A stretch of DNA of 55,188 nucleotides from an uncultured Actinomycetes bacterium (GTDB taxonomy: Bacteria > Actinomycetota > Coriobacteriia > Coriobacteriales > Atopobiaceae), in the NCBI GenBank assembly GCA_900313905.1, contig OMTG01000063.1:1-55188 (forward strand), written 5' to 3'. Each line of letters starts with the position of its first letter. Positions within the stretch are counted from its first letter, which is position 1. Position numbers and translations under genes: made by a program. The notes below the pieces were generated by a model. It searched no databases, was not told the DNA's origin, and was given only the letters and a program-made list of their open reading frames with translations. This document shows positions 1-55,188 of this stretch, piece by piece.

Positions 1-228
1 GCATATCGGCTGCAGGTTCCTGCCATCCCGCTGTCCACCAAAAGATTACAGCTCACCCCTCGCAGCCCCCGCTCCCGGGAAGGCTTCCGGGACGAGCGCG
101 GAGGCGGACATCCTGGCCATCGCGGCGACACCCATAAGGGCAGCCCCTACCGTGGCCAGGGCACGCGGGGCGGCCGCGACCGTGGGCAAGGCACGGGGCA
201 CAGCAGCCCCTACAGCGCCTTCTACTGA
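1..228 (+). CDS. C-terminal tail of an RG-rich protein (5' truncated)
   Basis: An open frame runs from base 1 to a TGA at 226-228 with no start inside the window, so only the last 75 residues are visible. The tail is basic and rich in Gly, Arg, His and Asp, with RGG/RGQ-like repeats and a terminal SAFY. Such tails are common at the C-terminus of DEAD-box RNA helicases and some RNA-modifying enzymes, where they bind RNA, but no catalytic domain is visible, so the enzyme cannot be named. A perfect hairpin follows 27 bp after the stop, which supports this being the real end of a transcript. Confidence 0.6.
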   Translation, partial: AYRLQVPAIPLSTKRLQLTPRSPRSREGFRDERGGGHPGHRGDTHKGSPYRGQGTRGGRDRGQGTGHSSPYSAFY

Positions 229-255
229 GCGCCTGGACAAGATATCGCCGATGCA

Positions 256-287
256 ATGAGGGGGAGCGCCCAGGCGCTCCCCCTCAT
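256..287. terminator. Bidirectional hairpin terminator
   Basis: A near-perfect inverted repeat (arms start with ATGAGGGGGAGCGCC, tiny loop) lies between the RG-rich protein and the convergent carboxypeptidase gene. The T-run is weak, so termination strength is inferred from the long GC stem and the convergent arrangement. Confidence 0.75.
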
Positions 288-314
288 CTTGTGCGGATAT
301 ATATGATGCTGTGC

Positions 315-1817
315 CTACTGCTTCGTGTAGAAGGCCTTCATGTCCTCGTAGAGGGCAGCAAGCGTCGGCTCGTCCACGTAGGCCATGTGCCCGCAGCCAT
401 AGCGATGGAACTCGATCCTGCCCTTGAACTCGTCGGGCAGATAGAGGCAGGAGACATCGTGGACGGTGTTCCACCAGGTCGTCGCCGCGTCGTAGCGACC
501 GCCGAGGAAGGCCACCTTCATGGTCGGGTTCCTCTTCAGGGCGACGGCGATATCGAAGGAGACGTTCGGGGCAGAGACCTTCTCCATAGTCCCCGGCTCT
601 GCATGCTCCCAGGTCCAGCTGGTGCCGACCCCTTCGTAGTTGCTGTTGAGGTAGACCGCGGGATTGCGATAGCCGAGCTCCTGGCGCAGGAACCTCCTGA
701 AAGCCGTGACCCAGCTCGACTCGACCGCATCGTCGGCTGCATCCTCGCCCGCGAACCATTCGGCGCTGTCCTGCGTGGCAAGGGGCGCTGCAGAGGAGAA
801 GCGCATATCAAGGCGTCCGCATACCTTCCCCTCATCGGCCAGGATGCCACGCCTGAACTCGTCGAGGCCAATCCTCAGATGCGCACGGCGGATCTCGTCT
901 GCCGGAAGGCCGATGAAGCGCGCCATCTCGGAAGCGACCTCGGCCTCCTTCTCCGCGCCCAGACGGTCGCCCTTCAGAAGCGCTGGCGCGAGCACGTCCT
1001 CATTCCATGCCATGGCCTCATCGAACCAGGCATCCTCATCCACATCCTGGCCTGCCTTGCCGAAATACTGCGCCGTCGCAGCATAGGTCGGCATCATGCC
1101 GAGATAGTAGAGGTCCTCGCCCGGCAGGGTCTGCACCCAGTCGAAGATCGAAGAGAGCATCGTCACGCCGGCGACCTTCACGTTGTTCTCGCCGAGGACG
1201 CGCATGAGGACCGAGTTGCGGACCGTGCCATAGGACTCGCCGAAGAGATAGACCGGGCTTCCCCAGCGGCCATGGGAATCGAGCCATTCCATGATGGCAC
1301 GGCAGAAGGCATCGGCATCCCCATCGATCCCGAAGATCTTCTTCGGATCGGCGTCCTGGGCGACAACAGAGAATCCTGTGCCTGGCGCATCGAGGAAGAC
1401 GAGGTCGGAAAGCCTCAAGAGGCTGTGCTCGTTCTGCTCGGCCTCGATCGGATAGGAGAGGTGCTCCACTCCATCGGTCGCGACACGGAAAGGCCCGATG
1501 CCGCCGAAATCCACCGGCACGGAGGCGCAGCCCGGGCCGCCGTTGTAGCAGAATGTGACCGGACGGGACACATCCGGCTCCCCGCCCGTGAGCTTCACGA
1601 AGCTGAGCGAGAACATCTGCGCCTGCATCCTGCCGGCGTTCGAATAAACGGGCAGATGCGCCGCTGTCGCCTCGTAGCTGAACCGCTCCTCTGCCGTCTC
1701 ATACGTGAGCACCTTCGATGCGGGCTCGGGCACCCCCAGGCGCTCGCCCGGATTGAAGGTGATATAGAGCCCCGATTCCTTCGCGGCGCCCTCAGGCGCC
1801 TTCTCCTCGTCTGCCAT
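315..1817 (-). CDS. Serine carboxypeptidase, peptidase family S10
   Basis: This 500-residue protein has the hallmarks of family S10, which removes C-terminal residues from peptides. The oxyanion-region motif NGGPGCAS is at about 92-99, the nucleophile Ser195 sits in GESYG, and the candidate catalytic Asp443 (in GGRYDAA) and His477 (in GCGHMAY) are in the right order near the C-terminus. There is no signal peptide or membrane segment, so a cytoplasmic role in peptide breakdown is likely. The ATG at 1817 is preceded by GGGAGG. It is transcribed alone and ends near the hairpin at 256-287. The family is certain; the peptide substrates are unknown. Confidence 0.9.
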   Translation of the reverse strand: MADEEKAPEGAAKESGLYITFNPGERLGVPEPASKVLTYETAEERFSYEATAAHLPVYSNAGRMQAQMFSLSFVKLTGGEPDVSRPVTFCYNGGPGCASVPVDFGGIGPFRVATDGVEHLSYPIEAEQNEHSLLRLSDLVFLDAPGTGFSVVAQDADPKKIFGIDGDADAFCRAIMEWLDSHGRWGSPVYLFGESYGTVRNSVLMRVLGENNVKVAGVTMLSSIFDWVQTLPGEDLYYLGMMPTYAATAQYFGKAGQDVDEDAWFDEAMAWNEDVLAPALLKGDRLGAEKEAEVASEMARFIGLPADEIRRAHLRIGLDEFRRGILADEGKVCGRLDMRFSSAAPLATQDSAEWFAGEDAADDAVESSWVTAFRRFLRQELGYRNPAVYLNSNYEGVGTSWTWEHAEPGTMEKVSAPNVSFDIAVALKRNPTMKVAFLGGRYDAATTWWNTVHDVSCLYLPDEFKGRIEFHRYGCGHMAYVDEPTLAALYEDMKAFYTKQ

Positions 1818-2024
1818 GATCCTCCCTGTCCTGGAACTATGCAGATGGTTCCAGCCTCTGACGTATGCATTCCAGACTTCCCGACCGCTTGCAGTCGGTT
1901 AAGCGCCGCTGCGCAGCCTCTGGTGCATACTGTAGATAATATGTGTACAATAACACATTTGTAAGTTTCGGCTTATCTGTCCGCGCATCTGCTGCGGCAC
2001 ATCACAGTAGTTTGGAGCTTCGCT

Positions 2025-4262
2025 ATGAGCACAAAGACTGCAGATGCCCATCAGAAGGTGACAAGGAAGAGCACAAGCACCATACCGCTGAGCATGGGCA
2101 TGATCCTCGTCACATTGGGCGTCGTCTATGGAGACATCGGCACCTCGCCGATGTACACCATCAAGGCCATCATCTCCGGAAACGGGGGCTTGGCGACCAT
2201 CGATGAGGACGTGATCCTGGGCGCCCTCTCGCTGATCATCTGGACCATCACGCTGATCACGACCGTGAAGTACGTCCTGATCGCCATGAAGGCCGACAAC
2301 CACGGAGAAGGCGGCATCTTCGCCCTCTACAGCCTGGTGCGCCACTGCGCGAAGTGGCTCATCCTCCCGGCCATGATCGGAGGCGCGGCGCTTCTCGCCG
2401 ATGGCATCCTGACGCCGGCTGTCACGGTCACGACCGCCATCGAGGGCCTGCGCACGATCGATCTGGGGCAGCGCCTCATCGGCGACAACCAGCACATCGT
2501 CGTCGGCATCACGATCGTGATCCTCTGCATCCTCTTCATGATCCAGCGCGCCGGCACCTCCTCGATCGGCAAGCTCTTCGGGCCGGTCATGACCATATGG
2601 TTCGGGTTCCTCGGCATCACAGGGCTCCTCAACATCGGGGCCGACCTCAATGTCCTGCGCGCCCTGAACCCGGTCCGCGCCATCACCTTCCTCTTCTCCG
2701 ACAAGAATGCTGCCGGCATGATGGTGCTCGGCAACGTCTTCCTCTGCACGACCGGCGCCGAGGCCCTCTATTCCGATATGGGCCATGTCGGGAAGGCGAA
2801 CATCTACGCCTCCTGGCCTGTCGTGAAGACCTGCCTCATCCTCAACTACCTGGGCCAGGGCGCCTGGGTCCTCGGCAACAAGACCGACCCGGCACTCCTT
2901 GCCTTGGGCGACTCCATGAACCCGTTCTTCCAGATGCTTCCTGAGATCTGGCGCCCCTTCGCGGTCATCCTCTCGACCTTTGCCGCCATCATCGCCTCGC
3001 AGGCGCTCATCACGGGCTCCTATTCAATCGTCTCCGAGGCAATCCGCCTCAACCTCCTGCCCCACATGAAGATCACCTACCCGTCCGAGACCAAGGGCCA
3101 GCTCTACATCCCCCTTGTCAACAACATCATGTGGGTGGCCTGCATCTTCGTCGTCCTGCTCTTCCAGAGCTCCTCGCACATGGAGGCAGCCTACGGCCTC
3201 GCCATCACGCTCACGATGCTGATGACGACAATACTGCTGTACACCTACCTCTCCCAGATCCGCCACAAGCATGCGCCGGCTGTCGTCTTCCTGATCTTCT
3301 TCGGCGCCCTCGAGCTCACGTTCTTCTTCTCGAGCCTGACGAAGTTCATGCATGGCGGCTACTTCACCGTCCTCATGGCGACGCTCATCTTCATCGTCAT
3401 GTATGTCTGGCGCCGCGGCACCGCCATCGAGCGCACCCAGTCCGTCTATCTGCCTGTCAAGGACTATGTCGGCCAGCTTGCCGAACTGCGTGACGACTCC
3501 TCCTTCGACTACCTTGCCGACAACCTCGTGTTCCTGACGAACGACTCCTCGCCTGACAAGCTCGACCGCGACATCCTCTACTCAATCCTCGACAAGCGCC
3601 CGAAGCGTGCCCGCGCCTACTGGTTCCTGAATGTCACCGTCACCGATGAGCCGAACACCCTCGAGTATTCGGTCAACAGCTTCGGCACCGACTTCATCTT
3701 CAAGGTCCAGCTGCGCCTCGGCTTCCGCGTGAACCAGCGCGTCAACGCCTTCCTGCGCCAGATCGTCGGCGACCTCGTGGCGAACCACGAGCTCTCGAAG
3801 CAGGACCACCACTACTCGATCTACCGCGACCCGGGCACCGTGGGCGACTTCCGCTTCATCATCCTCCACAAGGCCCTTGCCCCTGAGACGGCGCTCTCCG
3901 GCATGGACTACCGGATCATGATGATGAAGTACGCAATCAGGCACATGTGCGGCTCCCCTGCCCGCTGGTATGGCCTCGAGAACTCGAGCATCATCTACGA
4001 GTTCGTGCCGCTGTTCACCCGTGCCAAGGCAGCGCCGACCCTGAAGCGGGTCGCACCTCCCGACACGACCGGCACCTCCCCGATCCTTGCCAAGCAGGAG
4101 GACGACGAGGACATCTTCTCCGACTCTGTTGCGGATGAGACCGCAAGCATGACAGCGATCACGGAGCAGTCCGTGATTGGCGGCGACACGGCTGTCTTCC
4201 GTCCGCTCAGCGATGAGGACATCGAAGAAGAAGAGGGCTCGGATCAGGCTGACGGCAAGTAG
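2025..4262 (+). CDS. kup: Kup-family potassium uptake protein
   Basis: The 745-residue protein begins its membrane domain with the Kup signature (LGVVYGDIGTSP, about residues 30-41) and has about 12 hydrophobic segments up to about residue 450. A long soluble C-terminal domain ends in an acidic tail. Kup proteins import K+ with protons across the cytoplasmic membrane. The start is supported by GGAG seven bases upstream. The preceding 207-bp gap contains an AT-rich stretch with TGTGT/ACACA arms (about 1941-1960) and TACAAT-like hexamers, which could form the promoter. I saw no c-di-AMP riboswitch signature there. A strong hairpin follows the stop. Confidence 0.95.
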   Translation: MSTKTADAHQKVTRKSTSTIPLSMGMILVTLGVVYGDIGTSPMYTIKAIISGNGGLATIDEDVILGALSLIIWTITLITTVKYVLIAMKADNHGEGGIFALYSLVRHCAKWLILPAMIGGAALLADGILTPAVTVTTAIEGLRTIDLGQRLIGDNQHIVVGITIVILCILFMIQRAGTSSIGKLFGPVMTIWFGFLGITGLLNIGADLNVLRALNPVRAITFLFSDKNAAGMMVLGNVFLCTTGAEALYSDMGHVGKANIYASWPVVKTCLILNYLGQGAWVLGNKTDPALLALGDSMNPFFQMLPEIWRPFAVILSTFAAIIASQALITGSYSIVSEAIRLNLLPHMKITYPSETKGQLYIPLVNNIMWVACIFVVLLFQSSSHMEAAYGLAITLTMLMTTILLYTYLSQIRHKHAPAVVFLIFFGALELTFFFSSLTKFMHGGYFTVLMATLIFIVMYVWRRGTAIERTQSVYLPVKDYVGQLAELRDDSSFDYLADNLVFLTNDSSPDKLDRDILYSILDKRPKRARAYWFLNVTVTDEPNTLEYSVNSFGTDFIFKVQLRLGFRVNQRVNAFLRQIVGDLVANHELSKQDHHYSIYRDPGTVGDFRFIILHKALAPETALSGMDYRIMMMKYAIRHMCGSPARWYGLENSSIIYEFVPLFTRAKAAPTLKRVAPPDTTGTSPILAKQEDDEDIFSDSVADETASMTAITEQSVIGGDTAVFRPLSDEDIEEEEGSDQADGK

Positions 4263-4283
4263 CTGCCCTCTTTCCAGAACGCA

Positions 4284-4317
4284 GAGACCCCCTCTGAAAA
4301 ACTCCAGAGGGGGTCTC
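4284..4317 (+). terminator. Rho-independent-type terminator after kup
   Basis: Perfect 13-bp arms (GAGACCCCCTCTG and its complement) enclose a short loop, 21 bp after the kup stop. It lies between convergent genes and may work in both directions; the T-run is short. Confidence 0.8.
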
Positions 4318-4374
4318 TTCATATGCAGGGAATGTGCGCACACGAGATACTATGCGGACAGTGCCTCAATCCGG

Positions 4375-5214
4375 CTAGCGCTTCTCCAAAAGATGCTCCA
4401 GCGTCTGCGCCACCCCATCCTCGTCGTTCGAAGGGCAGACGATATCGGCAGCCGCCTTCGTCTCGAGCTCGGCGTTCTCCATCGCGACGCCCAGGCCTGC
4501 TGCCGCAAGAAGAGGCGCATCGTTCAGCCCATCGCCGAAGGCAAGGGAATCCTCGATAGGGATGCCGAGATGGCCGCAGAGCCACCTCAGGGCCGCGCCC
4601 TTGCTGCAGCCGCAATCGAGCACCTCTATGTCATGCGGCACCGAGGTGGTCCAGGCAAGGGTGGGATCCTCCCCGATGGCGGCAATCACCGCATCCCGGT
4701 CCTCTTCCGTATGCCAGAAGAGCGTCACGCGCTCTACCTTCCCGCCATCCCGCTCGAGGCGGTCCAGGATCTCGTCGCACGTCTCGTCGGTCACGGTCCT
4801 GAAGCCTTTCACGGCCTTCAGCGTATAGGCGTCGATACCGAAGGAATCCATCCGCTCGAAGGCAGGACGGCTGGACCAGATCTTCCCATCCGCAAAGATA
4901 TCGAAGGTCACATCGAGTGTCCGCACCCGCTCCCAGAGCTGGCGGGCACGGCAGGCCCCCAGCAGCACCTCGTGGAGCGTCTCGCCATCCTCAACCCGCA
5001 GGATCTTCGCCCCGTTCGAGCACACGGCATAGTGGCAGGCATCAAGCGACAGGAGCTCTTCAGGGATGCCGGTAAGGGCCCGACCCGAGCAGGGCACGAA
5101 TTCGATGCCCTGCTCCCCCAGCTCCACAAGCGCTCTGCGCGTCCGTGGACTCAGCGTCTTGTCAGTTGCGAGCAGCGTCCCATCGAGGTCGGAGAAGACC
5201 ACCCTTACGTCCAA
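4375..5214 (-). CDS. Cof-type HAD-superfamily phosphatase
   Basis: This 279-residue protein has HAD motif I (SDLDGTLL; nucleophile Asp9 and acid Asp11), a subclass IIB cap region in the middle and motif IV (FGDGLNDAPLL) near residue 235. Cof-like enzymes dephosphorylate sugar phosphates, nucleotides or flavin-related metabolites in the cytoplasm; the substrate cannot be read from sequence. The start is a TTG, supported by AAGGAG eight bases upstream. That site lies inside the 3' end of the citrate synthase gene, and the two genes overlap by 10 bp, so translational coupling is likely. Confidence 0.9.
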   Translation of the reverse strand: MDVRVVFSDLDGTLLATDKTLSPRTRRALVELGEQGIEFVPCSGRALTGIPEELLSLDACHYAVCSNGAKILRVEDGETLHEVLLGACRARQLWERVRTLDVTFDIFADGKIWSSRPAFERMDSFGIDAYTLKAVKGFRTVTDETCDEILDRLERDGGKVERVTLFWHTEEDRDAVIAAIGEDPTLAWTTSVPHDIEVLDCGCSKGAALRWLCGHLGIPIEDSLAFGDGLNDAPLLAAAGLGVAMENAELETKAAADIVCPSNDEDGVAQTLEHLLEKR

Positions 5215-6770
5215 ATCCGCGACTCCTTGGCACGTTCAGCCAGCGGCACATACTCATTTTCAGGCATGTAGGAGTTGTAGGCAGGACGAATGATCCTGCT
5301 CGAGCCATAGAGCTCCTCCATGCGGTGCGATGCCCAGCCAGCCATGCGGGCGATTGCGAAGATTGGCGTATACATCTCCTCGGGGATGCCGAGCATCGAA
5401 TAGACGAAGCCTGTATAGAGGTCGATGTTCGCGCAGATCGGCTTCGTGATGCCCTTCACATCGCGCATCACCTGAGGGCCAAGGTCCTCGATGCGCTCGA
5501 TCAGGTTGAGGCGCTCCTCCTGGCCCTTGATCTTCGCAAGCTTGCGGGCATACTTCTTCACAAGCTGGGCCCTCGGGTCGGAGAGCGTATAGACCGCATG
5601 GCCAAGCCCGTAGATGAGGCCGGACCGGTCGAAGGCCTGCCCCTGCACAATCTGGGCAAGATAGGACGCAATCTCGTCGTCGTCCTCCCAGTTCCCGACA
5701 TGGGCCCCGATATCGTCGATCATCTCGCCGACCTTGGAGTTCGCGCCGCCGTGCTTCGGCCCCTTGAGCGAGCCGATGGCTGCCGAATAGGCGGAATAGG
5801 CATCGGTGCCCGAGCTCGAGAGTACACGGCAGGAGAAGGTCGAGTTGTTGCCGCCGCCATGCTCGGCATGGAGCATCAGCATCACGTCGAGCATCATGGC
5901 CTCTTCGTGCGTGAATCCCTCATCGCCCCTGAGGATATCGAGGACGGTCTCCGCCATCGAGAATCCCGGCTCTGCAGCTGGCACGACGAGGCGGGCATTC
6001 TCCTCGGCAGCGCGGTTCGCTGCCTGGGCGATCGCAGCGATGCGGGGCAGGCGTCCGAGCATCGAGAGCGCGACATCCACCTCATGCTCAGGCGAGGTGT
6101 CATCAGGAATAGGATCGAAGGCATAGAGCATCAGGACGGAGCGGGCCATAACGTTCATGATGGAATGGGAGCGGGTCCTGCGCGGGAAGACGCCGAGGAA
6201 GTCCGTCGGGAACTCGCGCCTCGAGTCGATGCGTGCCTTGAAGTCGTCGAGCTGGTCAGGCGTCGGCAGGGCGCCAGAGATCAGCAGATAGGCGATCTCC
6301 TCGTAGCCGAAGCGGTCCTCCTCCTGCGGATGCGAGACGAGGTCGCGGATATGGTAGCCACGGTAGATGAGGTCACCCTCATCGGGCACGAGCTTGCCGT
6401 CCACCTTGTTGTAGCCATGGACATTCGAGATGGTGGTGAGTCCCACCAGCACGCCGGAGCCATCCGCATTGCGGAGGCCACGCTTCACATCGTACTTGGC
6501 AAAGAGCTCGTTCGGCACCTCGTCAATGGCACGGAATCCGACATAGAGCTGGTCCGATACTGGAGGCCTTCCCAAGCTGACGCTGGGCATCGGGTATGAG
6601 TCGCCCATGAGACGCAGCGCCGACGTCTCGGTGGAATCGAGGATGGCGCCACGGCGATGCTCCTTGCCCGGTACGATCTTCTGCATGGAAGGTGCAGTGG
6701 GCATATCGTGCTTGGATGCTTCTGGCCCGCCACCCTTATGAGTGTCGGGCTCCTTTTCGTCCTTGGACAT
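5205..6770 (-). CDS. gltA: Citrate synthase (citrate/2-methylcitrate synthase family)
   Basis: The 521-residue protein matches citrate synthase from about residue 75 on. The three catalytic positions are visible: the His in HAEHGGGNNS, the His in YGLGHAVYT and the Asp in ANIDLYTGF. It condenses oxaloacetate with acetyl-CoA (or propionyl-CoA if a methylcitrate synthase). The N-terminal ~70 residues are a polar extension not usual for the family. The start at 6770 is preceded by GGGAGG. It sits between an ACT-domain gene upstream and a HAD phosphatase downstream on the same strand. In a fermentative host it most likely supplies 2-oxoglutarate for glutamate synthesis; this is inference. Confidence 0.9.
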   Translation of the reverse strand: MSKDEKEPDTHKGGGPEASKHDMPTAPSMQKIVPGKEHRRGAILDSTETSALRLMGDSYPMPSVSLGRPPVSDQLYVGFRAIDEVPNELFAKYDVKRGLRNADGSGVLVGLTTISNVHGYNKVDGKLVPDEGDLIYRGYHIRDLVSHPQEEDRFGYEEIAYLLISGALPTPDQLDDFKARIDSRREFPTDFLGVFPRRTRSHSIMNVMARSVLMLYAFDPIPDDTSPEHEVDVALSMLGRLPRIAAIAQAANRAAEENARLVVPAAEPGFSMAETVLDILRGDEGFTHEEAMMLDVMLMLHAEHGGGNNSTFSCRVLSSSGTDAYSAYSAAIGSLKGPKHGGANSKVGEMIDDIGAHVGNWEDDDEIASYLAQIVQGQAFDRSGLIYGLGHAVYTLSDPRAQLVKKYARKLAKIKGQEERLNLIERIEDLGPQVMRDVKGITKPICANIDLYTGFVYSMLGIPEEMYTPIFAIARMAGWASHRMEELYGSSRIIRPAYNSYMPENEYVPLAERAKESRIWT

Positions 6771-6791
6771 GCTGCCTCCCAGGTTTCTGTT

Positions 6792-7088
6792 CTAGAGCCG
6801 GTACATGAAGCGGAAAACCTCTTCGCGCTGGAGCGTGATCTGCACGCCGAGCTTCTGCGAAAGGTCCGCAAGCTCCGCCTGGAGAGCCTTGAACGAGACA
6901 TCGGTATCCTTCAGGTCCACCAGCATGGTCATCGTGAAGATGCCCTGGAGGATGGTCTGGGAGATGTCCAGGATGTTCGCATCATGCTCAGAGAGCACGC
7001 CTGTCACCGCTGCGACAATGCCCGACCGGTCGCTGCCCAGCACCGTGATGATGGCGCGGTTCTGCGCTTCGTCCTCGTTGTAGTCCAT
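6792..7088 (-). CDS. Small ACT-domain protein (UPF0237 type)
   Basis: A 98-residue protein made of one to two ACT-like units, beginning with the typical ITVLGSDRSGIVAAV segment of the UPF0237/GcvR-like family. ACT domains bind amino acids or other small ligands and regulate metabolism. Longer in-frame starts exist upstream, but the ATG at 7088 has GGGAGG five bases before it and gives the usual family length. It is 21 bp upstream of the citrate synthase gene on the same strand, so an operon is likely. The family often pairs with a UPF0210 protein, which is not present here. The ligand is unknown. Confidence 0.85.
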   Translation of the reverse strand: MDYNEDEAQNRAIITVLGSDRSGIVAAVTGVLSEHDANILDISQTILQGIFTMTMLVDLKDTDVSFKALQAELADLSQKLGVQITLQREEVFRFMYRL

Positions 7089-7221
7089 GAAGCCCTCCCT
7101 CGACGGTTGCATGGTATTGATTGTATCCGAGGCCATAGACTTGTATCGCCCCTGTGCCCTATTGTTAACAGGCAACGTATATAAATAATGCATTCATGTC
7201 CTTGGGAGGCACCCCCGCTCC

Positions 7222-7252
7222 TTGCCATCTGTTCGACTGCATCCCCTATAAT
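7222..7252 (+). promoter_or_regulatory. Candidate promoter of the alpha/beta hydrolase gene
   Basis: A perfect -10 hexamer TATAAT is at 7247-7252. The best -35 match is TTGCCA at 7222-7227 with a long 19-bp spacer. It lies 39 bp before the start codon at 7292. Confidence 0.4.
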
Positions 7253-7291
7253 GCAGGCGTCCATCGATGCAGTCAGGCAAAGGAGGCTGGC

Positions 7292-8236
7292 ATGAAAAAG
7301 AGGAAGCGGGGCGCCAGAAAGCGCCTTCTCATCGCAATATTGGTGGTGGCAGGCGCCATCGGAGGATTCTTCGCATGGTCAGCCCTGAAGCCAGCTGCCC
7401 CTGCAAGCTACACCACGTCCACGCCGACCGGCGGCGCGATCGAGGCCCGCTATCTCGCCGAGGGCACGCACAGCGTCGCCGAGAAGGACTATGCCGTGCT
7501 GGAGAGCTACAAGCGCTATGAGGTGTGGTATCCCGCAGATCTTGCAGACGGCGAGCGCTGCCCCATCGTGGTCGTCTCCAATGGGACCGGCGTCCCTGCG
7601 AGCAAGGCCAAGGCCGTCTGGGAGCACTATGCCTCCTGGGGCATGGTCGTGATCGCGACCGAGGAGGGCTATTCCTGGAATGGCTTCTCCTCCGAGATGT
7701 GCGTCCGCTTCGCCGAGAAGCTCGATGCGCAGGAGACGATTGGCGATGAGGAGGGCAATGCCCTGGTCGGGCACCTCGACCTCTCCCATATCGCAGCCAT
7801 TGGCCACTCCCAGGGAGGGGTCGGCGTCGCAAATGCCCTCTCCTCGTGGGACCATGCCGGAAGCTATACCTGCTGCGTGATGCTCTCGCCCACCAACCTC
7901 GATCTGGCGCACAGCCTCGAGTGGGACTATGACCCGACCAAGATCTCGGTTCCGACGCTCATCATGGCATCGACAGGCCAGACCGATGCGGGTCTCGTCG
8001 TCTCAAAGGACCAGCTCCGTGCCATCTACGACGAGATCGCGTCGCCTCAGAAGTTCATGGCACACCGGAACGACTGCGACCATGGAGAGATGCTCTACCG
8101 TGCCGATGGCTACGTGACCGCCTTCCTCCTCTGGCAGCTCGAAGGCGACGAGGAAGCAGCGGCCGCCTTCACTGGCACGAATCCGGAGCTTGCCCAGAAC
8201 AGCCTCTACGAGGACGTGGCGCTCTCGCAGGGATAG
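7292..8236 (+). CDS. Membrane-anchored alpha/beta hydrolase
   Basis: The 314-residue protein has a basic N-terminus (MKKRKRGARKR) and one hydrophobic segment (about 12-30), giving a signal anchor with the catalytic domain outside the membrane. The nucleophile elbow is GHSQGG at about residue 170, and the nearby fold resembles the chlorophyllase/dienelactone hydrolase/PET-hydrolase-like group. A late Asp and the His in DCDHGEML are candidate triad members. The start has AAAGGAGG five bases upstream, which excludes the longer in-frame extension. The substrate is unknown; an extracytoplasmic esterase is the best guess. Confidence 0.8.
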   Translation: MKKRKRGARKRLLIAILVVAGAIGGFFAWSALKPAAPASYTTSTPTGGAIEARYLAEGTHSVAEKDYAVLESYKRYEVWYPADLADGERCPIVVVSNGTGVPASKAKAVWEHYASWGMVVIATEEGYSWNGFSSEMCVRFAEKLDAQETIGDEEGNALVGHLDLSHIAAIGHSQGGVGVANALSSWDHAGSYTCCVMLSPTNLDLAHSLEWDYDPTKISVPTLIMASTGQTDAGLVVSKDQLRAIYDEIASPQKFMAHRNDCDHGEMLYRADGYVTAFLLWQLEGDEEAAAAFTGTNPELAQNSLYEDVALSQG

Positions 8237-8253
8237 CTTTGCAGCAGCAGCCG

Positions 8254-8889
8254 CTAGAGCCTTCCTCCTCTGAGATACCAGACCGCGATCTGGGTGCGGT
8301 TATGGAGGCCGAGCTTTGCCAGGATGCTGGAGATGTGGTTCCTGAGCGTCCCTTCGCTCATGCAGAGGGCATCCGCTATCTCGCCGTTGCCCTTCCCCTC
8401 GGCGATGGCACGGACGACCTCCTGCTCGCGGGATGTGAGCCCTTCCAGGATGGAGGGTTCCTCCGGCAGATTCGTGGGCGTGCCGGAGAGCTGGGCCGCC
8501 CGCGCGAGGACCTTGCCTTCGAGGACGCTCTGCCCAGCCATAACGACACGGAGCGCCGGAGCGATTGTGGCCACATCCTGCTTGATCAGATAGCCCTTCG
8601 CGCCAAGCTTCAGGGCCTGCACGATGTATTCGTCGTCCGAGAAGGTCGTGAGGAAGACGATGCGGGCAGCCGGATCCAGGGCCAGGATATCCTCTGCCGC
8701 CTTCATCCCGCCATGCTCCCCCATCTGGATATCGAGGAGCGCGATATCTGGCTCGAGCTCCCGATAGAGCGCCACCGCCTCCGTGCCGTCCGTGGCGCAG
8801 CCGACGACCTCGATATCAGGCTGGGCGCCCAGGATGGTGGCAAGCGAGCGCACGACGATGCGGTCGTCATCTGCGATGACAATCCTCAT
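8254..8889 (-). CDS. NarL/FixJ-family response regulator
   Basis: This 211-residue protein has an N-terminal receiver domain with the acidic pocket (ADDDR) and phosphoacceptor Asp in LLDIQMGEHG (about residue 53), followed by a LuxR-type helix-turn-helix (LTSREQEVVRAIAEG to HISSILAKLG, about 147-195). It should be phosphorylated by the histidine kinase encoded immediately upstream; the genes overlap by 4 bp (ATGA). The divergent ABC-2 exporter is the obvious regulatory target, as in linearmycin-type LnrJK-LnrLMN systems. The gene ends 17 bp from the convergent hydrolase. Confidence 0.92.
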   Translation of the reverse strand: MRIVIADDDRIVVRSLATILGAQPDIEVVGCATDGTEAVALYRELEPDIALLDIQMGEHGGMKAAEDILALDPAARIVFLTTFSDDEYIVQALKLGAKGYLIKQDVATIAPALRVVMAGQSVLEGKVLARAAQLSGTPTNLPEEPSILEGLTSREQEVVRAIAEGKGNGEIADALCMSEGTLRNHISSILAKLGLHNRTQIAVWYLRGGRL

Positions 8890-10028
8890 GAAGATCCCCT
8901 CCCTGTCCTGGGGATGCTGGCGAAGACCCGGAAGCGCCCCGCCTTGGATGCTATCGCAAAGACACCGCCCAGCTCTTCGCAGCGTGCCCGCATGCCGGCG
9001 AGCCCCATGCCACGCTCCTCGAGCCCTTCTGTGCCCTCGGGCACCGCCCCATCATTCTCGCAGCTGATCTGCCACATGCCCGGAAAGCTCCTGACCCGGA
9101 TCTCAGCATGCTCTGCATGGGCATGGCGGGCGGCATTCGTGAGTGCCTCTCGTCCGAAGCTCACGAGGAAGCGCCGGATTGCGACAGGGGCATCCCGCTC
9201 GAGATCGCAGGCGACCGTGACATGCACGATGCCCGATTCGCGGGCCAGGCGCCCAAGCGCTGCCTTCGCATCGAGCCCTGTGTCCTCCAGGGCATGGACG
9301 CTTGCCCGCATCGAGCTCAGAGCTTCATTCAGGCCTTCCGAGAGATCGGAGAGCTCCTCTTCGACCCCATCCTCCCCCTGATGCACGATCTTCAGGGCCT
9401 CCACCTGGAGCAGGAGCCTCGTCAGCGTATGGCCGACCGAATCATGGATGCTCCGTGCGATGCGCGTGCGCTCTGCAAGCTCCGCTGCGTGCACCTCGTC
9501 GTTTCGTGCTTCATCGAGCTCGGCATTCTTCGCCCTGAGCGCCAGCAGATCGTCCGAGAGCGCATCGCGTGTCTCATGGAGATCCCGCTCGGCAGCGGCA
9601 AGGCGCATGGTGCGCTCCGAAAGCAGGCAGGACCCTGCGACCGCCGCCACGAGCGCCGCATCCCAGGCAATCGCCTCAGGCATCCGCAGGGCCTGGGGCA
9701 GCGTGGATGCAAGCGATGCCCAGAGGGCGCCCTTCCCGAAGGCACGCTCGCTATCGTAGGCAGCAAGCGGCACAAGGAAGAAGGCTCCTGGCACGAGGGC
9801 GGAAGCCACAAGGAAGGCTGCTACGGCCACCTGGGCTGCCCGCCTATGCGCAGGCCAGGCCAGCTCGAAGAGAGCCGAGGCAGAGATGCCCGCTGCCATG
9901 CCCACGGCTGCCGCAGCATCGATCGCTCCTCCGCCGGCCATCAGCACGGCAGAGAAGGCGAGCGCCACGAGCTTGTCCACCAACTCATCCATGCCTTCCA
10001 GTATATCGGCAGGACCTGTGTTCCCCAT
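8886..10028 (-). CDS. NarL-type sensor histidine kinase
   Basis: The protein has several hydrophobic segments in its first ~170 residues, a coiled-coil stretch, the HisKA_3 phosphoacceptor motif (RIARSIHDSVGHTL) and a C-terminal ATPase with a GMGLAGM glycine box. It senses an unknown signal at the membrane and phosphorylates the adjacent response regulator. The start is uncertain: ATG codons at 10046, 10028 and 9992 and longer frames up to 10172 are possible, none with a good ribosome site. A perfect palindrome at 10044-10059 covers the 10046 codon, so I favour 10028 or 9992 (380 or 368 residues). Confidence 0.85.
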   Translation of the reverse strand: MGNTGPADILEGMDELVDKLVALAFSAVLMAGGGAIDAAAAVGMAAGISASALFELAWPAHRRAAQVAVAAFLVASALVPGAFFLVPLAAYDSERAFGKGALWASLASTLPQALRMPEAIAWDAALVAAVAGSCLLSERTMRLAAAERDLHETRDALSDDLLALRAKNAELDEARNDEVHAAELAERTRIARSIHDSVGHTLTRLLLQVEALKIVHQGEDGVEEELSDLSEGLNEALSSMRASVHALEDTGLDAKAALGRLARESGIVHVTVACDLERDAPVAIRRFLVSFGREALTNAARHAHAEHAEIRVRSFPGMWQISCENDGAVPEGTEGLEERGMGLAGMRARCEELGGVFAIASKAGRFRVFASIPRTGRGSS

Positions 10029-10043
10029 GGCTCGATCGGGAGG

Positions 10044-10059
10044 CATGACAAATGTCATG
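10044..10059. promoter_or_regulatory. Palindrome between two-component system and ABC exporter
   Basis: A perfect inverted repeat, CATGACA-AA-TGTCATG, lies in the divergent region, 79 bp before the exporter ATPase gene. Its position fits a binding site for the adjacent NarL-type response regulator. This is inference. Confidence 0.45.
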
Positions 10060-10137
10060 GGCAGAAGGTGACAGCGCTCACTTATCCAGAAGCTCCCAAT
10101 CCCCGATACTGGAGCCATCCTCCAGAAAGGGGACGCC

Positions 10138-11091
10138 ATGCCAGACAGAACGCCCATTGTCCGCATCGACAATCTTGTGAAGCGCTATCAGGAGCTCGTC
10201 GCCGTCGACCACCTCTCCCTGAAGATCGCCCCCGGCGAGATCTTCGGCCTGCTCGGCCCGAACGGCTCGGGCAAGACGACGACCATCAGCTGCATCCTCC
10301 AGCTTCTGAGATACGACCATGGGACGATCGAGCTCTTCGGCGAGCCGATGGCAGCCGACCGCTATGACCTGAAGCGGAGGATCGGCATCGTGCCCCAGGA
10401 CATCGCGGTCTTCGACGAGCTCTCCGTCCGCGAGAACATCGATGCCTTCTGCGCGCTCTATGTGGAAGACCGGAAGCGGCGCCGTGCCCTCGTCGACGAG
10501 GCGATCTCCTTCGTCGGCCTAGAGAGGTTCGAGAAGTTCCGTCCCGCCAAGCTCTCAGGCGGCCTGAAGCGCCGCCTCAACATCGCCTGCGGCATCGCCC
10601 ACAAGCCCGACCTCATCATCCTCGACGAGCCGACCGTCGCCGTCGACCCCCAGAGCCGCCAGGCCATCCTCGATGGGATCCATGGCCTCAACAAGGAAGG
10701 CGCCACGATCATCTATACTTCCCACTACATGGAGGAGGTGGAGCAGCTCTGCTCCCGCATCATGATCATGGACCATGGCGGCGAGGTCGCAAGCGGCACC
10801 GCCGATGAGCTGAAGGCCCTGATCTCGACCGGAGAGCGCATCTCGATCGAGGTCGGAGCGGTGCCTTCTTCCGTGCTCAGCCAGATCCAGGCGCTGCCCG
10901 AATGTGCCAGCGCTTCCCTGGCAGACGGCATGCTCAGGATCGACTGCCGCCACGGGGCCCACAACCTGAGCGACATCCTCTCCGTCCTCGCCGCTGCTGG
11001 TGTCCCCATGGGCCGGGTGCTCTCCGAGCCGCCGACCCTGAACGATGTCTTCCTCGAGATCTGTGGCCGCGACCTGCGCGACCAGCTCTGA
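10138..11091 (+). CDS. ABC transporter ATP-binding protein (ABC-2 exporter)
   Basis: The 317-residue protein has Walker A (GPNGSGKTT, about 41-49), the ABC signature (LSGGLKRRL, about 140), Walker B (LIILDEPT) and the H-loop (YTSHYMEE). The C-terminal ~80 residues form the extension typical of drug/antibiotic export ATPases. It energises the two membrane proteins that follow 12 bp and further downstream. The divergent NarL-type system upstream resembles the organisation of the LnrLMN linearmycin exporter, so export of an antimicrobial or lipid-like compound is likely. Confidence 0.93.
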   Translation: MPDRTPIVRIDNLVKRYQELVAVDHLSLKIAPGEIFGLLGPNGSGKTTTISCILQLLRYDHGTIELFGEPMAADRYDLKRRIGIVPQDIAVFDELSVRENIDAFCALYVEDRKRRRALVDEAISFVGLERFEKFRPAKLSGGLKRRLNIACGIAHKPDLIILDEPTVAVDPQSRQAILDGIHGLNKEGATIIYTSHYMEEVEQLCSRIMIMDHGGEVASGTADELKALISTGERISIEVGAVPSSVLSQIQALPECASASLADGMLRIDCRHGAHNLSDILSVLAAAGVPMGRVLSEPPTLNDVFLEICGRDLRDQL

Positions 11092-11103
11092 AGGAGGTGC
11101 ACC

Positions 11104-12261
11104 ATGGCCGCAAGCTTCAGGACCAGCCTCCTCGCCCTCATGAGGGATAAGGGCACCATCTTCTGGACCCTCCTCTTCCCGATCATCCTCTCGACGCTCT
11201 TCATCTTCATGTTCTCCGGCATCGAGGAGAACTATGCCGCCATCACCTCGCGCCTGGGTTTGATCGAAAGCTGCGATCTTTCCCAGGCGCCCGGCCTCGA
11301 AGAGACGCTCGATGCGGTCTCGGATGCCGGTTCGGATGAGCATATCGTGGACCTCACGTACTTCGGAAGCGAAGAGGAGGCTGAAGCGGCGGCGCGCGAA
11401 GGCGCAATCGATGCCTATCTGACCCTCTCGTCCGAAGGCACGCCCGAGCTCCACATCGGCCAGCAGGCCGCCCGCCTCCCGATGTCGGTCCTCGAGAGCG
11501 TCCTCGACACCTATCTCCATACCGCCCGTGCCATGGAGGAGGCAGCCAGGATGCATCCCGAGGCAGCTGTGTCAGGAGAGCTGGCCCAGGCCTTCATGGG
11601 CGCCGCCCAGAAGACGGTCCGGGTGAGCTATACGAAGACCGCCCCCAATCCGAATGTGCGCTACTACTATGCCCTCCTTGCCATGTCGGCAGGCTTCGGC
11701 TCCTTCTTCGCCCAGATCACGATCAGGCGCCTCATGGCGCCTCTGAGCCCGGTCGGCGCCCGTCAGACGCTGGGCGCCATCCCCCGCTGGAAGATGCTTG
11801 GCGGAGCCCTTGCGGCTTCCTTTGCCTGCCAGCTTGCCTGCCTGATTGCCGCCACCCTCTACATGCATCTTGCAGCCGGCGTCGACTTCGGCGACCGCCT
11901 CCTGGGCGTGATCCTGGCGCTTGCGCTCTCGACCTTGGTTGCCTGCTGCGCTGGGGCCTTCGCCGGCACCTTCCTCCACATCGAGACCGGCATGCTCTCG
12001 GGCATCATCACCCTGCTCTCGCTCTTCACGGGGCTCTATGGGCAGCCCTCCCAGCAGCTCGCCGACGCCGTCGAGGCGGCCGTGCCCGCCCTTTCCCATC
12101 TCAATCCGCTCTGGCAGATGGCCCATGCCTTCTTCTCGCTCCTCTATTACCGCACCCTCGATGCGTTCTTCCGGAACTGCTTCGCCCTTCTGGCCATGAG
12201 CCTTGCCTTCTTCATCCTGGCCGCCCTGCGCATGAGGAGGATGAGCTATGAGCATCTGTAG
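11104..12261 (+). CDS. ABC-2 type permease, first subunit
   Basis: The 385-residue protein has one N-terminal hydrophobic helix, an extracytoplasmic domain of about 150 residues, then about five membrane segments in the C-terminal half: the ABC-2 permease layout. GGAGG is located 6 bases before the ATG. Its end overlaps the next permease gene by 14 bp, so the two are co-translated and probably form a heterodimeric channel with the ATPase encoded upstream. Confidence 0.88.
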   Translation: MAASFRTSLLALMRDKGTIFWTLLFPIILSTLFIFMFSGIEENYAAITSRLGLIESCDLSQAPGLEETLDAVSDAGSDEHIVDLTYFGSEEEAEAAAREGAIDAYLTLSSEGTPELHIGQQAARLPMSVLESVLDTYLHTARAMEEAARMHPEAAVSGELAQAFMGAAQKTVRVSYTKTAPNPNVRYYYALLAMSAGFGSFFAQITIRRLMAPLSPVGARQTLGAIPRWKMLGGALAASFACQLACLIAATLYMHLAAGVDFGDRLLGVILALALSTLVACCAGAFAGTFLHIETGMLSGIITLLSLFTGLYGQPSQQLADAVEAAVPALSHLNPLWQMAHAFFSLLYYRTLDAFFRNCFALLAMSLAFFILAALRMRRMSYEHL

Positions 12262-13435
12262 GACCCATCTCAAGATCCTGGCCGGACACCGGATCTACAT
12301 CCTCATCTATCTGGGGATGCTCTCAGTCTTCGCCCTCCTGATTGCGCTGCCCTATGCAGGCTCCCAGACGGTCTTCACCGCAGAGGCGGTCAAGGTCGCC
12401 GTGGTCGACCACGACGGATCGGCGCTCTCCCGCGCCCTCAGGAGCCGCATCGAGGATGGGAACGTGCCCGTGGAGCTGGCGGACTCCGATGATGCCATCC
12501 AGGATGCCCTCGCCCGCGACACGGTCTCCTATCTCCTCATCATCCCCGAAGGATGGGGCGAGGGGCTCGTCCAGGCTGCGCAGGCCGGAAGCGCCGCTCC
12601 CGACCTCAGCTCTGCGATCTCCTACCAGTCAGGGCAGGCGCATCTTATCGACCTCGAAGCTACGAGCTACGCCGATGCGCTCTATGGGCTGGCAGCATCA
12701 GGGACCACGGACCAGGCAGAGCTTGCTGCTTCCGCAGACAAGGCCTGGCAGGACGATGCAGAGGTCCAGATGGTCGCCGCTGAGGCCACGCCGCTTTCTG
12801 ACGGCGTTATCGTAGCTGCCCTCTTCTCGAGCTATTCGCTCTTCTCGTCGATCACGATCGCGATCTCCTTGCTGATGGATGCCATCCACAAGCCAGCCAT
12901 CGAAGGAAGGCTCCTGGCGGCGCCCACGACGAGAAGAGCAAGGAACCGCGCTCTCTTCGGCACCTGCGCAGCTGTCGCGCTCATCGCCTGGGGCGTGAAT
13001 GTCGCGCTGCAGTTCGTCTTCCTCGGCACTGGTGCGCTCGCGTCCTCCCCCGTACAGCTCGCCCTCGTCTATCTCGGCATGCTCGTGAATGCCCTCTGCG
13101 CAGCAGGCATCGGCTACCTGATCGGCCAGTTTCGGATTGGCGAGAACGCCGCCAATGCCTTTGCCAACGTGCTGGGCATGGTGATGAGCTTCTTGGGAGG
13201 CGCCTGGGTGAGCCTTCCAGCGCTGCCTGACGGCGTGAGGGCGCTTGCCCACTTCACGCCGACCTACTGGGTCTCGGAGGCGACTGGCGCCGCACAGACC
13301 CTGACGGAAGTGGATGCGCACGCATTGCTGCCAATCTTCGAGGACTTCGGCATCGCGCTCCTCTTCGCCTGCGCGATCGCGCTTGCAGGGATGGCGCTGG
13401 CCGCACGGCGGGCCGAGGGCGGCATCCAGGCCTGA
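12248..13435 (+). CDS. ABC-2 type permease, second subunit
   Basis: A 395-residue homologue of the preceding permease with the same layout: one N-terminal helix (about 14-34), a large outer loop and about five or six C-terminal helices. The start lies inside the preceding gene (14-bp overlap). Together with the ATPase and first permease it should form an exporter. The transported compound is unknown, but the regulator context suggests antibiotic or envelope-stress resistance. Confidence 0.88.
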   Translation: MSICRTHLKILAGHRIYILIYLGMLSVFALLIALPYAGSQTVFTAEAVKVAVVDHDGSALSRALRSRIEDGNVPVELADSDDAIQDALARDTVSYLLIIPEGWGEGLVQAAQAGSAAPDLSSAISYQSGQAHLIDLEATSYADALYGLAASGTTDQAELAASADKAWQDDAEVQMVAAEATPLSDGVIVAALFSSYSLFSSITIAISLLMDAIHKPAIEGRLLAAPTTRRARNRALFGTCAAVALIAWGVNVALQFVFLGTGALASSPVQLALVYLGMLVNALCAAGIGYLIGQFRIGENAANAFANVLGMVMSFLGGAWVSLPALPDGVRALAHFTPTYWVSEATGAAQTLTEVDAHALLPIFEDFGIALLFACAIALAGMALAARRAEGGIQA

Positions 13436-13445
13436 AGCAGCACGG

Positions 13446-13480
13446 GAGGGGCCGCAGCACCATATGCGCTGAGGCCCCTC
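13446..13480. terminator. Convergent hairpin between exporter operons
   Basis: Arms GAGGGGCC and GGCCCCTC enclose a 19-base loop that can pair further (CAGC/GCTG). It sits between two convergent operons and has no T-run. Confidence 0.5.
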
Positions 13481-13505
13481 ACTGCACTGCTCTGGCAAGC
13501 CTTCC

Positions 13506-15332
13506 CTATTCTGCGAACTGGCTGTTGTAGAGGGCGGCGTACTTCCCGCCCTTTGCCATGAGCTCGTCGTGGGTGCCCTGCTCGACCACATTGCCGCCTT
13601 CCATATAGAGGATCAGGTCGGCATCGCGGATCGTCGAGAGCCTATGGGCGATAACGAAGGAGGTGCGGCCCGCCATCAGCGCGTCCATCGCCTTCTGGAC
13701 CTTCCGCTCGGTCCTCGTATCGACGTTCGAGGTCGCCTCGTCGAGGATCAGGAGCGGCGCCTTCTTCACCATCGCACGCGCAATCGTGATGAGCTGGCGC
13801 TGGCCAGCCGAGATCTCATCCGGATCGAGCATCGTGTCATAGCCATGGGGCAGCGCCTTCACGGCTCCCGCAAGGCCACAGGCTTCGCAGGCCCGATCGA
13901 GGTCCTCGTCAGTCACCCCTTCGATATTGAAGGCGATGTTCTCGCGCAGCGTGCCCTGGAAGAACCAGGTGTCCTGCAGGACCATCGCGAACTGGTCATG
14001 GACATTCTCGCGGGTCACATCGCGGGTCCTCACCCCATCGATCCTGATCGAGCCATGGTCGAGCTCATAGAAGCGCATGAGGAGGTTCACCATCGTCGTC
14101 TTGCCTGCGCCGGTCGGACCGACCAAGGCCACCTTCTGCCCCGCCTTGAGCTCTGCCGAGAAGTCGTGGATGATCTCATGCCCTGGCACATAGCTGAACT
14201 TCACGTGGTGGAACTGGACATCGCCTTTGACCGGGGTGCCCGAGATCGCACCCGTTGCAGGATCTCTCACCTGCCCGAGATGCTCCGTCTTGCCCGATTC
14301 GTCAGCCAGCTCCTCCTCGTCGAGGAAGCCGAAGATGCGCTCGAGCGCCGCTGCGATCGTCTCTATCGACGATGCTGCCTGGGAGATGTTCTGGAGCGGC
14401 TGCGTGAAGAGACGGATATAGACCATGAAGGCAACGACCACGCCGAAGCTGATCGAGCCCTGGATCGCCAAGGCGCCACCCACGAGGCACACCGCCACAT
14501 AGGCGAAGTTGCCGATGAAGATCATGAGGGGCATCATCAGGCTCGAAAGGAAGTTGGAGCGCTCATTGGCCACGGCGAGGCGCTGGTTCAGGCCCGTGAA
14601 GCGCGAGCGCTCCTGTGCGGCGCCATTCGAGATGCGCACTACATCGAGGCTGCCTGCCACCTCCTCGACCTGGCCATCGACGGCAGCGAGCGCCTGCTGC
14701 TGCTCGGCGAAGTAGGGCTGCGACTTCCTGATGATGCCGCTCGTGAGGAGCGTGCCGAGAAGGGCGGCTGCGATGCCGGCTGCCGCCATTTGCCAGTTGG
14801 TCGCGAACATCATCGCCGCCGAGCCAAGAAGCTGTGCCACAGAGCTCACAATCGAGGAGAAGGACTGGTTGAGCGACATGTTGACCGAATCGATATCGTT
14901 CGAGAAAAGCGAGATGGTCTCACTGTTCGGACGGGCATCGAGATAGCTCAGAGGGAGCCGGTCGATCTTCCGGGAGAGATCCTCCCTCAGGTCCTTCGAG
15001 ACATTCTGGATCACGCCGGCAATGATGAAGCCCTGGAAGAAGCTCAGGGCGAAGCCGATGAGGTAGATGACGGCGAGGAAGATCCCGAGCCGCTGGATCA
15101 GTCCCAGATCGATGGCGCCCGCAAGGCCTGCCTGGATCGCGTCAGCCATCTCGCCGAGATAGTTCGGGCCGATGAGGTTCATCGCTGCCCCGCCCAGAGC
15201 CAGGATGCAGGAGATGAGGAAAGGAACAGCATATCCCTTCGCCTTTCCATACCCCATGAAACGTCTGATCACCGAAGCCTTGCCTGCATCTGCACGCCCC
15301 GTGCTGGCGCGCTTCTTCTCATTCCTAGACAT
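13506..15332 (-). CDS. ABC exporter half-transporter (canonical NBD)
   Basis: The 608-residue protein has six membrane helices and a C-terminal ATPase: Walker A (GPTGAGKTT), a signature written ISAGQRQ, and Walker B plus catalytic Glu (LLILDEATSNVD). The N-terminus has a basic cytoplasmic extension. It overlaps the upstream partner gene by 8 bp. In such heterodimeric exporters one subunit keeps a full catalytic site, and this is that subunit. Its partner is interrupted, so if the TGA there is real this protein may lack its heterodimer mate. Confidence 0.93.
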   Translation of the reverse strand: MSRNEKKRASTGRADAGKASVIRRFMGYGKAKGYAVPFLISCILALGGAAMNLIGPNYLGEMADAIQAGLAGAIDLGLIQRLGIFLAVIYLIGFALSFFQGFIIAGVIQNVSKDLREDLSRKIDRLPLSYLDARPNSETISLFSNDIDSVNMSLNQSFSSIVSSVAQLLGSAAMMFATNWQMAAAGIAAALLGTLLTSGIIRKSQPYFAEQQQALAAVDGQVEEVAGSLDVVRISNGAAQERSRFTGLNQRLAVANERSNFLSSLMMPLMIFIGNFAYVAVCLVGGALAIQGSISFGVVVAFMVYIRLFTQPLQNISQAASSIETIAAALERIFGFLDEEELADESGKTEHLGQVRDPATGAISGTPVKGDVQFHHVKFSYVPGHEIIHDFSAELKAGQKVALVGPTGAGKTTMVNLLMRFYELDHGSIRIDGVRTRDVTRENVHDQFAMVLQDTWFFQGTLRENIAFNIEGVTDEDLDRACEACGLAGAVKALPHGYDTMLDPDEISAGQRQLITIARAMVKKAPLLILDEATSNVDTRTERKVQKAMDALMAGRTSFVIAHRLSTIRDADLILYMEGGNVVEQGTHDELMAKGGKYAALYNSQFAE

Positions 15333-17082
15333 GGGCAGCCTCCTCAGCCGACATCTGCGAATTCACGATCTCCTGGTAGGGCTTGCAGCTCTTCAGCAGC
15401 TCCTCATGGGTGCCCTGGCCCACGACCCTGCCCTGGTCGAGCACCAGGATCTGGTCAGCGTCGCGTATCGTGGAGACGCGCTGGGCGACGATGAGGCGGG
15501 TCGTGCCTGCGCATTCACGCTCGAGGGCATCCCTGAGCGCACGGTCCGTGGCGAAATCGAGCGCCGAGAAGGAGTCATCGAAGACGAGGATCTCAGGCTT
15601 GCGTGCCAAGGCACGGGCAATCGCGAGGCGCTGGCGCTGGCCTCCCGAGACATTGCGCCCTCCCTGCTCGATGGTGGCATCGGTGCCTGCGGGCAGCGTC
15701 TGGACGAAGTCTGCCTGGGCGATCGCAAGGGCATCCTCGACCTCCTGGTCGCTGCGCGTGGCCGCAGCCTCGCCGTAGCAGATGTTGGTCTTCACGGTGC
15801 CCTTGAAGAGCGTCGCGGTCTGCGGGATGTAGCCCACCCGGTTGTGGAGGTCATCGAGATCGAAGTCCTGGATGGGCACGCCGTCGATCAGGACCTCTCC
15901 TCCCGTCGCGTCGAAGAGCCGGTCCACGAGCTGGACCAGGGTCGTCTTGCCCGAGCCTGTGGCGCCGATGAAGGCAATGGTCTCGCCCTGCTTCGCCTTG
16001 AAGCTCACATGGGAGAGCACACGTGCCCCATCATCCGGATAGCTGAAGGAGACATCGCGGAACTCGACCGTGCCCTGCTGGCTCTCATCGACCATGGCCC
16101 CAGCTCCCGAGACGATCGAGCTTGTGGTGCCTATGACCTCCTGGACGCGGCGTACAGAGACCTGGGCACGCGGAAGCATAACGAAGACCATATTGAGGAG
16201 CATGAACGCCATGATGATCTGCATCGCATAGTTCGAGAAGACGACCATCTCGGAATAGAGCGTGAGCTTCGCGGAGGCGCCTGCCGCCGCAATCAGGAAG
16301 GCGCCGATCCAGTAGACCGCAAGCGTGAGCCCCGAGCTGATTGCCGTCATCCCCGGGTTGATGACCGCCATCGTCTTGGTGGCGACCATGTTGTTGTCGG
16401 TGATGTCCTGGTTCGCGGCAGCGAACTTCTTCTGCTCATAGGCTTCGGCATTGTAGGCATGGACCGGACGGATGCCCTGGAGATGCTCGCGGACGAGGCG
16501 GTTCACGACGTCGTTCAGGCTCTGGATGCGCTGGAAGCGCGGCAGCACCACGACCACGGTCAGAACGAGCATCGCGACCACGCAGGCAGAGGCGATGGCG
16601 GTGGCTGCCGACCACTGTCAGGAATAGCCAATGATCTTCACGACTGCCCATACCGCCATCACAGGAGCCTTCACGATGGCATTGAGCCCCTGTGCCACGA
16701 GGTTCTGGATCTGGGTGATATCGTTCGTGCAGCGGTTCACGAGGGAGGCCGTGCCGAAGCGCTCGGCGTCGCCCTTGGAGAGCTCGAGGGTCTGCTCGAA
16801 GACCTTCTGGCGCAAGGTCTGGCCGAGGCCGGATGCCACCTTCGCTGCCAGATAGGCGACGATGGCGCTTGCGACCAGGCTGCCCAGGGCGCAGCCGAGC
16901 ATGGCAGCAGCCTGTGCCAGAATCTCCTGCATCGTGGATCCCGGCGTCTCGACCAAGGTCGTGATGCGGGCGAGATAATCGGGCAGGGTGAGCTCGAAAT
17001 AGGCTTCGGCGAAGATGCCGGCAACCGACAGGATCACCAGGATCCATTGCCGCTTCGTCAGGTAGCGCAGCACGCCGATCAT
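15325..17082 (-). pseudogene. ABC exporter half-transporter broken by an in-frame TGA
   Basis: Two open segments, 16618-17082 (154 residues) and 15325-16617, are in the same frame and are separated only by a TGA at 16618-16620. Together they form a ~585-residue ABC half-transporter: six helices, Walker A (GATGSGKTT), signature (VSGGQRQ) and a degenerate Walker B (FDDSFSALD) typical of the non-canonical subunit of heterodimers. The local sequence reads GYS-stop-QWS; from memory, relatives have Trp at the stop (SWQW), so TGG to TGA is likely. TGA is the normal stop of other genes here, so recoding is unlikely. A nonsense mutation, or a sequencing error, explains it. Confidence 0.8.
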
Positions 17083-17123
17083 AGGCAGACCACTCTTTTC
17101 TCTTTCACTAGCAACTCTTTCTA

Positions 17124-17137
17124 CTATTAAATATTAG
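17124..17137. promoter_or_regulatory. Candidate MarR operator upstream of the ABC pair
   Basis: CTATTAAATATTAG is an imperfect 14-bp palindrome in an AT-rich patch, between the terminator of the MarR gene and the ABC start at 17082. MarR proteins bind such AT-rich palindromes, so it may let the regulator control the exporter. Confidence 0.35.
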
Positions 17138-17141
17138 TCCG

Positions 17142-17166
17142 AAAAAAGAGCCGCACGTCGCGGCTC
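17142..17166 (-). terminator. Rho-independent terminator after the MarR gene
   Basis: Perfect 7-bp arms (GAGCCGC/GCGGCTC), a 5-base loop and a run of six T on the minus strand. It separates the MarR gene from the ABC genes, which therefore need their own promoter. Confidence 0.85.
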
Positions 17167-17187
17167 AGACAGGGCGCTATCCTGCCC

Positions 17188-17721
17188 TCAGGATGTCCGG
17201 ACCTCCCCATCGTCCGCCTCGATCACCGCCTCGTTGATGTGCTCCAGAGGCGGCGAGTCGATGCCGCCACGCTCGCAGAGCATGCCTTCAATCTTGTCCA
17301 TGAGGCGGATGAGCTCACGGGACTCATCGGGCGTCAGCGCATCGAAGATCTCCTCGATGTGGCCGACCGCTGAGACCAGGTTGGCACGGGCATAGGCAGA
17401 GCCTGCCTCGGTCGTATGCACGACGATGCCCCGGCGGTCCTCAGGATTGATCTCGCGGGTGATGAAGCCCTTCTTCTCGAGGGAGCGCAGCGTGTTCGCG
17501 ATGCGGGCGGGGCTCACCTTCAGGCGGCGCGCAAGCTCCGAAGGGGCAAGGCCATCCTGCTCGTAGCTGAGCGTCCCCAGGACCCCCATCTCCCCACGGG
17601 AGATGTTGGGCTTGTCCGCCATGACCGTATGCTCCATCACGACCGTGGTGCGGAAGAAGCTGGTGGCAAGATCTGCCCTCTCGGAAGAGGAAAGCATATC
17701 ACGCGCAGCCCTGCTCTCCAT
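17188..17721 (-). CDS. MarR-family transcriptional regulator
   Basis: The 177-residue protein carries a winged helix-turn-helix (about 50-115; LAPSELARRLKVSPARIANTLRSL and the wing INPEDRRGIVV) flanked by dimerisation helices. AGGAGG lies just before the ATG at 17721. It is followed, after a terminator, by the ABC exporter pair on the same strand, a common arrangement in which the MarR protein represses a multidrug exporter until a ligand binds. The ligand is unknown. Confidence 0.9.
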   Translation of the reverse strand: MESRAARDMLSSSERADLATSFFRTTVVMEHTVMADKPNISRGEMGVLGTLSYEQDGLAPSELARRLKVSPARIANTLRSLEKKGFITREINPEDRRGIVVHTTEAGSAYARANLVSAVGHIEEIFDALTPDESRELIRLMDKIEGMLCERGGIDSPPLEHINEAVIEADDGEVRTS

Positions 17722-17906
17722 GGGCCCTCCTTCCAGCTGCCTTCTCCTTACGCCACCATGCTACCCATCCCTGGAATCGATTACGTCCTAAAAGCTATTT
17801 CTATTGGAAATTGTTTATGGATTCATCAGCTTCTCCACAGAACGGCGCATGCCGGCATTGAGCTAGAATGATGCAATCGGAGAGCGTCTGCAAGGAGGCC
17901 AGAGCC

Positions 17907-18491
17907 GTGATAACGAATGAGCGCCCTGCCGCCTTCATGGATGCCGTGCTCGCGATCGTGATGACCAGACTGGTGCTGGAGCTGGCACATCCGGCAACGG
18001 CGAGCATCGAAGGATTCCTTGCCCTCAAGCACGAGCATTTCGCCTACGCCGTCTCCCTCTTCTGGCTCGGCTCGATGTGGGTCAGCATCACGACGGAGCG
18101 GGATGCCATCGAGCGGGTCGACCGCCATGTGCCCTGGCACATGATCGTGCTGCCCTTCTTCTCGTCGCCTATCCCCTATGCCACAATCCTCGTGAGCGAG
18201 GACTTCGGCTCTGTGGCCTATCAGTCCTTCTACGGCATCATCGTTATGGCCCTGACCTTTGCGAACCTCAGGCTGGGGCGTGCGGCCGAGCAGGCAAATG
18301 CTGGAATCGAGAAGGTCGATACGGCCCAGATGCACCGGCGCCAGCGTCTTCTTGCCATCGACTGCCCCACGAAGGCCATAGGCCTCCTGATCTGCATATC
18401 CGTCTGGCCGCCAGCGATGGCGATCGCAGTCGCCGTGGCAGCAGCCTTCATCACGATAGGCGTCCATCTCCCCCAGCAAGAGGATGCATGA
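17907..18491 (+). CDS. TMEM175-family (DUF1211) membrane protein
   Basis: A 194-residue protein starting at GTG, with AAGGAGG eight bases upstream; a longer ATG start at 17868 lacks a ribosome site. The first helix reads AFMDAVLAIVMT, close to the FSDGVxAIAxT signature of TMEM175-type K+ channels (here Asp is kept but Gly is replaced by Ala). Four to five hydrophobic helices follow. Bacterial members form K+-permeable channels, so ion conduction is plausible. The weakened signature leaves selectivity open. Confidence 0.75.
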   Translation: MITNERPAAFMDAVLAIVMTRLVLELAHPATASIEGFLALKHEHFAYAVSLFWLGSMWVSITTERDAIERVDRHVPWHMIVLPFFSSPIPYATILVSEDFGSVAYQSFYGIIVMALTFANLRLGRAAEQANAGIEKVDTAQMHRRQRLLAIDCPTKAIGLLICISVWPPAMAIAVAVAAAFITIGVHLPQQEDA

Positions 18492-18516
18492 AGCGCGCTA
18501 CCGGAAAGCGAGAGCC

Positions 18517-19446
18517 ATGAGCACACGTTATGAGCAGCTGAAATCCTATGCCCCTTCCGCCATAGCCGTCCTCGACTGCGAGACGACAGGCCTCCATGCG
18601 GACAAGGGCGATGAGATCGTATCCCTCACGATCGCCGATGGCACAGGCACCATCCTCTTCGACGAGCTGATCTGCCCCGAGCGCCGCAAGAGCTGGACGA
18701 AGGCCCAGGAAATCTCCGGCATCAGCCCCGAGATGGTGCAGGGGAAGAAGACCCTGGCCGAGCGCAAGGGTGAGATCTGTGCCCTCCTCGAGAAGGCCCA
18801 GCTGCTTGTCGGCTACAACCTGAGCTTCGACCTTGCCTTCCTCAGAGCTGGCGGCATCACGCTTCCCGAGGTGCCCCGCTTCGATGTGATGAAGGAGTTC
18901 GCCCGGGTCCATGGGGAATACGACCCTGCGCACAAGGACTGGAAGTGCGTGAAGCTCTCCGAGTGCGCCGAATACTATGGCTACGCCTTCAAGCCCCACA
19001 GCTCTGCCGAGGACACGAAGGCGACCGCCTTCTGCTTCCGCGAGCTTCTGGCAGACCCCTGGTTCGAGAAGCCCCGAAAGAAGCCGATGAAGGCTGTCGA
19101 CTTCCAGACGGGCAAGGAGATCTGGGATTACGGCGACGAGGAGGAGCGGCTCTACATCTCCAAGGCCGAGAAGAAGAAGCATGCACAGAAGAAGCAGGAG
19201 GCCGATGAGGAGGAGCCTGACGAGCTCTCGGAGCACGACTGGCTGAAGCCCACGAAGACCAAGATCGTCATCCTCCTCCTTGCTGCCGTCGGCTTCGTGA
19301 TCGCCGGCGACCCGCAGGGCTCGCTTGTCTGCATCTTCCTGCTCGGCTTCCTCTTCATCCCGAGGAACCGGGATGCAGCGCATGGGGCAGCAGGTACCGG
19401 CAAGCAGCGGAAGGGCACCACGAAGCGCAGGAGCCAGAAGCGCTGA
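18517..19446 (+). CDS. DEDDh 3'-5' exonuclease with C-terminal membrane segments
   Basis: The 309-residue protein has a DnaQ-like exonuclease domain at about 15-190: ExoI DCETTGL, ExoII YNLSFDLAFL and ExoIII HSSAEDT, so all DEDDh residues are present. After a charged Lys/Glu-rich linker (about 215-245) come two closely spaced hydrophobic stretches (about 250-285) and a basic tail. A membrane-anchored exonuclease of this kind is unusual. The start at 18517 avoids overlap with the TMEM175 gene; a start at 18484 is possible but has no spaced ribosome site. Its role (DNA or RNA trimming at the membrane) is not known. Confidence 0.85.
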   Translation: MSTRYEQLKSYAPSAIAVLDCETTGLHADKGDEIVSLTIADGTGTILFDELICPERRKSWTKAQEISGISPEMVQGKKTLAERKGEICALLEKAQLLVGYNLSFDLAFLRAGGITLPEVPRFDVMKEFARVHGEYDPAHKDWKCVKLSECAEYYGYAFKPHSSAEDTKATAFCFRELLADPWFEKPRKKPMKAVDFQTGKEIWDYGDEEERLYISKAEKKKHAQKKQEADEEEPDELSEHDWLKPTKTKIVILLLAAVGFVIAGDPQGSLVCIFLLGFLFIPRNRDAAHGAAGTGKQRKGTTKRRSQKR

Positions 19447-19449
19447 GGA

Positions 19450-19475
19450 AAGGCCGCTGAGCGCTCAGCGGCCTT
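19450..19475. terminator. Perfect palindromic terminator
   Basis: A 26-bp perfect palindrome (AAGGCCGCTGAGC and complement) lies immediately after the exonuclease stop and before the convergent PTS gene, and could serve both. Confidence 0.85.
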
Positions 19476-19507
19476 CATCCTGGCTATCTACGGAATGCCG
19501 GCTGGCG

Positions 19508-20050
19508 CTATTTTGTGCCGACCTCGAAGAGGAGCTCGCCCGGCTTCACGACAGGATGCGATCCCAGCTTCACGGACTCGTCCACCTCGTAGCTGATGGG
19601 GCCGAGCTCATCGGAGTTCGTCACCATTACGACGACCGTGTCCTTGTAGCCGGCATCGATGATGCGCTCGTCGTCGAAGGCCACGAGCGCCTGCCCAGCC
19701 TTCACCTCGTCGCCCTCCTGAACGAAGCGGACGAATCCCCGTCCGTTCATCGAGACGGTGCCGATGCCGATATGGATCAGGACATCGATCCCCTCTGCCG
19801 TCGTGATGCCAATGGCATGGTTCGTGACCGTCGTGGCACGGATGCGGCCTGCGACCGGCGCATAGACGATCTCGCCCGATGGGGCGATCGCAAGGCCCTT
19901 GCCGAAGAGGCCCATGGATTCGACCTCGTCCCTCACGATGGTGCCGGCAATCGGGGAATGGATGGTGCGGGGCTCGGCAGCATAGCTCAGGGACTCCGGT
20001 GCCTTCGAGGAGTACTCAGGGTTCGAGGCGAAGCGCTCAATGATGTTCAT
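19508..20050 (-). CDS. PTS glucose-type EIIA protein
   Basis: The 180-residue protein is a stand-alone EIIA(Glc) domain. It carries HSPIAG, the paired histidines His78 and His93 (in LIHIGIGTV), and the NGRGF motif. It accepts phosphate from HPr and passes it to an EIIB/EIIC permease, and often regulates carbon use. The ATG at 20050 has GGAAGG nine bases upstream, so the in-frame extension to 20137 is not needed. No EIIBC gene is nearby, so the partner must lie elsewhere. Confidence 0.92.
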   Translation of the reverse strand: MNIIERFASNPEYSSKAPESLSYAAEPRTIHSPIAGTIVRDEVESMGLFGKGLAIAPSGEIVYAPVAGRIRATTVTNHAIGITTAEGIDVLIHIGIGTVSMNGRGFVRFVQEGDEVKAGQALVAFDDERIIDAGYKDTVVVMVTNSDELGPISYEVDESVKLGSHPVVKPGELLFEVGTK

Positions 20051-20172
20051 ATATGATGGCCTTCCGACAAAGCATTGATATGCATGGCTATCCAAGTATG
20101 CACAATCCGATACCAGTTGGCTGCCCCAAATGGACATTCATCACAGATATATCGGCAGGCGGCACTGATTGG

Positions 20173-21507
20173 CTATTTCTTGCCCTTCAGGTTCTTCGGA
20201 TTCACGGAGATGCCACCCTGCGAGCGTCCGCCACGGACAATCTTCCCGGTGCCGGCATGCATGCGCCGCTTGAAGCGCGCCCATCTTTTCGCCATCGACT
20301 CGGACGAATTCGAGCGCAGGGAGAGGAGCGGCAGCGCCGCCAGGACCGGCAGGAAATACTCGACCGCGCGCCACACGACGTAGCCTGCTGCCACATTCGC
20401 ATCGCCGAACATCCCGCCAAAGAGCACCGCGAAGCCGCCCTCGGCGCCACCGGTGCCGCCCGGCAGCGGGATGGCAGAGGTCAGGAGCTCGAGCATCGAA
20501 CCGGCCGTGAGGCAGGTGAGCAGATCCGGGTCCTGGCCGAAGGCATGCAGCACGAACCAGGGCAGCGCATAGAGGCAGGCAAGCTGCAGGAGCGTCACGA
20601 CAAGCGTGAGGCCCAGCTCGGGGAGGTTCTTCGCAGCGCCGCGGAAGCCCTTCGAGAACTCCTCGACCTGCACGGTCGCCATCTCCTTCCACTTGTCCGG
20701 ATCCTTCATCCAGCCGTGGCTGGTCGCGAACTTGATGATCCAGAGGCCGACCTTCGTGACGATCTTCGGGAAGAAGCAGACGAAGAGCAGGGCCCCGACC
20801 TCGACCACCTTGAAGCCGAAGAGCAGGAGCGCCACCAGCCAGGCAGCGTCGGCATAGGTGTCCATGAACCACTGGCCACGGAAGATCAGCATGAGGGCGG
20901 CGAAGATGCCCTCGCCTGCCTCGTAGATGATGAAGCGGGTGTATTGGACGGCGCCAGCCGAGCCGACCGAGAGGCCGGCACGCATGAGGCGATAGATCTG
21001 GGCAGGGGCGCCGCCTGCCCCGTTCGGGGTCAGGTTCGAGAAGAAGATTCCCGATGCCTCGACGCTCATGAGGTCGCGGATGCCGAGAGGGCAGGTGGGG
21101 TCCTTGATCACGGCAAGGACATAGGCGCTGACGCCGAAGAAGTAGTACACGACGTAGGCCAGGCAGGCACCGACGACCCAGGCCTTGTCGAGGGAGCCAA
21201 GGGCTGCCATGAACTCGCCGAACTGGCCGGAGATCACGAGGTAGGCGACATAGACGACCGCGACAGCCGCAAGGAAGACGACGCTCTTGCGCACGGATCC
21301 CATGCGCTCCTTCTCGCTCGCCGCATCCTCTTTCGCGATGGCTGCCTTGGCCTTCACGGAGGTCTTCGGCTTGGGCTTGGGCTTCGCCTTCGGTGCGGCA
21401 GCAGACTGCATCGCTTTCTGTGTGGATGCCTGGGGCACAGGTGCGGAGGCTGCTGCAGACGATGCAGCCTTCGTCTTCTTCATGTCTGTCTTCGGCTTGT
21501 CAGCCAC
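20173..21507 (-). CDS. Flippase-like membrane protein (PF03706, UPF0104 family)
   Basis: The 444-residue protein starts with a ~70-residue Ala/Lys/Pro-rich cytoplasmic tail (KPKPKPK), followed by about eight membrane helices. Conserved family segments include SNLTPNGAGGAPAQ (about 155) and IPLPGGTGGAEGG (about 365). The family includes the flippase half of MprF and proteins thought to move lipid-linked molecules. No lysyltransferase domain is present. It precedes the PTS IIA gene by about 120 bp, with which no functional link is evident. The basic C-terminus is cytoplasmic. Confidence 0.85.
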   Translation of the reverse strand: MADKPKTDMKKTKAASSAAASAPVPQASTQKAMQSAAAPKAKPKPKPKTSVKAKAAIAKEDAASEKERMGSVRKSVVFLAAVAVVYVAYLVISGQFGEFMAALGSLDKAWVVGACLAYVVYYFFGVSAYVLAVIKDPTCPLGIRDLMSVEASGIFFSNLTPNGAGGAPAQIYRLMRAGLSVGSAGAVQYTRFIIYEAGEGIFAALMLIFRGQWFMDTYADAAWLVALLLFGFKVVEVGALLFVCFFPKIVTKVGLWIIKFATSHGWMKDPDKWKEMATVQVEEFSKGFRGAAKNLPELGLTLVVTLLQLACLYALPWFVLHAFGQDPDLLTCLTAGSMLELLTSAIPLPGGTGGAEGGFAVLFGGMFGDANVAAGYVVWRAVEYFLPVLAALPLLSLRSNSSESMAKRWARFKRRMHAGTGKIVRGGRSQGGISVNPKNLKGKK

Positions 21508-21581
21508 ATCGGCTCCTGTCTTCAGGCATGTCCATCAATATCTGAAAGTTCCTACCCTATCTGGTCCGCTTGCGTACCGGT

Positions 21582-23120
21582 TCAGGAAAGTTCATGCAAG
21601 AAAACCTCGCCGTAGCGCTCGAGCTTCACCTGGCCGACACCCGAGATGGCAAGGAGCTCCTCTTCGGTCTTCGGCCGCCTTCTCACCATTGCCCGCAGGG
21701 TCGCATCGGAGAAGACCATGTAGGGTGCGATATGGCGCTCGTCGGCAAGCTGCTTGCGGAGGGCCCTGAGGCGCTGGAAGAGCTCCTCGTCGTCTGCACC
21801 TTCATCCCAGTCGTCAGAGGCCTCGCTTCTCCCTCCCCTGCCAAAGGAGGACGTGCGGGCAGCTGGAAGCTCAGCGAGCTTCGGCACGCAGACCGAGCAG
21901 CTCCCGCAGTTCTCGGGGAGCTCGGCCGCATCCCCGAAATAGCGCAGGATCCGCTTCCTCAGGCAGGTCGTGCTCTGCGCATAGCCGATCATCGCGCCGA
22001 GAAGCCGCTCCCGCGCCTGTATCCGCTGCTGGAACTCCTGCTCCGAGAAATCGTCCGGTCGTTCTGTCTGGTCAATCAGGAAATGGGCAAGGCGGATGTC
22101 GCCTGCGCTCCAGAGCAGGATGCAGCTTGCCGGCTCGCCGTCGCGTCCGGCTCGTCCTGCCTCCTGGTAGTACTCCTCGAGCGTGAGCGGCAGCCCATCA
22201 TTGATAACGAAACGGACATTCGACTTGTCGATGCCCATGCCGAAGGCATTGGTCGCGACGATGATCGGCATATCGTCCGAGACGAAGGCCTGCTGCGCGA
22301 AGAGCCGCTCATCGGGCGCCATGCCGGCATGGTAGCTGCCGCATCGCCAGCCCTCGCGGCGGAGCGCCTCTGCCACCTCGTCCGTCCTTTTGCGGGTGCG
22401 GCAGTAGATGATGCCCGACTCGCGCCTATGCTGCGCCAGGAAGCGGCCCATATAGGAGAGGCGCGCTGCTGGAGTGGCCTCGCGGACGATGAAGGAGAGG
22501 TTCGGGCGGTCGAAGCCGGTATGCACGACAAGCGGATCTGCGAGGCCGAGCCGCTCCACAATGTCGCGCTCCACCTTCGCGGTCGCCGTCGCCGTGAAGC
22601 CTGCCATCACCGGCCGCTTCGGCAGCATCTGCGCGAAATCGGCGATGCGCCGGTAGGCGGGGCGGAAGTCCTGCCCCCATTCGCTGATGCAGTGGGCCTC
22701 ATCCACCGCAACAAGCGGTATCTTCGCCTTGCGCGCAAACGCGATGAAGGTTGGGTCCTGCAGGCGCTCAGGCGCCACATACATGAGGTCGTACCAGCCA
22801 GCCAGGGCGCGCTCAAGCACGATGGCCTGCTGGCGTGGATTGAGCGAGCTGTTGAGGTAGGATCCGCGGATGCCCGCCTCCTTGAGGGAGCGTACCTGGT
22901 CGCCCATGAGGGAGATGAGGGGCGAGACGACGATCGTGAGCCCTTCGGTCACTGCGGCAGGGATCTGGTAGCAGAGCGACTTGCCAGCCCCTGTCGGCAT
23001 CACGGCAACCACATCCTGTCCGGAAAGGATGGCGCCGATGAGCTCTTTCTGCCCTGGACGGAACTCCTTGTAGCCGAAGTGGGTCTCGAGCGCCCTGTAT
23101 GCCTCATCCATCCCTGGCAT
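21582..23120 (-). CDS. recQ: RecQ-family ATP-dependent DNA helicase
   Basis: The 512-residue protein has motif I (PTGAGKS), a DEAH box (VDEAHCISEWGQDFRP), motif VI (QEAGRAGRDGEP) and a zinc-binding Cys cluster (CLRKR to CGSCSVC, about 380-410). The C-terminal ~70 residues form an HRDC domain. The winged-helix RQC domain between zinc cluster and HRDC is replaced by a short acidic/Ser-rich linker, so this is a shortened RecQ. It unwinds DNA 3'-5' in recombination and fork repair. The start at 23120 is the most upstream ATG in frame; an ATG at 23111 is also possible. Confidence 0.92.
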   Translation of the reverse strand: MPGMDEAYRALETHFGYKEFRPGQKELIGAILSGQDVVAVMPTGAGKSLCYQIPAAVTEGLTIVVSPLISLMGDQVRSLKEAGIRGSYLNSSLNPRQQAIVLERALAGWYDLMYVAPERLQDPTFIAFARKAKIPLVAVDEAHCISEWGQDFRPAYRRIADFAQMLPKRPVMAGFTATATAKVERDIVERLGLADPLVVHTGFDRPNLSFIVREATPAARLSYMGRFLAQHRRESGIIYCRTRKRTDEVAEALRREGWRCGSYHAGMAPDERLFAQQAFVSDDMPIIVATNAFGMGIDKSNVRFVINDGLPLTLEEYYQEAGRAGRDGEPASCILLWSAGDIRLAHFLIDQTERPDDFSEQEFQQRIQARERLLGAMIGYAQSTTCLRKRILRYFGDAAELPENCGSCSVCVPKLAELPAARTSSFGRGGRSEASDDWDEGADDEELFQRLRALRKQLADERHIAPYMVFSDATLRAMVRRRPKTEEELLAISGVGQVKLERYGEVFLHELS

Positions 23121-23281
23121 CGTCTCACAGAACCTTTCTGAATGTCATGCTCCCCCAAGCAGGAGCCTATCGGGAGCGTATAGAATGGGAACCGCGCCCG
23201 CCGCTGGCGGCCCGCATTTCCCTGAACTCATCAGCATGCCGCAGGCATGCTTCCCTTCCACCCAAGAAGAGCAGGTCTCCC

Positions 23282-24673
23282 ATGGATCCCAAAGTATCGA
23301 TTATAGTGCCTGTCTACAACGCAGAGAAAGGCCTCGAGCGCTGCGTCGACTCGATCCTGGGCCAAGACTTCCAGGATCTGGAGCTGCTGCTCGCCGATGA
23401 TGGATCGACCGACCGCTCGGGCGCCATCTGCGATGCCTATGCCGCACGCGACCCCCGGGTCAAGGTCATCCACAAGCCGAACTCCGGCGTCTCGAGCACC
23501 CGCAACATCGCGATGGACCAGGCCCAGGGCGATTACATCCAGTTCCTCGATGCGGATGACTGGATCACGCCCGATGCGACGAAGCTCCTCGTCCGTGGCA
23601 TGGAGGACAACAGCTGCGACATGGTGATTGCCGACTTCTACCGGGTCGTGGGCACCCGCGTCGCCCGCAAGAGCGACATCGACGCCGAAGGCGCCATCAC
23701 CCGCGAGCAGTATGCCGACCTCATGATGGAGAGCCCCTCGGACTTCTATTGGGGCGTCGTCTGGAACAAGCTCTACAAGCGTTCCATCATCAATGGCCAC
23801 CATGTCCGGATGGACCCCTCGATCAGCTGGTGCGAGGACTTCATCTTCAATATGGAATATGTCCTGCACACGAGCATGATCTATCCCCTCCATGTCCCGA
23901 TCTACTACTACGAGAAGACGAAGGGGTCACTTGCCACCCAGGGCGCCTCGATCGCGAACACGATACGCATGAAGCTCAATGTGATCGAGTACTACAAGAG
24001 CTTCTACCAGCAGATCATGGACGAGGAGGACTACGCTGCCCGCCGTCCGGACATCTACCGCTTCTACATCGATTCGGCATCGGATGGCGGCGTGCTCCCC
24101 CGCCCCTTGAGCACGAAGCTCGGAAGCGAGCGCATCACGGCGCAGCTCGACCCCGACATGGCAGAAAACCCGCTCTCCCGCGAATACCTGGCCTCGAAGC
24201 TCCTCGACCGCTATCTCGATATCGCAGGGTGCGCCCATGACCTCGACCTCACCGACGTGCGGGTGCTCCTCTATCTCAGGGACTGCGGGTCTGCCGGCAC
24301 GCCGCGGGAGATCGCAGAGTACACCGACAGAACCCAGGGACAGGTGAACCGCTCGTTGGGGCGGCTCCGGGGCAAGGGGTATATCACGGTCGGCAAGACG
24401 CGGAATTCCTCCGACGAGGAGAAGGAGGGAGCACGGAAGACCCAGGCGATCGAGATCGCTCCGGAATGCGAGCCGGTCCTCGCCTCGCTCGCCCAGGCAC
24501 TCGCGGACTTCGATGATGCGCGCTTCGCCCACCTCGACCAGTCGGAGCGTGCAGAGGCTGAGGCGGCCGAGACCCTGCAGTATGGAGCCCTCGTCGAGAG
24601 CTTCTCCACGGCGCCTGAGCGCTCTGCCTCGACGGCGCTCCTGGTGCGGGCAAGCCAGGACGAGAACGCATGA
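23282..24673 (+). CDS. GT2 glycosyltransferase fused to a MarR-like winged helix
   Basis: Residues 1 to about 230 are a family 2 glycosyltransferase: VSIIVPVYNAEKGL, ADDGSTDRSG and the DXD-type DADDW that binds the nucleotide sugar. Residues about 310-460 look like a complete MarR-type domain: a winged helix (LTDVRVLLYLRDCG, TPREIAEYTDRTQGQVNRSL, GYITVGKTRN) and a terminal helix of the dimerisation kind. The frame is continuous, 463 residues, with no sign of a frameshift. The join of an enzyme with a DNA-binding-like domain is unusual. The sugar, acceptor and DNA target are unknown. An upstream hairpin lies at GCATGCCGCAGGCATGC (about 23234). Confidence 0.85.
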   Translation: MDPKVSIIVPVYNAEKGLERCVDSILGQDFQDLELLLADDGSTDRSGAICDAYAARDPRVKVIHKPNSGVSSTRNIAMDQAQGDYIQFLDADDWITPDATKLLVRGMEDNSCDMVIADFYRVVGTRVARKSDIDAEGAITREQYADLMMESPSDFYWGVVWNKLYKRSIINGHHVRMDPSISWCEDFIFNMEYVLHTSMIYPLHVPIYYYEKTKGSLATQGASIANTIRMKLNVIEYYKSFYQQIMDEEDYAARRPDIYRFYIDSASDGGVLPRPLSTKLGSERITAQLDPDMAENPLSREYLASKLLDRYLDIAGCAHDLDLTDVRVLLYLRDCGSAGTPREIAEYTDRTQGQVNRSLGRLRGKGYITVGKTRNSSDEEKEGARKTQAIEIAPECEPVLASLAQALADFDDARFAHLDQSERAEAEAAETLQYGALVESFSTAPERSASTALLVRASQDENA

Positions 24674-24768
24674 GAAGAGCCGCCTGCGGCAGCAAGACAT
24701 GCAGGCTCAGGCAAGCGTGACATAATGGGAAGTACCAGAGGGCACGATACGAGATGGGGATGAGAGAG

Positions 24769-25659
24769 ATGGCAATCAGGGTCGTGGCGGATTCTTCCTC
24801 CAATGCCACCAAGATCGAAGGCATCGATTACCGGTGCGTGCCGCTCACGGTGACCTTGGACGGGACCGACTATCGAGACGACGAGGACCTCGACCTCGCC
24901 CGGTTCTGCGACCAGATGTCATTCTGCATGGGGCCGTCGTCGACCACCTGCCCGAGCCCCGATGCCTGGCTTGCCGCCTTTGATGGCGCAGATGAGATCG
25001 TCGCGATCGCGCTCTCGGCCCATCTTTCGGGATCGTGCAACTCGGCCCGCCTTGCCGCCCTCCAGTACCAGGAGGCACATCCCAAGGCGAAGATCGCCGT
25101 GGTCGACTCCCGCTCGGCCGGCGAGACGCTCGCCCTGATCGCCGCCCATGTCGGCACGCTCGAGCAGGAGGGGCTGCCCTTCGAGGAGCTCGTGCGCCAG
25201 CTCCAGGCCTACCAGTACCACACCCATGTCCTCTTCGATATCGCGGACCTCTCGAACCTTGCCCGGGGCGGACGCGTGAATCCAGCCGTCGCCCGCTTCG
25301 CGAATGCCCTCGATGTGCATGTGGTCGGCACCGGCAACCCCGAGGGCGAAATCGAGGTCCTGCGCAAATGCCGCGGCTTGCGGAAAGCGACGCAGACGAT
25401 GATCCACGAGATGGAGATGCACCGCTATGCGGGCGGCAGGTGCTTCATCTCCCATGTGCAGAACCCAGGCGCAGCCGAGGCATTCCGCGATGCCCTGCTG
25501 AAGAAGTGGCCCGAGGCCGACATCGCGATCGAGCCCTGCCATGCGCTCTGCTCCTACTATGCGAACCGCAATGGCCTCATCGTCTCCTACGAGGATGGCA
25601 GGAAGATCGACTGCGACCGCGACCTTGCCGCCCTGGGAGCGCCGAGCCCGATCATCTAA
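24769..25659 (+). CDS. DegV-family fatty-acid-binding protein
   Basis: The 296-residue protein begins with IRVVADSSSN and contains LSAHLSGSCNSA and the hinge segment DIADLSNLARGGRV, typical of the DegV/FakB family. These proteins bind a fatty acid and present it to the kinase FakA for phosphorylation. In-frame ATG codons at 24754 and 24760 exist; 24769 gives the family N-terminus and has GGGGA at a proper distance. No kinase partner is adjacent. The gene converges on and overlaps the DtxR-like gene by 4 bp. Confidence 0.88.
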   Translation: MAIRVVADSSSNATKIEGIDYRCVPLTVTLDGTDYRDDEDLDLARFCDQMSFCMGPSSTTCPSPDAWLAAFDGADEIVAIALSAHLSGSCNSARLAALQYQEAHPKAKIAVVDSRSAGETLALIAAHVGTLEQEGLPFEELVRQLQAYQYHTHVLFDIADLSNLARGGRVNPAVARFANALDVHVVGTGNPEGEIEVLRKCRGLRKATQTMIHEMEMHRYAGGRCFISHVQNPGAAEAFRDALLKKWPEADIAIEPCHALCSYYANRNGLIVSYEDGRKIDCDRDLAALGAPSPII

Positions 25660-26039
25660 TCGGCGCCCGTGCCGAAGCGCTCCATCCAGCGCTCGGTCGT
25701 ATCAGGAGAGAGCGCATGCTCTATCCCATGCGCATCCTCTGCGGCCGTCGCCGGATCCACGCCGAGCTCGTTCACGAGGAAATGCTCGATCGTGTCATAG
25801 CGGAGCTGGAGGGCCTGCCCCCTCTTCCTGCCCGCCTCCGTGAGGACGATGGGCGCATAGGGATCGGCTGTCACATAGCCCTGTGCAGCGAGAAGGTTCA
25901 CGGCACGATGGACCGAAGGCTTCGATACCTTGAGGGCGCGGGCCACATCCACTGCACGGACCCTGCCGTCAGCATCTGCCAGCCCATAGAGCGTGCGCAG
26001 ATAGTCCTCGAGGCTCGATGAATCCGTCTTCTCTGTCAT
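25656..26039 (-). CDS. DtxR/MntR-type metal-dependent regulator (short form)
   Basis: The 127-residue protein has a winged helix (VRAVDVARALKVSKPSVHRAVNLL) and the DtxR-type metal-binding and dimerisation helix ending DAHGIEHALS, where His replaces the Cys of DtxR. It has no SH3-like third domain. Such proteins bind Fe2+ or Mn2+ and repress uptake genes. GGGGGAGG precedes the ATG at 26039. It lies downstream of the FeoAB fusion on the same strand, separated by a strong hairpin, so it most likely controls feo. The metal is not decidable from sequence. Confidence 0.9.
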   Translation of the reverse strand: MTEKTDSSSLEDYLRTLYGLADADGRVRAVDVARALKVSKPSVHRAVNLLAAQGYVTADPYAPIVLTEAGRKRGQALQLRYDTIEHFLVNELGVDPATAAEDAHGIEHALSPDTTERWMERFGTGAD

Positions 26040-26076
26040 GATGTGGCCTCCCCCATGTGGCTTGAAGAAACATGAT

Positions 26077-26120
26077 AAGCCCAATAAGCCGGAAGAATGC
26101 GGCTTATTGGGCTTTCTTTT
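26077..26120. terminator. 15-bp hairpin between feoAB and the metal regulator
   Basis: Perfect arms at 26077-26091 and 26100-26114 with an 8-base loop are followed on the plus strand by TTTCTTTT. The T-run orientation fits a terminator for degV transcripts that have crossed the regulator gene. On the minus strand it can end feoAB transcripts less efficiently. The arms also carry the AGCCCAA sequence seen upstream of feoAB, so a dual operator role is possible. Confidence 0.7.
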
Positions 26121-26145
26121 GTACCAATCTGTACGAGGGACCAAG

Positions 26146-28587
26146 CTAGGCAAGCCCCAGGAGCGTGCCTCCTCCGTAGATGATGAAGGAGACGACCCAG
26201 GCGATCGCGCACTGGAAGAGGACGATGCCCAGAGCCCACCTGCCGCCAAGCTCGCGCTTGATGGCGGAGATGGCTGCGACGCAGGGCGTATAGAGCAGGC
26301 AGAAGACGAGGAGCGACATGACGGCAAGCGGCGTGAGGGCACTTGTGAGCTCTGCCACGGTGCCGAAGAGGACCGAGAGCGTCGAGACGACGACCTCCTT
26401 CGCCATGAAGCCGGCGATCAGCGCGGTCGTGATGCGCCAGTCATTGAAGCCAAGCGGCGCGAAGATCGGCGACATCCAGCCAGCCACGACGGCAAGCAGG
26501 GAATCTGCAGGGTTCGAGACCATATCGAAGGAAGGGCTGAAGGATTCGAGCGCCCAGATGATCACGGCAGCAGCGAAGACGACCGTGAAGGCACGGGTCA
26601 GAAAGTCCTTCGACTTCTCCCAGAGGAGCTGGCGCACGCTCTTGGCAGAGGGCATGCGGTAGTTCGGGAGCTCCATAACGAAAGGAACAGCCTCGCCCTT
26701 CGCTACCGTGAGATGGGCGATCCTCGCACAGAGGATGCCGACGAGGATGCCGATGAGATAGAGGCAGACCATCACGAGGCCACCCTGCCTCGGGAAGAAG
26801 GCTGCCGTGAAGTAGCCGTAGATCGTGAGCTTCGTAGAGCAGCTCATGAAGGGCGTGAGGGCCACCGTGATCTTGCGGTCACGCTCGGAGGGCAGGGTGC
26901 GCGTTGCCATGACGGCAGGAACCGTGCAGCCAAATCCCATGAGCATAGGCACGATCGAGCGGCCAGAAAGGCCGATATGGCGAAGGAGCTTGTCCATAAC
27001 GAAGGCGACGCGGGCCATATATCCCGTGTCCTCAAGCAGCGACAGAAAGAAGAACATGCAGACGATGTTCGGAAGTATTGGCAGCACCGTGCCGATCGCA
27101 TTGAAGACGCCGTCGATTATCAGGGAATGGAGGACCGGATTGCAGTTGCCCGCCGTGAGCGCGCCGTCGCAGAGATCCGTTATCCAATTCACGAACATCG
27201 TGACGAGATCTCCCAGGAAAGGCCCGATCACGTTGAAGGTCAGGACGAAGATCGCCGCCATGATGAGGATGAACATCGGGATGGCGGTAAAGCGGCCCGT
27301 GAGGATGCGGTCGATTGCACGGGAGCGCTCTGTCTCCTTCGACTCCTGCGGCTTGATGACGCAGGCATCCACGACCTTGGAGATGAAGGAGAAGCGCATG
27401 TCGGCGATGGCGGCAGCGCGGTCGAGGCCACGCTCCTCCTCCATCTGGTGCACGATATGCTCGACCGCATCGAGCTCGTTCCCGTCGAGCTTCAGGGCAT
27501 CGCGGATGGCAGCATCGCCCTCGACAAGCTTCGTCGCTGCGAAGCGGATGGGGATGCCAGCACGCTCTGCATGGTCCTCGATCAGGTGCATCACCGCATG
27601 GAGGCACCGGTGGACTGCTCCGCCATGGTCATGCACATCGCAGAAGTCCTGCCGCCCCGGCGTCTCCTGGTAGCGGGCCACATGGATCGCATGCTCGATG
27701 AGCTCGTCCACGCCTTCCCCGTTCACTGCGGAAATCGGGACGACCGGGAGGCCCAGCATGTCCTCCATGCGGTTCACCTTGACCGATCCGCCATTCTCCT
27801 GCACCTCGTCCATCATGTTGAGGGCGAGGACCATCGGCACGTTGAGCTCCATGAGCTGCATCGTGAGATAGAGGTTGCGCTCGATGTTCGTGGCATCCAC
27901 GATATTGATGATGCCAGAAGGCTTCTCATCCAGGATGAAGTGGCGGCTCACGAGCTCCTCGGACGAATAGGGGCTCATCGAATAGATGCCCGGAAGGTCG
28001 GTCACGTCCGTATGGGGATGGCCGATGATGGCACCGTCCTTGCGGTCGACCGTGACGCCCGGGAAGTTGCCGACATGCTGGTTCGATCCGGTGAGCTGGT
28101 TGAAGAGCGTCGTCTTGCCGCAGTTCTGGTTGCCCGCCAGGGCAAAGGTCAGTGTGGCATCAGCAGGAAGCGCATGGGAGTGGTCGCTCGTGCGCACGTC
28201 CGTATGGCTGCCCTCAGAAGGCTCGCCGAGGCCTGGGTGGCTGTCTGCCGGCTCGCGCCGGAGCTCCTCCATGTGCTGCTCTTCCGCCTTGCGGGCCTCG
28301 TCCTGCTCCTTGCGGCTGAGCTTCGTGCATTGGATCTTGCCTGCGTCATCCACACGCAGCGTCAGCTCGTAGCCGTGGATCTGGAACTCCATGGGATCGC
28401 CCATCGGGGCATACTTCACAAGGGTGATCGTGGCGCCGGGGATGACGCCCATATCGAGGAAATGCTGGCGCAGGGCGCCCGACCCTCCGACCGATCCGAT
28501 GCGTGCCATCTCCCCGATCTCGAGATCGCGCAGGGTTTCGGATGCTGCCGGCGCCTGCGCTGCCTTCTGGGCTGTGCTCAATCTCAT
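26146..28587 (-). CDS. feoB: Fused FeoA-FeoB ferrous iron transporter
   Basis: The 813-residue protein joins a FeoA SH3-like domain (about 10-85; GALRQHFLDMGVIPG) to a complete FeoB. FeoB parts are the GTPase with G1 (GNQNCGKTTLFN, about 148-160), G3 (DLPG) and G4 (NMMD), then the membrane core with two Gate regions and about nine helices (for example MLMGFGCTVPAVMATRTL). It imports Fe2+. A His-rich, charged linker connects the domains. The start at 28587 follows GGAGG closely; an extension to 28611 would swallow an upstream repeat. The nearby DtxR-type protein is the likely iron-responsive repressor. Confidence 0.95.
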   Translation of the reverse strand: MRLSTAQKAAQAPAASETLRDLEIGEMARIGSVGGSGALRQHFLDMGVIPGATITLVKYAPMGDPMEFQIHGYELTLRVDDAGKIQCTKLSRKEQDEARKAEEQHMEELRREPADSHPGLGEPSEGSHTDVRTSDHSHALPADATLTFALAGNQNCGKTTLFNQLTGSNQHVGNFPGVTVDRKDGAIIGHPHTDVTDLPGIYSMSPYSSEELVSRHFILDEKPSGIINIVDATNIERNLYLTMQLMELNVPMVLALNMMDEVQENGGSVKVNRMEDMLGLPVVPISAVNGEGVDELIEHAIHVARYQETPGRQDFCDVHDHGGAVHRCLHAVMHLIEDHAERAGIPIRFAATKLVEGDAAIRDALKLDGNELDAVEHIVHQMEEERGLDRAAAIADMRFSFISKVVDACVIKPQESKETERSRAIDRILTGRFTAIPMFILIMAAIFVLTFNVIGPFLGDLVTMFVNWITDLCDGALTAGNCNPVLHSLIIDGVFNAIGTVLPILPNIVCMFFFLSLLEDTGYMARVAFVMDKLLRHIGLSGRSIVPMLMGFGCTVPAVMATRTLPSERDRKITVALTPFMSCSTKLTIYGYFTAAFFPRQGGLVMVCLYLIGILVGILCARIAHLTVAKGEAVPFVMELPNYRMPSAKSVRQLLWEKSKDFLTRAFTVVFAAAVIIWALESFSPSFDMVSNPADSLLAVVAGWMSPIFAPLGFNDWRITTALIAGFMAKEVVVSTLSVLFGTVAELTSALTPLAVMSLLVFCLLYTPCVAAISAIKRELGGRWALGIVLFQCAIAWVVSFIIYGGGTLLGLA

Positions 28588-28603
28588 CCACCTCCAGGCA
28601 TGC

Positions 28604-28684
28604 TGGCCCAATCAGGCCATCTGCTCCATTCAGGTTCTTTCAAAAGAGATGGTACTCCAATTGGCCCAAGAAGTTAGCCCAAAC
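28604..28684. promoter_or_regulatory. GCCCAA repeats upstream of feoAB
   Basis: Three related sites, TGGCCCAATC (28604-28613), TTGGCCCAAG (28661-28670) and TTAGCCCAAAC (28674-28684), precede feoAB, two of them in tandem. They may bind the DtxR-like regulator encoded downstream. Related AGCCCAA copies occur in the hairpin at 26077-26114. Confidence 0.4.
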
Positions 28685-28736
28685 TGACGTTTTGCACGAA
28701 AGCGCCCTTCTCTGCCAGGAACCGAGAAGCAGGACA

Positions 28737-28768
28737 CAAGAAAGGCCCGGACATCTTCGTCCAGGCCT
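28737..28768 (-). terminator. Terminator after the 54-aa membrane protein
   Basis: Ten-base arms (28743-28752 and 28759-28768, one mismatch) with a 6-base loop, followed on the minus strand by TTTCTT. It lies 27 bp after the stop of the small gene. Confidence 0.7.
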
Positions 28769-28795
28769 CCATGCTGGCTCTTTGGTCTGCGCTGC

Positions 28796-28960
28796 CTATC
28801 GGCGCATATGATGGGGCGTCTCCTCATCTGCCCTGAAGCGGTCCTGTGAGCGCTTCGCCTCGCGGCGGCGCCGCTTCCGGTCCGACAGTGCCGACGAGAG
28901 CATCCCGAGAAGGCATCCCAGAAAGACCGCAGCCACGACAATCAGGATGGTTTCGCTCAT
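28796..28960 (-). CDS. Small single-pass membrane protein (54 aa)
   Basis: The product is MSETILIVVAAVFLGCLLGM followed by a basic Arg/Lys-rich tail: one N-terminal membrane helix and a short cytoplasmic segment. GGGAG lies four bases before the ATG and a terminator follows, so a real gene is likely although no family is recognised. It is monocistronic between the FeoAB fusion and the ACT-PaaK operon. Function unknown. Confidence 0.6.
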   Translation of the reverse strand: MSETILIVVAAVFLGCLLGMLSSALSDRKRRRREAKRSQDRFRADEETPHHMRR

Positions 28961-29078
28961 GGGTCTCCCTTCTGTCCCGTGCCCGCGAACCTCAAGCATG
29001 CCACATGCCGGAGGCTCTGGAGCCGTGAGCGGCAAAAGCACAGGGAGCGGACACAAGCAGGCAAGCCTCCACACAAGT

Positions 29079-29111
29079 GCATCCCCTCCCAGAAAGCCCG
29101 GAAGGGGATGC
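29079..29111 (-). terminator. Candidate hairpin terminator after the ACT gene
   Basis: GCATCCCCT and AGGGGATGC form perfect 9-bp arms around an imperfect inner stem, 25 bp after the tandem-ACT stop codon. The following T-run is poor. Confidence 0.45.
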
Positions 29112-29135
29112 TGCGTCGCAGATGGATGGCTATCC

Positions 29136-29567
29136 TCAGCCCTGGAGATCCGCCAAGGTGAGGATCTTGAATCCTGCCTCCTCGATCGCGAAGGTCGCCT
29201 TCGAGGCAGCCGCAGGATCTGAGATCTTGAGGACATCGACGGCATTCTCACGCTCCACAGAGAAGCAGTAGCCGTACTCGACCGGGATATCGAGGTCGTC
29301 GAGGATGCCCAGGAGGTCTGCCAGGGCGCCCGGACGGTTCGGGAGCTGGATCAGCGAGACCTTCGTGAGGCTTGCCCGGTAGCCCTTCTCGGTCAGGGCA
29401 TCGCGTGCGCCTGCAGGATCCTGGCAGATGATGCGGACCACGCCGTATTCCGGCGTATCCATGAGCGTCAGGGCATCCATGTTCACGCCTGCATCTGCCA
29501 AGGCGCGGCAGAGCTTCGCGAGCCGGCCCTCGGAGTTCTCCAGAAAGACTGTCAGCTGATCGACCAT
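29136..29567 (-). CDS. Tandem ACT-domain protein partnered with PaaK
   Basis: The 143-residue protein consists of two ACT domains (about 1-70 and 71-143; the second includes LPNRPGALADLLGILD). It is encoded directly after the phenylacetate-CoA ligase gene; the ribosome site AGGAG ends at that gene's stop codon, so the two are coupled. Such ACT proteins commonly accompany PaaK in anaerobes and are thought to sense aromatic amino acids. Ligand binding here is inferred. Confidence 0.88.
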   Translation of the reverse strand: MVDQLTVFLENSEGRLAKLCRALADAGVNMDALTLMDTPEYGVVRIICQDPAGARDALTEKGYRASLTKVSLIQLPNRPGALADLLGILDDLDIPVEYGYCFSVERENAVDVLKISDPAAASKATFAIEEAGFKILTLADLQG

Positions 29568-29568
29568 G

Positions 29569-30873
29569 CTACTCCTGCCCCCTCTTGTCGATGACGCGCT
29601 TGGCCTTGCCTTCGCTTCGGGGCAAGGATTGCGGCTCCACGAGGCGCACCTTCACGCCGACCGAAAGCGCCGTCTTGAGCGCTGCCTGGATACGATTCTG
29701 GAGGTTCTCGATGGCACCTGTCGAGTCGAAATCGAAGTCCGGATTGACTTCCGCCTTGAGCGTCACCACGTCGAGGTAGTTCTTCGTCGTGAGCTCGATC
29801 TGGTACCAGGAGGACACCTCGCTGAAGGTCTCCATCACATTCTCGATCTGGCTCGGGAAGACGTTGACGCCACGGATGATGAGCATATCGTCGGTGCGCC
29901 CATGGATGCGGTCGATCCGCTTGTGCGTGCGGCCGCAGGGGCAGGTGCCCGGCAGGATGCGGGTGATGTCACGGGTGCGGTAGCGGACGACCGGCGATGC
30001 CTCGCGGTCGAGCGTCGTGATGACAAGCTCGCCCCACTCGCCGTCCGGCAGCACCTCGCCGGTCACCGGGTCGATGATCTCGCAGAAGAAATGGTCCTCA
30101 GCGATATGGAGGCCCTGCTGCGCCATGCACTCGACTGCGACGCCCGGCCCCATGGTCTCGGTCAGGCCATAGATATCGAGGACCTTGTAGTTGAGCTTCT
30201 TCTCGAGCTCCTTGCGGAAGTTGTCTGAGAAGGCCTCGGCGCCATGGATGCCGCAGCGCAGATGGAAGTCCTTCGCCGGGTCGATCCCCATGGAGATGGC
30301 GGTATCGGCGATATGCATCGCATAGGAGGGCGTGCAGCAGATGATCGTCGTGCCCATCTCGCGCAGGACGCGGATCTGGCGCTCGGTGTTGCCGGCGCTG
30401 ATCGGAATCGTCGTGCAGCCGGCGTGCTCGGCACCGTAGTGGGCGCCGAGGCCGCCCGTGAAGAGGCCGTAGCCATAGCAGATCTGGGCCACATCGTCGG
30501 GGCCGCCATCGGCATATTCGATGCCACGGGCGAAGCACTCGCCCCAGAAGTCCAGGTCATGCTGGGTGTAGGCGCCGACCGTCGCCACGCCGGTCGTGCC
30601 CGAGGACATGTGGATCTCCTTCACCTCGGAAAGAGGCACTGCGAGCATCCCATAGGGATAGGCATCGCGCAGATCCTGCTTAGTGACGAAGGGGGCGCGC
30701 TTTAGGTCATCCAGGCTCTTGATCGAGTAAGGATCGAAGCCCGCCTCGTCGAAGCTCTTCTTGTAGAACGGAATATGCTCGTAGCACTGGACGGCGGTCT
30801 TCTGGATTCCTTCGAGCTGCATGGCCTCGATCTGGTCATGCGGCAGCGTCAGGATATCTTGCTCCTTGCTCAT
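29569..30873 (-). CDS. paaK: Phenylacetate-CoA ligase family protein
   Basis: The 434-residue protein has the AMP-binding P-loop HMSSGTTGVATV, the core YGLTETMGPGVA and the C-terminal GRTDDMLIIRGVNVFP hinge of the PaaK adenylate-forming family. It activates an aryl acetate such as phenylacetate with ATP and CoA. The start at 30873 (GAGAGG eight bases upstream) gives the normal family length; the frame extends 40 codons further without support. In anaerobes this enzyme and its ACT partner usually belong to aromatic amino acid fermentation. No ferredoxin oxidoreductase genes are in the window. Confidence 0.92.
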   Translation of the reverse strand: MSKEQDILTLPHDQIEAMQLEGIQKTAVQCYEHIPFYKKSFDEAGFDPYSIKSLDDLKRAPFVTKQDLRDAYPYGMLAVPLSEVKEIHMSSGTTGVATVGAYTQHDLDFWGECFARGIEYADGGPDDVAQICYGYGLFTGGLGAHYGAEHAGCTTIPISAGNTERQIRVLREMGTTIICCTPSYAMHIADTAISMGIDPAKDFHLRCGIHGAEAFSDNFRKELEKKLNYKVLDIYGLTETMGPGVAVECMAQQGLHIAEDHFFCEIIDPVTGEVLPDGEWGELVITTLDREASPVVRYRTRDITRILPGTCPCGRTHKRIDRIHGRTDDMLIIRGVNVFPSQIENVMETFSEVSSWYQIELTTKNYLDVVTLKAEVNPDFDFDSTGAIENLQNRIQAALKTALSVGVKVRLVEPQSLPRSEGKAKRVIDKRGQE

Positions 30874-31111
30874 GCCTTGCACCTCTCTGCTTGTTGTCTT
30901 GCCGTCTCCCTCAGGAAGACGCGGCTCAAAACTGTAGCCAAGATTTGTGTCGGGCTGATTGCGGCACCCGAGATTGCCGTGAACGGCAGGCATTGACTGC
31001 TATCCGGCCCATTTTCCCTGCTCATGTAAAAGTGCGGCCACATTCCAGTTTCAGCTCCTCCAAAAGGCTTACAATCAGTCCCAGCGAAGGCACGGGACAA
31101 GGGAGATTGCT

Positions 31112-32188
31112 ATGCTCAGAATTGGCCTTCTTACCAGCGGCGGCGATTGCCAGGCACTCAATGCGACCATGCGTGGCATCGTGAAGACGGTCCTGCACAA
31201 CACCGATGACCAGGTCGAGATCTATGGCTTCGAGGACGGCTACCAGGGCCTCATCTACGGGCGCTACCGCAAGATGAAGTGGAAGGACTTCTCGGGTGTC
31301 CTGACCCAGGGCGGCACGATCCTGGGCACGAGCCGTACGCCCTTCAAGCTTCTCGACACGCCTGAGGCTGATGGCGTCCAGAAGGTCCCGGCCATGAAGA
31401 AGACGTACAAGAGCCTGAAGCTCGACTGCCTCTTCATGCTCGGCGGCAACGGCTCCACGAAGACCGCGAACCGCCTCTCCCAGGAGGGCCTCAATGTCAT
31501 CGCCCTCCCGAAGACCATCGACAACGATACCTGGGGAACCGACGTCACCTTCGGCTTCACCTCCGCCATCGATGTCGCGACGAAGTACCTCGACGAGATC
31601 AAGACGACCGCAAGCTCGCATGGCCGCGTCTTCGTCGTCGAGATCATGGGCCACAAGGTCGGCTGGATCCCCCTGTATGCCGGCATCGCCGGTGGCGCCG
31701 ACGTGATCCTCTTGCCTGAGATCCCCTACGATATCAAGAACGTCGTGAAGGCCATCGACTCCCGCGAGCAGCGCGGCGGCCGCTTCGCAATCGTCGCCTG
31801 CGCCGAGGGCGCCATCTCGAAGGAGCAGGCAGCGATGCCGAAAAAGGAGTACAAGAAGCTTGTCGCAGCGCGCAAGTACTCCGTCGCCTATGAGATCGCA
31901 GATGAGATCGCGCAGCTCACGAGCCGCGAGGTCCGTGTCGGCATCCCGGGCCACACGCAGCGTGGCGGCACCCCCGATGCACAGGACCGCATCTTCGCGA
32001 CCCAGTGCGGCGTCGAGGCAGCACGCGCCCTCTTCGACCAGGACTTCGGCGTGATGATCGCCAAGGTCAACAACAAGATGGTCCGCGTGCCGATGACGGA
32101 AGTCGCCGGCAAGCTCAAGTACGTCGACCCGAAGTCCGACCTCGTCCGCGAGGCGAAGCTCATGGGCATCAGCTTCGGCGACGACTAG
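31112..32188 (+). CDS. pfkA: 6-phosphofructokinase, PfkA family with mixed ATP/PPi-type residues
   Basis: The 358-residue protein has LTSGGDCQALN, GGNGS (111-115), PKTIDND (133-139) and the late GHTQRGG substrate motif. The Gly at the second diagnostic site (GGNGS, versus GGDDS) fits ATP use, while Lys134 (PKTIDND rather than PGTIDND) is usual in PPi enzymes, and the Asp of GGDGS is Asn. It phosphorylates fructose 6-phosphate in glycolysis; the phosphoryl donor is uncertain. AAGGGAG precedes the ATG. A TACAAT hexamer in the upstream region may be its -10. A long terminator follows. Confidence 0.92.
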   Translation: MLRIGLLTSGGDCQALNATMRGIVKTVLHNTDDQVEIYGFEDGYQGLIYGRYRKMKWKDFSGVLTQGGTILGTSRTPFKLLDTPEADGVQKVPAMKKTYKSLKLDCLFMLGGNGSTKTANRLSQEGLNVIALPKTIDNDTWGTDVTFGFTSAIDVATKYLDEIKTTASSHGRVFVVEIMGHKVGWIPLYAGIAGGADVILLPEIPYDIKNVVKAIDSREQRGGRFAIVACAEGAISKEQAAMPKKEYKKLVAARKYSVAYEIADEIAQLTSREVRVGIPGHTQRGGTPDAQDRIFATQCGVEAARALFDQDFGVMIAKVNNKMVRVPMTEVAGKLKYVDPKSDLVREAKLMGISFGDD

Positions 32189-32216
32189 GCCATCTCTCAG
32201 ATAGCGCATGCGCGCA

Positions 32217-32252
32217 CGAGGGGCCAGGACAGATGTCCTGGCCCCTCGTTTT
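32217..32252 (+). terminator. Strong terminator after the phosphofructokinase gene
   Basis: Perfect 15-bp arms (CGAGGGGCCAGGACA and complement) separated by 2 bases and followed by TTTT. The convergent aminopeptidase gene ends 18 bp beyond. Confidence 0.9.
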
Positions 32253-32269
32253 CGCTGTGCGGACGTCGC

Positions 32270-33586
32270 CTAGAAGCTGAAGCCTGCAGCCCCATCGATG
32301 GCAAGGTCAGCCTCGAAGAAAGCCTTGAGCGCTGCGATGCCGAGCGCGGTATCCTCCACGCCGGTCGTCTCGAATGAAGAGTGCATCGAAAGCTGTGGCA
32401 TCCCGACATCGACCGCATGGACCGAGACCTGCGTGTTCGAGAGGTTGCCCAGAGTCGACCCTCCCCGCATGTCTGAGCGGTTCGCGAAGGTCTGGTAGGG
32501 CACCTTCGCCTCTGTGAGCACCGCTTCGAAGACCGAGCGGCTGAAGGCATCGGAGGTGTAGAGCTGGTTTGCCGCCTCCTTCACGACGATGCCATGGTTC
32601 AGCAGGCACCGGTTCGCCTCGTCGGACTTCTCCGGATGGTTCGGATGCACGGCATGGGCGTTGTCGCAGCTCACCAGGAAGGATTTCGCCACGGCTTGGC
32701 GGTACTGCTCATCGGTCCTCCCCAGGCAGGCAGCTATGCGCTGGAGGGCATCAGCCAGGAAGGTGGAGAGCGCACCCTGCTTCGTGTTCGATCCCACTTC
32801 CTCATTGTCGAAGCAGGCATAGACGCTCACATCGTGCGTGTTCTCGGCAGCAAGGAAGGCCTCGAGCGCTGCATAGGCGCTCTGGAGGTCGTCCAGATGC
32901 CCGGCGCTCACGAACTCATCGGCGGCTCCCCAGATCAGGGGCTTCTGGCGGTTCACGAGATAGAGGTCGCGCCCCAGGATGTCGGAGGCATCGCATCCGA
33001 GCTCTGCAGCCAGAAGATCGTCGAGCGAGCCCTGCTTGAGCTTGCCTGCCGACCAGAGCGGGCAGAGGTCCACCTGGCGGTTTGGCCCGAAGGAGGAATT
33101 GACCTCGCGGTCCATATGCACGGCGAGGCTGGGGATCAGGAGCAGGTCGCGGTCGAAATAGACGAGATGCTCGCGGGCGCCCCGCCCCTCACGGACATAG
33201 ACCCTGCCGGCAAGCGTCAGGGGACGGTCGAACCACGTATAGTCGATCATCCCGCCGTAGGCCTCCACATCGAGCCTCAGATAGGACTCCGGCCCTGAGA
33301 GCTCCGGCACGTTCTTGAGCTTGAAGGTCGGCGAGTCGCCGTGGGCAGCAGCCATCTGGAAGTGGAAATTGTCGAGGTCGGCGCCTACCTTCCAGGCGAT
33401 GAGCGAGGAGTCATTGCGGACCGTGTAATAGCGGCCGCCCCGCTCGAGCTTCCATGCCTCCCCTTCCGGAAGATAGCTGAAGCCAGCAGCATCCAGACGC
33501 TTCCTGATCGCCTGGACCGTGAAAAAAGCGCAGGGGCTTTCGCAGATGAACTGCAGAAGACCCTGCGACGCAGATTTGGAATCCAT
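32270..33586 (-). CDS. M18-family zinc aminopeptidase
   Basis: The 438-residue protein has the M18 metal-site segments in order: AAHGDSPTFKLK, CFDNEEVGSNTKQGA, VSCDNAHAVHPNHPEK and the final His in VDVGMPQLSMHSSFE. These enzymes remove N-terminal, often acidic, residues from peptides in the cytoplasm. The ATG at 33586 has AGGAG 11 bases upstream; an in-frame GTG at 33610 is an alternative. It lies 23 bp downstream of the phosphate transporter gene on the same strand and may be cotranscribed. Confidence 0.92.
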   Translation of the reverse strand: MDSKSASQGLLQFICESPCAFFTVQAIRKRLDAAGFSYLPEGEAWKLERGGRYYTVRNDSSLIAWKVGADLDNFHFQMAAAHGDSPTFKLKNVPELSGPESYLRLDVEAYGGMIDYTWFDRPLTLAGRVYVREGRGAREHLVYFDRDLLLIPSLAVHMDREVNSSFGPNRQVDLCPLWSAGKLKQGSLDDLLAAELGCDASDILGRDLYLVNRQKPLIWGAADEFVSAGHLDDLQSAYAALEAFLAAENTHDVSVYACFDNEEVGSNTKQGALSTFLADALQRIAACLGRTDEQYRQAVAKSFLVSCDNAHAVHPNHPEKSDEANRCLLNHGIVVKEAANQLYTSDAFSRSVFEAVLTEAKVPYQTFANRSDMRGGSTLGNLSNTQVSVHAVDVGMPQLSMHSSFETTGVEDTALGIAALKAFFEADLAIDGAAGFSF

Positions 33587-33609
33587 GAATCGAGCTGCTC
33601 CTTTCGGCA

Positions 33610-34602
33610 CTATACGAGAAGGCCGATCAGCCAGGAGGCAGCACCTCCCAGAAGCATCGTGACAGGGAGGGTGACGAACCAGGCCTGGACGATATCGGCC
33701 GCGACACCCCAGTTTACCTTTCGGAGGCCCTTGGCGGAACCCGACCCCATGATGGCGGTCGTGATGACCTGGGTCGTGGAGACCGGCGCCCCGATTGCCG
33801 TCATGATCTGGATCGCGATGGCAGAGGAGGTCTCGGAGACGAATCCCATGACGGGCTCAAGCTTCGTGACGCCGCCGCCCACGGTCTTCATGATGCGCTG
33901 GCCGCCAACCGAGGTGCCCAGCGCCATGGTCGCGGCGCAGAAGATCTTGACCCAGAGCGGGATGCCGGTCCCGGCCTGCACAAGACCCTGCGAGATCAGG
34001 GCGATCGTTATGATGCCCATCGTCTTCTGGGCATCATTCGAGCCATGGCTGAATGCCATGAACATCGAGGAGCAGATCTGGAGCTTGTGGAAGAAGCCAT
34101 TCGCATGGTGGGGCGTCCAGTTGGCGAAGAGCTCGAAGACGATCCGCATCAGGACAAAGCCGAGGAAGAGGCCGATCAGAGGCGACGTGAAGAGCGGGAT
34201 CACGACCTTATCGAGGACGCCTTCCCACAGGACGGAATCAGGGGTGCCGGTGGCGACGATCGTGGCACCGATGAGCGAGCCGATCAAGGCATGCGAGGAG
34301 CTCGAGGGGACCGACTTCCACCAGGTGAAGAGGTCCCAGGCAATCGCCCCGACGAGCGCCGCGAGGATAACGTAGAGCTCGGGCGTGATGCTCACGATGC
34401 CCTCTGCGATCGTAAGGGCCACCCCCTCATGGGTAAGGGCGCCGAGGAAGTTCATGCCTGCTGACATGAGGATCGCGACACGGGGAGGAAGGGCCCGGGT
34501 ATAGACCGTCGTCGCGATGGCATTGGCCGAATCATGGAAGCCGTTGATCAGCTCGAAGACGAAGGCGGCCACGAGGACCCCGACAAGCAGGCCACTAAGC
34601 AT
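33610..34602 (-). CDS. PiT-family inorganic phosphate transporter
   Basis: The 330-residue membrane protein has the two PiT signatures, GFHDSANAIATTVYTRAL near the N-terminus (about 21-38) and SHGSNDAQKTMG in the middle (about 189-200), with about ten hydrophobic segments. It imports phosphate or metal-phosphate with a cation. The upstream DUF47/PhoU-like gene overlaps it by 8 bp, the classic two-gene phosphate uptake unit. Confidence 0.95.
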   Translation of the reverse strand: MLSGLLVGVLVAAFVFELINGFHDSANAIATTVYTRALPPRVAILMSAGMNFLGALTHEGVALTIAEGIVSITPELYVILAALVGAIAWDLFTWWKSVPSSSSHALIGSLIGATIVATGTPDSVLWEGVLDKVVIPLFTSPLIGLFLGFVLMRIVFELFANWTPHHANGFFHKLQICSSMFMAFSHGSNDAQKTMGIITIALISQGLVQAGTGIPLWVKIFCAATMALGTSVGGQRIMKTVGGGVTKLEPVMGFVSETSSAIAIQIMTAIGAPVSTTQVITTAIMGSGSAKGLRKVNWGVAADIVQAWFVTLPVTMLLGGAASWLIGLLV

Positions 34603-35221
34603 TCTTCAGCACCACATTGCCGACGAGCGTGGCCACATCCTTGCAGGAGTCCAGGATCTCCTCCTGCTTGTTGTAGAGGGTGTTCCACTTGAGGAGATGG
34701 GTCGCCGAGACATCCTTGTCATCATAGAGCCGGGCAAGGGCTCCATGGAAGACATGGTCCCCCTCGTCCTCGATATCGTGGATCTTCCCGGCTTCCTCCA
34801 TCACGACTGGATCCTTGCGGAAGTCGTGGAAGTGCTTGAAGAGGGTCTCCATATGATGGCAGGCATCCTTCGCAAGCCGTGCCATCTCGGTCGCCTCGGG
34901 CGGGTTCGCATTCACATGGAAGAGCTCGTAGCGCTTGGCGACGTTCTCCATCCCATCCACCACGTCGTCCATCGTGCGAATCAGCTCCGAGATGTCCTCG
35001 CGGTCGAAGGGGGTGATGAAGGACTCGCTGAGCTGGCGGAAGATGTCGCCCAGCAGCTGGTCGCAGGCAGTCTCGTACTCCTTCATCTCATGGACGCGTC
35101 CGATTTCGGCAGGATAGGTGGAGATGATATCGTAGTAGCAGTCCGCAGCCACGACGATGCGGGAAGCCAGCTCCTGGAACATCTCATAGAACTGGTCTTC
35201 CTTCTTGCTCACTCTGGACAT
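34595..35221 (-). CDS. PhoU-like DUF47 protein
   Basis: The 208-residue protein is predicted all-helical with repeated acidic metal-binding motifs (FDREDISELI, DDVVDGMENV, KIHDIEDEGD), typical of DUF47 proteins that partner PiT transporters. It probably modulates phosphate uptake at the membrane. The ATG at 35221 has AAGGAG four to five bases upstream, so the in-frame extension to 35344 is unlikely. It overlaps the PiT gene by 8 bp. Direct repeats at 35243-35271 lie just upstream. Confidence 0.92.
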   Translation of the reverse strand: MSRVSKKEDQFYEMFQELASRIVVAADCYYDIISTYPAEIGRVHEMKEYETACDQLLGDIFRQLSESFITPFDREDISELIRTMDDVVDGMENVAKRYELFHVNANPPEATEMARLAKDACHHMETLFKHFHDFRKDPVVMEEAGKIHDIEDEGDHVFHGALARLYDDKDVSATHLLKWNTLYNKQEEILDSCKDVATLVGNVVLKNA

Positions 35222-35242
35222 GGAGCTCCTTGCAACGCAGAA

Positions 35243-35271
35243 GGTAAAGACATCGTAAAGTATAGGTAAAG
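35243..35271 (-). promoter_or_regulatory. Three 11-bp-spaced direct repeats (PHO-box-like)
   Basis: On the minus strand CTTTACC-TATA-CTTTACG-ATGT-CTTTACC gives three 7-base units at an exact 11-bp period, 22-50 bp upstream of the DUF47-PiT operon. PhoB/PhoP-type regulators bind 11-bp-phased direct repeats near phosphate genes. A TATACT hexamer lies inside the array, so binding could activate or repress. Confidence 0.55.
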
Positions 35272-35398
35272 AGCCTGCCTTCAGCTGGTGACAATGGACG
35301 ATTGTGGAGAAACAGACCGGACGCCCAACGCCTGTTCGTTTCACGCACGCCCAGATAACGTGCTAGGCTGGAGGGGCTGAATATCTGAGCCATCCGAG

Positions 35399-36379
35399 AT
35401 GCGAGCGAGCATGAACCTTTCCCAAGCCATAGAGCATGCCAATTCCTCTGTGTTCCCCGGCTTCCTTGTCGGCGACGCCGCCCTGGAAGAGGAGCGCCAC
35501 AAGAACGAGGAGGCGCTCTCTGTGCTCATCGATGCCTGGCAGACATCCCCTGAAGGCTCGGAGCCCTTCCCCTTCGATATGATCCGGAGGCTTGCCGACC
35601 GCAACCGCGAGATCTGCGACCTCTATGGGGCAGAGCGGCTCCGGGAGGAGAGCACCGTCACGCTGCCCCGCGGCCTTACGAACCATGACCTGATACACGG
35701 CGTCGCCGTGCTCCAAGGCAGGACCGATGCTGAGGTGGAGCGCACTGCCCGCAAGGACCTGCGCGATCTTGGCATCGCCTACCAGGAGGCGCCGGTCTCT
35801 GGCATGATTCTGGGGATTGATATCGAGACGACGGCCCGCGACCCTGCACGCGGCTACATCGTGAATGTCGGCCTCGAGTTCATGTACATGGGCCCGAAAT
35901 CGAAGCCGAACAATGGGCATGCCGCCTATTTCGGCATCCCCGAGATGTACCGGGAGAAGGGCGTGCCCCTTGAGGATGTCCACCACATCTCCTGGAAGGA
36001 CCTCGAAGGGAAGACCCCTTTCCGCGAGGCGCATGATGCGCAGAAGGCCCTCCTCACGATCCTCACGCGCTATCCCTTCATGGCGCACAATGCCGCCTTC
36101 GAGAATGCCTGGTTCACGCTCCATATCGACGGATACGCAGAGGCGAAGAAGGCGGGCAGGGTCTCCCCCATCGACACCCGCGACATCTGCCGCCGCTGCG
36201 ATCCCGATGTCAGGAATCTCCCGAGGGAATCGCATCCTGCTGCGCTTGAATCCTGGGCACGGCGCCGCAAGGTCCTGAAGAAGTCCCAGAAGGAGCGCCA
36301 TCTCGGCCTCGAGGATGTGGACCTCATGTTCAAGACCGTCCAGGCAGAGTTCAAGGAACGCGGCATGTTCCCCGCATAG
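35399..36379 (+). CDS. DnaQ-like 3'-5' exonuclease superfamily protein
   Basis: The 326-residue protein has an unrecognised helical N-terminal ~130 residues and a DnaQ-like domain at about 140-315. ExoI reads GIDIETTARDP. The ExoII segment reads HNAAFENAWF, with Glu where the family usually has Asp. ExoIII is probably RHLGLEDVDLM, keeping His and Asp. It may be an active exonuclease with altered metal binding or a degenerate one. Start codons at 35399 and 35411 are both possible; neither has a strong ribosome site. It is monocistronic, with a terminator after the stop. Confidence 0.7.
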   Translation: MRASMNLSQAIEHANSSVFPGFLVGDAALEEERHKNEEALSVLIDAWQTSPEGSEPFPFDMIRRLADRNREICDLYGAERLREESTVTLPRGLTNHDLIHGVAVLQGRTDAEVERTARKDLRDLGIAYQEAPVSGMILGIDIETTARDPARGYIVNVGLEFMYMGPKSKPNNGHAAYFGIPEMYREKGVPLEDVHHISWKDLEGKTPFREAHDAQKALLTILTRYPFMAHNAAFENAWFTLHIDGYAEAKKAGRVSPIDTRDICRRCDPDVRNLPRESHPAALESWARRRKVLKKSQKERHLGLEDVDLMFKTVQAEFKERGMFPA

Positions 36380-36387
36380 ATATTAGG

Positions 36388-36420
36388 AAGGGCTTGGAGG
36401 AAGATTCCAAGCCCTTTTCT
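36388..36420 (+). terminator. Terminator after the DnaQ-like gene
   Basis: Eleven-base arms (AAGGGCTTGGA / TCCAAGCCCTT) close a short loop and are followed by TTTTCTTC, eight bases after the stop. Confidence 0.85.
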
Positions 36421-36435
36421 TCTCTGTGCCGCATA

Positions 36436-36480
36436 AAAAATGGTCCGCGAAGGCACGAGGCAGCTTCGCGGGCCATTTTT
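36436..36480. terminator. Long bidirectional terminator
   Basis: Seventeen-base arms (36436-36452 and 36464-36480, one G-U pair) begin with AAAAA and end with TTTTT, so a U-run follows the stem in both directions. It should end the transcript of the reverse 79-residue gene and back up the forward terminator. Confidence 0.85.
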
Positions 36481-36549
36481 GGGGAAGTAGAGGAGAGGGA
36501 GATTGCATGAGGCAGAAATGGGTGGGATGAAGTGTGTCGGAAGAGATGC

Positions 36550-36789
36550 TTACTCCTGCCAGGCCTTTGCCTCAGCCTCGGAGATCGGATGGATGTCCTC
36601 GCCGTCAGCGTACGGGGACTCGGTGCCGCCGACGCCGTGCAGGAAGTAGAAGCCGGAGCGGTTCTTGAAGAGGGACTCCTCGTAGCCAGCTGCATCGCCG
36701 AACTCGCCGATCGTCTTGTGGCCGATCTCGGTGGACTTCTCGGTGTCGTAGCTGTGGCGCTTGCCCTCGAACGTCATGGTCTTGCGCAT
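36550..36789 (-). CDS. Small protein of a type seen on integrative elements (79 aa)
   Basis: The product begins MRKTMTFEGKRHSYDTEKST and carries SGFYFLHGVGG and EAEAKAWQE. From memory this resembles small proteins of conjugative elements of Firmicutes and relatives (an N-terminal YDT segment, a central FFLHGxGG, a C-terminal AxxWAE). Their function is not known. AAAGGAG lies six bases before the ATG. The upstream region is AT-richer than its surroundings and full of CTCGAC palindromes, one of them placed between possible promoter elements. Acquisition by transfer is likely. Confidence 0.7.
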   Translation of the reverse strand: MRKTMTFEGKRHSYDTEKSTEIGHKTIGEFGDAAGYEESLFKNRSGFYFLHGVGGTESPYADGEDIHPISEAEAKAWQE

Positions 36790-36832
36790 ATCAAACTCCT
36801 TTCAAATGTCAACTAATTTTCCGTCAACTGTT

Positions 36833-37043
36833 CTCGACAGTAGGTATAATACTCAACTCGACATGTCGAGCAAATCACAGCTGTCATTTCTGCAGGTATT
36901 TCACAGTATGTTCAAATAACTCGACACCCAGCTCGACATCCGAAACATGAACGCAATGTGTAGTCGACCAGATGACCTGTCGGCAGACGGCAAAGGCGCT
37001 CTCAAGTCGACACGTCGAGTTCGCAGACTCGACACCTGTCGAG
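36833..37043. repeat. Array of CTCGAC/GTCGAG palindromes and half-sites
   Basis: The 356-bp gap between the 79-residue gene and htpG has no convincing gene. It holds the palindrome CTCGACATGTCGAG (36857-36870), a near copy GTCGACACGTCGAG (37006-37019), a spaced copy CTCGACACCTGTCGAG (37028-37043) and half-sites at 36833, 36920, 36932 and 36963. On the minus strand the first palindrome lies just upstream of a TATTAT -10-like element, a typical repressor position. The array reads as a multi-site operator for an unidentified protein. Confidence 0.7.
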
Positions 37044-37085
37044 CAGATTGCGACGAATGCAGCAAGCACACGCACGAATGGCATG

Positions 37086-37117
37086 AAAAATGCCGGTCCC
37101 GCACAGCGGGGCCGGCA
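37086..37117 (-). terminator. Terminator after htpG
   Basis: Twelve-base arms (one G-U or mismatch) around a 3-base loop, followed by TTTTT on the minus strand, 29 bp after the htpG stop. Confidence 0.85.
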
Positions 37118-37145
37118 CATTGAGGAGCTTTCAGCAGCCTCTTCC

Positions 37146-39119
37146 CTACTCCATGAGCTGGGTGACTTCGGATGCGAAGGCGACCGGATCGTCGATGGGC
37201 AGGCCTTCGACCAGGAGCGCCTGGTCGTAGAGGATGTGTCCATAGAGCTTGAGGCGATCCTTGTCCCCAGCCTTCTCGGCTGCGACCAGCTTGCCGAAGA
37301 CCGGATGGGCGGCATTGAGCTCGAGGACGCGCTGCGCCTTCGGGGCATTCTCCGCCTCAGGGCCCTGGGCGATGACACGCTCCATCTCAAGCGAAACGGG
37401 ACCTTCTGCGCTGATGCGGGCAGGGGCATCCTTGAGGCCTGCCGCTGCCGTGACATCGGTGACCTTGTCGCCAAGCGCCTCCTTCATGTCCTTGAAGAGA
37501 TCCTTGTTCTCGTCTGCGACCTTCTTCGCCTCGTCCTTCTCGTCCTCGGTCGCGAAGTCCACATCCTTGCTGGAGACATTCACGAACTCGAGGTCGCGGG
37601 CCTCGGTGCCCTTGTTCTCGGAGTCGCCTGCCTTGCCCTCGACGTGGTAGGTGCGCATGACCTGGAACATGAACTCGTCCACATCCTGCGTGCAGAGGAT
37701 CACGTCGTAGCCATGGCTGAGCGCGCTCGAGACGACCGGCATCTTCTTCAGGCGGTCGCGCGACTCGCCAGCAGCGTAGTAGATCTTCTCCTGGCCTTCC
37801 GGCATCGCATCGACATATTCCTTGAGGGTCACATACTTGTCCTGCTTGACCGACCAGAAGAGCAGAAGGTCGGCAAGCTCATCAGCCTTCGATCCATAGG
37901 AGCTGTAGATGCCGAACTTGAGGCCACGGCCGAAGTTCTCGAAGAACTTCTCATAGGCCTCGCGGTCGTTATCGCGCATGTTCTCGAGCTCAGAGGTGAT
38001 CTTCTTCTCGACACGGCGGGCAATGGCACGCAGCTGCGCATTCTGCTGCAAGGTCTCGCGGGAGATGTTGAGCTTCACATCGGGCGAATCCACGACGCCA
38101 CGGACGAAGTTGTAGTAGTCCGGCAGAAGGTCTGCGCACTTCTCCTGGATCAGCACATTGGAGCTGTAGAGCGCAAGGCCCTTCTGGTAGTCCTTGCTGT
38201 AGAGGTCGAAGGGCGCCTCGCTCGGGATGAAGAGGAGTGCGTCATAGGAGAGCGACCCCTCAGCATGGAAGCTGATCGTGCGGGCCGGCTTCTGCCAGTC
38301 ATGGAAGGTCGACGTATAGAACTCGTCGTAGTCCTTCTGCTCGACCTCGGAAGAGCGCTTCTTCCAGATCGGCGTCATCGAGTTCAGGGTCTCGAGCTCC
38401 TGGTACTCCTCGTACTCCGGCTTGTAGTCGTCGCCGGCATCCTCGGGCTTCGGCTTCTGGCGGCTCTTCGTCACCATCATCTGGATCGGATGGCGGACAT
38501 AGTTGGAGTACTTCTCGACGAGGTCGCGCAGGCCCCATTCGCTCAGGTATTTGTCGGTGTCCTCATCCTCGGTGGAGTCACGCAGATAGACGATCACATC
38601 CGTGCCGTGGTCGCCTTCGCCGTCACGCTCGCCCGGCTTCGCTGGCTCGACCGTGTAGCCGCTCACGCCGTCGGACTCCCAGGCATAGGCCGTATCAGAG
38701 CCGTAAGCACGGCTCACGACGCGGACCTTGCTTGCCACCATGAAGGCAGAATAGAAGCCGACGCCGAACTGGCCGATGATGTCCATATCGGTTCCCTGGT
38801 GCTCGGCATTCTCCTCCTTGAACTGCTCGGAGCCGGAATGGGCGATCGTGCCGAGGTTCTTGTCGAGCTCATCGGAGGTCATGCCGATGCCATTGTCGGA
38901 GACCGTGACCGTGCGGGCATCCTTATCGAAGGAGAGCCTGATTGCGAGCGAGCTCTGGTCGACTGTGATGTCCGGGTTCGTGAGGCTCTCGAAGCTCAGC
39001 TTGTCGATAGCGTCTGAGGCGTTCGAGATGAGCTCGCGCAGGAAGATCTCCTTGTTCGTATAGATCGAGTTGATCATCAGGTCGAGCAGCTTCTTGCTCT
39101 CTGTCTTGAATTGCTTCAT
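37146..39119 (-). CDS. htpG: Molecular chaperone HtpG (Hsp90)
   Basis: The 657-residue protein is a full-length bacterial Hsp90. The N-terminal ATPase has LRELISNASDAIDKL (Glu/Asn site), VSDNGIGMT and the lid segment IGQFGVGFYSAFMVA. The middle and C-terminal dimerisation domains follow. It assists folding of client proteins during heat or oxidative stress. The upstream region contains an AT-rich ATATATAA patch but no recognisable CIRCE or HAIR element. It appears monocistronic. Confidence 0.97.
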   Translation of the reverse strand: MKQFKTESKKLLDLMINSIYTNKEIFLRELISNASDAIDKLSFESLTNPDITVDQSSLAIRLSFDKDARTVTVSDNGIGMTSDELDKNLGTIAHSGSEQFKEENAEHQGTDMDIIGQFGVGFYSAFMVASKVRVVSRAYGSDTAYAWESDGVSGYTVEPAKPGERDGEGDHGTDVIVYLRDSTEDEDTDKYLSEWGLRDLVEKYSNYVRHPIQMMVTKSRQKPKPEDAGDDYKPEYEEYQELETLNSMTPIWKKRSSEVEQKDYDEFYTSTFHDWQKPARTISFHAEGSLSYDALLFIPSEAPFDLYSKDYQKGLALYSSNVLIQEKCADLLPDYYNFVRGVVDSPDVKLNISRETLQQNAQLRAIARRVEKKITSELENMRDNDREAYEKFFENFGRGLKFGIYSSYGSKADELADLLLFWSVKQDKYVTLKEYVDAMPEGQEKIYYAAGESRDRLKKMPVVSSALSHGYDVILCTQDVDEFMFQVMRTYHVEGKAGDSENKGTEARDLEFVNVSSKDVDFATEDEKDEAKKVADENKDLFKDMKEALGDKVTDVTAAAGLKDAPARISAEGPVSLEMERVIAQGPEAENAPKAQRVLELNAAHPVFGKLVAAEKAGDKDRLKLYGHILYDQALLVEGLPIDDPVAFASEVTQLME

Positions 39120-39362
39120 AGTTTCCCTCTCTCTGGACGCAGCCAGCTGAGAGCTGGCCTGCCTTCCGTATCGCTGTACCTTGTTCGATGTACCCGTCTG
39201 GGCAAGCCCTATTCAGCCAGATATATAAAATCTCAGCTTAGAGCACTTAGGTTTCCAGATGCTGGCCGCTATCGCTTCCGTGGAGGGGGCCTTCGCGTGC
39301 ATAGGAGACGGTCACAGCGGAATAATCCCTAGTGAACATCTATGATTCTGCAAGGAGGCAGC

Positions 39363-39626
39363 ATGAAGAGCGTCCTTATCAAGGATACGACCCGCGAGGA
39401 GCGGATCGAGATCGTGCGGAAAGGCCTTTCCTTCTGCGGCGATGGCAGCTGCGAGATGTGCAGCGGCTGCTCGATGGGCGTGCCCTCGATCGAGGCGATG
39501 TATGCGCCCTATATCGATGGGAAGCTGGAGCTCTCCGAGGTCAACATGCTCCATGCCACGACGCGCTACACCCTGGGCGGCGGCCACAACGTCGAAGGCA
39601 GGGAGACTGGAGAGAAGAAGAGCTGA
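39363..39626 (+). CDS. Small Cys-rich protein (87 aa)
   Basis: The product starts MKSVLIKDTTREERIEIVRK and carries four closely spaced cysteines, Cys25, Cys30, Cys33 and Cys36 (C-x4-C-x2-C-x2-C), able to bind a metal or Fe-S cluster. AAGGAGG lies six bases before the ATG and a terminator follows, so the gene is sound. I recall similar small proteins in other Coriobacteria and Firmicutes, but no function is established. It is monocistronic between htpG and a ComB-like gene. Confidence 0.75.
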   Translation: MKSVLIKDTTREERIEIVRKGLSFCGDGSCEMCSGCSMGVPSIEAMYAPYIDGKLELSEVNMLHATTRYTLGGGHNVEGRETGEKKS

Positions 39627-39651
39627 TCGAATGCCTGATTCGCGCAGCATG

Positions 39652-39690
39652 AAGGGGCAGGGCACCGAAACGTGCCCTGCCCCTTCTTCG
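39652..39690. terminator. Bidirectional terminator
   Basis: Perfect 14-bp arms (AAGGGGCAGGGCAC and complement) around a 6-base loop, followed by CTTC, between convergent genes. Confidence 0.85.
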
Positions 39691-39708
39691 TTCCATCTGC
39701 TGCGTCTG

Positions 39709-40416
39709 CTATGCGACCTTCATGGCGGTGTTCACGAGCCGCCCCTCGCGATCGTGCCCGACGCGGACCACGAAGCGGAAGCGGTCGAGCGTCGTGCAGA
39801 GCGCGAAGTCTGTCTCTGGGAACTCCGGATGGGCCGGATCGAAGAACTTGTGGCCGCAGGTCTCGGCAAAGGCCGTGGCCTTCTGCTGATAGGCTGCATG
39901 GGCCGCCTCAGGATCTGCCCCTTCGAGGAGATCTTTCAGGTAGTGGGCGCAGAGCACGTCCTCCTCGGCTGTCCTTACGCCTGCATTGCCCATCGCGACG
40001 ATCGAGACCACCTCGGGATCTTCCGATCTGATATAGCGGGCGACCGCCGAGGCATTGACAAGGCTCGCGCAGACGATCGAGGTCGCCCCGGAGGCATTCA
40101 CGATGCCCTGCGTGCCGGCGCTCGTCGTATGGATCAAGGTCTTGCCGGTGAAGTCCACGCCTTCCACCTGCGAAGGGGAGTTGCCATATTCGAAGCCTTC
40201 GACCTGCGCCCCTCCGCGCTCGCCGAAGCTGATGTAGTCGGGATGCTCGCGCTTCAGCGCCAGGGCATCCTCGACCGAGCCGATCGGGAAGATCTGCTTC
40301 GCACCCTGGGCGAAGAGATAGGGCTCCAGGCTGAAGGCCCGGAAGACATCGATGATGACCGTGAGCCCGCGGGCCTGCTTTGCGCCCTCGACAAGCTCCA
40401 GTATCTGCACCTGCAT
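39709..40416 (-). CDS. 2-phosphosulfolactate phosphatase (ComB) family protein
   Basis: The 235-residue protein has the family segments VIIDVFRAFS near the N-terminus, SFGERGGAQVEGFEYGNSP and TTSAGTQGI. ComB removes phosphate from 2-phosphosulfolactate in coenzyme M synthesis, but many bacteria without coenzyme M carry homologues, and the true substrate here is unknown. AAGGAG precedes the ATG at 40416. It is 43 bp downstream of the DUF389 gene on the same strand. Confidence 0.85.
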   Translation of the reverse strand: MQVQILELVEGAKQARGLTVIIDVFRAFSLEPYLFAQGAKQIFPIGSVEDALALKREHPDYISFGERGGAQVEGFEYGNSPSQVEGVDFTGKTLIHTTSAGTQGIVNASGATSIVCASLVNASAVARYIRSEDPEVVSIVAMGNAGVRTAEEDVLCAHYLKDLLEGADPEAAHAAYQQKATAFAETCGHKFFDPAHPEFPETDFALCTTLDRFRFVVRVGHDREGRLVNTAMKVA

Positions 40417-40459
40417 GGAAGTCAGCTCCTTCTACTTGCTGCCATACCTGTGCCTTACG

Positions 40460-41548
40460 CTACTCCCCTGTCCCGTCATCCACGACAAAACTTATGGTAT
40501 TCACCTGAGGAACATGGATCTTGATGAGGTTCGTGAGGCGGACCTTCTCGTCGTTCGAGAGCACGTACCGGCTCTTCACGGTCGCCACGACCTCCTGCGA
40601 GACATCGCTGCCGTCCGATACATATTCCGTGCCGACCCGATATTCCGTCACCTCGGGGCAGACTGCCTGGAGCTCCTGGGTCGTGAGTCCGGTGTCATAG
40701 GTGTCCATCGAGCTCACTGTCGCAGAATCGCTCGTATCGGCTGCCTCACGGACCATCTCGGCCGAGACGAGGACGCAGGGGATTGCGAAGATCAGCGTGG
40801 CGACGATGATGGAGCGGCGGATCTTCTTCGCCTCTTTGGCAGAATCTGCCTTTGCCGCCTCCTCAGGGCACAGCGGCACCTTCAGTGCGAGCAGCACGAG
40901 CTCTGCCGCAAAGGCGATGAAGACGACATTGAGGCCGAACTCATAGAAGGCGCGCAGGGCCTGGATCGCATTGCGGGCAGCGATGTAGTAGCCGACAGCG
41001 CACAGCGGTGGCATGAGGGCAGTTGCGACGGCGACGCCAGCGATCAGCGTCGTCGGCTCCTGGTTGCGGGAGTTGCCAAGCCCTCCGGCAAAGCCGCCCG
41101 CAAGGGCTATCAGGAGATCCCAGACCGTCGGCGTGGAGTTCGTGATGAGCTCGCTCGTCTCATAGGAGAGCGGGGTCAGGACGAAATAGAGCGTCGAGGT
41201 CGCAAGGCAGAAGACCACCTGGATCAGGAGGCCGAGGAGCGCATCGCCCAGAAGATGCTTGTCAAGCGTCGCGACCGAATAGGAGATGGCAAGGACCGAG
41301 CCCATGAGCGGGCAGATCAGCATGGCTCCGACGATGGCCTCGGTCGAGTTCGTGTTGAGGCCGATCGAAGCGATGAGCATCGCGACGATCAGGATGCAGA
41401 TATGGGTGCCATCGAGGCGGGAACCATTGACGAAACGGCGCCGGATCTCCTCGAAGGAGGCCCGGCCCTGCCGCACATTGAAGATGCCCCTCACATGCTT
41501 TGCAAGCCTGCTGAACGAGGACCTTCCCTCATGAGCTGTCTCTGCCAT
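40460..41548 (-). CDS. DUF389 multi-pass membrane protein
   Basis: The 362-residue protein has about six to seven membrane helices in its first 270 residues, with the DUF389 signatures STEAIVGAMLICPLMG and ATALMPPLCAVGY, and a C-terminal extracytoplasmic-like domain. DUF389 proteins are conserved but uncharacterised; a transport role is suspected. AGGGGGAG supports the ATG at 41548; the 45 further codons upstream in frame lack support. It is divergent from the TerB_N operon, with about 205 bp between them. Confidence 0.85.
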   Translation of the reverse strand: MAETAHEGRSSFSRLAKHVRGIFNVRQGRASFEEIRRRFVNGSRLDGTHICILIVAMLIASIGLNTNSTEAIVGAMLICPLMGSVLAISYSVATLDKHLLGDALLGLLIQVVFCLATSTLYFVLTPLSYETSELITNSTPTVWDLLIALAGGFAGGLGNSRNQEPTTLIAGVAVATALMPPLCAVGYYIAARNAIQALRAFYEFGLNVVFIAFAAELVLLALKVPLCPEEAAKADSAKEAKKIRRSIIVATLIFAIPCVLVSAEMVREAADTSDSATVSSMDTYDTGLTTQELQAVCPEVTEYRVGTEYVSDGSDVSQEVVATVKSRYVLSNDEKVRLTNLIKIHVPQVNTISFVVDDGTGE

Positions 41549-41753
41549 CCGGCTCCCCCTTCCCTCCCGCGGCCTATATACCCGCTCTCCCTTCCCTGAA
41601 ACGTGCCATAGATGCCCTTCCGGCCTTCCTGCCTGCCTTCTCGATGAATGAAATTCAGCGTACAGGTGTTCTAGGGCGTCCAAGGCGTGTATTATGGTCT
41701 CTGTCTATCGAATTGCAGCAGCTGCACGATTTTCTCCAGAGGAGGTGTGCTGC

Positions 41754-43955
41754 ATGTCCCCACGGCCAGCCTGGTCCTCGATGTCAGATGGTGAATGGTC
41801 AGCATTCCTCGATTCTGTGAGGAGCCGCCTGAAGCAGGAGACCGCCTTCTCCTCGAAGCGCTATGAGGACGAGCCGATCATCCAGCGTGGCTCCGACTTC
41901 CTGCGGTCGCAGGAGAAGAAGCGTGCCGAAGAGGCAAAGCAGGAGCATCCTGCCCCGCAGCAGGCAGGCACAGCCGGGACCGCCGCAGACGATGCAGCCC
42001 GCAGGCGCCGCGGCAAACTCATCGAGGCATCGATCCATGCCGACCTCACCGACAAGGAGACCTTCGAGCGCTTCTTCCCCGAGGCAGCCCGTTTCGTGAA
42101 TGCCGGAAAGGGCACCGAAGACGAAGAGATCCCCTCGTGCGCAGAAGCGGGCAGAACCGCATCCCGGAAGCGGCAGGTCCATTTCGACCCCTTGCCCACC
42201 TCCCTGGATCCTCTTGCAGGCGAAAGCTCCCCGTCAGACGAGATGTATGAGGAGGAGCCGTATAACGAGGAGAGCCTCTCTGGATATGGCTCTTCCTACG
42301 GGTATGGCAGCTCGTATGGCTACAGCGGGAGAAGCTATGGGCGCAGCTATGGCTATGGGGGATACAGCTCCTCTGACTATTGGGGAGCGAGCGTGCCGCC
42401 CGAGCGTACGAAGGCGCCCATGACAGAAAAGCTGAAGGAGCTCCGCCAGATCGAGCGCGGAGTGGGCAGGAAGCTCTCGGCAGGCGCTGTCTTCGCCGAG
42501 CAGATCGCTTCCGCCTGGGACTATGAGGAAGAGAAATCCTTCCCCGACCATGCCTGGCGGCAGATCTGGCACCCGACCTATGCCCTCCTCAACAATACCG
42601 AGCTCAGGGACTACTTCCATTGGCGGACGCTCTGGAGGCAGGGAGAGCGTAGCGAGGCGCCCGGGTTCGCGGGGCTTCTCTATGCCTATGAGCTCGTGGC
42701 CAAGAAGGATGCGCTCGACCTCGATTTCATCCTGGACGAGCTCGAGAGCCTCCTTGCCACCACGCGGAAGCAGGATGCAGGCGGCATCGATTCGATCACG
42801 ACAAGCGGCATAGCCGCGGTGCAGCGCGATTTCCTGATCTTCTCTGGCCGGAAGCCCGAGCTCTACTTCTCCCAGGAGGATCTCGGCTTCTACCGCTCCG
42901 TCCTGGTCCTGCGCCAGGCCCAGAGCCACCTCTATGCAGAGGCAGGCTGGGAGGACGAGTACCTCATCGATTCTGCTGAGCCAGTGGACGACGACAAGCT
43001 GCTCGAGGCCCTTGCCGGCATCTCCACCTTCGACCTCTCCCGCTCGCCCTTCTGCCGCGCGCATAGGCAGGAGTTCGCCTCGGTCACGTCGAAGGTCTTC
43101 GCCCTCTATGTCAAGCATTGCCATCAGCGCCGGAAGACGAGCTTCGTCGACGGGCTCGTCGGCACGCCGCTCCTCACCTATACGACGCCCTTCTACAGCA
43201 CCCCGCTTGTCGTCACCTATGGCAAGCAGACGGCGAAGTACGAGGTCATGCCCGGCTGCGGCCTCTATCTCATCAAGGGCTACTGGCATGCACAGGAGCC
43301 GGCGAGCGAGGTCTCGAAGAACCGCACGCTTGCGAAGATCTTCCGCGAGATCGACCGCGAGATGCGCGATGCATGGGGCTTCGGCCATCCCCTGAAGCAG
43401 CAGAAGCTCCCGAAGTATGCCCTGCGCTACATCGAGCAGGCTGTCGCGGAGAAAAAGGCTGAGGATGAGGCGGCAGCAAAGGCTGCCGAGGAGGCCGAGC
43501 GCCGCCGCTTCAAGGTCGACCTCACGAAGCTCAAGGGCATCAGGAGCGCGGCCGCCCAGACGCGGGAGGCACTGCTGGTGGACGAGGAGCGGGAAGGCTA
43601 TGTGGCTCAGCCCACGCTTGTGGATGTGCCTGCACCTGCGCAGGAGCCAGAAGAGGAGCCGCCAGCAATCGCACCTCTGCCTGCGCAGGCACCCACGGCG
43701 CCTGCTGCCGCTGGAGATGGGGACGCCCCCTTCGGGCTCACGCCTGAGGAGCTTGCCCTGGCACGGGCGCTCCTCGAGGGGAAAGACATAGCGCCCATCG
43801 TGTCTGCAGGCTCTGCTACCGTGGACATGCTCATCGACAGCATGAACGAGAAGCTCTTCGACCTCGTGGGCGATGTGTGCTTCGAGTTCGGCGAAGAGGG
43901 GCCCGAACCCATCGAAGATTATGAAGAGGACCTGAGAAAGGCTTTGCTTCCATGA
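41754..43955 (+). CDS. TerB_N/TerB_C-type protein with a Gly/Tyr/Ser low-complexity segment
   Basis: The 733-residue protein has a charged N-terminal region, a low-complexity segment at about 176-212 made of GY, SY and SSY units (ten Tyr in about 36 residues), a TerB_N-like domain (about 260-480; YFHWRTLWRQGE, LLYAYELV), a charged helical stretch, and a TerB_C-like end (FGLTPEELALARALL to EDYEEDLRKALL). TerB_N/C proteins appear in tellurite-type stress and phage-defence loci. GGAGG supports the ATG at 41754. The stop overlaps the next gene (ATGA), and the product probably scaffolds the ATPase and helicase. A TATTAT hexamer at 41690 is a candidate -10. Confidence 0.85.
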   Translation: MSPRPAWSSMSDGEWSAFLDSVRSRLKQETAFSSKRYEDEPIIQRGSDFLRSQEKKRAEEAKQEHPAPQQAGTAGTAADDAARRRRGKLIEASIHADLTDKETFERFFPEAARFVNAGKGTEDEEIPSCAEAGRTASRKRQVHFDPLPTSLDPLAGESSPSDEMYEEEPYNEESLSGYGSSYGYGSSYGYSGRSYGRSYGYGGYSSSDYWGASVPPERTKAPMTEKLKELRQIERGVGRKLSAGAVFAEQIASAWDYEEEKSFPDHAWRQIWHPTYALLNNTELRDYFHWRTLWRQGERSEAPGFAGLLYAYELVAKKDALDLDFILDELESLLATTRKQDAGGIDSITTSGIAAVQRDFLIFSGRKPELYFSQEDLGFYRSVLVLRQAQSHLYAEAGWEDEYLIDSAEPVDDDKLLEALAGISTFDLSRSPFCRAHRQEFASVTSKVFALYVKHCHQRRKTSFVDGLVGTPLLTYTTPFYSTPLVVTYGKQTAKYEVMPGCGLYLIKGYWHAQEPASEVSKNRTLAKIFREIDREMRDAWGFGHPLKQQKLPKYALRYIEQAVAEKKAEDEAAAKAAEEAERRRFKVDLTKLKGIRSAAAQTREALLVDEEREGYVAQPTLVDVPAPAQEPEEEPPAIAPLPAQAPTAPAAAGDGDAPFGLTPEELALARALLEGKDIAPIVSAGSATVDMLIDSMNEKLFDLVGDVCFEFGEEGPEPIEDYEEDLRKALLP

Positions 43956-45325
43956 ATGACAATACGAACCAGACGCCAGTCCGCGTGCCGAAGCGCATCG
44001 CCGCGGTCATCATCAATTCGCTGAAGGGCGGTGTCGTCCCAAGGGTCGGCCTCCCCTACATCACGGTCGGCCGCGAACGCGAGATAGCAGCCCTTCTGCA
44101 TGACCTGGAGCTTGTCCAGGACGGTGGAGCCTCCTTCCGCTTCCTGGTCGGCCGCTATGGTTCGGGCAAGAGCTTCCTTCTGCAGACCATCAGGAACCAT
44201 GCGATGGGCAACAACTTCGTGGTCTGCGATGCAGACCTCTCCCCCGAGCGCCGCTTCCAAGGCACAGGCGGCCAGGGGCTTGCGACCTACCGCGAGCTCA
44301 TCCGCAACCTCTCGACGAAGACGAGGCCTGATGGCGGAGCCTTGAACCTCGTGCTCGACCGCTGGGTCTCCGGCATCCAGTCCCAGGTCACGCTCGAGGA
44401 TGGGCTCGCACCGGATGCGCCGGGCTTCGAGGAGGCGATGGAGCGCCGCATCCTCGCGACGATGTCCGAGATCCAGGAGCTCGTGCACGGCTATGACTTC
44501 GCGCGGCTCCTCACGATGTACTGGCATGCCAGCATCGAGGGCGACGACGAGAAGAAGGCGCTGGTCACGAAGTGGTTCCGTGGCGAGTACCGCACGAAGA
44601 CCGAAGCCCGCCAGGAGCTCGGCGTCAATATCGTGATCGGCGATGATGACTGGTATGACTACTTGAAGGTCTTCGCGACCTTCCTGAAGGCTGCCGGCTA
44701 CCAGGGCCTCATCATCCTGATCGACGAGCTCGTGAACCTCTACAAGATCCCGAATGCCGTGAGCCGCCAGTACAACTACGAGAAGATCCTCACGATGTAC
44801 AACGACACCCTGCAGGGCAAGGCGCACTATCTCGGCATCATCATGGGCGGCACCCCGCAGACGATCGAGGACAGAAGGCGTGGCCTCTATTCCTATGAGG
44901 CGCTGAGGAGCCGCCTCACCCAGGGGCGCTTCGCCCAGGAGGGCATCGCCGACATGCTCGCGCCGGTCATCCACCTGCAGCCGCTCACCCATGAGGAGCT
45001 GCTCGTGCTGATAGAGAAGCTGGCCGACATCCATGCCGGCCTCTTCGGCTATGCGCGCACGATCACCCAAGAAGAGCTCGTGCAGTTCCTCTCCGCCGAG
45101 TATGACCGCGTCGGCGCAGATTCGCATCTGACGCCCCGCGAGGTCATCCGCGACTTCATCGAGCTCCTCGACATCCTCTCGCAGAACCCCGGCATGAAGG
45201 CTGAGGACCTCCTCAAGGGAAGCTTCCTCCAGAGCCCCGTGCTAGCGCCTGCCGAGGCTGCTGCCCAGAAGTCAGCTGGCACAGACGGCAAGGGCCACGA
45301 CAAGTTCTCTGAATTCGAGATCTAG
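43952..45325 (+). CDS. BrxD-like P-loop ATPase (DUF2791)
   Basis: The 457-residue protein has Walker A GRYGSGKS (67-74), Walker B LIILIDEL (about 255), and a later IIMGGTPQTIED segment typical of the BREX ATP-binding protein BrxD/DUF2791 family. It overlaps the TerB_N gene by 4 bp and precedes the helicase by 3 bp, so the three are translated together. In BREX, BrxD works with the helicase BrxHI; here the methylase, PglZ and PglY are missing. It probably acts as an ATP-driven switch on DNA or on the helicase. Confidence 0.88.
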   Translation: MNDNTNQTPVRVPKRIAAVIINSLKGGVVPRVGLPYITVGREREIAALLHDLELVQDGGASFRFLVGRYGSGKSFLLQTIRNHAMGNNFVVCDADLSPERRFQGTGGQGLATYRELIRNLSTKTRPDGGALNLVLDRWVSGIQSQVTLEDGLAPDAPGFEEAMERRILATMSEIQELVHGYDFARLLTMYWHASIEGDDEKKALVTKWFRGEYRTKTEARQELGVNIVIGDDDWYDYLKVFATFLKAAGYQGLIILIDELVNLYKIPNAVSRQYNYEKILTMYNDTLQGKAHYLGIIMGGTPQTIEDRRRGLYSYEALRSRLTQGRFAQEGIADMLAPVIHLQPLTHEELLVLIEKLADIHAGLFGYARTITQEELVQFLSAEYDRVGADSHLTPREVIRDFIELLDILSQNPGMKAEDLLKGSFLQSPVLAPAEAAAQKSAGTDGKGHDKFSEFEI

Positions 45326-45328
45326 CGC

Positions 45329-47746
45329 ATGGACACCTTCTCACGCTATGCCCCCTTCATCCAGGACTACATCTACGAGAACGGATGGCAGAACCTGCGC
45401 GCCGTCCAGGTGGCCGCTGCCGAAGCCATCTTCAATACCGATGAGAACGTCCTGCTCACGGCCTCGACCGCATCCGGCAAGACCGAGGCGGCCTTCTTCC
45501 CGATCCTGACCGAGTTCTGGGAAGACCCGCCCCGAAGCGTCGGCTGCATCTACATCGGCCCTTTGAAGGCCCTCATCAATGACCAGTTCCTGCGCCTCGA
45601 GCCGCTCTGTGCAGAAGGCGGCATCCCGGTCTGGCACTGGCACGGGGATGTCTCCCAGTCCCACAAGCAGCGCATGCTCAAGCACCCCTCCGGCATCCTC
45701 CAGATCACGCCCGAGTCCCTCGAGGCCATGCTCCTCCATCGCCACTCGGCCATCCCCCATCTCTTCGGGGACCTGCGCTATGTGGTGATCGACGAGGTGC
45801 ATTCGCTCCTCAGGGGCGACCGTGGAGACCAGACGCTCTGCTGCATCGAGCGCATCAGCCGCCTTGCCCACGTGAATCCGAGAAGGATCGGCCTCTCCGC
45901 CACGATCGGCGACCCGGTCGCGACGGGCCGCTACCTCTCTGCTGGCACGGACCGTGACTGCATCATCCCGAAATTCGAAGCCCCGAAGGAGCGCTGGCGC
46001 CTCTCGATGGAGCACTTCTACATCTCAGGCCCGCAGGCTCCCGAGCGGGGCGAGGATGGCCTAGGCCATGGGCCAAAGCCTGAGGCGGACGAACCCTCCT
46101 ACGAGATGCCCGAGATCCGTGCGGAGGAGGAGCCCATCCCTGCTCCCTCCGAGCGCGTCTCAGATGCCGACCCTGTCTCCTCAGCCGCCGGCAGCCCTGC
46201 CCCCGAGGCGGAGCTTCCCGCCTCCGAGCAGCCGAGCGACGCGGCGCCGGTCTTCGCCGACCCTGGCATCGGCTACATCTTCGAGCATACCCGCGGACGC
46301 AAATGCCTCGTCTTCTGCAACTCCCGCGAGGAGTGCGAGGCGGTCACGACAACGCTCCGGCAGTACTGCGAGGCGAATGGGGAGCCTGACCGGTTCCTCA
46401 TCCACCATGGGAACCTTTCTGCCTCCTTCCGCGAGTCGGCCGAAGACCTCATGCGCGACGACGATGTGGCAATGACAACATGCACGACTGCAACCTTGGA
46501 GCTCGGCATCGATATCGGCCGCCTCGAGCGTGCCTTCCAGATCGATGCCCCCTTCACGGTCTCGAGCTTCCTGCAGCGAATGGGCAGGACCGGCCGGCGC
46601 GGCGAGCCCTCCGAGATGTGGTTCGTGATGCGCGAGGAGCAGCCGGAGGCCCGTGCCCTCATGCCCGAGACCATACCCTGGAAGCTCCTGCAGGGCATCG
46701 CCTTGGTGCAGCTCTATCTCGAGGAGCGCTGGGTCGAGCCGCCAAGGCTCAATGGCCTTCCCTACAGCCTCCTCTACCACCAGACCATGGCATGCCTCGC
46801 AAGCTCAGGCGAGCTTGCCCCGCAGGAGCTTGCCCGCCAGGTCCTCACCCTCACGCCGTTCCACCGGGTCTCGCTCGATGACTACCGTGTGCTTCTCCGC
46901 CATCTCCTCGAGATCGACCATATCCAGAGGACCGAAGGCGGCGGCCTCATCGTCGGCCTTGCCGGCGAGCGCCAGGTGAACGACTTCCGCTTCTATGCGG
47001 TCTTCGCGACCGACGAGGAGTTCACGGTCAGGAGCGAATCCCAGGAGCTCGGCACGATCGTCCAGCCACCTCCTGTCGGCGAGCGCATCGCGATTGCCGG
47101 TGCCGTCTGGGTCATCGAGGAGATCGACTACAAGCGCCATCTGATCGAATGCACGAAGGTCAAGGGCCAGGTCCCTGCCTATTTCGGCATGGTCGCAGGT
47201 GACATCAACACCCATATCCTGGAACGGATGCGCGCGGTCCTCCTGGAGGACACGATCTACCCTTATCTCCAGGGCAATGCCCGCGCCCGGATCGTGCAGG
47301 CCCGCCATGTCGCGCGCAATGCCCACGTGACCGACGAGCCGCTCATCTGCCTTGGCGGGCGCACCTGGTGCCTCTTCCCATGGCTCGGCACCTATGCCTT
47401 CCTCGCCCTCGAGCGCTTCCTCAAGATCAAGTGCGCAGACAGGCTTGGCCTCAAGGGCCTCGATTCCTCCCGCCCCTACTTCATGCAGTTCGTTATGCGC
47501 GTGGATGAGGAGGATTTCTTCCGCATCGTCGAGGAGGAGGCAGCAAAGCCCATCGACCCCCTGGAGCTCCTCTACCCCGGCGAGGTTCCCTACTTCGACA
47601 AGTACGACGAGTTCGTTCCTGAGGAGCTCATCCGCAAGGGCTTCGCCTATGGGGTGCTCGATGTGGAGGGGATGCTCGAGCGCATCCGTTCGTGGGGAGC
47701 GCAGAGAAGGCAGCTATCCGGCAATTCGCCAGACGCGCTATCATAG
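45329..47746 (+). CDS. Lhr/BrxHI-like superfamily 2 helicase
   Basis: The 805-residue protein has motif I STASGKT (to about residue 52), a DEVH box (155-158), SATIGD (motif III), a strand-exchange-like CTTATLELGIDIG (motif V) and QRMGRTGRRGEP (motif VI, about 416). A Glu/Pro-rich linker of ~75 residues (about 234-309) separates the two RecA lobes, and a ~330-residue C-terminal region resembles Lhr-type helicases. It starts 3 bp after the ATPase gene and ends the three-gene unit. It most likely translocates on DNA or RNA. Confidence 0.9.
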   Translation: MDTFSRYAPFIQDYIYENGWQNLRAVQVAAAEAIFNTDENVLLTASTASGKTEAAFFPILTEFWEDPPRSVGCIYIGPLKALINDQFLRLEPLCAEGGIPVWHWHGDVSQSHKQRMLKHPSGILQITPESLEAMLLHRHSAIPHLFGDLRYVVIDEVHSLLRGDRGDQTLCCIERISRLAHVNPRRIGLSATIGDPVATGRYLSAGTDRDCIIPKFEAPKERWRLSMEHFYISGPQAPERGEDGLGHGPKPEADEPSYEMPEIRAEEEPIPAPSERVSDADPVSSAAGSPAPEAELPASEQPSDAAPVFADPGIGYIFEHTRGRKCLVFCNSREECEAVTTTLRQYCEANGEPDRFLIHHGNLSASFRESAEDLMRDDDVAMTTCTTATLELGIDIGRLERAFQIDAPFTVSSFLQRMGRTGRRGEPSEMWFVMREEQPEARALMPETIPWKLLQGIALVQLYLEERWVEPPRLNGLPYSLLYHQTMACLASSGELAPQELARQVLTLTPFHRVSLDDYRVLLRHLLEIDHIQRTEGGGLIVGLAGERQVNDFRFYAVFATDEEFTVRSESQELGTIVQPPPVGERIAIAGAVWVIEEIDYKRHLIECTKVKGQVPAYFGMVAGDINTHILERMRAVLLEDTIYPYLQGNARARIVQARHVARNAHVTDEPLICLGGRTWCLFPWLGTYAFLALERFLKIKCADRLGLKGLDSSRPYFMQFVMRVDEEDFFRIVEEEAAKPIDPLELLYPGEVPYFDKYDEFVPEELIRKGFAYGVLDVEGMLERIRSWGAQRRQLSGNSPDALS

Positions 47747-47777
47747 CTAGGCCATACGGCAAGACAGAGGAGGGCAC

Positions 47778-48530
47778 ATGCAGCAGGACAGGACAAGCAC
47801 CAGCACAGACGGCCTCATGAAGCCTTCTGCCTGCCCCTTTGGAGACTGCGCCTACAGCTCGGATGGTGCGACCTGCATGGACCACATCCGCCTCTTTGCC
47901 GATCTTCCCCTCGACGCCAAGCGTGCCCTCTCAGAGCGTGCCTCCCATGACAGCTACCCCAAGGGCGCGATCCTCGTGCATGAAGGGGATACGATCGACT
48001 CGATCCTGATCGTCCGCCGCGGACGCATCAAGACCTTCCGTACCGATGCGAATGGCGAGGAATATGTCCTCGATGTGCTCCATGATGGACAGGCGATATG
48101 GCATGGGATGTTCCTCAAGGACCATGCCTACCACTACTCGGTCGCCTGCCTCACGAAGGTCGAGCTCTGCCGCATCCAGCGCAAGGACTTCGAGGCCCTC
48201 ATCGCCGAGCACCCCGATGTGGCCCTGAACCTCATCCAGATGCTTGGCACCGAGCTCGACGATGCAGAAGAGAAGATCATGATGCTCGGCATCCGCGACC
48301 CAAAGCGCCGCCTCGCAGAATATCTCCTGCATCGAGATGAGCGCTGCATCAACCGCGAGATCAACCTCAAGCTCGAGGACATCGCAGCATCGGTGGGCCT
48401 TCGTCCCGAGACGGTATCGCGCATCCTCTCCGCCTTCGAGCGCGAAGAGCTCGTCAAGCGTCTGGGACGTGGCCGCCTCAAGGTGCTCGACCGGGCAGGC
48501 CTCCAGACCATCGGCCTCGAGCAGGGCTGA
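47778..48530 (+). CDS. FNR/CRP-family regulator with possible Fe-S ligands
   Basis: The 250-residue protein has a cyclic-nucleotide-like sensor barrel (about 37-150), a dimer helix and a winged helix with RPETVSRILSAFE (about 215). Cys19, Cys24 and Cys33 at the N-terminus (C-x4-C-x8-C), with Cys124 in the barrel, resemble the four Fe-S ligands of FNR, with different spacing. It is therefore a candidate oxygen or redox sensor. GAGGAGG supports the start. It lies only 31 bp after the helicase gene, so co-transcription is possible, and a matching FNR-like site lies before pflA about 700 bp downstream. Confidence 0.9.
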   Translation: MQQDRTSTSTDGLMKPSACPFGDCAYSSDGATCMDHIRLFADLPLDAKRALSERASHDSYPKGAILVHEGDTIDSILIVRRGRIKTFRTDANGEEYVLDVLHDGQAIWHGMFLKDHAYHYSVACLTKVELCRIQRKDFEALIAEHPDVALNLIQMLGTELDDAEEKIMMLGIRDPKRRLAEYLLHRDERCINREINLKLEDIAASVGLRPETVSRILSAFEREELVKRLGRGRLKVLDRAGLQTIGLEQG

Positions 48531-48644
48531 TTTGCCAGCTCTGCCTGTTCCTGCGGGACTGAGAGCTATTGGGCACCAGCAGCACCCACTGATTTCCAGC
48601 GAAATGGCTTCTGCGTCGGTCATGATGAGGCCGGAGAAGGCCGC

Positions 48645-48941
48645 TCATTCCAAGTCCCTCTCCAGGTCGTCAAACACCTCGTCGATGGGTCTGCCAGCGC
48701 CAGCTGCTGCCTGGGCAGAGCTGTGCGAGAGCTTGGCATCCAACCCAGTCTCAGACAGGCTGTCAATTGTTTCAGGCTCTTCAGGCACGGTCAGAGAGAA
48801 TGGGATGCCCCTCTGGTAGATGATCTGGCGATAGAGCGCATTGATAACAACCGAAGGAGGAATGCCGAGCCTCCGCAGGATATCCTCCGCTTCGTTCTTG
48901 ATATCTGCTTCAACGCGCACACTGACTGTCGAATCTTTCAC
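48645..48941 (-). CDS. RelB/DinJ-type antitoxin, apparently orphan
   Basis: The 98-residue protein starts at GTG (GGGAGG five bases upstream) with KDSTVSVRVEADIKNEAEDI, a ribbon-helix-helix, followed by the variable C-terminal segment that normally covers a RelE/YafQ-type toxin. No toxin gene follows: the 114 bp between it and the convergent FNR-like gene are too short. It may be a leftover of a lost toxin-antitoxin pair, or may control a gene elsewhere. The upstream 390-bp region holds the pfl regulatory site but no other gene. Confidence 0.8.
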   Translation of the reverse strand: MKDSTVSVRVEADIKNEAEDILRRLGIPPSVVINALYRQIIYQRGIPFSLTVPEEPETIDSLSETGLDAKLSHSSAQAAAGAGRPIDEVFDDLERDLE

Positions 48942-49331
48942 GGGAACCTCCCTTTCCTGCAGTACTGGCAGCAATGCAATTCATTGTCTTGCAGACTTCA
49001 ATGCAGCGCAGATGTTCTGAAAGACAGCATAGACCGAACCTCTGGGGGCAGGCACGCTGCAAGCTCATCGATCCCTGTTCTCCGGAAGACGCCATTCGCT
49101 CGAGCGCTGTCTGATGCTCATGTCACCTTCTAGATGTTCGGCCATCAACGTCTCAGCTGCGTCGGTTTCGGTCTCCTTGTCCACGGACACGGTGCCCAGA
49201 TCGCCAGAGGGACATGATATTTTCCGAAACATTGCCGTAACTTGATTTTGGTCAAGGAACCGAAGCGGTCCAACCCCTAGATTTGACCCTGTCAATGAGA
49301 ACAAGGCACCAAATCTTGGGCAGGAGGGCAT
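48942..49331. other. Intergenic region between the antitoxin gene and pflA
   Basis: These 390 bp separate divergent genes. Besides the FNR-like box (49242-49255) and a TTGACCCTGTCAA palindrome (49283-49295), I see no gene with support and no RNA family I recognise. Open frames on both strands lack ribosome sites and protein character. Confidence 0.6.
49242..49295 (+). promoter_or_regulatory. FNR-like promoter of pflA-pflB
   Basis: TTGATTTTGGTCAA (49242-49255) matches the FNR consensus TTGATNNNNATCAA except for one base. A -10-like TAGATT lies at 49278-49283, which would put the box centre near -41.5, the usual class II activator position. A second palindrome, TTGAC-CCT-GTCAA (49283-49295), overlaps the probable start site. 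Confidence 0.6.
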
Positions 49332-50057
49332 ATGCAGGGTCGCATCCATTCCGTTGAGTCATTCGGTTCGGCTGACGGGCCCGGTGTCCGTTTCCTGATC
49401 TTCCTGCAGGGCTGCCCGATGCGCTGCCGCTACTGCCACAATCCCGACACCTGGAAGCTTGATGGCGGGACCCTGATGGAGGCAGACGATCTTCTCGACC
49501 AGGCTGAGCGCTACCGCTCCTATTGGGGGCCAGAAGGCGGCATCACGGTCTCGGGCGGAGAGGCCCTCATGCAGGTCCCCTTTGTGACCGAGCTCTTCGA
49601 GAAGGCCCATGAGCGGGGCATCAACACCTGCCTCGACACCTCGCTTGCCCCCTATACGGAGGCAGAGCCCTGGCATCAGGGCTTCGAGCGCCTCATGGCA
49701 TCCTGCGACCTCGTGCTGGCCGACATCAAGCACATCGATCCAGATGAGCACCAGAAGCTCTGCCAGCATGGGAATGCGAACATCCTCGAGGGGCTCCGGT
49801 GGCTTTCCGACCACAAGGTCCCGGTCTGGATCCGCCACGTGCTCGTGCCCGGCATCACCGACAACGACGAGTATCTCAGAAGGACCCATGACTTCATCGC
49901 GACGCTCACGAACGTCGAGCGCATCGAGGTCCTCCCCTACCACACCCTCGGCATCTACAAGTGGGATGAGCTCGGCATCCCCTACACGCTGAGGGACACC
50001 GAGCCGCCTGCGCCTGAGCGGGTGGAGAATGCGCTTCATATTCTTCGTGCCTCATGA
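49332..50057 (+). CDS. pflA: Pyruvate formate-lyase activating enzyme
   Basis: The 241-residue radical SAM protein has the Fe-S motif Cys28-x3-Cys32-x2-Cys35 (GCPMRCRYC), GGEALMQ and the conserved HPY/LPYH-type C-terminal segments. It installs the glycyl radical on PflB, encoded 26 bp downstream. An FNR-like box precedes it, so anaerobic induction of both genes is likely. AGGAGGG supports the start. Confidence 0.96.
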   Translation: MQGRIHSVESFGSADGPGVRFLIFLQGCPMRCRYCHNPDTWKLDGGTLMEADDLLDQAERYRSYWGPEGGITVSGGEALMQVPFVTELFEKAHERGINTCLDTSLAPYTEAEPWHQGFERLMASCDLVLADIKHIDPDEHQKLCQHGNANILEGLRWLSDHKVPVWIRHVLVPGITDNDEYLRRTHDFIATLTNVERIEVLPYHTLGIYKWDELGIPYTLRDTEPPAPERVENALHILRAS

Positions 50058-50083
50058 GGGCACCAGCGAAATAGGAGGTTTCA

Positions 50084-52354
50084 ATGGCTATGACCGAAGC
50101 TTGGAAGGGATTCGTCCCTGGCCACTGGACGAGCGACGTGAACGTCCGTGACTTCATCCAGCGCAACTACACCCAGTATGAGGGAGATGAATCCTTCCTC
50201 GCAGGCCCGACCGATGCGACCAACACGCTCTGGGGCAAGGTCCAGGAGCTCCAGAAGGAGGAGCGCGCCCGTGGCGGCGTCCTCGACTGCGAGACCGAGG
50301 TCGTCTCCGGCCTCACTGCCTATGGCCCAGGCTACATCGATCCTGCCACCAAGGATCTCGAGAAGGTCGTCGGCCTCCAGACCGACAAGCCGCTCAAGCG
50401 CGCCTTCATGCCCTATGGCGGCATCAAGATGGCCCAGCAGGCTGCCGAGTCCTATGGCTACAAGATCGATCCGAAGTATGACCAGATCTTCAATGAGTAC
50501 CACAAGACGCACAATCAGGCTGTCTTCGACGCCTACACCCCCGAGATGCGCGCTGCCCGCCACTCCCATGTGATCACCGGCCTGCCTGACACCTACGGCC
50601 GTGGCCGCATCGTCGGCGACTACCGCCGTGTCGCCCTCTACGGCATCGACTTCCTGATCCAGCAGAAGCAGGCCGATTTCGCCAACTGCGGCGATGGGAC
50701 GATGACGGACGACGTTATCCGCCAGCGCGAGGAGATTGCCGAGCAGATCCGAGCCCTCAAGGGCATGAAGAAGATGGCAGAGATCTACGGCTACGATATC
50801 TCGAAGCCGGCAACCGATGCCCATGAGGCCGTGCAGTGGCTCTACTTCGGCTATCTTGCCGCCATCAAGACCCAGAATGGCGCTGCCATGTCTGTGGGCC
50901 GCATCTCGACCTTCCTCGACATCTATATCGAGCGCGACCTCAAGGCCGGCAAGATCACCGAGACCGAGGCCCAGGAGCTCATCGACCACCTCGTCCTCAA
51001 ATTCCGCATGGTGAAGTTCGCCCGCATCCCGTCCTACAACGAGCTCTTCTCCGGCGATCCCGTCTGGGCCACGCTCGAGATGGCAGGCCTTGGCCAGGAC
51101 GGCCGCCACATGGTCACGAAGAACGACTTCCGCTTCCTCCACACCCTCGAGAACATGGGGCCGGCGCCCGAGCCGAACCTCACGGTCCTCTACTCCAAGC
51201 GCCTCCCGGAGAACTTCCGCCGCTATGCCGCCAAGATCTCCATCACGACCAGCTCCATCCAGTATGAGAACGACGATGTGATGCGTCCGGTCTGGGGAGA
51301 CGACTACTCCATCTGCTGCTGCGTGTCTGCTACCGAGACCGGCAAGGAGATGCAGTTCTTCGGTGCCCGCGCCAACCTCGCCAAGTGCCTGAACTATGCC
51401 ATCAACGGCGGCAAGGACATGAAGTTCAAGGACAAGCAGGGCAACCCGATGCAGGTCGGCCCCGAGCTCGCCCCGATCACGTCTGAGTACCTCGACTACG
51501 ATGAGGTCATGCACAAGTTCGACCTCATGATGGACTGGCTGGCCGGCCTCTATGTGAACATCCTGAACCTCATCCAGTACATGCACGACAAGTACTACTA
51601 CGAGGCCGCAGAGATGGCGCTGATCGACACCGATGTCCGCCGCACCTTCGCGACTGGCATCGCTGGCTTCTCCCACGTCGTGGACTCGCTTTCCGCCATC
51701 AAGTACGCCAAGGTCAGGACTGTCCGCGACGAGCAGGGCCTCGTCTATGACTACAAGGTCGAGGGCGACTTCCCGCGCTATGGCAATGACGACGACCGCG
51801 CCGACGATATCGCCGTGTGGCTCCTCAAGACCTTCATCACGAAGGTGAAGAAGCACCACACCTACCGCAACTCCGAGCCGACGACCTCGATCCTCACGAT
51901 CACCTCGAACGTGGTCTACGGCAAGGCGACGGGCGCCCTGCCTGATGGCCGTCCTGCCTTCACCCCGTTCGCACCGGGTGCCAACCCCTCCTACGGCGCT
52001 GAGAAGAATGGCCTTCTGGCCTCCCTCAACTCCGTGGCGAAGCTCCCCTACGAGTATGCGCTCGATGGCATCTCCAACACGCAGACCATCAATCCGTCTG
52101 CCTTGGGCACCGACCTCGAGCAGCGCCAGTCGAACCTGGTCCACGTGCTCGATGGCTACTTCGAGCATGGCGCACACCATCTGAACGTGAACGTCTTCGG
52201 TGTCGAGAAGCTCAAGGACGCTATGGAGCATCCTGAGAAGCCGGAGTACGCGAACTTCACGATCCGCGTCTCGGGCTATGCGGTGAAGTTCATCGACCTC
52301 ACCCGCGAGCAGCAGCTCGATGTCATTGCCCGCACCTGCCACGACCACATGTAA
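50084..52354 (+). CDS. pflB: Formate C-acetyltransferase (pyruvate formate-lyase)
   Basis: The 756-residue protein has the catalytic Cys pair in a YSICCC segment (Cys411-Cys413) and the glycyl radical motif RVSGYA with Gly731. It converts pyruvate and CoA to acetyl-CoA and formate without oxygen. It lies behind its activase in one operon and is followed by a terminator. This is the central fermentative enzyme of the window and fits a host living without oxygen. Confidence 0.97.
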
Positions 52355-52380
52355 TCAGCTGGCAGTCAGAAGCGCAGATG

Positions 52381-52414
52381 AGGCAGCCGCCGCTCCGGCA
52401 GTGGCTGCCTTTTC
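52381..52414 (+). terminator. Terminator after pflB
   Basis: Arms AGGCAGCC and GGCTGCCT flank a 14-base loop and are followed by TTTTC. The remaining gap to the next gene holds no gene, only a GATAAT-like hexamer near 52592. Confidence 0.75.
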
Positions 52415-52633
52415 ATTTGCTTCATTGCGGGATCAGGTGGCAGAGGACATCTCTCAGGTCTGAAGCACAGCCCGCACTCCCCTCCTCACAGCAGCCCCTT
52501 CCTGCACACGATTCCAGAAGCTGGCTCTGTTGCCATCCCGTCACGTTTCCTTCCGTATCTTGCTGAAAAGGGGCCCTTCGCTTCCGCAAAGCGGATAATG
52601 GTCCAGGCAGGCCAAGGGAGAGAGAAGGCATCC

Positions 52634-53632
52634 ATGGAGAAGTGGCAGCGGCTGGGAAGCTTCATATCGCGGAACATGATCGTCGTGGTCCCGCTCTGCC
52701 TCGTGGCAGGCATCTGCCTGCCCGGCCTCTTCATCCCCTTCAAGCCGTTCATCTCGGCCATGTTCGCGGTGATCACCTTCCAGGGGTCGCTCTCGAACGA
52801 TTTCGGGAATCTCAAGCGCACCTTCCGCCATCCCCTCCCGATGTTCTCCGCCCTCATCGTCTCCCAGGTCTTCATGCCGCTCCTTGCCTGGGCGCTGGGG
52901 CACCTCTTCTTCTCTGATACTGACCTCATCTGCGGCATCGTGCTCGAGTACTCGGTGCCGATTGCCGTGACAGCGACGATGTGGGTCTCGATGTACAACG
53001 GCGACATGTCGCTCACGCTCGGCACGGTGCTGATCTCGACCTGCCTCGCGCCCTTCACGATTCCTGCCACCCTGCAGCTCCTGATGGGGGCTACGGTCCA
53101 CGTCGATGCAGCAGGCATGATCCTTGATATGCTCAAGATGATTGCCATACCTGCCCTTCTCGGCACGGCGCTCAACGACAAGAGCCACGGAAGGGCGAAG
53201 AAGGAGCTCTCGCCCGTCCTGGCCCCGCTTGCCCGCATCCTCACGATCATCGTGATCACCACGAACTCCACGAGCCTCCATGACTTCATCTTCAACCTCA
53301 CGCCCGAGCTCATGGGCGTGCTCGTGCTGATCGCCTTCCTCGCTTCGTCTGGCTATGTCTGGGGATTCCTCGTCGCGAAGGCGCTCCATCTGAAGCGCGA
53401 TCCGAGCGTGAGCATGACATTCTGCTGCGCAATGAAGAACATCTCGGCCGGCGCCATCATCGCCCAGGAGTACTTCCCTGCCATCACGCTCTTCCCTGTC
53501 ATGACAGGAACGCTCTTCAACCAGTTCTTCGCAGCGCTCTTCGGCAAGCTCTTCGGAAAGGCCTTTGCCAAGATGCAGATTGCGGAAGCAGAGGCAGCTG
53601 TTGCCCAGAAGGCTTCAGGCTCGAAGGCATAG
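52634..53632 (+). CDS. Bile acid:sodium symporter (BASS) family transporter
   Basis: The 332-residue protein has nine to ten hydrophobic segments and belongs to the BASS superfamily, which moves organic anions such as bile acids, pantothenate or sulfonates with Na+. Recognisable segments are ISAMFAVITFQGSLSNDF and MTFCCAMKNISAGAII. A GAGAAGG site precedes the ATG at 52634. It is monocistronic. The substrate is not decidable; if the host lives in a gut, bile acids would be one candidate. Confidence 0.85.
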   Translation: MEKWQRLGSFISRNMIVVVPLCLVAGICLPGLFIPFKPFISAMFAVITFQGSLSNDFGNLKRTFRHPLPMFSALIVSQVFMPLLAWALGHLFFSDTDLICGIVLEYSVPIAVTATMWVSMYNGDMSLTLGTVLISTCLAPFTIPATLQLLMGATVHVDAAGMILDMLKMIAIPALLGTALNDKSHGRAKKELSPVLAPLARILTIIVITTNSTSLHDFIFNLTPELMGVLVLIAFLASSGYVWGFLVAKALHLKRDPSVSMTFCCAMKNISAGAIIAQEYFPAITLFPVMTGTLFNQFFAALFGKLFGKAFAKMQIAEAEAAVAQKASGSKA

Positions 53633-53652
53633 CGGAACAGTCCCGAATATTT

Positions 53653-53679
53653 ATTGTGCACAATTATATTTAGTGCAAT
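53653..53679. promoter_or_regulatory. Operator-like palindromes before gpx-ohrR
   Basis: ATTGTGCACAAT (53653-53664) is a perfect 12-bp palindrome and a half-site GTGCAAT lies at 53673-53679, in an AT-rich patch before the glutathione peroxidase gene. MarR/OhrR proteins bind such sites, and an OhrR-like gene follows. A TATACT hexamer at about 53697 may be the -10. Confidence 0.6.
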
Positions 53680-53734
53680 ATTTCCTTCCCTTCTGGCTAT
53701 ACTGATGCTGTAACCAATAAGGAAAGGATCTTCC

Positions 53735-54277
53735 ATGAGCTACTACGACTACACCGTGACCAAGCAGGACGGCACCCAGGAGAGCCTCCAGGACTTCTCC
53801 GGCAAGGTGCTCCTCGTCGTGAATACTGCCACCGGCTGCGGCTTCACTCCGCAGTATGAGGACCTCGAGCGCATCTATGCCGCCTATCACGACCAGGGAT
53901 TCGAGATCCTCGACTTCCCCTGCAACCAGTTCGCGAACCAGGCCCCTGAGTCCGACGAGGAGATCAACTCCTTCTGCTCCCTCAAGTTCAACACCGCCTT
54001 CCCGCGCTTCAAGAAGCTCGAGGTGAACGGCGAGGGCGCAGACCCCCTCTTCCGCGACCTTGCGACCGAGGCGCCCTTCAAGGGCTTCGGCCGTGGCATC
54101 AAGGCCAAGGCGCTCGAGAAGTTCGCCCAGGCCAATGCGAAGAAGTTCGGCGATGAGGCCTACATCATGTGGAACTTTACGAAGTTCCTGATCGACCGCA
54201 ATGGCAATCTCGTCCGCCGCTTCGAGCCGACCGATGATATGGCAGAGGTCGAGGCAGCCGTGAAGGACCTCCTCTGA
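53735..54277 (+). CDS. Glutathione peroxidase-family thiol peroxidase
   Basis: The 180-residue protein has the peroxidatic Cys35 in NTATGCGFTPQY, the Gln of FPCNQFANQ and the Trp of IMWNFTKFL, the family's catalytic triad or tetrad. The enzyme reduces peroxides; bacterial Cys versions often use thioredoxin. AAGGAAAGG precedes the ATG. The gene overlaps the OhrR-like gene by one base (TGATG). It most likely defends against organic peroxides. Confidence 0.95.
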   Translation: MSYYDYTVTKQDGTQESLQDFSGKVLLVVNTATGCGFTPQYEDLERIYAAYHDQGFEILDFPCNQFANQAPESDEEINSFCSLKFNTAFPRFKKLEVNGEGADPLFRDLATEAPFKGFGRGIKAKALEKFAQANAKKFGDEAYIMWNFTKFLIDRNGNLVRRFEPTDDMAEVEAAVKDLL

Positions 54278-54735
54278 TGGCGGGGCATCTCCCAGAGGGA
54301 ACCAGTCCCGACGAGGCGCTGAAGCTCGAGAACCAGCTGTGCTTTCCGCTCTATGCAGCCTCCAAGGAAGTGATCCGCCGCTACAAGCCTCTGCTCGATC
54401 CCTTGGGCCTCACCTATACCCAGTACCTGACGATGATGGTGCTGTGGGAATATGGGACCCAGACCGTCGGAGCGATCGGCGAACGCCTCTTCCTCGATTC
54501 CGGCACCCTGACACCGGTGCTCGTGAAGCTCGAGGACAAGGGATATGTGACCCGCACCCGTTCGGGCAAGGACTCTCGCCAGGTCATGATCGAGCTGACC
54601 GATGAGGGACGCGCCCTCAAGGAGCAGGCAAAGGATGTGCCCTTCCGCCTTGCCTGCACGTTCTCGGATCTCAGCCTCGATGAGGGGCTCGAGCTCAAGC
54701 GCCTTCTCATGAAGCTCCTGGAAGGAAGCAGATAG
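54277..54735 (+). CDS. ohrR: OhrR-type peroxide-sensing MarR regulator
   Basis: The 152-residue protein has the OhrR N-terminus with sensor Cys22 (ENQLCFPLYAASKEVI), a winged helix (TVGAIGERLFLDSGTLTPVL) and a second Cys127. Xanthomonas OhrR uses exactly Cys22 and Cys127 in a two-Cys switch, so a disulfide mechanism is likely. It is translationally coupled to the upstream peroxidase and probably represses both through the palindrome at 53653-53664. Confidence 0.92.
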   Translation: MAGHLPEGTSPDEALKLENQLCFPLYAASKEVIRRYKPLLDPLGLTYTQYLTMMVLWEYGTQTVGAIGERLFLDSGTLTPVLVKLEDKGYVTRTRSGKDSRQVMIELTDEGRALKEQAKDVPFRLACTFSDLSLDEGLELKRLLMKLLEGSR

Positions 54736-54738
54736 CAT

Positions 54739-55140
54739 ATGGCAGAAGCAAAACTGGCACCGGAAGAGCGCGAAGCGGCCATCGTGCGCACCAGCGCTGT
54801 TGGCATCGGCGCCAATGTGGCGCTCGCAGCCATGAAGGCATTCGTCGGCCTTGCCTCGAATTCCATCGCAATCGTGATGGATGCGGTGAACAACCTCTCG
54901 GATGCCCTCTCCTCGATCATCACGATCGTCGGCACGAAGCTTGCCCACAAGCAGCCCGACCGCGAGCATCCTCTGGGCTATGGCAGGATCGAATACCTCT
55001 CCGCCACGATCATCTCCGTCATCGTGCTCTATGCCGGTGTGACCTCCTTCGTGGAATCGGCCAAGAAGATCGTCTCCCCCGAAGTGGCAGACTATTCGGT
55101 CCTGACGCTCGTCCTCGTGGCTGCGGCTGTGGCTGAGTAG
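54739..55140 (+). pseudogene. Cation diffusion facilitator, truncated to 133 residues
   Basis: The frame starts 3 bp after the ohrR stop and encodes the first helices of a CDF metal exporter: SNSIAIVMDAVNNLSDALSS (the metal-binding NxxDA motif) and HPLGYGRIEY. It stops at TAG (55138-55140) in the fourth hydrophobic segment, whereas the family is usually 290-400 residues. The sequence after the stop carries two GCGGTACCGC palindromes. The abrupt end looks like an insertion junction near 55133-55140. Zn, Fe, Mn or Co export would have been its role. Confidence 0.7.
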
Positions 55141-55149
55141 TAACCCCAC

Positions 55150-55182
55150 GCGGTACCGCTCGTCGCCCATAAGCGGTACCGC
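55150..55182. repeat. Duplicated GCGGTACCGC palindrome, possible mobile-element end
   Basis: The 10-bp palindrome GCGGTACCGC occurs at 55150-55159 and 55173-55182, 13 bp apart, directly after the truncated CDF gene and up to the window edge. The left copy is preceded by CCCCAC and the right followed by GGG. This suggests an element terminus with transposase-binding sites. The rest lies outside the window. Confidence 0.45.
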
Positions 55183-55188
55183 GGGATA

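Follow-up and report, generated by a model that had tools for sequence, protein, structure and literature searches.

Clusters of DnaA boxes outside oriC are known in Bacillus subtilis (DBCs) and in E. coli (datA/DARS), and the usual form of the DnaA recognition helix is GGRDHTTV. The 0A-box of Spo0A reads TGTCGAA, and regulators of the OmpR/SARP type as well as BldC bind to direct repeats. The immunity repressors of cluster A mycobacteriophages (L5, TipsytheTRex) act at stoperators, which are asymmetric sites of about 11-13 bp placed in short intergenic spaces (PMC9283540). The array analysed in the present study occupies positions 36833-37043 of the window (the whole stretch of 55,188 nucleotides) and shares some features with each of these systems. 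It was interpreted as a cluster of sites bound cooperatively by one genus-restricted protein, which would likely repress the gene of a 79-residue (79-aa) protein and have further sites in a genome-wide network; the probability of this interpretation is put at about 0.6.

The source genome is designated G000, G015 and G043 are two other species of the same genus, and G054 belongs to another genus. The array lies in an island that spans from the 3' end of htpG to the start of the 79-aa gene, and the features of the locus are as follows.

35399-36379, plus strand: DnaQ-like 3'-5' exonuclease-type gene, next to the 79-aa gene in convergent orientation, with synteny kept in G015, G043 and G054
36550-36789, minus strand: gene of the 79-aa conserved small protein, presumed target, without a match to Pfam, NCBIfam or PHROG models
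36833-36840, plus strand: half-site CTCGACAG over roughly +1 to +7 of the transcript inferred for the 79-aa gene, kept in G015
36846-36851, minus strand: inferred -10 hexamer TATTAT, aligning with TAATAT (G015) and TATGAT (G043), with a poor -35
36857-36870, no strand: perfect palindrome CTCGACATGTCGAG in the -35/-10 spacer, formed by a head-to-head pair of half-sites with zero gap
36880-36916, minus strand: further conserved block TGAACATnCTGTGAAnnACCTGCA, which the alignment shows in G015 and, in part, in G043; probably the site of a different factor
36920-36938, plus strand: direct half-sites CTCGACAC and CTCGACAT, 12 bp apart
36963-36968, no strand: weak GTCGAC half-site
37006-37019, no strand: near palindrome GTCGACACGTCGAG, some 149 bp farther upstream than the promoter palindrome; the G015 counterpart is perfect and lies 141 bp upstream
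37028-37043, no strand: palindrome CTCGACACCTGTCGAG, inverted half-sites with 2 extra bp
37146-39119, minus strand: htpG (Hsp90), adjoining upstream and codirectional with the 79-aa gene

The 211-bp array contains eight copies of CTCGAC on either strand (starts 36833, 36857, 36865, 36920, 36932, 37014, 37028 and 37038), two of GTCGAC (starts 36963 and 37006), and three palindromic pairs. The preliminary description had reported ten copies of the 6-mer with one as GTCGAC; the total of ten held, and two of the GTCGAC form were counted. The perfect palindrome and its near copy, the AT-richer island and the unusual density, all of which it had reported, were found again. The GC content of the island (36817-37142) is 51.8%, against about 57-66% per kb (roughly 62%) across the window, and any 211-bp segment of the window apart from the array has at most 4 half-sites, compared to 8 in the array. 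In 5000 dinucleotide shuffles of the island the mean number of half-sites was 0.32 and the maximum 3, against 8 in the real sequence, and the mean number of palindromes was 0.004 against 3. The CTCGAC 6-mer is common in the coding DNA of the window (102 copies, 56 expected), so single copies are uninformative and it is the clustering and palindromy that count.

A terminator-like hairpin followed by a T run was seen by eye between htpG and the array, and as it separates the island from htpG, the island is best read as the promoter region of the 79-aa gene itself. The promoter scan of the region upstream of this gene gave no consensus sigma-70 promoter, the promoter being called solely from the conserved -10. 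When G000, G015 and G043 were aligned on this -10, the promoter elements were overlapped by sites at kept positions, and the offset of CTCGACATGTCGAG from the -10-like hexamer (TATTAT/TAATAT/TATGAT) was identical in the three species. The suggestion that one copy overlaps a possible promoter of the small gene is in accordance with the alignment, which sets CTCGACATGTCGAG between the poor -35 and the conserved -10. It had also been stated that no candidate regulator is adjacent, and none adjoins the array, either in the window itself or at the syntenic loci inspected in G015, G043 and G054. Elsewhere in the window, a complete Shango-type anti-phage operon (41694-47743, PADLOC and Pfam) with SngA (TerB domains), SngB (BrxC/D-like ATPase) and SngC (DEAD helicase) was observed, and a Crp/Fnr-type regulator gene (47778-48527) directly precedes the pfl activase gene and pflB.

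The array was traced by comparing the 500 bp upstream of each 79-aa homologue that was fetched. The array is kept upstream of the orthologue in G015 (the uncultured rumen Olsenella RUG014, whose 79-aa protein is 94% identical), G043 and G054, and the gene lies near htpG and the exonuclease gene in all four genomes. G054 carries three copies of the palindrome, two perfect and one with a single mismatch, in exact 21-bp steps; the three are found some 140-190 bp ahead of the ATG, outside the -35/-10 interval. More distant homologues revealed no array in the upstream 500 bp. Those of other genera at L033-L038 and L007 share a different upstream element, GCACATTRCGTG...TACGTTTCC, which is perhaps an older regulatory site. 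The comparison in close relatives that had been proposed as a check hence showed the array retained with the same small gene, and the whole-genome count of the 14-mer, also proposed, found CTCGACATGTCGAG once in G000 even when one mismatch was allowed.

The 79-aa family occurs in 25 of the 61 genomes drawn from the host family and also in Clostridia MAGs. The protein is predicted to form a six-stranded sheet with a C-terminal helix (AlphaFold pLDDT 88.6, confident), and no confident homologue of the fold was obtained among solved structures (Foldseek best E 0.5; VIA best Z 5.2). The 79-aa gene has the strictest array, so its product could be considered to bind its own operator, and a weak likeness to the nucleic-acid-binding Borrelia Pur-alpha (3nm7) was noted (phmmer E 1.3; Foldseek probability 0.66, E 0.6; VIA Z 4.2). 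These matches are at noise level, however, the family is widespread without the sites and the protein has no known DNA-binding domain, so that such autoregulation is very unlikely. The viral scan with the 79-aa protein gave no relative. Remote homologues were found on a few plasmids and in one archaeal virus, and the 14-mer itself is present in 44 viral contigs. A phage or plasmid origin was rejected on the negative viral scan, the remote plasmid and archaeal virus homologues being judged to have no bearing on it.

The preliminary description had proposed a multi-site operator of cooperatively binding repressors or of a partition/replication protein. The operator part is supported by the retention of the array in relatives of the genus; the 14-mer as unit was given up. 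Fifteen further family genomes match it exactly, but these matches fall in coding-like DNA of high GC content, for the most part in one amidohydrolase-like stretch encoding LDMSS, and the only regulatory 14-mer sites are the four upstream ones. The 14-mer was not found in the literature searched, and general searches yielded analogies only. The recognition unit was derived by searching for pairs of CTCGACA in any arrangement, fetching the clusters and scanning them. From the comparison of these sequences, the unit appears to be an asymmetric 9-11-mer, (S)AACTCGACAGG, as a putative protein site, and the palindrome would be one arrangement of this half-site, since 21-bp direct and everted repeats occur elsewhere. 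The 11-mer AACTCGACAGG against its reversed control gave 10:1, 10:0 and 4:1 in the three species of the genus, and among the 137 other genomes of the family only G010 (3:0) possibly rose above background. The shorter form AACTCGACA was counted 27 times in G000, where its reversed control reached 10, and in G015 the two counts were 36 and 14. With the intergenic and coding split made by a simple hexamer gene model, the intergenic sites were 13 of the 25 outside the window plus 2 in the window for G000 and 22 of 36 for G015, and the sites in coding DNA were at background level in both.

The half-sites stand on a lattice of two helical turns (21 bp). Among the same-strand neighbouring pairs within 45 bp, 15 of 34 have a spacing of exactly 21 bp and 6 a spacing of 42 bp; there are 8 head-to-head pairs with zero gap and 3 tail-to-tail pairs with one base between, where the PWM was trained partly on the counted sites, so the pair counts lean its way, and the spacing was outside the training. 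The direct repeats at about two-helical-turn spacing, with the cooperative binding presumed here, resemble the arrays of OmpR/SARP-type regulators and BldC, but head-to-head and tail-to-tail arrangements are also present and no such regulator is linked. The TGTCGA core and the position of half-sites at promoters and near the origin recall the 0A-boxes of Spo0A, from which the array differs in its site TGTCGAGTT (reading TGTCGAG) and its actinobacterial lineage. Fortuitous or neutral repeats, for instance remnants of tandem duplication, could draw on the abundance of CTCGAC in a GC-rich genome. Such an origin is extremely improbable given that no shuffle exceeded 3 half-sites, that the lattice is kept with unrelated spacers, and that the half-sites are conserved against diverged flanks between G000 and G015; in four orthologous promoters the half-site columns are 69-100% identical and the remainder 50-59%.

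The distribution of the half-sites in the genus was then compared, using the names glgP, glmU, pyk, ldhD, rsmG and lysR as read from the protein sequences without a database match. Both G000 and G015 carry sites or clusters upstream of glgP, upstream of glmU, and between a transporter gene and a lysR-type gene, so that several target promoters (79-aa, glgP, glmU, lysR) are common to the two species. At glgP, with TATTGT taken as the -10-like element, about 45 bp separate the inferred start from the closest conserved half-site upstream of it. A DUF4012 gene has a cluster upstream in G015 and G043. Several clusters are limited to one species and some are 3' of genes: G015 has extra clusters, located 3' of a CoA-enzyme-activase gene and in the interval from an ldhD-type gene to pyk, and G043 has half-site pairs between convergent genes. 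In view of the clusters 3' of genes or between convergent genes, the term operator may not fit the whole network. By its anatomy the array at the 79-aa gene is an operator array, and it forms part of a small genus-specific network. The recurrence, the genus restriction and the 21-bp lattice together point to a putative binding-site network of a genus-restricted DNA-binding protein. A reading as RNA element was rejected, as the Rfam scan of the related cluster loci gave no relevant match and one tRNA only. The sites are like stoperators in being asymmetric, dispersed and intergenic, in promoters as well as between genes, and in that one factor would serve all of them. Unlike stoperators they are chromosomal and clustered on the lattice, and the stoperator rule that orientation follows transcription is violated, with both orientations present at the 79-aa, glgP and glmU regions. 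A LacI-type palindrome, GGAAACGTTTCC / GGAAGCGTTTCC, was observed adjoining the glgP promoter in both species (L127:6440-6780, L133:3678-4190). In another genus, five half-sites with GTGACTCGACA flanks were observed in a purine-gene region (L142:5209-5276, G032 C20).

In the rsmG-parA intergenic region of G000 and G015, half-site triplets lie among parS sites. This region is long at L129:1-1470 and L132:5263-6810, with several parS sites and 21-bp-spaced triplets, and in G015 it contains a repeated composite, TATGTCGAGTT...TACCTGTCGAGTT. The array network and parS/ParB have the region upstream of parA in common, but the half-site sequence is unrelated to parS (TGTTTCACGTGAAACA), which is separately present in L129/L132. 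The partition or replication alternative gains support from these triplets beside parS. The protein could on this account be a chromosome-organising or partition factor with a centromere-like or nucleoid-occlusion-like network, in which the 79-aa array is one position and effects on transcription are secondary; clusters that separate convergent genes or lie in 3' regions also agree with this. This account is nonetheless unlikely, because there are only a handful of clusters per genome, no parA cluster is present in G043 or in other genera, and the 79-aa palindrome keeps a fixed promoter position in three species.

Clusters next to parS, which in G015 are separated from dnaA by about 5 kb, also bring DnaA into consideration, the sites being then secondary DnaA boxes. 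A DnaA with an altered helix (GGRSHATV) would bind the AACTCGACA clusters outside oriC, for titration or for coupling of replication and transcription. Like the DnaA-box clusters, the sites are asymmetric intergenic 9-mers of flexible orientation with the TC.ACA core in common, and one array is near the origin and par genes; their core TCGACA is shared with the probable oriC box of the family, TTWTCNACA. The recognition helix was found to be GGR(S/T)HATV in 9 of 9 family genomes examined (L193:1475-3034, L194, L196, L197, L198, L199, L201, L206 and L208), departing from the usual form. This alteration is family-wide, whereas the arrays are genus-restricted and follow a regular 21-bp lattice. 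The two motifs are moreover kept apart, as the dnaA-flanking regions of five genomes have TTWTCNACA and no AACTCGACA, and the 13 array regions show the reverse. A DnaA paralogue as binder was rejected, since there is only one Bac_DnaA_C domain per genome. The different box beside dnaA and the single domain IV make DnaA quite an unlikely binder. The box flanking dnaA is TTWTCNACA and not TTWTNCACA, so a lineage-specific DnaA box is likely. Between rpmH and dnaA, a conserved gene of 340-410 aa (L193:206-1417) with HATPase_c and HVO_A0261_N matches was also observed at the same place in several genera.

Under the preferred interpretation, one sequence-specific protein of the Olsenella-like genus would read the asymmetric half-site (S)AACTCGACAGG. 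Its copies would bind cooperatively to adjacent half-sites along a single face of the helix, one every two turns (21 bp), and direct, head-to-head and tail-to-tail orders would all be accepted. Repression would be its likeliest role at the 79-aa gene, whose -35/-10 spacer contains the strongest half-site pair and whose start point lies under another half-site, a classical position for a repressor. The second cluster, about 141-149 bp upstream (G015, G000), may be bridged to the promoter by a loop. The same protein would act at the glgP, glmU and lysR upstream regions, at some 3' ends, and at the parS-containing region upstream of parA. The glgP half-site is in a position that would suit an activator, so the factor may act in both ways, and it may have a structural role too, given the sites that lie at 3' ends or within the parS region.

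To our knowledge, few transcription factors of rumen Coriobacteria have an assigned site. A code of several sites per genome that is readable by eye, conserved and confined to one genus would provide a handle for isolating such a regulator. The analysis also exposed the family-wide change of the DnaA recognition helix together with the changed box beside dnaA. It is conceivable, though doubtful, that a genus-specific protein reading one 9-mer on a two-turn lattice at parS/parA and at the glgP, glmU, pyk and small-protein promoters couples segregation or replication to carbon status, and we know of no factor with this function in this actinobacterial lineage. If one protein does serve both the par region and the carbon-storage promoters, the cell cycle of these bacteria would be linked to their metabolism.
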